IMG/VR virus record: IMGVR_UViG_3300045885_000285
Coordinates: 1 to 24,735 of that record
Length of the DNA: 24,735 bases
DNA from: a virus
Strand: one strand, 5' to 3'
Shown here: positions 1 through 24,735 of the stretch, one piece after another
Numbering within the stretch: position 1 is the stretch's first letter
Layout: every line of letters starts with the position of its first letter
The notes under the pieces: generated by a model
Database searches by the model: none
Told to the model about the DNA's origin: nothing
What the model saw: only the letters and a program-made list of their open reading frames with translations
Program-made: the position numbers and the translations under genes

Positions 1-57
1 AGTACGGGCGCAGATGTTCTATGTCACAACATCATGGGTACACTGCCGGCCCTATTG

Positions 58-615
58 TCAAGCCCTAGTTGCGCACTCAGGCGCCAGATGCGGCCCGTCG
101 TCCAGCCTTGGCCGGCCGATCCACCCCCGCAATTCGCACCACAGATCGAGGGCCAGCATGTAGTTGGCCATGGCCATGCCCTGCCCGAGCCCATGCCTGC
201 GCTCGACCTGGCCGAGGGTCAGCGGCTCGGCGAGGCAGTCGATCGCAGCGTTCACCACGATGCGGCGACGAGGCGCCTCGATCACCCATTCCCGCCAGGT
301 CGCATCGGCAGATGCGCCGATGTCGATCCGCACAAGACCGGAACCCTGTCGACCGTAGCGGCTCCCTGATGCGCCAAGGCCTGCAGTGCGCGCGCGCCAC
401 GCGAACTCCATCTCCTTCTCGGCCTCCCGCTGCATGCCGGTGAGCTGGTTGTGCCGCCACGCCTCGCTCTGCCTGCAACGGGTGAGGTTGCGCCTGGTCT
501 TGCGCTTGGCCTCGGGATCGTCGACCGCGATCTCGACGGTGGGCGAGTGCCGCTCCTGCCAGTCGAGCGCGTCGCGGCCGAAGCGGCGCTTTCGGGACTT
601 CTTGGCCTTGGCCAT
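58..615 (-). CDS. Phage protein of unknown function, possible late regulator by position
   Basis: This 185-residue protein has a very basic N-terminus (residues 1-13 are mostly Lys and Arg). A charged helical middle (about residues 55-75) and a C-terminal part (about 105-170) with the look of a helix-turn-helix follow: a VVNAAIDCLAE helix, the turn LTLGQVERRHGLG, then a hydrophobic helix ending in DLWCELRGW. The ATG overlaps the TGA of the upstream gene as TGATG, so it is probably translated by coupling as the last gene seen in the replication operon. In λ-like phages this place after the replication genes often holds a late-gene regulator, which fits a basic HTH-like protein. That is inference from position only, and I cannot name the family. 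The 57 bases beyond its stop to the window edge hold no gene I can support. Confidence 0.8.
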   Translation of the reverse strand: MAKAKKSRKRRFGRDALDWQERHSPTVEIAVDDPEAKRKTRRNLTRCRQSEAWRHNQLTGMQREAEKEMEFAWRARTAGLGASGSRYGRQGSGLVRIDIGASADATWREWVIEAPRRRIVVNAAIDCLAEPLTLGQVERRHGLGQGMAMANYMLALDLWCELRGWIGRPRLDDGPHLAPECATRA

Positions 616-1433
616 CAGGGCTCCGCGAGCTCGGCGGCCTCTCGCTCGAGCTGCTCGGCCATGCCGTTGTGGCCCTGCCGGCGGAACGTCTGCGCCTGGT
701 TGCGCAGGCGCGCGGCCTCGTAGTCGTTCGGGAATTTTCGAAGTTTAGGTGCGGACGGAACCGGACCAGGCGTCGCGGCAGTCCGCTCGATGCTGCTCGG
801 CTGGTGGCGGCCTTCCATCCGGGCGATCTGCTCGTCGAGGTTGGCGACTTGGCCCTCGTGACCGAGCCTCGCGTAGTAGTCCCTCGCCTGCCGTGCGCCC
901 TCGAGCCTGCGGGCATCGAGAGCCTTGCGTGCAGCAACCCGCCAATTGCCTGACGGTACACCGCCTTCGGCTCCTTCACCCTGCGCCTCGAGCATCTGCC
1001 GCACACGCCGGATCTGCGTCTCGCGCAGGTCGAGCTTGTGGGCGACCAGGGCCCTGAACTCGGACGGCTTGGGCATCCACTTCGACGTCTGCAGCGCTGC
1101 CAGCGTGGCCTCGGTCCAGAGCGCATCGCCCAGGTCGCCGTTGGCCTCCAGCCAGGTGATCCTGCGCCCCTTCGCCTCGGTCTCCGTGATCTTCACGCCG
1201 ACCTCGAAGGCGAGCCCGAGCTTGGCGAGGCAGAACCCGGCATGGCGATCGTCGGTCGGCGAGACCTGCAGGATCGCGAGCGCGTCCATGAGCTCGCCGT
1301 GTGCCGGCGGCACCTCGGGCGGCTGCCAGGCCTCGCCGGGGACGACGGGGTCAGCCAACAAGCGGGCCAAGGTATCCGGCAAGCGCCGCTGATAGGCCGC
1401 GTTCTTCGGGGTCGTTACGAGTCGGTTTGACAT
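615..1433 (-). CDS. Replication-module protein of unknown function, possible helicase-loader analogue
   Basis: This 272-residue soluble protein follows the DUF1376 gene directly. Residues about 75-130 include a WLEANGDLGDALWTEATLAA stretch followed by WMPKPSEFRALV. I associate this arrangement with phage proteins encoded beside replication initiators, in the slot where λ has P. The second half is Arg/Gln-rich and predicted helical, with repeated charged segments near the C-terminus. The start gives an 83-bp overlap with the end of the upstream gene. The third codon positions of this frame look more genuine than those of the upstream gene in the overlap, so I keep the long start, but a later start such as the internal MDALAIL is possible. 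Its stop overlaps the next ATG as TGATG. A loader role is inferred from position, and no ATPase motif is visible. Confidence 0.8.
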   Translation of the reverse strand: MSNRLVTTPKNAAYQRRLPDTLARLLADPVVPGEAWQPPEVPPAHGELMDALAILQVSPTDDRHAGFCLAKLGLAFEVGVKITETEAKGRRITWLEANGDLGDALWTEATLAALQTSKWMPKPSEFRALVAHKLDLRETQIRRVRQMLEAQGEGAEGGVPSGNWRVAARKALDARRLEGARQARDYYARLGHEGQVANLDEQIARMEGRHQPSSIERTAATPGPVPSAPKLRKFPNDYEAARLRNQAQTFRRQGHNGMAEQLEREAAELAEP

Positions 1434-2184
1434 TGGTGCCCACCAAGAAATTCACGAAGTAGCTGTCGAAGTCGAAGCTGCGTTTTGCGCTGTGCCGGCA
1501 ATAGTTTTTGAACTCGAGGATACGCTTCTCGAAGAACTCGGCGCCGATGTCGGGCCGGGCTCTTTCGGCGCGCAGCCGAACCTCCTCGGTCGGCCACCAG
1601 TCGTCGGGGAGTTGGGACGGTCGTCGATCGAGGAAGGCTGGCATCGGCCCGGGCGGATCGGGCTCTTCGCTCGGCTGAGGCGAACCCCGGGTGGGGTCGC
1701 GCGCGCGCGCGCTTGACGTGCGTGCTGCTTCCCCAAAGTCATTATTATGGGGTAATGGGGTGATGGGGTGATGGGGTAGGTTTTCGTCCGGCGTGTCCGT
1801 GCTTTCCGTCTGGAAAGCGAACGCTTTTTCGGTTTCCTTATCTTTCAATGGCTTGGATGATTTGCGGGGACGACCTCCTTGCAATCCTGACGACACCGCA
1901 GATTTCGATTTGACCCACGACTTTTGGAGTTCCTCGTCGCACCTCCGCTGGTGCCATCCGTCGTCCTCGAGGATGAAGAATTCGGCCAGGACGGCCTCGA
2001 CTGCGGCCTGCTCGGACCTCGTCCTGGCACCCACCAGCCGGGCCACGCGCTTGATGTCTGCCGGCAGGGGCCGCTCGGTCTGGTAGTAGACCCCGATCAT
2101 CCGGCGATAGGCGGCGTCCTCGACGAACGACAGGTGCTGGGTCGCTGCGGCATAGTCGCCGATGTGATGCTTGTAGTACCGCAT
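1351..2184 (-). CDS. DUF1376 (YdaU-like) phage replication-initiation-type protein
   Basis: This 277-residue protein opens with MRYYKHHIGDYAAATQHLSF and continues to about residue 88. That is the N-terminal pattern of the DUF1376/YdaU family, which in phages lies beside replication genes and is thought to act like an initiator. The ATG at 2184 overlaps the TGA of the RuvC-like gene (TGATG). The frame stays open upstream to 2619, but that part is antisense-quality sequence inside the RuvC-like gene. A Pro/Asp/His-rich low-complexity linker (about residues 105-185) separates the N-terminal domain from a C-terminal part with FDFDSYFVNFL. The linker is encoded by an A+T-richer stretch with four 8-bp tandem repeats and hairpins, listed separately, which recalls the origin inside λ gene O. 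The family call is good; the biochemical role is inferred. Confidence 0.88.
   Translation of the reverse strand: MRYYKHHIGDYAAATQHLSFVEDAAYRRMIGVYYQTERPLPADIKRVARLVGARTRSEQAAVEAVLAEFFILEDDGWHQRRCDEELQKSWVKSKSAVSSGLQGGRPRKSSKPLKDKETEKAFAFQTESTDTPDENLPHHPITPLPHNNDFGEAARTSSARARDPTRGSPQPSEEPDPPGPMPAFLDRRPSQLPDDWWPTEEVRLRAERARPDIGAEFFEKRILEFKNYCRHSAKRSFDFDSYFVNFLVGTNVKPTRNDPEERGLSAALAGYLGPLVG
1698..1712. repeat. Alternating C/G run
   Basis: This is an uninterrupted 15-base CGCGCG run inside the linker-coding part of the DUF1376 gene, about 35 bases from the 8-bp tandem repeats. Long alternating CG tracts can adopt the left-handed Z form under negative supercoiling. In this GC-rich genome it may simply reflect the Ala-Arg codons (SSARARD) it encodes. 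Confidence 0.5.
1735..1862. other. Candidate phage replication origin inside the DUF1376 gene
   Basis: This stretch combines the four 8-bp repeats (1747-1778), a perfect 7-bp-arm inverted repeat GCTTTCC-GTCT-GGAAAGC (1801-1818), an overlapping inverted repeat AAAGCG-AA-CGCTTT (1814-1827), and a pyrimidine/A+T-rich run (about 1823-1850) that stands out from the GC-rich surroundings. The two hairpins share bases, so only one can form at a time. The combination of iterons, a hairpin and an easily melted tract within a replication gene is the classic plan of λ-type origins. No experimental support is available from sequence alone. Confidence 0.4.
1747..1778. repeat. Four tandem 8-bp repeats (iteron-like)
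   Basis: The plus strand reads ATGGGGTA, ATGGGGTG, ATGGGGTG, ATGGGGTA with no gap. The two outer units are identical to each other, as are the two inner ones. Because 8 is not a multiple of 3, loss or gain of a single unit would shift the DUF1376 reading frame. The array lies in the linker region of a replication-type gene next to hairpins and locally A+T-rich DNA, the arrangement seen in iteron origins such as λ ori within gene O. An origin role is inference. Confidence 0.75.
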
Positions 2185-2666
2185 CACGCCGCCCTCGCTT
2201 CCGGCCAGATCTCGTCGTAGAGGGCGAGACCGACGCCGCAGGCATCGGCGGCATCGCTCGAGCCGACCTTCAGGCCGAGCTTCCAGCACGCGGCGATGAC
2301 GGCCTCCTTGTCGGCGTACGAGTTGCCGGTCATGTACTTCTTCACCTGCCTGGGTGTGATGGTCCGGAACGGCATCGGGTGGCGCGCGGAACCGGCGAAG
2401 GCGAGCGCGACGCCGACCAGGCCGAACAGGATCTTGATGGTCTCGGGCTTGTCGCCCGGGCGCAGCCACGGTTCCTCCCACGCCATCGCGTCCCAGCGCT
2501 CGACCGAATAGAAGTCGCGCAACCAGTCGCTGAACCTCGCGCAGACGAGGGATGAGCCGTCGCCCCTCCAGGCGAGCTGGCCGAAGCGCGCCGGCGCCGG
2601 CGGTGGCCTGAGCAGGCACCAGCCGACGCCGCCGCTGAGGTCGAGGCTGAGGAGCGTGCCGGGCAT
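2184..2666 (-). CDS. RuvC-like Holliday-junction resolvase/endonuclease
   Basis: This 160-residue protein has the acidic residues expected of the RuvC/RNase H fold. D9 lies in the first β-strand (LLSLDLSGGVGW), E64-E65 follow in AMAWEEPW, and D138 and D141 lie in the C-terminal helix (SSDAADACGVGLAL). The length matches small phage and bacterial RuvC-like nucleases. Such enzymes cut branched DNA during recombination or before packaging. The stop overlaps the DUF1376 start, and the upstream gene ends 3 bases before this ATG, so all three are co-translated. Substrate specificity cannot be read from the sequence. It could be a general branch-cutting nuclease rather than a true resolvase. Confidence 0.85.
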   Translation of the reverse strand: MPGTLLSLDLSGGVGWCLLRPPPAPARFGQLAWRGDGSSLVCARFSDWLRDFYSVERWDAMAWEEPWLRPGDKPETIKILFGLVGVALAFAGSARHPMPFRTITPRQVKKYMTGNSYADKEAVIAACWKLGLKVGSSDAADACGVGLALYDEIWPEARAA

Positions 2667-2669
2667 GGT

Positions 2670-3335
2670 TCAGTGCGCTGCCGCTGGCGCCATGCTGCGC
2701 GCCTTGGCGTTCTGCGCCTGCGTCCAGCCGTGGCGCCAGTCGTTGTGTCGCTCGACGTCACTGGCAGCATCGAACGGGTTGTTGGTCAGCGGCTCGTCGT
2801 TGCTGTACGCGTGCTGGCCCTGCAGTTCGGCGTCCATGCCGGGCCTGGCGCCGGCACCCTCCTCCTCGCTGGGCACGTCCCACAGGTTGAACTGCGTTCC
2901 GAGCGGGCTGCTCATCACCTTGAGCAGCCAGCGATAGCGGCGCTCCTCGGTGACCATCGAGCCCATCGAGCCCTTCCGGATGCGCTTGTGCTCGTCGTAG
3001 TAGCGCTTCACCAGGTCCCAATCGACGCCGAGCTTCTTGGCGACCTTGCGGATCGACGAGATGCGCCCGGCGATCTCTGAGCGCTGGCTCTCGAGATCCT
3101 CGATGCTCAGCATCTCGGCGGTGTACTCGTTCACCGCGCGCGTCCAGGCGCCCTGGTCGAGCGGCGGCCCGCCGTTGTCGCCAAGGGTGGTCTTCTTGTC
3201 CTGGGCGGCCTCCTTCTCGGCCGCAGCCTTGGCAGCGGCGATCTTCTCAATCGCCTCCTTCTCGGCGTCGGGACCGGCGAACCTCTCGGCTCCCTCCAGC
3301 GTGCGGCGCTCTCGTCCGTTCTTCCTTCGTGCCAT
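2670..3335 (-). CDS. Protein with GapR-like middle and Rmf/CrpP-like C-terminal segments
   Basis: This 221-residue protein begins with a basic and Ala/Lys/Glu-rich helical part (1-48). A motif LGDNGGPPLD (51-60) comes next, a form common in alphaproteobacterial phage proteins. Residues about 72-120 (SIEDLESQRSEIAGRISSIR through VDWDLVKRYYDEHK) resemble the helical pattern of the DUF2312/GapR family of DNA-binding proteins. Residues about 172-207 carry GQHAY, NNPFD and DWRHGWTQA, matching the GxxA...NPY...WxxGW pattern of ribosome modulation factor and CrpP-like proteins. The ATG is preceded by GGGAG at good spacing. Function is not established. The C-terminal segment hints at binding to ribosomes, RNA or another partner. 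Confidence 0.85.
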   Translation of the reverse strand: MARRKNGRERRTLEGAERFAGPDAEKEAIEKIAAAKAAAEKEAAQDKKTTLGDNGGPPLDQGAWTRAVNEYTAEMLSIEDLESQRSEIAGRISSIRKVAKKLGVDWDLVKRYYDEHKRIRKGSMGSMVTEERRYRWLLKVMSSPLGTQFNLWDVPSEEEGAGARPGMDAELQGQHAYSNDEPLTNNPFDAASDVERHNDWRHGWTQAQNAKARSMAPAAAH

Positions 3336-3353
3336 GGTTGTGTTCTCCCGGAT

Positions 3354-3830
3354 TCAGGTTGAGCGCCAGCGACGACGTAGTGCGCGCGCGACGCGCCGGA
3401 CCAAGCCGGCTCGTCGGCTCGTTTGCCCGGCTTTCACATCGAGGTAGTTAGCGGCTTCGTCCATGTTGTCGGGCGTCATGTGATCGGGATCGAATTGCAT
3501 GAAGCCCTTGGCACTCGGCACAAAGAGTCGAGCAACATTGATCTCCGAGACGAGCTTGCGGAGGTCTTCAGGGAACAGGTCGAGTTGCTGTTCCGCCGCG
3601 GGCCGAGTGTCTTCGCCTTCGTCGAGAGCGAAACTCTTGAGCAGGGCGCGAATGATCTGCTCGAGGCCAACCGCATCAATGAAGCCGCGGACGGCGTCGT
3701 CTGCTTCGTCAATGTGGCCAAGGGCTTCGTGCTTTACGGCCTTCGTGCTGTCCTGCTGGTCCTCGGGGACGAGCGAACGCATCTTGCGAATGAAAATGAC
3801 GACGTCCTGCGGGTAGCGATGGTCGCTCAT
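3354..3830 (-). CDS. Early-operon protein of unknown function
   Basis: This 158-residue acidic protein ends in a strongly basic tail (RRAGLVRRVARALRRRWR). It is mostly predicted helical and has no motif I recognise. Its ATG overlaps the TGA of the upstream gene as ATGA, and the next gene starts 18 bases after its stop with its own ribosome-binding site. The acidic body with an Arg-rich tail could bind nucleic acid, but that is a guess from composition. Confidence 0.75.
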   Translation of the reverse strand: MSDHRYPQDVVIFIRKMRSLVPEDQQDSTKAVKHEALGHIDEADDAVRGFIDAVGLEQIIRALLKSFALDEGEDTRPAAEQQLDLFPEDLRKLVSEINVARLFVPSAKGFMQFDPDHMTPDNMDEAANYLDVKAGQTSRRAGLVRRVARALRRRWRST

Positions 3831-4600
3831 GTGGCGATCTCCCTGCGTAGCGCTGACAGCCAGGCCGCCAGCGTCTCGGTGGCTTTTTCGGCTTCGACGA
3901 CCAAATCCGCGATGCCATCGCGGCCGACGAGGCGCAGGGCCGTCGCAGCGATCGCGCCGACAGAAGGCAACCTGTCAGAGGCGAGAAGATCGACCGCGCC
4001 GGTGAAGTCCGCGAAGGCGGCAGCATCGGCGCTCATCCTCTTGCGCTTCGGCTTTGGCTTCCGCGGCGGACGTGGGCCGACGGCTGCGTCGACCGTCTCG
4101 CGGACGGCCTTGCGCAATTCGCGGTCGGTGACGGGGCGCTTTTCCTTGCGTGCTCGCTCGAAGACGACCTGAGCCGCAGCCATCGCTGCCTCCTGGCCGC
4201 GTTGCGTGCGGCCGCCGGCCAATTCCTCGGCCCGCTGGGCGGCACTGGTCGAGACGCCGACGGCGGCCAGGGCATCGGCCTTGCCCTTTTTCCCATCGTT
4301 GGGAAGAAGGCGCCCGGTTTTCGTGTCGCGACTCTCGGTAGGCTGCGCCTTGTCGAGCGCGGCCGACGTGCGGCCGAATTGCATGACCGCCTCGCGGTGG
4401 AGCTCGGCGGCATCCATGTGCAATTCGCGGTCGTCCTTGATGCGCGCCAGGGCCTCGAGCCTAGCCATGCCGTCCTTGATGCGAGCAATGTCAGGCAGGG
4501 TCTTGGCCTCACGCACAGCGCGCTTGGCCGCCTCGAACGTGACCAGGTGAGTGCCGCCCTGGCCATTCAACAGGGGGATGAGCGCGCCAGCCGCGGACAT
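3827..4600 (-). CDS. Early-operon helical protein of unknown function, DNA-binding-like
   Basis: The protein has 257 residues. Residues about 24-80 form long charged helices (AVREAKTLPDIARIKDGMAR onward) rich in Arg, Lys, Glu and Asp. The middle (about 108-160) includes a segment with the rhythm of an HTH (KADALAAVGVSTSAAQRAEE). A very basic stretch RPPRKPKPKRKR (about 176-187) precedes a helical C-terminal domain. The pattern resembles phage and plasmid proteins related to ParB accessory domains, but I see no ParB nuclease motif and do not assign a family. The start overlaps the previous stop (TGATG) and the end overlaps the next ATG (ATGA), so it is firmly embedded in the operon. Confidence 0.78.
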   Translation of the reverse strand: MSAAGALIPLLNGQGGTHLVTFEAAKRAVREAKTLPDIARIKDGMARLEALARIKDDRELHMDAAELHREAVMQFGRTSAALDKAQPTESRDTKTGRLLPNDGKKGKADALAAVGVSTSAAQRAEELAGGRTQRGQEAAMAAAQVVFERARKEKRPVTDRELRKAVRETVDAAVGPRPPRKPKPKRKRMSADAAAFADFTGAVDLLASDRLPSVGAIAATALRLVGRDGIADLVVEAEKATETLAAWLSALRREIAT

Positions 4601-4791
4601 CAGCCCCGCCCCTCCGCTTCAGCGACGAGCCGATCGAACAGCGGCATCGGCCGGCCGATCCGCCGGAAGGCCGCCTCGGCCGCCTCGAGGGCTTGCCTCG
4701 CCTCCTGGTCCTTCTGCAGTGCCACCTGAAACAGCCGTTCCGCCTCGAGCAGCTCCGGCGCGATGCTCTGCGATGCCGATGGCGAGCTCAT
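4600..4791 (-). CDS. Small helical protein
   Basis: This is a 63-residue protein starting MSSPSASQSIAPELLEAERL. I chose the ATG at 4791 because AGGGAG lies 7 bases upstream; an in-frame ATG at 4821 lacks such a site. Residues 14-45 form an amphipathic Glu/Ala/Gln-rich helix typical of a short coiled coil. Third codon positions are almost all G or C, which supports this frame over the longer frame overlapping it (4619-5071). Its stop overlaps the next gene as TGATG. The function is unknown. Confidence 0.72.
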   Translation of the reverse strand: MSSPSASQSIAPELLEAERLFQVALQKDQEARQALEAAEAAFRRIGRPMPLFDRLVAEAEGRG

Positions 4792-5071
4792 TGAGTCGCT
4801 CCCTGCGTTCGGCAGCCCCACGCTGCAATTGGCCCGATAGCTCCTTGAGCCGTTCCCACTCGGCCGCGGAGATGATGCGCGCGCGTCGGTAGTAGAGGGC
4901 CCTCGTGCGCGCGTACGAAAAGCCCAGTCGCCGGGCGGCGACCTCGATCATCCGCTCGATCGTGTCATGCCAGCCGCGCTCGCCCGCGACGGCGCGCACC
5001 ATGGCGCTAGCGTGCGAGACGTAATCCATCTTGTGCGAGCCCTGACACGGGTTGGGCGACTTCTCGACCAT
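4619..5071 (-). CDS. HTH-like early protein with a long out-of-frame overlap at its 3' end
   Basis: The protein has 150 residues if started at the ATG at 5071, which has GGAG 7 bases upstream; the in-frame ATG at 5029 (MDYVSHASAM) is an alternative. The convincing part runs to about residue 105: MVRAVAGERGWHDTIERMIE, a helix pair (ARRLGFSYARTRALYYRRAR) with HTH character, and a charged helix (AEWERLKELSGQLQ). After HRAG the frame turns Gly/Arg/Ala-rich with poor third-position GC and runs about 170 bases over the next gene, which has the better coding signal. Either the true protein carries this read-over tail, or a stop was lost or a frame shifted here. The N-terminal part probably binds DNA. 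Confidence 0.6.
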   Translation of the reverse strand: MVEKSPNPCQGSHKMDYVSHASAMVRAVAGERGWHDTIERMIEVAARRLGFSYARTRALYYRRARIISAAEWERLKELSGQLQRGAAERRERLNELAIGIAEHRAGAARGGTAVSGGTAEGPGGEASPRGGRGGLPADRPADAAVRSARR

Positions 5072-5321
5072 CGGTTGCTCCATCGTTGCGGGCATGACGA
5101 AGCCCGCAAGCGAGAGGAGTTGCCGAACCGAGAAGCTGGGTGATGTCCTGCGCCGTGTCGCCTGGAAGCTGGCGGCGCAGAGAAATGATGGGCCGGCGCC
5201 ACGAGCACCAGCCCGCGCTGCATCGGCCGTTGGGGGCGGCGAGGTTGCAGCGGATGCGAGTGACAAAGCGCCGGCCGATCCCTCGTGCCGTCGCCAGGGC
5301 GGTGTGTCCGGGCCCCATCAT
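5007..5321 (-). CDS. Small Arg/Cys-containing protein, coupled start
   Basis: This 104-residue frame starts at an ATGATG that embeds the TGA of the preceding HTH gene (5318-5320), the same coupling used along this operon. The first 60 or so codons have strongly GC-rich third positions (MGPGHTALATARGIGRRFVT, then CNLAAPNGRCSAGWCSW), which supports real coding. The last 30 codons are weaker and overlap the next gene by 65 bases. Three cysteines in residues 25-40 could bind metal, but the spacing fits no standard finger. I do not recognise a family. Without this frame the stretch 5072-5317 would be the largest gap in an otherwise gapless operon. Confidence 0.5.
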   Translation of the reverse strand: MMGPGHTALATARGIGRRFVTRIRCNLAAPNGRCSAGWCSWRRPIISLRRQLPGDTAQDITQLLGSATPLACGLRHARNDGATDGREVAQPVSGLAQDGLRLAR

Positions 5322-5590
5322 GCCGGCACACCGCCCGCCTCGGCGAGGCGCGCTCGGGTGGTTGCGGCGCGCCCCTTCTCCGTGCGGCCCGCGCGCCACA
5401 GCGTCGCCAGCACGTGAGCCTTCGACAGGCCCATGTCCTTCGCGATCGCCCGCGAGGACATCCCGCCGTCGAAGGCGCGGCACATCGTGTCGATCTCGCG
5501 TTTGCGCTCGAGCTCGCGATCGCGCTGCAATGCCGTCAGCCGCGCGCTGGTGGCGCGGATCTCGGCGTCGAGCTCGTCGACCCGGCGCAC
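5318..5590 (-). CDS. Coiled-coil plus helix-turn-helix protein
   Basis: This 90-residue protein starts with GTG one base after the upstream stop. Residues 3-36 form a charged coiled-coil helix (VDELDAEIRA and RDRELERKREID). Residues 36-66 form a homeodomain-like HTH of the resolvase/sigma type (MCRAFDGGMSSRAIAKDMGL, then SKAHVLATLWRAG). The tail is basic. It is likely a small DNA-binding regulator or a replication accessory factor that dimerises through the coiled coil. The specific target is unknown. Confidence 0.78.
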   Translation of the reverse strand: MRRVDELDAEIRATSARLTALQRDRELERKREIDTMCRAFDGGMSSRAIAKDMGLSKAHVLATLWRAGRTEKGRAATTRARLAEAGGVPA

Positions 5591-5591
5591 T

Positions 5592-5759
5592 TCAGGTCAT
5601 CCGCCGAAGCTGGTCGAGCCGGGCTATGAAGACCCCGGCGTAGTGCCGGTCGACCTCGCGCACGATCCAGCCGAGCTGGTGGCGGCCGATCACTTCCACC
5701 TCGATCCAGTCGGCGCCCGGGCGCTCGCGGAAGACCATGCCCGGCACCGCGATCGACAT
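5592..5759 (-). CDS. Small early protein of unknown function
   Basis: This 55-residue protein (MSIAVPGMVFRERPGADWIE at the start, ending in ARLDQLRRMT) is predicted to be mostly β-strand. Regularly alternating hydrophobic residues suggest a small β-barrel. The ATG overlaps the TGA of the upstream gene (TGATG) and the stop lies one base before the next GTG. No family is recognised. Confidence 0.68.
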   Translation of the reverse strand: MSIAVPGMVFRERPGADWIEVEVIGRHQLGWIVREVDRHYAGVFIARLDQLRRMT

Positions 5760-5944
5760 CAGAGCCTCCTGCACAGGAGCCGAAGCCGGTCTTCCAGCGC
5801 CTCGAGCCTCCTGGCCATGCCATGCGCCTGATCGGCGAGCTCGCCGGCGATCGTCCGCAACTCCTCGGCTTCGGCCACGATCTTGGCCCGCTCCTCGCTC
5901 CAGTGTTGGGCGAGTCCAACATTTACGGGCGCGGCGCCGGGCAT
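5759..5944 (-). CDS. Small coiled-coil protein
   Basis: This 61-residue protein starts at MPGAAPVNVGLAQHWSEERA, with the ATG overlapping the TGA of the Cro-like gene (TGATG). Longer upstream starts would lie inside that gene and are rejected. Residues 16-58 form one long helix with heptad spacing (IVAEAEELRTIAGELADQAH, then RRLEALEDRLRLL). It may form homodimers or bind a partner encoded nearby. The function is unknown. Confidence 0.68.
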   Translation of the reverse strand: MPGAAPVNVGLAQHWSEERAKIVAEAEELRTIAGELADQAHGMARRLEALEDRLRLLCRRL

Positions 5945-6168
5945 CAGGCGGCCGTCCGCTTCTTCGGCGCCTCGCCGAACACGTCCGGCCGGAGGTCGTA
6001 GCGAGTGACGGCGCCGTCGGTGGCCTGCTCGATGGCGGGGCACTGGTCAGCCGGAATGCCGTTCTTGAGCCAGTTCCAAATGGTGCTCTGTTTGCGGCCA
6101 ATCTTCCGGCCAAGTGCTGCCTGGCCACCGACCGCCTCACAGGCCCGCGCAAGTGCTGACGTCTTCAT
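5944..6168 (-). CDS. YdaS/Cro-like HTH regulator, first gene of the leftward early operon
   Basis: This 74-residue protein has the pattern of YdaS-type Cro analogues of prophages: ALARACEAVGGQAALGRKIG, then RKQSTIWNWLKNGIPADQCP and AIEQATDGAVTRYDLRPDVF. The helix-turn-helix covers about residues 8-36. It is divergent from the XRE repressor gene with 74 bases between the start codons, as cro is from cI. The predicted promoter (6177-6205) would place the transcript start only a few bases before the ATG, and no ribosome-binding site is visible, so the mRNA may be nearly leaderless. It probably represses the opposing repressor promoter and commits the phage to lysis. Confidence 0.88.
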   Translation of the reverse strand: MKTSALARACEAVGGQAALGRKIGRKQSTIWNWLKNGIPADQCPAIEQATDGAVTRYDLRPDVFGEAPKKRTAA

Positions 6169-6176
6169 GGCGACGG

Positions 6177-6205
6177 ACGCTATCCATTACTGGGTGCACT
6201 GGCAA
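6177..6205 (-). promoter_or_regulatory. Predicted leftward early promoter (PR-like)
   Basis: On the minus strand a -35 box TTGCCA (6205-6200) and a weaker -10 box TAGCGT (6182-6177) are separated by 17 bases. The operator-like palindrome at 6181-6196 fills the spacer and touches the -10. The start codon of the Cro-like gene is at 6168, so the leader would be at most a few bases. The -10 is poor, so this is a moderate prediction. Confidence 0.5.
6181..6196. promoter_or_regulatory. Operator-like palindrome, immunity site 1
   Basis: TATCCATTACTGGGTG is an imperfect palindrome (TATCCA and TGGGTG half-sites around TTAC). Its core CCATTACTGGGT is identical over 12 bases to the site at 7354-7369, about 1.2 kb away on the other side of the repressor gene. 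That shared core makes it a strong candidate for a repressor or Cro binding site. It lies across the predicted leftward promoter. Confidence 0.7.
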
Positions 6206-6213
6206 CAAGGATT

Positions 6214-6241
6214 TGGGTAGCCATTGTGAGTAGGCTACCCA
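6214..6241. promoter_or_regulatory. Inverted repeat just before the repressor gene
   Basis: TGGGTAGCC (6214-6222) and GGCTACCCA (6233-6241) form a perfect 9-bp inverted repeat around a 10-base spacer, ending one base before the repressor ATG. The outer parts TGGGTA and TACCCA are the same half-sites as in the two TACCCAnnnnTGGGTA operators, but in the outward-facing order. It could bind two repressor dimers or Cro for autoregulation. In an mRNA starting upstream it could also hide the start codon. Confidence 0.7.
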
Positions 6242-6242
6242 T

Positions 6243-6875
6243 ATGTCGGTAGGACAGCGGATGAAGGAGCTCCGAGACGCGCGAGGGTGGTCGCAGACGC
6301 GGCTCGCCAAGGAGGTCCAGAAGCTGGGCGGAAGGCTGTCCCAGCAGAACGTAGCCAACATCGAGCTTGGCATCGTCAAAAACCCAAAGAGCCTGCTTTG
6401 GATCGCCGAGGTGCTGGGTGTCCTGCCACAGTGGCTACAAACCGGGAAAGGTTACAAAACGTCGGCTGCTTTAGCTGAACGCGCCGCCAAGTTCATGGGC
6501 CAGCCGATCCCACCCGCTGAACGACTGGCGGAATTGCAAAAAGTCCTGGACGCTGATGCAAAAACGCACGGCCGCCGGCGCAAGGGCCTATCCGAAGAGG
6601 ATGCGGCGTTCGCTGCCGCCTACAATGCGGTCGAGATCACCGCCGTGGCCGGGGATCGCGAGAGCATCGCTCGCGCCGCCAAACAGCTGTTCGAGCTGAC
6701 CTTGCATCACGGTGAATCAGAAGTCCGGATTCTCTTCCGCTTCGGAAAGACCCTGCCCTCCCAAAAGCGCCGGGCGGCGGTGCTGAAGATGTTGCGCGAT
6801 CTCGGCCAGACCGCCCAGGCATCGGCCGTGAACCCCGACACCATCGAGTGGCCGCCGGGATGGGAGAAATCGTGA
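6243..6875 (+). CDS. XRE-family phage repressor (CI-like)
   Basis: The protein has 210 residues. The N-terminal 65 form an XRE-type HTH: VGQRMKELRDARGWSQTRLA, then LSQQNVANIELG and a last helix (LLWIAEVLGVLPQWLQTG). The rest is helical and charged, with no LexA-like Ser-Lys protease motif visible, so induction probably does not use RecA-stimulated self-cleavage. The ATG at 6243 lies right after an inverted repeat and lacks a ribosome-binding site. The ATG at 6261 has AGGA 6 bases upstream but would remove the first residues of the HTH. Flanked by two operator-bearing promoters, it is the likely master lysogeny repressor. The non-HTH part matches no family I can name. Confidence 0.88.
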   Translation: MSVGQRMKELRDARGWSQTRLAKEVQKLGGRLSQQNVANIELGIVKNPKSLLWIAEVLGVLPQWLQTGKGYKTSAALAERAAKFMGQPIPPAERLAELQKVLDADAKTHGRRRKGLSEEDAAFAAAYNAVEITAVAGDRESIARAAKQLFELTLHHGESEVRILFRFGKTLPSQKRRAAVLKMLRDLGQTAQASAVNPDTIEWPPGWEKS

Positions 6876-7168
6876 TGGCAACCCAACGGGAGATCAAATT
6901 ATCGCACGTCACTGCGCCACAGGATGGCGTTGTCGATGTCGTTTTCGAGCTGCTCGACAGCGGCGGCCAACATTACGAGTTCCGGATAGGCGTGCCGCTT
7001 CAGGGCAAGCTGGTTCAGCATAACGGCAAGCTGGATCAAGCCGTTGTCGAGGCGACCTACCTGCTCAGCCAGCAGCTTCGTCAACTCGGCCAGCAGGTTG
7101 AAAAAGTTCGGGATGAATTCGCCTCGACCCCACCCGCTCGACCGCCAGGCCGAGGGGCTGGAGGCTGA
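6875..7168 (+). CDS. Protein co-transcribed with the repressor, unknown function
   Basis: This 97-residue protein starts MATQREIKLSHVTAPQDGVV, with the ATG overlapping the repressor TGA (TGATG). The first half is β-rich (VVDVVFELLDSGGQHYEFRI), and the second half is a helix (AVVEATYLLSQQLRQLGQQV) ending in a Pro/Arg/Gly tail. It occupies the place of rex after cI in λ, so it should be made in lysogens and could serve exclusion or repressor control. That is position-based inference. Its last 104 bases overlap a convergent gene on the other strand. Confidence 0.75.
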   Translation: MATQREIKLSHVTAPQDGVVDVVFELLDSGGQHYEFRIGVPLQGKLVQHNGKLDQAVVEATYLLSQQLRQLGQQVEKVRDEFASTPPARPPGRGAGG

Positions 7169-7298
7169 TCTCGTGTAGAACGCCGGGGTCGCCGAGAGCG
7201 ACCACCGGCTTGATCGGCGAGCCGGTCGTGCGCTCGCCGATGATCAGCACCGCTTGCAGGATCGCCGCCAGGTAGTTTCGTTCGGTCATCTGTGGCAT
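7065..7298 (-). CDS. Small protein on the opposite strand, possibly leaderless mRNA
   Basis: This 77-residue protein (MPQMTERNYLAAILQAVLII, then GERTTGSPIKPVVALGDPGV) has strongly GC-rich third codon positions over its first 55 codons, which supports real coding. Coding quality drops where it runs under the 3' end of the convergent gene. The -10-like TATACT ends 6 bases before the ATG at 7298, the spacing expected of a leaderless transcript. The ATG at 7289 is an alternative and also has no ribosome-binding site. It is the only minus-strand gene between 6243 and 10661. Its transcript would be antisense to the end of the repressor operon. The function is unknown. Confidence 0.62.
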   Translation of the reverse strand: MPQMTERNYLAAILQAVLIIGERTTGSPIKPVVALGDPGVLHEISLQPLGLAVERVGSRRIHPELFQPAGRVDEAAG

Positions 7299-7304
7299 GG
7301 CGCC

Positions 7305-7333
7305 AGTATAGCGCGACGTCTGCTACCACCCTA
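7305..7333 (-). promoter_or_regulatory. Predicted promoter of the minus-strand 77-residue gene
   Basis: A good -10 box TATACT (7310-7305, five of six consensus bases) lies 6 bases before the ATG. The -35 position (7333-7328, TAGGGT) is poor and overlaps the weak operator-like site at 7332-7347, so the promoter may need help or be repressed there. Confidence 0.4.
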
Positions 7334-7347
7334 CCCAGTTATTGGTT
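7332..7347. promoter_or_regulatory. Weak operator-like site
   Basis: TACCCAGTTATTGGTT has one perfect TACCCA half-site and a degenerate second half (TTGGTT) at the same spacing as the strong site 6 bases further on. The tandem arrangement next to the strong palindrome is reminiscent of paired operators at λ OL. Confidence 0.45.
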
Positions 7348-7373
7348 GACTGTTACCCATTACTGGGTATTCT
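7346..7373 (+). promoter_or_regulatory. Predicted rightward early promoter with embedded operator (PL-like)
   Basis: TTGACT (7346-7351) and TATTCT (7368-7373) are separated by 16 bases. The palindrome TACCCATTACTGGGTA (7354-7369; 6-bp arms, 4-bp centre) fills the spacer and touches the -10. A protein bound there would block RNA polymerase directly. The promoter would drive the operon starting at 7397, whose first gene has GGAG before its ATG. This is the best-supported promoter in the window. Confidence 0.75.
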
Positions 7374-7396
7374 CACTCCGTCACCCCGGAGCGCAC

Positions 7397-7570
7397 ATGC
7401 CCGCCACCACCGAACAGCAGCTGGAGAAGCTGGCCCGCGCACAGACCGCGCTGCTCACCGCTTTCACGAAGATGGATGACGCCGCGCTCCGGCTGCTCGT
7501 CATGCGGGCTCACCGCGACATCGGTGAAGTCGCGTACGACCTGATGGTCGAGCAGACCGAGGGCCGCTGA
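7397..7570 (+). CDS. Small helical early protein
   Basis: This 57-residue protein (MPATTEQQLEKLARAQTALL at the start) is predicted all-helical and amphipathic. The ATG at 7397 follows GGAG by 5 bases and lies about 20 bases after the predicted transcription start. It is the first gene of the rightward early operon, the position of N or kil/cIII-type genes in λ-like phages. No similarity to those is visible. Confidence 0.72.
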   Translation: MPATTEQQLEKLARAQTALLTAFTKMDDAALRLLVMRAHRDIGEVAYDLMVEQTEGR

Positions 7571-7571
7571 C

Positions 7572-7781
7572 ATGGACGGTGAAAAGCGCCGGCGCCTGAT
7601 CCGCCACCTCGAGGCCGCGTGCCGGCACTACGAGCAACACTGGGGGCTGGAGGCGCTGGCCGCCCTGCAGGACGCCCGGATCATGCTGGCCGGACTGCGG
7701 CAGCCACCGTCGCAGCGCGACTGGGTGGTCAGCGCCGACTACGCCGAGCCCGCGTCGCTTCAGGTGGCGAGGGAGCGATGA
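7572..7781 (+). CDS. Small early protein of unknown function
   Basis: This 69-residue protein has a basic helical N-terminus (GEKRRRLIRHLEAACRHYEQ) and a second helix (LEALAALQDARIMLAGLR). GAGGG lies upstream of the ATG at reasonable spacing. It begins one base after the previous stop and ends overlapping the next ATG as ATGA. No family is recognised. Confidence 0.7.
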   Translation: MDGEKRRRLIRHLEAACRHYEQHWGLEALAALQDARIMLAGLRQPPSQRDWVVSADYAEPASLQVARER

Positions 7782-7888
7782 CCTCAGCCCGACGCCGCCT
7801 GCTCATTCGTGTGCGCAACCGCGCCGCTGCCATGGCCGCCGTCGTGCTGGCCGGCGCGGCCGCGATCGCGTGGGCGGTGCTGCGGTGA
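7778..7888 (+). CDS. 36-residue single-pass membrane protein
   Basis: A basic N-terminus (MTSARRRLLIRVRNR) is followed by one hydrophobic segment (about residues 16-35, AAAMAAVVLAGAAAIAWAVL). This predicts a single-pass protein with the basic end in the cytoplasm. AGGGAG lies immediately before the ATG, which overlaps the previous TGA; the next gene starts with GTG overlapping this TGA. Tiny membrane proteins in early phage operons often alter host membrane functions or block superinfection, but the role here is unknown. Confidence 0.62.
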   Translation: MTSARRRLLIRVRNRAAAMAAVVLAGAAAIAWAVLR

Positions 7889-8259
7889 GGCCCGTCAGGC
7901 CCTGGCCTCCAGAGCCGGGCCACTACCGGACGCGCCTGGTCAAGGACGGGCCCACCGTGCCGGTGAAGATCTGGTTCGGCGCCGCAGTGATCGACGGCGA
8001 GGAACAGGACCGCAGCCACGCCTGGCGCGTGGCGATCGACGGCCGTACCGACCGCATCGAGAGGGACGACACCGGCTATCGCTGCCGCGTGGCGCTCGAG
8101 GTGGACGCGGTCTGGCCGCACTGCGCGAGGGAGCCGATCAGCGAGGCCGAGTACAGCTACCTCGTCGCCCACTCTTCATGGGCACGCGAGCACCGTCCGC
8201 AGCATCCCAAGGCCAAGCCGCGCGCCGCCGTCGACTTTCACACCTACTTGCCGATCTGA
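7885..8259 (+). CDS. Early-operon protein of unknown function
   Basis: This 124-residue protein is read from a GTG that overlaps the previous TGA (GTGA). An in-frame ATG at 7870 would lie inside the preceding gene. The protein looks like a compact α/β fold with many aromatic and charged residues (VPVKIWFGAAVIDGEEQDRS, HAWRVAIDGRTDRIERDD) and a C-terminal helical motif EAEYSYLVAHSSWAREH. No family is recognised. It precedes the coiled-coil/RecT pair by 10 bases. Confidence 0.72.
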   Translation: MRPVRPWPPEPGHYRTRLVKDGPTVPVKIWFGAAVIDGEEQDRSHAWRVAIDGRTDRIERDDTGYRCRVALEVDAVWPHCAREPISEAEYSYLVAHSSWAREHRPQHPKAKPRAAVDFHTYLPI

Positions 8260-8269
8260 AAGGACCATC

Positions 8270-9199
8270 ATGGACGCGATCGCTTCGCCGCCGCTCGGCC
8301 ACAACAATCCTCCCGACCTGATCGAGCAGCAGCGTGAGCACCTGCGCGAGTCGCACACAGCGCTGATCGCCCGCCAGGCCGAGCTGCTCGGCATGGAGGC
8401 CCGCCTGCCCGAGCGGTGCGAGGATGACGAGTGGGAGGCGAAGCTCGCCGAGGCGGTGAAGGCCTGCACTCGTTTCACGAGAAACAGCGAGACGACCCGG
8501 CTCGATTCGAATGAGCCGCTCCGGGCCCTGATCGCCGCGACCGACGGCTTCTTCAAGGCGCTCAGCGACCCGATCGACCGGCTGAAGAAGAAGATGGGCG
8601 GCCTGCTGACGGACTACCAGCGCGAGAAGGCCGACCGCGAGCGGCGGCGTCGCGAAGAGGAAGCCCGCATCGCCAAGGCGAAAGCCGACGAGGAGGCGCG
8701 GCTCGCCCGCGAGGAAGCGGCGCGGGTCGCCGAGGCGAAGCGGCGCGAGGAAGCGGCGCGCCTCGAGGCCGAGCGGATCGAACGCGAGGCGCGGGAAGCC
8801 GCCGACGCCGAGGCACGGCGCGTCGCCGACAAGGCCGCCGCCGAAGCACGCCGGGCTGCAGAGCAGGCCGCGGCCGAGCGGCGCGAGCAGGAGCGCCTGG
8901 CCGCCGAGCAGCGCGACCGCAAGGCCGCCGCCGCCGAGCAGGCGCAGCAGGCCAAGACCTCGGCCAGCGCCAAGGCCGCCGACATGAGCCGCACGCGCAC
9001 CGATCTTGGCGCCGTGGCCTCGCTGCGTACGACGTTCCATTTCCAGGTCGTCGACCCCGACGTCGTGCCGCGCATCTACCTCTCGGTGCACAAGCCGGCC
9101 ATCACGGCCGCCATCCGGGCCGCCACCGTCAACGGCGAGTGCGATCTCAAGATCCCGGGCGTCCGCATCTACCCGGTCACCGACAGCGTGGTGCGATGA
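8270..9199 (+). CDS. Long coiled-coil protein encoded just before RecT
   Basis: The protein has 309 residues. The N-terminus carries LGHNNPPDL (residues 9-17), a motif frequent in alphaproteobacterial phage proteins. Residues about 18-110 are helical. Residues about 115-235 are an extreme Glu/Arg/Ala-rich coiled coil. The last 60 residues form a small domain (FHFQVVDPDVVPRIYLSVHK, then IPGVRIYPVTD) that in my experience recurs in phage proteins beside recombination genes. AAAGGA precedes the ATG. It probably scaffolds or assists the RecT annealing protein. It shows no nuclease motif, so it is not the usual exonuclease partner. Confidence 0.82.
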   Translation: MDAIASPPLGHNNPPDLIEQQREHLRESHTALIARQAELLGMEARLPERCEDDEWEAKLAEAVKACTRFTRNSETTRLDSNEPLRALIAATDGFFKALSDPIDRLKKKMGGLLTDYQREKADRERRRREEEARIAKAKADEEARLAREEAARVAEAKRREEAARLEAERIEREAREAADAEARRVADKAAAEARRAAEQAAAERREQERLAAEQRDRKAAAAEQAQQAKTSASAKAADMSRTRTDLGAVASLRTTFHFQVVDPDVVPRIYLSVHKPAITAAIRAATVNGECDLKIPGVRIYPVTDSVVR

Positions 9200-9327
9200 G
9201 TTCATGGGGGCAGCACGCGGGGATGCTCCGCAAGCTGACTGTAGTGGCGGCGGTCATGCCGCTCGTGCCGGTGCGCTGGTGGTCGACCGCCAGCCCAAGC
9301 CGAGAAGAAAGGGACCGCGAGGGATAG
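9196..9327 (+). CDS. 43-residue small protein with hydrophobic segment
   Basis: The ATG overlaps the TGA of the preceding gene (ATGA). The protein starts MSSWGQHAGMLRKLTVVAAV and continues with MPLVPVRWW, giving one short hydrophobic stretch (about residues 14-25), and ends in a charged tail (SREERDREG). It may sit in the membrane, but the segment is short for a full pass. The overlap and lack of another gene before 9370 support it. The function is unknown. Confidence 0.52.
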   Translation: MSSWGQHAGMLRKLTVVAAVMPLVPVRWWSTASPSREERDREG

Positions 9328-9369
9328 CTGCCCTCCTGCCCCCGCCAGTTTCAACAGGAGCAAGGACAC

Positions 9370-10353
9370 ATGAGCAAGACCAAGACCGCGCCAGCAGCCA
9401 GCCAGGCGGAAACTGAGGCCCCTCCTCCGGCGAATGTCGTGGTGCCCAGCGCCCCGAAGCCCTCGCTGGTCGGTGGCGGCCGTATCGCTGCCATCGTGCC
9501 ACAGGACCTCGAGAGCGCCTGGCGGCTCGCGCAACTGGTGCACGCCTCGGCCATGGCGCCGAAGTCGCTCGACAGCGTCGAGAAGTGCGCCGTCGCCATC
9601 ATGCACGGCCTCGAGGTCGGCCTCACGCCGATGGCGGCCCTGCAGTCGATCGCTGTCATCAATGGCACGCCCGCCCTGTGGGGCGACGGCATGCTCGCGC
9701 TCGTGCGCGGCAGCGGGCTCCTCGAGGACCTGGTCGAGACCGTCGACCACGACAAGGACGGCCCCACGATCGCCACCTGCAAGGTGAAGCGGCGCGGCCA
9801 GTCAACGTGGGTCATCCACAGTTTCACCAGGCCGGAAGCGGTGCGCGCCGGGCTGTGGCGCAAGCAAGGACCGTGGCAGCAGTACCCGCAGCGCATGATG
9901 CAGATGCGGGCGCGTAACTGGGCGCTGCGCGATGCCTTCGCCGACGTCCTGCGAGGCCTGCGTTCGGCCGAAGAGGTGCAGGACATGGTCGACGTCACAG
10001 GCGCTGGCAGCGCGACGACGTCGCCACCCGAGCCGAGGCGACGCGATTTCATGAACGAGGCCGCCGGTGACGCGGGTGGCACCGCCCACGATCCCGAGAC
10101 CGGCGAGGTGCGCGACGACCCGCCACGCGATCGCCCGTGGAAGCTCGCGGACAACATCGTCGGCGAGGGCCCGCGCCGGAAGGCGATCCTCGAGCTGCTC
10201 GATCTGGCGAAGGTCAAGAAGGACGTCGACGAGATCGAGGACGAGCACGAGGAATTCCTCGGCAAGCTCGGCAGGCTGAAGGCCGAGACCATGCGGGCCT
10301 TCGAGGTCCGCCGCGGCGAGCTGCCGGAGGAGCTCGAGGAGCAGTCGGAGTGA
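9370..10353 (+). CDS. recT: RecT-family single-strand annealing protein
   Basis: The protein has 327 residues. The core (about 40-200) matches the RecT family as found in alphaproteobacterial prophages: MAPKSLDSVEKCAVAIMHGL, EVGLTPMAALQSIAVINGTP, ALWGDGMLALVRGS and then QQYPQRMMQMRARNWALRDA. RecT proteins coat and anneal complementary single strands in phage recombination. The C-terminal third is acidic and helical and probably mediates protein contacts. The ATG follows an AGGAGCAAGGA ribosome-binding region. No RecE, λ-exo or YqaJ-type exonuclease lies beside it in the window, so end resection may come from the host or from an unrecognised gene. Confidence 0.9.
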   Translation: MSKTKTAPAASQAETEAPPPANVVVPSAPKPSLVGGGRIAAIVPQDLESAWRLAQLVHASAMAPKSLDSVEKCAVAIMHGLEVGLTPMAALQSIAVINGTPALWGDGMLALVRGSGLLEDLVETVDHDKDGPTIATCKVKRRGQSTWVIHSFTRPEAVRAGLWRKQGPWQQYPQRMMQMRARNWALRDAFADVLRGLRSAEEVQDMVDVTGAGSATTSPPEPRRRDFMNEAAGDAGGTAHDPETGEVRDDPPRDRPWKLADNIVGEGPRRKAILELLDLAKVKKDVDEIEDEHEEFLGKLGRLKAETMRAFEVRRGELPEELEEQSE

Positions 10354-10360
10354 GGTTCGG

Positions 10361-10435
10361 CACCTTTCCTGCGAAGGTGTCGCGATGGGGCGCTCGGCGC
10401 CGGGGCAATTCTGCCATTTCCCAACCGGCGCCGGG
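10361..10435. repeat. Hairpin and direct repeats between recT and the xis-like gene
   Basis: The 118-base gap holds an inverted repeat CACCTT...AAGGTG (10361-10379, 7-base loop) with no T-tract, and two copies of CGGCGCCGGG (10395-10404 and 10426-10435) spaced 31 bases apart, about three helical turns. The gap could hold an excisionase-related or regulatory binding site. In GC-rich DNA such short repeats may also be chance. Confidence 0.35.
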
Positions 10436-10471
10436 CGTCTCACCACGCCTGCGGGCACTCGGAAGCCAGCC

Positions 10472-10678
10472 ATGAGCTCCCCCCGCCACCTGCTCAAGGA
10501 GTTCGGCCTCGTCACCGAGGAGGATCTCGCCGCGCTCCTGGGCGTGTCGGTCAAAACGCTGAAGAACCGCCGGCGCGAAGACCTGCCCGAGTTCGTGAAG
10601 GCCGGCCGGCGCCGGCTGTTCAAGGCCGACAGCGTGCGCGCCTACCTCGAGGAGCGAACCGTCACGAAAGCCGCCTGA
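10472..10678 (+). CDS. Excisionase-like HTH protein
   Basis: This 68-residue protein has a winged-HTH/MerR-type pattern typical of phage Xis proteins: LVTEEDLAALLGVSVKTLKN, then RRREDLPEFVKAGRRRLFKA and DSVRAYLEERTV. The start MSSPRHLL is preceded by GGAAG; a longer frame to 10385 is unlikely. It is convergent with the integrase gene and overlaps its 3' end by 17 bases, so int and xis are transcribed from opposite directions here. Expression from the rightward early promoter would make Xis only on induction, which suits excision. It could instead be a general regulator. Confidence 0.78.
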   Translation: MSSPRHLLKEFGLVTEEDLAALLGVSVKTLKNRRREDLPEFVKAGRRRLFKADSVRAYLEERTVTKAA

Positions 10679-11699
10679 GCGTGTCGTGCACCGAGGTCGC
10701 GTCGAGCCGGGCGTAGTGCCTGGCGAGCACCTTCCAGTTGCGATGGCCGCTCAGCAGCGCCACCTGCGGCACCGGCACCCCGGCCTCGAGCAGCCGCGAC
10801 AGCGAGTAGGCCCGCAGGTCGTGCAGGTGCAGATCCTTGATCTGGCACCTGAGCGCCGCCTGGCCGAACGCCATGGAGACGCTGTTGGTCTTGTAGGGGA
10901 AGGGCGAGGCGAGGTAGCGCGGGCGGCCGGCCACCAGGTCGAACGTGTCGACGCCACCGAACGAGATGAGCGGCACCTCCTGGTCGTTCTGCTCGCGCAC
11001 CCGGATGTCGGGATGCTTTCGGGTGCGGATCAGCACCGTGCGCCGATCGGCGTTGAGATCATCCCAGCCGATCGACACGAGCTCGCCCAGCCGCAGCGGC
11101 ATGACCGACAGGACGCGCACCACGTCGCCGAGATCGACCGTGGCGCCGGACGAGCGCCCGTGGTCGGCCCAGGCGATGATGGCGTCGAGCTCGGCCGCGG
11201 TCGGCCGCCTTGTGCGCGTGCCCGACTTGCCGGCGATCCCCATCCGGCGCGCCGCGGCGATCGCGGCCTCGACCTCGGCGAGAGGCACGCGGGCGCTCCA
11301 CAGATCCTTCGCCGTCCGCAGCACCTCGCGCAGGTAGCTCAGGCGGCTGGAAATCTGCCCCGGGGTGATTTCGAGGCTCCTGGCGTAGGAAAGGACCGCC
11401 GACCGCGTGAGCGCGCCCAGCGCCCGGTTTCCCAGCCCTGCCGACAGCGCCTTGAGCTCCTGTCCTTTCGACGCGCCCCACCGCTTGGTCGGCCACATCT
11501 CGCGTTCGTAGCGGTCGATCAGCTGGGCGAGTGTGCCGCTCATCCTGCCCGGCAGGACGTTGCCGAGGTCGGCGTCGCGCTCGAGCGCCCGGGCCCAGGC
11601 GACGGCATCGACCTTGCGGTCGAAGGTCCTGGTCGCCCGCAGGTCGACCCTGCGGATGATGGCCTGCCAGCGGCCCTCGCGCTGCCGGAACGTCGCCAA
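10662..11699 (-). CDS. int: Tyrosine recombinase (phage integrase)
   Basis: This 345-residue protein has all the catalytic residues of tyrosine recombinases: R203 (box I, PLRLGELVSI), K228 (RTRKHPD), H293 and R296 (HDLR), H319 (LLSGHRNW) and the nucleophile Y329 (RHYARL). Residues 1-50 look like an arm-binding β-sheet domain, and about 54-140 like the core-binding SAM-like domain. The first codon appears to be TTG, with GGGGAGGGG just upstream, which suggests weak translation. It recombines attP with the host attB. The repeat-rich DNA next to its start is a candidate attP. The gene converges on the xis-like gene. Confidence 0.95.
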   Translation of the reverse strand: MATFRQREGRWQAIIRRVDLRATRTFDRKVDAVAWARALERDADLGNVLPGRMSGTLAQLIDRYEREMWPTKRWGASKGQELKALSAGLGNRALGALTRSAVLSYARSLEITPGQISSRLSYLREVLRTAKDLWSARVPLAEVEAAIAAARRMGIAGKSGTRTRRPTAAELDAIIAWADHGRSSGATVDLGDVVRVLSVMPLRLGELVSIGWDDLNADRRTVLIRTRKHPDIRVREQNDQEVPLISFGGVDTFDLVAGRPRYLASPFPYKTNSVSMAFGQAALRCQIKDLHLHDLRAYSLSRLLEAGVPVPQVALLSGHRNWKVLARHYARLDATSVHDTLRRLS

Positions 11700-11966
11700 T
11701 ACCCCTCCCCGCTTAGTGTGCCAGTGTCACACTGCCCGTCCTCGTCACGCTGGTGTCACAGTGCCAGCGTGCCTGGGCGGGAATTGCCGGGAATTTGGCA
11801 CCGAAACGGACCAGCCGAAAGGGCGCGTTTGGGAAGGTTACGGGCGGGTTCAGGAACCAGAGCAGTAACTCTCCAGCCGATAGCCATCCGCCGCCCGATG
11901 CCGGTAATTGCTGCATCGGATGGCCCTGTGCCACTGTCATGTCACACAAGGATGAGGGGAAACATC
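11700..11966. other. Non-coding repeat-rich region beside int, candidate attP
   Basis: These 267 bases hold no gene I can support. They contain the palindrome CAGTGTCACACTG (11722-11734), an 8-bp inverted repeat CACGCTGG...CCAGCGTG (11746-11771), a 7-bp inverted repeat CCGATGC...GCATCGG (11895-11919), and repeated TGTCAC/GTGCCA words near 11718-11731, 11754-11766 and 11929-11946. Clusters of short repeats and dyads next to an integrase gene are what arm- and core-type Int sites look like. The site may also carry the promoters of int and of the lipoprotein gene, for which I see no clear boxes. The exact crossover cannot be set without attL/attR or a host sequence. Confidence 0.4.
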
Positions 11967-12401
11967 ATGCGCAACCTGCTCTTGGGGCTCGTGCTCCTGC
12001 TCGGTGCCTGCGCCTCGGTCCCGATGGCGACGCCCGGCGAGGACGCCGCCGGCAAGCGGTTCGAGGCGCCGCCACCAGGCCGAAGCAATCTCTATGTCTA
12101 TCGATTTGGTGGCGTCGGCGCCGCCACGGCGATCGACACGACGCTTGGCCCGCGGGCGTTGGGATCCCTGGGCCCCAGCACCTGGCTCCTGGTCACGCTC
12201 GAGCCCGGCACCTACGACGTCCGCTGCAACGCGGAGAATTCCGCATCTACGACCGTGCAGCTTGCTGCCGGCGAGACACGCTATGTCGAGGTCTCGGTCC
12301 GGATAGGTTTCACGAGGGCTCGTTGCGCGATCGCCGAGGCGACGCCGGAAGCCGGGCGGGTGGCGGTGATGTCCGGCAGCCGCGCGGCCGACATTCGATA
12401 G
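11967..12401 (+). CDS. DUF2846-like lipoprotein, probable moron
   Basis: The protein has 144 residues. Residues 1-15 are a lipoprotein signal peptide ending in the lipobox LLGAC, with C15 as the lipid-bearing Cys. The mature part follows the DUF2846 rhythm: SNLYVYRFGG, VTLEPGTYDVRC, then STTVQLAAGETRYVEVSVRI. The ATG at 11967 is preceded by GAGGGG. It is the only plus-strand gene between int and the right edge, and it is isolated between the integrase and lysis genes. Independently transcribed insertions of this kind (morons) are often expressed in the lysogen and change the cell surface or block superinfection. That role is inference. Confidence 0.82.
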   Translation: MRNLLLGLVLLLGACASVPMATPGEDAAGKRFEAPPPGRSNLYVYRFGGVGAATAIDTTLGPRALGSLGPSTWLLVTLEPGTYDVRCNAENSASTTVQLAAGETRYVEVSVRIGFTRARCAIAEATPEAGRVAVMSGSRAADIR

Positions 12402-12414
12402 GTCTCGGCACACG

Positions 12415-12448
12415 AAAAAGCCCGCCACCCCGTGAAGGGCGGCGGGCT
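12415..12448 (-). terminator. Intrinsic terminator of the late (tail/lysis) operon
   Basis: On the minus strand the stem arms AGCCCGCC (12448-12441) and GGCGGGCT (12426-12419) are perfect complements. The strand then continues into TTTTT (five T, overlapping the end of the stem). It lies 13 bases after the holin-like gene's stop. On the plus strand the stem has no T-tract, but it could still slow transcription leaving the convergent lipoprotein gene. Confidence 0.82.
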
Positions 12449-12460
12449 GCCCGCGGCCAA

Positions 12461-12631
12461 TTAGACCCACCCTGCTCGGTGCGCGATCGCCACGATGGCG
12501 ACGATGATCAGCACCACGATCAGGATCTCTTTCATGTGCGGCGGCGATGGCGGCAATGGCAGGTACCAGACCAGCCACATGGCGAGCACCAGCACGACGA
12601 TGACCAGCAGGGCGAACATCAGGGCAGTCAT
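12461..12631 (-). CDS. Holin-like small two-TM protein
   Basis: The 56-residue protein has two hydrophobic segments: about residues 3-22 (ALMFALLVIVVLVLAMWLVW) and about 35-50 (EILIVVLIIVAIVAIA). A Pro-rich turn (LPLPPSPPH) separates them, and the C-terminus is short with His and Arg. A strong GGGAGGGAGGG ribosome-binding region precedes the ATG. Size, topology and position right after the endolysin gene fit a class II holin, which forms the membrane lesion that triggers lysis. It could instead be an anti-holin or an unrelated membrane protein. It is the last gene before the late terminator. Confidence 0.75.
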   Translation of the reverse strand: MTALMFALLVIVVLVLAMWLVWYLPLPPSPPHMKEILIVVLIIVAIVAIAHRAGWV

Positions 12632-12646
12632 TGGTCCCTCCCTCCC

Positions 12647-13348
12647 TCACTCAGGCGGCGTCAGCGCCTGCATGAACACGGCATGGTAGCCGGCGATGTC
12701 GTCGGCATGGTCGACGCCGTTGACGATGCGCCGCGCATTGTAGGCGTCGTCGGTGGTGTCGTTGAAGTAGTCCGCCAGTTTCACGCCCGTGAACGTGCCG
12801 CGCACCATGCCCTCGAACATGATCGGCGCGGCATGCACCGGGTTAAGCGCGAGGTCCGGGTTCCTCACCAGCGGGATGCCGAGGATGCCCTGCATCTTCT
12901 GGTAGTTATCCTTCCAGGTGAGCTGCACGAAGCCGCGACCGTAGTAGGTCTCGCCTGTCTCGGGGTCCGGCACGCCGTACTCGTGGCCCGCGCCATGTCC
13001 GTACTCCGCGATCGGCCACATGGTGTGCGCCGTCTCCCATTTCGTCGTCGCCAGCGGGTATGCCAGCCAGCGCAGGTCGTCCCATGCCGACTGCCGTTCC
13101 CAGTAGTCGAGGATGATGTTCATCCCGTCGACCTGCTGCTGCGTGAGCCGGCCGCCGAACAGGCCGGCCCGCACGGTGTCGAAGAAGTGCTTGCGGTCGA
13201 TCGGCTCTTCCGGTGAAGGCAGCGGACCAGGCTGCAGGAAGATCAGCGTAGCCGTAGCCATGTCCTGGTTCTTCGCCTCGAGGTCGATGGCGCCGCCGGC
13301 AATGCCCTCCAGCCATTCCTTCACCTGTTCCCGGGTGTAGACGGTCAT
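12647..13348 (-). CDS. Endolysin, GH19 chitinase/lysozyme type
   Basis: The 233-residue protein has features of glycoside-hydrolase-19-like phage endolysins. They include LFGGRLTQQQVDGMNIIL (about 63-80), then LATTKWETAHTMWPI with the likely catalytic E105, then YYGRGFVQLTWKDNY (135-149), and ARRIVNG (205-211) near the end. It should cut the sugar backbone of peptidoglycan. I see no signal peptide, so export would depend on the adjacent holin. The ATG overlaps the previous gene's TGA (ATGA), and the holin-like gene follows after 15 bases. No Rz/Rz1 spanin pair is evident nearby. Confidence 0.9.
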   Translation of the reverse strand: MTVYTREQVKEWLEGIAGGAIDLEAKNQDMATATLIFLQPGPLPSPEEPIDRKHFFDTVRAGLFGGRLTQQQVDGMNIILDYWERQSAWDDLRWLAYPLATTKWETAHTMWPIAEYGHGAGHEYGVPDPETGETYYGRGFVQLTWKDNYQKMQGILGIPLVRNPDLALNPVHAAPIMFEGMVRGTFTGVKLADYFNDTTDDAYNARRIVNGVDHADDIAGYHAVFMQALTPPE

Positions 13349-13569
13349 CGCTTGCCCCCGTTGATGGCCTCGATGCGCCTGCGGATGCTGTCGCAGTCCT
13401 CGACCACCGACACGAACTTCCCGTCGGTCAGGCTGATCACGCAGCGGATGCCGGGCGCCACCAGGTCGCTCGGCCTGCCCTGCTCGGCTTCCCGGCTGGG
13501 GTGCAGCCTGGTGACCTGCGCCGGGTTGATGGCGACGTGGATGCCGTCGACCGTGGTCACGACCAGCAT
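13345..13569 (-). CDS. Small FlbD-like protein between spike and endolysin genes
   Basis: This 74-residue protein is read from the ATG at 13569. A GTG at 13596 overlapping the upstream TGA would add nine residues and is an equally possible start. The pattern MLVVTTVDGIHVAINPAQVT, then CVISLTDGKFVSVVEDCDSI resembles the fold pattern of the FlbD family of small proteins (β-strands, 'NP..I', 'L.dGk...V.e'). The role of such proteins in phages is unknown. It is cotranscribed with the lysis genes. Confidence 0.7.
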   Translation of the reverse strand: MLVVTTVDGIHVAINPAQVTRLHPSREAEQGRPSDLVAPGIRCVISLTDGKFVSVVEDCDSIRRRIEAINGGKR

Positions 13570-13592
13570 GACGATACCGGCAGCGAGATCGA

Positions 13593-15002
13593 TCACGGCG
13601 TTGCCAACGTGACGACGGTGCCGCTCGAGTGCTTGGCCTTCAGCTTGTTCGAATCTCCGGAGTCGACGTAGAGCACCCATTGACCGGAGATCGAAGGGTT
13701 GGATGGCGCCGTTGCCGGGCTCAGGTACTGGGTCCGCTGCTTGTAGGACGACGCCGTCGGGTAGATCACGCCGTCGTTCTCTTCGCGCTCGTCGTCCGTC
13801 GCGTTGTCAGCGTAGGTCGCGCCGGCGGTATAGATGATCGAGCCCTTCCCCACCGATCTCGCGCCATAGTCGCATCCGGCCATGGTGGCGCCGGGCACCG
13901 CAAGGTGGCCCGCCTCATCGGTACGCGCGGCCGCGTCGACGCACTCGAGCAGGATGGCGTCATCGAAGTCGCCGCGCGAGTTGCTCGCGACATAGAGGGC
14001 GTTCTGGCCGCAGCCCGACCCGTTGAACCCGACCGTGCCGGCGCCGGTCGACCCGAACTGCAGGGTCAGCGAGTGCGAGGCGTGGTGCGTCGATTTCACC
14101 CGCACCAGGTTGAGGCTGGCACCGTTGCCGCCGATGATGCCCGCGCCGCCGCAGCCTGAGACGAACGTGTCGCTGATGTTGCCTCGGGCACCGTGGATCA
14201 GGTTGATGCCAGCTTCGGCGAAGTTCGCGATGCCGAGCCGGTGCGAGGTCTTCTGCGCCAGCTTGATGTTGGCGCCCTCGATCCCGCGGATGCCGTAGAC
14301 GTCGGTCCCGGCGCCGTCACCGGCGATGGCCATGCGGCGAAGCGCGCCGCTCTCGTAGTTGGAATCGAAGCCGGTCATGCCCTCGAAGCGGATGATGGTC
14401 TTGGGAAACGTGATGTCTCCGTCGCTGATGCCGGCGAGGCTGGGCAGCGTCTTGGCCGCCTTGCACCGGAGGTTCACCGTGCTCGACGTCTTCGACAGGA
14501 TCTCGAGGACCCCCTCGATCGCCTTCCCGCGGCCGCTGCCGTCCACGACGTTCACGACGAAGCCGAAAGACCCCGCCGTAGCGTTGGTCGTGCTTGAGAC
14601 GCCGGTGAGCTGGATCTCGTGGTTGCCCGCCGAGTTGGAAATGATCGAGACGCCCGTGAACGAGCTCGTGGTCATCGCCGCACCGTCGATCGCCACGCCA
14701 CGCCGCGGCATGTAGAGCGTCGTCGGTGACGTCCAGTCCATGTCCGGCAGGATCACCGTGAGCGGCGACTCGCCGTCGACGCCGGAGTAGGGCGCCGCGG
14801 ACTCGAAATTCTTCAAGAGCGGCAGGATCGCCTGTGCGTCCGAACTGTCGCTGATCGACATCGTGGTGATTTCCGCCGGCACGGTCACTTTCAGCCCGGC
14901 GACCAGCTGGGCCCGGAATATGCTGGGCACGCCATAGTCCGGCATGATGCCGACCTCGCGGCGCACCTGGTCCCGTTTCAATCCCACCCATGAGGAAGAC
15001 AT
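13593..15002 (-). CDS. Tail spike/fibre with pectate-lyase-like β-helix
   Basis: The protein has 469 residues. After a roughly 50-residue N-terminal part it shows SSDAQAILPLLKNF and LTVILPDMDW, the opening pattern of pectate-lyase-3-type β-helix proteins. Short Gly/Asn/Val-rich turns follow, repeating through about residue 400 (for example GIRGIEGANIKLAQ, ARGNISDTFVSGCGGAGIIG). The C-terminus carries GQWVLYVDSGDSNKLKAKHS, a motif often seen at the ends of phage fibres. It probably binds, and may degrade, a surface polysaccharide. No catalytic acids can be assigned with confidence. It is the distal gene of the fibre cluster, 3 bases after the SGNH protein. Confidence 0.82.
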   Translation of the reverse strand: MSSSWVGLKRDQVRREVGIMPDYGVPSIFRAQLVAGLKVTVPAEITTMSISDSSDAQAILPLLKNFESAAPYSGVDGESPLTVILPDMDWTSPTTLYMPRRGVAIDGAAMTTSSFTGVSIISNSAGNHEIQLTGVSSTTNATAGSFGFVVNVVDGSGRGKAIEGVLEILSKTSSTVNLRCKAAKTLPSLAGISDGDITFPKTIIRFEGMTGFDSNYESGALRRMAIAGDGAGTDVYGIRGIEGANIKLAQKTSHRLGIANFAEAGINLIHGARGNISDTFVSGCGGAGIIGGNGASLNLVRVKSTHHASHSLTLQFGSTGAGTVGFNGSGCGQNALYVASNSRGDFDDAILLECVDAAARTDEAGHLAVPGATMAGCDYGARSVGKGSIIYTAGATYADNATDDEREENDGVIYPTASSYKQRTQYLSPATAPSNPSISGQWVLYVDSGDSNKLKAKHSSGTVVTLATP

Positions 15003-15005
15003 GGA

Positions 15006-17363
15006 TCAGGCCATCGCCAGCAGGGCCGCCTTGATGCGCGGCGCGAGGTCGTCGGCGAGCTGCTGGTGACCGAGGTTCGTCGGGTGGATGTTGCCGCCGC
15101 CCACCTTGTCGTAGTCGACGCCCTCCATCGACAGGTAGGCGATATAGGGATCGGCCATGGCGGCGACCGCTGCCTGCAGGCCGTCGTCCACCGCCCGCCA
15201 GTTGGGACTCACCGCCGACGGGAAGAAGCGGTCCCATGGCCCCGGCAGGATGATCGGCGCCCATGGCAGGTTGCGCCGCACGCGCTGCAGCAGCGGCAGG
15301 ATGATCGCGGTCCACTCGGCCGCGGTCTTCGTCATGTTCGCGTCATTGACGCCCAGGGCTATCACCGCCGCGCGCGCGAAGGTGAGCGCGGTGATGCCCA
15401 GCCCGGTCGGCGGATCGCCGTTGCGCAGGCTCAGGTCGGAATCGGTAACGTCGGGCTCGCCCTGGTCGAAATTGAAAACCGTTCCGTTGGAGGTCGACTC
15501 CCAGCCGCCGCCGACGTTGCCGGCGAACTGTCCCCGGGGCAGGCCCAGCCGATCGGCGGTCAGGATGTTGAACGCGTTGTAACGCTGGTTGGCGCCGGTG
15601 CCCGACCCGAAACTGTCGGAACGCCAGGCTACGCGGATGAACGGGGCATCCGGCACTGGTTCGATGATGCCGTCCGATGGAACCCAAAATCCCTTGAAGG
15701 CGATGCCCGACGGCAGCTCGACGGAGATCTCGCGCTCGGCTGAAACTCCAAAATCAATTTCGATGGTCTTGTCGCTGTGCGTGTCGCCGCCCAGCAGATG
15801 ACCGTCGACGTCGATATACTTGCCGACCCCGTCGGCGACCGGCCGCACGATGATCCTCACCCTCGACGTGTCAAGCGCGGTGACGTGAATGGCCAGCTTG
15901 TCTGCCGTGATGATCGCGGACGCACGGAACGACGTCGCCTGGTCGTACAATTGCGTCGGGTTGTCGACGTCGGCATAGCCCAGGATGCCGTCGGTCGCCG
16001 TCGCCTGGCCCGCCTCGATTTTGATCCAGCCCGACCGCAGCGCGATCAAGGCGCGTTCGCCCACGACGTCGGCCGACTGGCTGAACCCATGCCCCGGCAA
16101 CGGGTCCCCGTCATATATCAGCATGGTCGGCGTCGGCGAGAATTCCGGTTCCTGGTCGGGTGTGCTGGACGGTGCCGCGGCGATCACCGCGTTGATGATC
16201 GCAAGGTTCTCCTCGATCAGCAGCGGAGTGCGGCCCAGCCACTGCCAGTCGGGATGCAGCAGGTCCCAGTTGTCCGGGCCAAGCAGCTCGGCCGCGATGC
16301 GCGCGTCCTCTTCCCGCGAGGTCTCGCCGTTGACGAACAGCAAACGCTTGAAATAGGCCTTGGCATTGCGGTTCCCGGTGAAGGCCTCCCCGACCAGCAG
16401 TGACGTCGATGCCGTGTCGATCGGCCCGCTCTCGGAGGCAAGGTGCTTGCCGTTGAGGACGACCTCGATCAGGTTCCCGTCGATGAATTTTCCCTGCACG
16501 ACGCAGAGACCGATCGCCGATCCGTCCTCCGAGGCGACGTCAGCGCTTGTCGCCGCCTGCGGCGTATGGCTGCTGCCATTGATTCTCAACAACCGCGAAT
16601 TGCTCGATGACCCGAGGCTGACGAAGTTCCTGACTGCCAGGTCCAGCCCCAGCTGGATGCCGAACCATATGATCGATCCGGTGTCGGCGCCCACTGCAAT
16701 GGGCCCGACCGATGCGGCCGACATCTCGCTGTTCTCACCGTCGAAGAAGGTCCCCTTGCCGTCGACCAGGGTCGGTTGGGCGGCGCCCGCCGCCGTCAGG
16801 ACCAGCGTGCCGTTCTTGCCGACCGCTGACGAGACGACGCCTCCGCTCTCGACCAGCCACAAGCTGGTCTGGAAGTCGAACTCCTCGACCAGCCGCTCGC
16901 CGATGTGCGTGGCTATCGTCCAGCCGTCCTTGCGGTGATCGATGACGTGGTTGCGCAGCCGCAGGACACCGCCGCCCCAGACCAGCGAGAAGCGGCCCGG
17001 CACGTCGCAGATCAGCCTGTCCTTCAGGGTGTCCGATCCGTCGTCGATCTGGGTCCCGTTGCCGTCGACCGTGAAGGCGTTGTTGGCCCACGTCCCTTTG
17101 AGGTCGTTGAAGAAGAACTCGTCGCCGTCGACCAGCGTCTCGGGGACCAGCGCGGTGAAGGGCTTGGAAGAGGTGTCGATGTCGAGGCGATCGAAGGCCA
17201 CGAGCTGCACGAAGCCGGTCTCGGTCCCGCGGTTCGCGCCGGTGGCGGCATCGACGAACGCGCGCGCGTCGGATTTCAGTGGCCAATGGGTGCCGCTCGA
17301 GGAATCCCCCTCGGTTTCGTAGTCGCGCCAGGTCGTGTCGCCGAGGGTCTTGACGTTCACCAT
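15006..17363 (-). CDS. Large tail fibre with LamG-like domain and C-terminal SGNH hydrolase
   Basis: This 785-residue protein is read from the ATG at 17363, which overlaps the upstream TGA; the open frame extends to 18131 but that part lies inside the next gene. Residues 1-140 are homologous to the whole 138-residue protein encoded at 18782-19198. About 145-400 form a β-rich concanavalin/LamG-like region. Residues 580-785 carry SGNH-hydrolase blocks: S584 in WRSDSFGSG, G in VGGGWES, N673 in ALGVNDAN and H760 in NIHPTNLGH. The usual Asp three residues before the His is replaced by Gly. It probably deacetylates surface polysaccharide during adsorption. Confidence 0.85.
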   Translation of the reverse strand: MVNVKTLGDTTWRDYETEGDSSSGTHWPLKSDARAFVDAATGANRGTETGFVQLVAFDRLDIDTSSKPFTALVPETLVDGDEFFFNDLKGTWANNAFTVDGNGTQIDDGSDTLKDRLICDVPGRFSLVWGGGVLRLRNHVIDHRKDGWTIATHIGERLVEEFDFQTSLWLVESGGVVSSAVGKNGTLVLTAAGAAQPTLVDGKGTFFDGENSEMSAASVGPIAVGADTGSIIWFGIQLGLDLAVRNFVSLGSSSNSRLLRINGSSHTPQAATSADVASEDGSAIGLCVVQGKFIDGNLIEVVLNGKHLASESGPIDTASTSLLVGEAFTGNRNAKAYFKRLLFVNGETSREEDARIAAELLGPDNWDLLHPDWQWLGRTPLLIEENLAIINAVIAAAPSSTPDQEPEFSPTPTMLIYDGDPLPGHGFSQSADVVGERALIALRSGWIKIEAGQATATDGILGYADVDNPTQLYDQATSFRASAIITADKLAIHVTALDTSRVRIIVRPVADGVGKYIDVDGHLLGGDTHSDKTIEIDFGVSAEREISVELPSGIAFKGFWVPSDGIIEPVPDAPFIRVAWRSDSFGSGTGANQRYNAFNILTADRLGLPRGQFAGNVGGGWESTSNGTVFNFDQGEPDVTDSDLSLRNGDPPTGLGITALTFARAAVIALGVNDANMTKTAAEWTAIILPLLQRVRRNLPWAPIILPGPWDRFFPSAVSPNWRAVDDGLQAAVAAMADPYIAYLSMEGVDYDKVGGGNIHPTNLGHQQLADDLAPRIKAALLAMA

Positions 17364-18169
17364 CAGGGCCTCCCGGCAAAGAACTTGTGGTCGGCCGGCA
17401 GGAGCAGCGTATTGCTGCCGTTGTGCCCGGCGTCCCACGCCAGCCAGCCCTCGAGGCGCACCCTGTCGCGCAGCGTCAAGAGCCCGGTCCACAGGAAGTG
17501 CCTGGCGGTCGCGTCGACGAAGAGGGATGCCGTCGCGCCACAGAAGATGCGCGCGCGCGTCGGCGTGGTGTTTGGCGTCACTGCCACGGCTTCGATGGTC
17601 CGTCCGTTCTGCCGCCCGCCGATGCTGACCCCATCGCAATTGATGCCTACTACGGCTGGCCCGGTCGTGGCAGGAACGGCAGCAAGGGCAGCGGTCGCGG
17701 CTACACCTTCGATGATGCCGCCGTGCCGGGTGTTGGGTGCCGTGCCTGCGCGCCTCACTGTCCTGGCATTCGTCGAAGCCGATGCATTGCCGATCGCCAT
17801 GATCGCGTTGGTGTCGTTGGTCGGATAGTTGACGCTGACCCACATCTCGCCCGGCTCGGCGCCGCTCGGGATCCTCCCGGCCGGGATTGGCGTGGCGTGC
17901 ATCATGTTGGCCACGCCATCGGCGGTCACGCCCGAGCGCGTCACGCCATCGGTCCCCGTGAACCCGGTCGCCGACCAGGTCGGCCGTTCGGCCCCAGAAG
18001 CCGCGAACGACACGTTGCCGATGCGATCGATCCAGTTGGACAGGACGCCCGAGCCGGCATCGGTCATCAGGTGATAGTCGTCGGCGTTCAGCCACATCTT
18101 CAGCGCGTCGCCGAGCTGCGAGGGATGCCACCCCCGCCCAGTCGTCAGGTGCCGAAGGAAGTAGCGCAT
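17363..18169 (-). CDS. LamG/concanavalin-like tail fibre protein
   Basis: This 268-residue β-rich protein has the arrangement of phage LamG-type proteins: LKMWLNADDYHLMTDAGSGV then LSNWIDRIGN near the N-terminus, and LTLRDRVRLEGWLAWDAGHN near the C-terminus. These ends are typical of single-domain concanavalin-like fibre parts that bind carbohydrate. Its TGA overlaps the start of the SGNH fibre gene. It probably sits in the same fibre or acts as an adaptor. Confidence 0.8.
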   Translation of the reverse strand: MRYFLRHLTTGRGWHPSQLGDALKMWLNADDYHLMTDAGSGVLSNWIDRIGNVSFAASGAERPTWSATGFTGTDGVTRSGVTADGVANMMHATPIPAGRIPSGAEPGEMWVSVNYPTNDTNAIMAIGNASASTNARTVRRAGTAPNTRHGGIIEGVAATAALAAVPATTGPAVVGINCDGVSIGGRQNGRTIEAVAVTPNTTPTRARIFCGATASLFVDATARHFLWTGLLTLRDRVRLEGWLAWDAGHNGSNTLLLPADHKFFAGRP

Positions 18170-18172
18170 CGA

Positions 18173-18769
18173 TCAGAAGCCCGCGCTGAAGAGATCGACC
18201 GCGAAGTTGATCCCCGAGGTCGGTGTCCAGGCACCACCCGTGATGAGGTAGCCGAACACGCTGCTCGAGGCCGGGTGGATCTGCTTGTTGATGCCGTTCT
18301 GCTCGATGTAGAGCGTCGAGCCTCGATCGGCGGGCGAGCCGAGATTGATGATGCCGAGGAAGGATGCGCGGTCGCCCGACACCAGGTCGAAGGGATTGTT
18401 GTCGACCAGCGCCGATGGCGGCGTCACCGAGTAGAGCGCGAGCTCGAAGTAGGTCATGCCCGAGATGATCCCGGTGATGTCGATGCGTAGCCGGGACGAC
18501 GTGATCATCACCGGGTCGCCTTCGGAGTTGGCGATGTCGGCGAAGGTCAGCGCGGCGGCACCGGGCGAGCCGGCGTTGTTGATCCCGATCAGGTCGCCCC
18601 CGAGATAGGCCGCGGTGTCCGCCGTGCGGGCGAAGGATACCGACGAACTGAACGCGCGCGTGCGGACGCCCAGCTGGCCCAGCACGTCGACGTTGGCGAC
18701 CTTGGTCGGGTCGACGCCATCGCGGATCGCGGTGAGGCCCAGGACGTCGGACAGGAAACCGTCAGCCAT
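18173..18769 (-). CDS. Tail-associated protein of unknown function
   Basis: The 198-residue β-rich protein (ADGFLSDVLGLTAIRDGVDP near the start, ending in SGINFAVDLFSAGF) has no catalytic motif I recognise. It lies 3 bases upstream of the LamG protein and within the fibre cluster. Its size and composition fit a structural or adaptor part of the fibre. Confidence 0.75.
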   Translation of the reverse strand: MADGFLSDVLGLTAIRDGVDPTKVANVDVLGQLGVRTRAFSSSVSFARTADTAAYLGGDLIGINNAGSPGAAALTFADIANSEGDPVMITSSRLRIDITGIISGMTYFELALYSVTPPSALVDNNPFDLVSGDRASFLGIINLGSPADRGSTLYIEQNGINKQIHPASSSVFGYLITGGAWTPTSGINFAVDLFSAGF

Positions 18770-18781
18770 TGCCCATCTCCC

Positions 18782-19198
18782 TCAGAACACCTTGAGAATT
18801 CCGTCGCCGGAATAGACCACGAGGATGCGCCTCGAGCTGTTGCAGACGAGGTTGTCGATCGTGCCGCCGATGCCGTCATCGAACAGCATCTCGCCGCCGA
18901 AGATCGTGAAGTTGTTGGTCCCCCAGGTGCCGGCGTAGTCGTTGAAGTAGAACTCGTCGCCGGCGCTGAGGTCGTCCTCGTCCGGCAGGGTCGCCAGCAT
19001 GGTTCCCGAGGACGTGTCGACGTTGTAGCGACCGCCCGCCTGGGCCTTGAAATCGTCAGACTTCAGCTCGCCGCGCACCAGCGCATCGACGAAGGCGCGG
19101 ATCTCGGCCTTCGATGGATGGTTGGGCCCGCTCGACGGAACTCCGTCCTCGACGAAGTCGCGCCATGCCGTGTTCCCCAGTGTGCGTGCGCTCGCCAT
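18782..19198 (-). CDS. Small fibre protein, paralogue of the SGNH fibre N-terminus
   Basis: The 138-residue protein matches residues 1-140 of the 785-residue SGNH fibre along its whole length. It has ARTLGNTAWRDFVEDG against VKTLGDTTWRDYETEG, then GDEFYFNDYAGTW against GDEFFFNDLKGTW, and VVYSGDGILKVF against VVYSGDG-like residues in the fibre. GGGA and AAGG lie before the ATG. It is likely a stand-alone tail-attachment or adaptor domain made by duplication. Confidence 0.8.
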   Translation of the reverse strand: MASARTLGNTAWRDFVEDGVPSSGPNHPSKAEIRAFVDALVRGELKSDDFKAQAGGRYNVDTSSGTMLATLPDEDDLSAGDEFYFNDYAGTWGTNNFTIFGGEMLFDDGIGGTIDNLVCNSSRRILVVYSGDGILKVF

Positions 19199-19214
19199 CC
19201 TTCATTCCCTTCCG

Positions 19215-21248
19215 TTAGCCGGAGGCACTGTCAGGTCCGACCTCGCCTGAGCCGACCTCGCTCGCGTTGAAGGCTTCGACCCAATAGAAGTACGTCGTCG
19301 ATGGCGTGAGCCCGGTGTCGCTGTAGGTCATCAGCGCGTTCGCCGAGCCGTAGTCGGTCCAGATCAGCGTCGCGCTGCCGAAGGTCGCCGACGTGTTGCG
19401 CCACAGCTTGACGTGGTGAAGGTGCTGGCTGTTCGGGTTCTGCCACGAGATGTCGATCAGGCCTGATCCGACGTTGAGCGCGTCGAGATCGGTGGGCTGG
19501 CCTGGCGCCGTCGATTCCGAGGTCGGCGTATCGTTGATCCAGTCGGTCCAGTCCGATGGCCGCCCATTCGACCAGGCGCGCAGCCGGAACCTGTACTCGA
19601 CGCCATCCGCGAGCACCTCGGTCCTGATCGACTGCTCGCCCGCCCGCGACATCGCGGTCCTGATCGGCTCGCTCTCGTCGGCCTTCTGGTAGCGCAGCTC
19701 GTAGGTCAGCGCGTCGCTGACATGGTCCCACGTCGCCACCGCGAAGGAGCTCGAGGTCCCGGCGGCGACGATTTCCGACTGGAACTCGATCTCGAAGCCG
19801 GTCGGGACCGGCACGCCCTCGGCCTCGATCTCGTCGGGCGCGCCGTTGTAGACCCCCTCCTCGACGTCGGCCTCGAAAGCGTACAGCGCCTCGGGCACCA
19901 CGATGCCCTCGAACGATACCGTCATGTCCGCCAGGTTCAGGCGCGGACGCTGGGTGATCTCGACGACCGCCTCGTCCATACCCCTTTCGGGGTAGTGCAC
20001 GCGGACGAACCGCCGGTAGGGGATCGCGCTGCTCGCATCGCTGAACGCCACGACCGCACCGAAGCGCGGCGCATTGGACCTGGTGAACGCCAGTTTCTGC
20101 ATGCGCTGGATGTGGTTGTGCCGCTGCACCATCACGTTGTCGACGGTCTTGGACCGTTGCGTGGCGTCGCCGACGTAGGGATCGCCATAGATCGCGGCGT
20201 CGACCGTATTGAAGACCATGTCCGGGTCGGTCCAGCGCCCGCGCACCGCCAGCACGCTCGACGAGACGCGCGCGTTGGCGTCGTAGCGGCAGCTGATGAT
20301 GTCGTCGATCGTGATGCGGACGTCGGGCTCGGTGAACTCGCCGGCATGGACGCCCACCGTGCCGTCGCCGCGCTCGTAGATCACCAGCTCGCCCGCCTCG
20401 TCGAGCGTCAGCCCGATCTGGACCGGGTCGTCCTCGTAGCGGAACCAGAAACCGCCGTGGTAGCGCGGCTCCGAACCGCCCAGCCTGTTCAGCACGACCT
20501 CGTCGCAGACGTCGGCGGCGTGTTCCCAGTCCGCCAGGTAGATCGCCGACATCGGCAGCTTGAACCCGAACGGCTGCGTCAGGTGGTGCAGGCGAAGCAG
20601 CGCGATATTCTCCGAATAGGTCCAGGTGTCGGGATCGTCCGGGTCCTGCGCCGTGCGTGGATCGTAGACCAGCGCCCCCTCGATGACCGACGACAGCTCG
20701 GGCGACTGGTTCGGGTAGACGTCGAGGTAGTCCTCCTGGTTGACCGACTGGCAGCGCATCAGGATGCTGGCGAGGCCGTCGCCGCGATGGTCTGCCGTCC
20801 ATATCTCGGGAAGATCCGTCAGCAGCATCCCGTAGGCCGCTTCCAGCGGCTGGCCATGCCTGTGATCTATGAAAACATGCTGGGTTTGGAAGTGTTCGGG
20901 CACGGTCACGTAGAATTCGCCGTCCAGCGTCACCGCCTCATCATGCAGGTAATGCTGGACATAGCCCTCGATGCGGTGTCCTGCCATCACCACGACGTGA
21001 TAGGCGAAGCCCAGCTTCTCCTCGAGCAGAATGTAGTCGCCCGCCTTCTTTGTCTTGCCCAGCACGACCGGCAACGACGGCACGTTCTGCTTCAGGTTGT
21101 GCTTGCCGTCCTCCGGTTTCGGCAGGGCCGGGTCGAGCGGTCGCTGCGGCGCCTGGCGTTGCGGCGTGAGCAGAACCTGCAGCGCAACCGATGCCAGCAC
21201 GATGGCGATCTGGATGACGAAATAGAAGCTGCCGGAAAACCAGACCAT
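19215..21248 (-). CDS. Tail-tip/central fibre protein with fibronectin type III domains
   Basis: The protein has 677 residues. A hydrophobic N-terminal helix (about 7-28) is followed by a hub-like region (about 40-470) with features of host-specificity (gpJ/GTA gp15-type) proteins, such as VVLGKTKKAGDYILLEEKLG and PYRRFVRVHYPERGMDEAVV. The C-terminus holds two fibronectin type III domains (about 480-580 and 582-677) with ISWQNPN and DTGLTPSTTYFYWVEAFN strands. It lies downstream of the NlpC-like protein as in λ-type tail tips. It probably forms the tail tip and takes part in receptor contact. Confidence 0.85.
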   Translation of the reverse strand: MVWFSGSFYFVIQIAIVLASVALQVLLTPQRQAPQRPLDPALPKPEDGKHNLKQNVPSLPVVLGKTKKAGDYILLEEKLGFAYHVVVMAGHRIEGYVQHYLHDEAVTLDGEFYVTVPEHFQTQHVFIDHRHGQPLEAAYGMLLTDLPEIWTADHRGDGLASILMRCQSVNQEDYLDVYPNQSPELSSVIEGALVYDPRTAQDPDDPDTWTYSENIALLRLHHLTQPFGFKLPMSAIYLADWEHAADVCDEVVLNRLGGSEPRYHGGFWFRYEDDPVQIGLTLDEAGELVIYERGDGTVGVHAGEFTEPDVRITIDDIISCRYDANARVSSSVLAVRGRWTDPDMVFNTVDAAIYGDPYVGDATQRSKTVDNVMVQRHNHIQRMQKLAFTRSNAPRFGAVVAFSDASSAIPYRRFVRVHYPERGMDEAVVEITQRPRLNLADMTVSFEGIVVPEALYAFEADVEEGVYNGAPDEIEAEGVPVPTGFEIEFQSEIVAAGTSSSFAVATWDHVSDALTYELRYQKADESEPIRTAMSRAGEQSIRTEVLADGVEYRFRLRAWSNGRPSDWTDWINDTPTSESTAPGQPTDLDALNVGSGLIDISWQNPNSQHLHHVKLWRNTSATFGSATLIWTDYGSANALMTYSDTGLTPSTTYFYWVEAFNASEVGSGEVGPDSASG

Positions 21249-21254
21249 GCCCGC

Positions 21255-21665
21255 TCACCCGATCCGCCACGCCCTGCGGCGCATCCTGAGGGAGATCATC
21301 CGCAAGCCATCGCGGCCTGGTGTCAGGTAGACGTCGCCGACCCGAACGGCCAGGTGAAGGTCGCCTCCTTCCTCGTAGGAGATCACGTCGCCCGGCCGGT
21401 CCTGCTCCCTCGAGGACGGGCCGACCAGCGCATTCATCATGCCCTCGACGTCGTCCCAGCCGCGCGCGATGAAGAACCTTGCAGCTGCGATCCAGCCACG
21501 CGGCCGTTCGACGCCCGGCAGGAGGTCGATGCCGGTCACCGCCTCGACCGCCGCCAGCATGAAGCAGCCGCAGTCGCTTTCGCCGTAGCGGTACGGCCGC
21601 AGCCGCCACTGGTTCGCCAGCTCCACCAGCCTCGGTTGCCAGTCCTCGCGGCGCGTCAGGACCAT
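21255..21665 (-). CDS. NlpC/P60-like (DUF6950-type) tail peptidase
   Basis: This 136-residue protein is read from the ATG at 21665, which overlaps the upstream TGA; a GTG at 21674 is possible. The motif YRYGESDCGCFML supplies the likely catalytic C32, and GDLHLAVRVGD supplies H104, the Cys-His pair of NlpC/P60 enzymes. These tail-tip enzymes open peptidoglycan during DNA entry. It sits between the hub proteins and the tail-tip protein, as in many siphovirus tails and gene-transfer agents. Confidence 0.82.
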   Translation of the reverse strand: MVLTRREDWQPRLVELANQWRLRPYRYGESDCGCFMLAAVEAVTGIDLLPGVERPRGWIAAARFFIARGWDDVEGMMNALVGPSSREQDRPGDVISYEEGGDLHLAVRVGDVYLTPGRDGLRMISLRMRRRAWRIG

Positions 21666-22231
21666 CGCGGCCACACGATGGTCTTGTCCTGCAGCAGAGG
21701 CACCCGCTCGCAGAAACGGTCGGCGTCCTCGAGCGGGTTAGCCGCGAGCGCGCGCGCCCGCTGGTCCGTGTCGGACAGGACCGCGCCGTGGGTGATGCGC
21801 CGCAGGGAAAAGCGATTGGTGCATTCCAGCGTCACCCGCGAGGCCGGTTTCTCGCCCTGCACGCTGTCGTCGATGATGATGTTGTCGACCGTGCCGGTGA
21901 AACGGGTTTCGGCCGGACCCGTCGCCACGTCATGCTCGTCGCACGGCAGGATCAGCACCCTGACGGTGCCGCCCACCAGGTCGCCATGGTCGTACGAAAG
22001 CCATGCGCTGTCAGCCATCTCCGATTCGACGCCGGTCAGCGTGACGTTCATGGTGAAGGCCTCGCCGTTGATCGCCGCCTCGATGGCCTCGAGGCCGGTG
22101 ATCGTGCCCGATCCGCGCCAGACCATGCCGTCCCCGTCGATGAACGGCCCGGCGCCATCCCACAGCCTGGTCGACGTGTCGTTCGGCCAGTCGGCCTGCA
22201 GCAGGATGCGGATGCCGGCCGGCGTCGTCAC
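21656..22231 (-). CDS. Tail-tip/hub protein (positional match to GTA gp13, DUF2163-type)
   Basis: This 191-residue protein is read from the GTG at 22231, which overlaps the upstream TGA (GTGA). The open frame to 22765 would cover the neighbouring gene and is rejected. The pattern MTTPAGIRILLQADWP, with a later AEEA-free β-rich middle and LEDADRFCERVPLLQDKTIV at the end, resembles DUF2163-like tail hub proteins of alphaproteobacterial phages. The family call rests on position and pattern only. It overlaps the following NlpC-like gene by 10 bases. Confidence 0.75.
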   Translation of the reverse strand: MTTPAGIRILLQADWPNDTSTRLWDGAGPFIDGDGMVWRGSGTITGLEAIEAAINGEAFTMNVTLTGVESEMADSAWLSYDHGDLVGGTVRVLILPCDEHDVATGPAETRFTGTVDNIIIDDSVQGEKPASRVTLECTNRFSLRRITHGAVLSDTDQRARALAANPLEDADRFCERVPLLQDKTIVWPRWS

Positions 22232-22953
22232 GATTGCGCTTCCTCGGCCGCGAGGTCGGCCCAGTAGTCGGCCGCCTCGGTGAAAGCCACGTCGCACAGG
22301 TTGAAGCGCCCGGCCGACAGGGCGACGTCCATCTCGCGGTCGGACGCCAGCCGCACCAGGCACGTAGGCAGGTCGAACTCGAGCCAGGCGTCGGCCGGAA
22401 TCGGCGCGCGGACCGCCGGGAAGATGTCGAGCGTCCAGATGTCGCCCACGACCGAGCTCGCGAACCCGGTCTCGTACAGTGCGTTGTTGTAGCTGAAGCG
22501 GATGCCCTCCAGCCCGTCGAGCCCGTGCACGAGGCGCAGCGAGATCGAGGTATCGCCGATCGCCGCCGCCGATGCCGCCTGCACCAGCAGGTTCGGCTGG
22601 GCGTAGAACGTCTGGTCGGCGTAGGGCGAGTGATCGGAATGCGGCACCAGCGTGATGCCTGTCGAGACTGATCCATCGACCGCGGCAGCGTTGGAATCGA
22701 ACGACCAGACCGGGATGACGACGAGGCCGGACGCGCCGTTCATCCACGTCCTGATCGCGTTCCACGCCTTGCGGCGCGACTGGTCGTAGAGCGCGACGCC
22801 CCGGTATTGGATCGCCCAGTAGCCGCGATCGGTCCGCACATTGCGCTCGAACCCGCCCAGCGACCGGCCGCCCGACCGGGTGAACGGCACCGGGTTGGGC
22901 ATGATCGTGTTCGGCTCCAGCACGGTCGGCCAGTTGCGATACTCAGCCACCAC
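22228..22953 (-). CDS. Tail protein (positional match to GTA gp12, DUF2460-type)
   Basis: This 241-residue protein starts at the GTG at 22953, chosen because GGGAGG lies 8 bases upstream; the adjacent GTG at 22950 is an alternative. The N-terminal part (VAEYRNWPTVLEPNTIMPNP, then GGRSLGGFERNVRTDRGYWA) resembles tail proteins that follow the tape measure in λ-like and GTA tails. The C-terminus ends AEEAQS. It overlaps the tape-measure stop by 11 bases, so translation is coupled. Its role in the tail is likely structural, between tube and tip. Confidence 0.75.
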   Translation of the reverse strand: MVAEYRNWPTVLEPNTIMPNPVPFTRSGGRSLGGFERNVRTDRGYWAIQYRGVALYDQSRRKAWNAIRTWMNGASGLVVIPVWSFDSNAAAVDGSVSTGITLVPHSDHSPYADQTFYAQPNLLVQAASAAAIGDTSISLRLVHGLDGLEGIRFSYNNALYETGFASSVVGDIWTLDIFPAVRAPIPADAWLEFDLPTCLVRLASDREMDVALSAGRFNLCDVAFTEAADYWADLAAEEAQS

Positions 22954-24735
22954 GGTAGTCGCCTCCCCGTTCGGCGCGGTGCGTCTCGATTGTCGGCACG
23001 ACCTGGCGGCGCGCGGTCTCGACCGCATTGCGCTCGATGGTGGGCGCCGAGGCAGCGACGACCTTGCCGCTCTCGTCGCGCGCGGTCGCGCGAACCCACT
23101 CGCTATCGGCCGACACGGTGATGACGATGCGAGGCGCCGACTGGGAGGCATCGACGCCCAGCCGCCCGCCGCGCCCGCGCCTGAGCGGCATGATCGCCTC
23201 TGGCCCCGCCTCGCCCATCAGCCCCATGCTGGCGCCACGCATCGGGAACATCATCGGACCGGGCACGATGCCGCCCTGGGCGAACGGGATCACCCTGCCG
23301 CCATGGAAGACGTTGCCCTGCGCGTTCTTGAAAAGGTTCATGATCACGCCGCCAAGGCCGCCGCCGCCGCCGATGCTGCCGAACGCAGCCTCGAAGATCT
23401 TGGTGATCGCCATCTCGAGCAGCTTGTCGGCGATCTTGTTCAGCGCGTTGAGTGCGGCGTCGCCGAACGAGGTCCACAGGTCCTTGCCCTCGCGCAGGCC
23501 CGCTACCGTGTCGGTGATCAGCCCCTTGAACGTGTCGCGCGCGAGGTCGTTGATCTGGGCGATCTCCTCGGCCTTCTGGGCCGCCCGGCCCATCGCCTCG
23601 CCCTGCTGGCGCAGCACCTCGATCTGCTGGGTCGTCAGCTCGATGCCCTGCCGCGTCGCGGCGTTGATCTGTTCCTGCACGTAGCGATAGGCCACCGCCT
23701 TCTCGGTCGACATGCCGATCGTCTCGATCTCGATCTGCTTCTGGGCGATGAAGTCTTCCGAGGTCTGCTTGGCGTCCTGCAGGAAGGTCGCCTGCTTCAG
23801 CCGCAGGTCCGCCTGTGCCATCTGCTCGGCGAGGCCCTGCAGCTCGACCCGCTGGGCCGCCGTGATGGTCTTGCCGTCGCTCTGCGCCTTGTTCAGCAGT
23901 TCCTGTTCGTGCTTCAGCCGCGCGGTCTCCAGCACGTTCTTGCCGAGGGATGCCGTCTCGCGGTCCTTCGTCTCGATATATTCGCGCGAGGTTTCGATCA
24001 GCTTGCGATAGTCCTTGGCGGCGTCCTCGCCCGCCTTCTTCGCCTTGTCGCCGGTCGGCTGGGAGACGCCCGGCGACACGACCGGCAGCGGAATGAAGTC
24101 CTGCAGCCCGCTCGCCTGGGCGCGCGCGTCGGCCGCTTCGCGACTGAGCGCGTCGGCGCGCTGCTTCTGGAGTTCCTCCAGCCGGGCGCGCACGCCCGGC
24201 GCCACGCGCGCGCCGGGATGGGCGGCAATGCGTTCGTTGATCTTCGCTATCTCGGCATCGAAATGGGCCGACGACTGAAGCGTCTTCGCCTGGTTGCGAT
24301 AGGCGTCGGCGACGCCCTTGCCGAGGTTGTGGATGCTGACCAGCAGGACATAAACCATGCGCAGCTGGTTGAGCAGCAGATTGAGGACCGGGATTGCGAT
24401 GTCGGAACCGAGGCTGGCGACGAACACCTTCCATTGCTGGCCGGTCTTGATCAGCGCATCGGCGAGCCTGTCCCAGCGCGCAATCACCTCGGGCGAGGCG
24501 ACCGCGCCCGCCTCCTTTGCGCTGTCGACGACCTCGCGATTTCCCTTCGCGAGGTCGGCCAGCACGGTGCGCAGCTTGGGTCCTGCCTTGCCCAGCAGTT
24601 CCATCATCAGCGCGGTTTGTTCGGTCGTCTTGGAAACATCGAGTAGGCCGCGCGCCAGTTCCGGCAGGACGTCGCTCGGGTTGCGCACGTTCCTCTCGGC
24701 ATCGAGCAGCTTGACGCCCAGCCGGTCGAACCGGG
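22943..24735 (-). CDS. Tape-measure protein, partial (5' end outside window)
   Basis: About 596 C-terminal residues are inside the window. The frame stays open to the right edge past a GTG at 24688, with convincing coding sequence beyond it (RFDRLGVKLLDAERN), so the start is further right. It has a hydrophobic segment (IPVLNLLLNQLRMVYVLLVS), long coiled-coil helices in the middle, and the typical tape-measure end: a Gly-rich stretch, then FAQGGIVPGPMMFP and LMGEAGPEAIMPLRRGRGGR. It sets tail length and is ejected into the host during infection. Gene order and this C-terminus support a siphovirus tail. Confidence 0.92.
   Translation of the reverse strand, partial: RFDRLGVKLLDAERNVRNPSDVLPELARGLLDVSKTTEQTALMMELLGKAGPKLRTVLADLAKGNREVVDSAKEAGAVASPEVIARWDRLADALIKTGQQWKVFVASLGSDIAIPVLNLLLNQLRMVYVLLVSIHNLGKGVADAYRNQAKTLQSSAHFDAEIAKINERIAAHPGARVAPGVRARLEELQKQRADALSREAADARAQASGLQDFIPLPVVSPGVSQPTGDKAKKAGEDAAKDYRKLIETSREYIETKDRETASLGKNVLETARLKHEQELLNKAQSDGKTITAAQRVELQGLAEQMAQADLRLKQATFLQDAKQTSEDFIAQKQIEIETIGMSTEKAVAYRYVQEQINAATRQGIELTTQQIEVLRQQGEAMGRAAQKAEEIAQINDLARDTFKGLITDTVAGLREGKDLWTSFGDAALNALNKIADKLLEMAITKIFEAAFGSIGGGGGLGGVIMNLFKNAQGNVFHGGRVIPFAQGGIVPGPMMFPMRGASMGLMGEAGPEAIMPLRRGRGGRLGVDASQSAPRIVITVSADSEWVRATARDESGKVVAASAPTIERNAVETARRQVVPTIETHRAERGGDYRGG

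Follow-up and report, generated by a model that had tools for sequence, protein, structure and literature searches.

Tandem 8-bp repeats inside a phage DUF1376 gene as a candidate replication origin

Does a phased run of short repeats in the middle of a phage gene mark the place where replication starts? The question is raised by the window analyzed here, a whole virus record of 24,735 bp (IMG/VR IMGVR_UViG_3300045885_000285; 67% GC). Profile searches of the record found genes for a repressor, an exonuclease, a RecT-like protein, an endolysin, and tail proteins, which identify it as a tailed phage that is probably temperate. We consider it likely that the repeat-bearing stretch is the replication origin of this temperate-type phage and that, like lambda ori in gene O, it sits within the gene for the phage's initiator. 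The relevant features are as follows.

Positions 615 to 1433, minus strand: next gene (272 amino acids), overlapping the end of the DUF1376 gene, at the helicase-loader position of relatives
Positions 1351 to 2184, minus strand: DUF1376 gene (277 amino acids; PF07120, E = 5e-32), with the Pfam domain at 1927 to 2178
Positions 1735 to 1746, no strand: A+T-rich stretch and candidate unwinding side, directly past the array in the coding direction
Positions 1747 to 1778, coding strand TACCCCAT CACCCCAT CACCCCAT TACCCCAT: four tandem 8-bp units, candidate iterons, directly after the DUF1376 domain
Positions 1801 to 1818, no strand: inverted repeat GCTTTCC-GTCT-GGAAAGC, read from the sequence and predicted by folding to form a hairpin
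Positions 1814 to 1827, no strand: inverted repeat AAAGCG-AA-CGCTTT, read from the sequence, with a 2-nt loop
Positions 1828 to 1862, no strand: A+T-rich stretch upstream of the inverted repeats in the coding direction

The array reads ATGGGGTA/ATGGGGTG/ATGGGGTG/ATGGGGTA on the plus strand, in exact 8-bp phase, and the motif ATGGGGTR is confined to it within the window (four copies found versus 0.83 expected). Its self-identity at lag 8, 22 of 24, is the window maximum over all places and all lags from 4 to 25; dinucleotide shuffles of the whole window (n = 60) reached 19 at most. The four exact-phase 8-bp repeats of the original prediction are thus borne out, and the array is the only strong tandem repeat of the 24.7-kb record. 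Their predicted location in linker-coding DNA also holds, with the array encoding the peptide PHHPITPLPHN, itself not repeated, in a linker modeled at low confidence. When the protein was held fixed and its codons were redrawn, none of 400 simulations equaled the lag-8 value (mean 13.8). The tandem repeats that follow the domain in the window thus exceed anything the protein sequence calls for. Their period is 8 and not 7 (lag 7, P = 0.75 by synonymous randomization).

The host gene scores 110.5 bits against PF07120 (curated cut-off, 30.1). No homology of its product to lambda O was found: Pfam and PHROGs returned DUF1376 alone, with no match to a lambda O family. PHROGs assigns DUF1376-related proteins to 'primosomal protein', and the product is a probable replication initiator. 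In a structure model, the domain is predicted at a pLDDT of about 95, with a winged-helix type of topology (HHHH-EE-H), and the linker is disordered. The top Foldseek matches of the domain model were mostly winged helices, none with an E value below 0.1, and a sequence search of the PDB with the domain gave nothing convincing. The protein is probably built from a winged helix at the N terminus and a small helical part at the C terminus, joined by a disordered linker. The product of the next gene matched no family in any profile library, nor any of the proteins encoded downstream in relatives.

The local A+T-rich tract that had been claimed for this GC-rich genome is real. Positions 1735 to 1862 have 47.7% GC versus 67% for the record, the lowest of all its 128-nt windows, so A+T-rich DNA lies beside the repeats as in the lambda-type arrangement. 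Within this region, 1803 to 1862 is the lowest-GC 60-nt window of the record, the 30-nt segment beginning at 1833 is the least stable in the window, and the one beginning at 1735 is among the two least stable. The claim of two overlapping hairpins survives in part. Both inverted repeats exist and share 5 nt; however, the 2-nt loop of the second speaks against a stable hairpin, so 'inverted repeat' is the better term for it, and the pair is not common to relatives. Folding of the hairpin region was only modestly better than that of shuffled sequences (z = −2.3 and −1.6). The core of the second inverted repeat, GCGAACGC, also occurs in the 11-bp repeats of some relatives, on the coding strand there and on the opposite strand here, and could be common to them through chance. 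Separately, a (CG)n tract resembling GCGCGCGCGCGCGC lies at 1697 to 1712 in the same linker, about 35 bp beyond the array; alternating CG of this type can form Z-DNA.

Short arrays turn out to be a wider trait of DUF1376 genes. We gathered such genes by protein similarity, blind to arrays (a first scan with the whole protein, two later ones with the domain only), which yielded 122 usable genes that fell into 41 clusters when grouped by their linkers' sequence. In this set, the mean best self-identity over 24 nt was 18.6 at lag 7 and 15.6 at lag 11; multiples of these lags gave 16.9 (lag 14), 16.5 (lag 21), and 14.3 (lag 22), and the remaining lags 11.0 to 13.2. Identity exceeded that of synonymous randomizations at lag 7 in 36 of the 41 clusters and at lag 11 in 23, versus 0 to 5 clusters at the control lags (4 to 6, 8 to 10, 12, 13, 15, and 16). 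Typical units are CACCAGA, AACCATA, AACCAAG, TAGCCAC, and ATTACCC, and the 7-bp unit approximates xCCAxxx. In 38 of 40 clusters, the best lag-7 place within about 7 kb of locus fell in the post-domain part of the DUF1376 gene, a part that makes up about 9% of that DNA. Comparison with homologs, which had been proposed as a check on both repeats and hairpins, gave a divided answer: A tandem array follows the domain in nearly all close DUF1376 genes, but the hairpins are not shared, and the matching place upstream of the 7-bp array more often holds 11-bp repeats, which are frequent there. The refuting observation that had been named, relatives with no repeats at this position, was not what the comparison showed. 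The 8-bp repeats are real in the window, but across the family the unit is mostly 7 bp long and the 8-bp form is rare.

In bacterial genomes searched with the Pfam model, a lag-7 excess was present in 9 of 20 strong DUF1376 matches (4 of the 20 overlap loci already in the comparison) and in none of nine divergent ones. The short-array trait is therefore one of the family's main branch and not of every member. Two of the 20 strong matches have a 6-bp array (AACCAG), which could be a protein effect. Post-domain repeats of 6 bp (AACCAG) or 12 bp (ACCCCCCTAGAT) were seen in the bacterial DUF1376 genes L346, L352, L325, and L332, which suggests that the repeat period varies more widely across these genes. 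In Vibrio phage 1.183.O (L253, 27814 to 27843), the submitters annotated a 'CRISPR spacer' where the repeats of the DUF1376 gene lie; these repeats were probably mistaken for a CRISPR.

The association also holds in the reverse direction. A gene-blind scan of viral contigs with the pattern (ACCANNM)x4+ACC returned at least 120 loci. Among the matches listed, our own profile found DUF1376 genes at 113 of 120 loci and Pfam found DUF1376 in 112 of 119 reading frames (114 of 121 including the window and locus L248); three of the seven other listed loci (L167, L183, and L193) look like truncated or frame-shifted members. A C-richer pattern, ACCCATN, lay in DUF1376 genes in 39 of 51 cases. Arrays in these genes were found on the coding strand only. 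The first 8-bp pattern detected the exact unit in no other virus, and broader patterns found one DUF1376 gene, L248, that matches the array, phase, and place of the window. Perfect ACCCCATN arrays lay outside DUF1376 genes, in unrelated DNA, at six of seven loci, so slippage also produces such repeats. The DUF1376 gene of Acinetobacter phage vB_Aba_QH4 has an 8-bp-phase array of a different unit, TTAACCCA. Period 8 thus occurs in 3 of the 157 DUF1376 genes compared (the window, L248, and vB_Aba_QH4), a share that is a lower bound since many of the 157 were picked by the 7-bp pattern. A tree of the domains, which at about 100 residues is poorly resolved and was used solely for this minimum, forces at least two changes of the 8-bp label.

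Repeats were also seen elsewhere. On the minus strand of L313, near 1,500 to 1,700, a long 11-bp CGTTCAACGNN run is followed by a 7-bp ACCCATT array without an intact DUF1376 frame, which may be the same element in expanded or decayed form. The unrelated phage contigs L289, L294, and L295 contain apparently non-coding (TGACCCA)n arrays, near which L289 and L295 have GGGTCA repeats in the opposite orientation; these represent a different repeat element.

Synonymous change is strongly reduced across the repeats. Among 48 close relatives of Polynucleobacter type, synonymous differences at sites encoding the same residue were 0.034 to 0.085 at the repeat-bearing codons 121 to 156 versus 0.22 to 0.53 elsewhere, and the most variable array codons (Q140, V143, and T148) coincide with the free positions of the unit. 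Two groups gathered almost wholly without the pattern gave 0.04 to 0.16 at the repeats versus mostly 0.45 to 0.65. In two further groups the values at the repeats were 0.03 to 0.09, biased low there because these groups were gathered mostly by pattern. Altogether, the reduction is roughly 3- to 15-fold in five gene groups. These rates describe the arrays of relatives; that of the window has no close relative for a rate test. Together, the excess over the needs of the protein and the collapse of synonymous change show that the array is a conserved nucleic-acid element, not merely a protein linker. The constraint could fit an element acting as DNA or as RNA.

The surroundings of the arrays resemble those of an origin. 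Of 74 relatives, 17 have a gene for a P-like loader directly downstream and about 10 one for a DnaC-like loader; DnaB-like or primase-helicase proteins are also encoded there. The order cI-cII-DUF1376 in Xanthomonas phage Rb1 and Pseudomonas phage phPA-G puts the gene in the place of lambda gene O, and in phPA-G a primase/helicase gene follows next. The array and the 20 to 40 nt after it are GC-poor in relatives. GC skew, another proposed check, agreed weakly: Coding-strand skew steps up at the array or about 500 bp past it in 56 of 76 loci (P = 2 × 10−6 at the array), with no step 500 to 1500 bp upstream in the 76 loci; the signal is weak because every locus has the same gene at this point and the loci are related to one another. 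In whole-phage skew of three records, the minimum lies within about 1.2 kb of the gene in AbTJ, and the others are confounded by strand switches; we put no weight on this skew. As for DUF1376 as the sole replicon, the one plasmid record examined also carries RepM and so gave no clean case.

What else might such an array be? A repeat kept for the protein linker, or one left by slippage with no function, would agree with the Pro-rich linker and with perfect arrays of like kind in unrelated DNA. We hold this very improbable: The excess over synonymous versions is at lags 7 and 11 only, synonymous change collapses, and the window peptide is unrepeated. Synonymous randomization and synonymous rates both disfavor the protein-repeat reading. 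Even less credible is action as a G-quadruplex by the four GGGG runs at 1749 to 1776. They form the sole such motif on the plus strand of the window, but most family arrays (CACCAGA, AACCAAT, and AACCATA) are unable to form one, and we rejected this as a general mechanism because the four G-runs are not kept in most relatives' arrays.

Two functional alternatives deserve more weight, though both are unlikely. The C/A-rich repeats might act in the mRNA, as the binding site of a regulator that controls how the replication operon is translated, how stable its transcript is, or how transcription elongates through it. Constraint is established at the nucleic-acid level alone and the arrays keep to the coding strand, as such an element would have it; fixed orientation is equally expected, however, if origin and gene move together, and there is no Rfam match, the array itself is predicted unpaired, and upstream 11-bp repeats with an A+T-rich dip are typical of origins. 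Somewhat less probable still, the DUF1376 protein might bind this DNA for a purpose other than initiation, either at an operator for self-regulation or at a recombination or packaging site. Constraint and exclusivity fit this equally well, and winged-helix domains are often regulators, yet the array sits in mid-gene and not at a promoter, and loaders and helicases lie directly downstream.

An intragenic origin best accounts for an array that lies in an initiator-type gene, with a loader encoded next door in relatives, an A+T-rich dip alongside, and lambda as a precedent. On this reading, the DUF1376 protein would recognize the repeats within the coding sequence for its linker, open the adjacent A+T-rich stretch, and pass the site on to the helicase loader or DnaB encoded by the neighboring gene; we infer protein binding, melting, and replication start at the array. 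Counted against an origin are a synonymous constraint that could act on RNA, a unit far shorter than known lambdoid and plasmid iterons, a next gene in the window that matches no loader, the unshared hairpins, the 7-bp excess in just 9 of the 20 strong bacterial matches, the ACCCCATN arrays in unrelated DNA, and a fold comparison without significance.

As in lambda ori within gene O, the repeats occupy the linker-coding middle of an initiator-type gene, with their DNA conserved among relatives, A+T-rich DNA adjoining, and, in relatives, a helicase loader gene downstream (P-like in the 17 noted above). Unlike lambda, which has four iterons of about 18 bp, the units here are 7 to 8 bp and have no spacers. 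Iteron plasmid origins, such as those of R6K and P1, also set the initiator's direct repeats beside A+T-rich DNA, but those iterons are about 17 to 22 bp and lie outside the rep gene. The predicted lambda-ori-like plan is thus supported, as an inference, by arrays conserved in relatives and tied near-exclusively to DUF1376. Most likely, the origin is intragenic as in lambda but sits in another family of initiators, and the window is a rare 8-bp member of that family.

The Rac prophage of E. coli has an active origin, oriJ (PMC3945230). Its DUF1376 gene is ydaU, and the gene after it encodes an ATP-binding protein; YdaU is, however, a divergent member without a 7-bp array. In place of such an array, the ydaU linker DNA of E. 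coli K-12 (L124, 4510 to 4640) contains copies akin to GTGTTCAAACA together with AAAGATACAGAT-like repeats. This DNA is a candidate for part of oriJ, whose exact position we did not find in the literature searched. For Obolenskvirus, an origin has been suggested from short direct repeats in the middle of a replication protein gene upstream of the helicase; the repeats are given as nine to about twenty bp, in one genus (PMC10888812). The vB_Aba_QH4 phage described above is an Obolenskvirus. An origin at repeats of a replication gene has therefore already been proposed there, but without the family-wide pattern: DUF1376 is absent from the text, as is any test of constraint or distribution (PMC10888812). 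In the literature searched, with subscription papers outside its scope, we found no description of the family-wide array, its period, its constraint, or its near-exclusive tie to DUF1376; by title and abstract, none of the papers found there to mention DUF1376 concerns intragenic repeats or an origin.

More tentatively, DUF1376 may possibly define a separate, widespread class of phage initiators that use contiguous units of 7 bp (rarely 8 bp, perhaps 6 bp), often with upstream 11-bp repeats, with period 8 having arisen more than once. Units of 7 bp are shorter than one helical turn and too tight for one ordinary dimer each, which would call for a filament of the initiator or of a partner along the array, perhaps on single-stranded DNA. 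The array occurs in the isolated phages Xanthomonas Rb1, Pseudomonas phPA-G, Acinetobacter phiAC-1, Vibrio 1.183.O, and Thalassomonas BA3, which makes the origin prediction directly testable; single cases were also found in a Chlorobiaceae phage record and a Planctomycetaceae genome bin. If the prediction is true, a protein family whose name still reads 'of unknown function' would gain a role, and the origin in many Pseudomonadota phages and prophages could be located by a sequence signature; the very short, tight unit would raise the question of how an initiator reads such an array.
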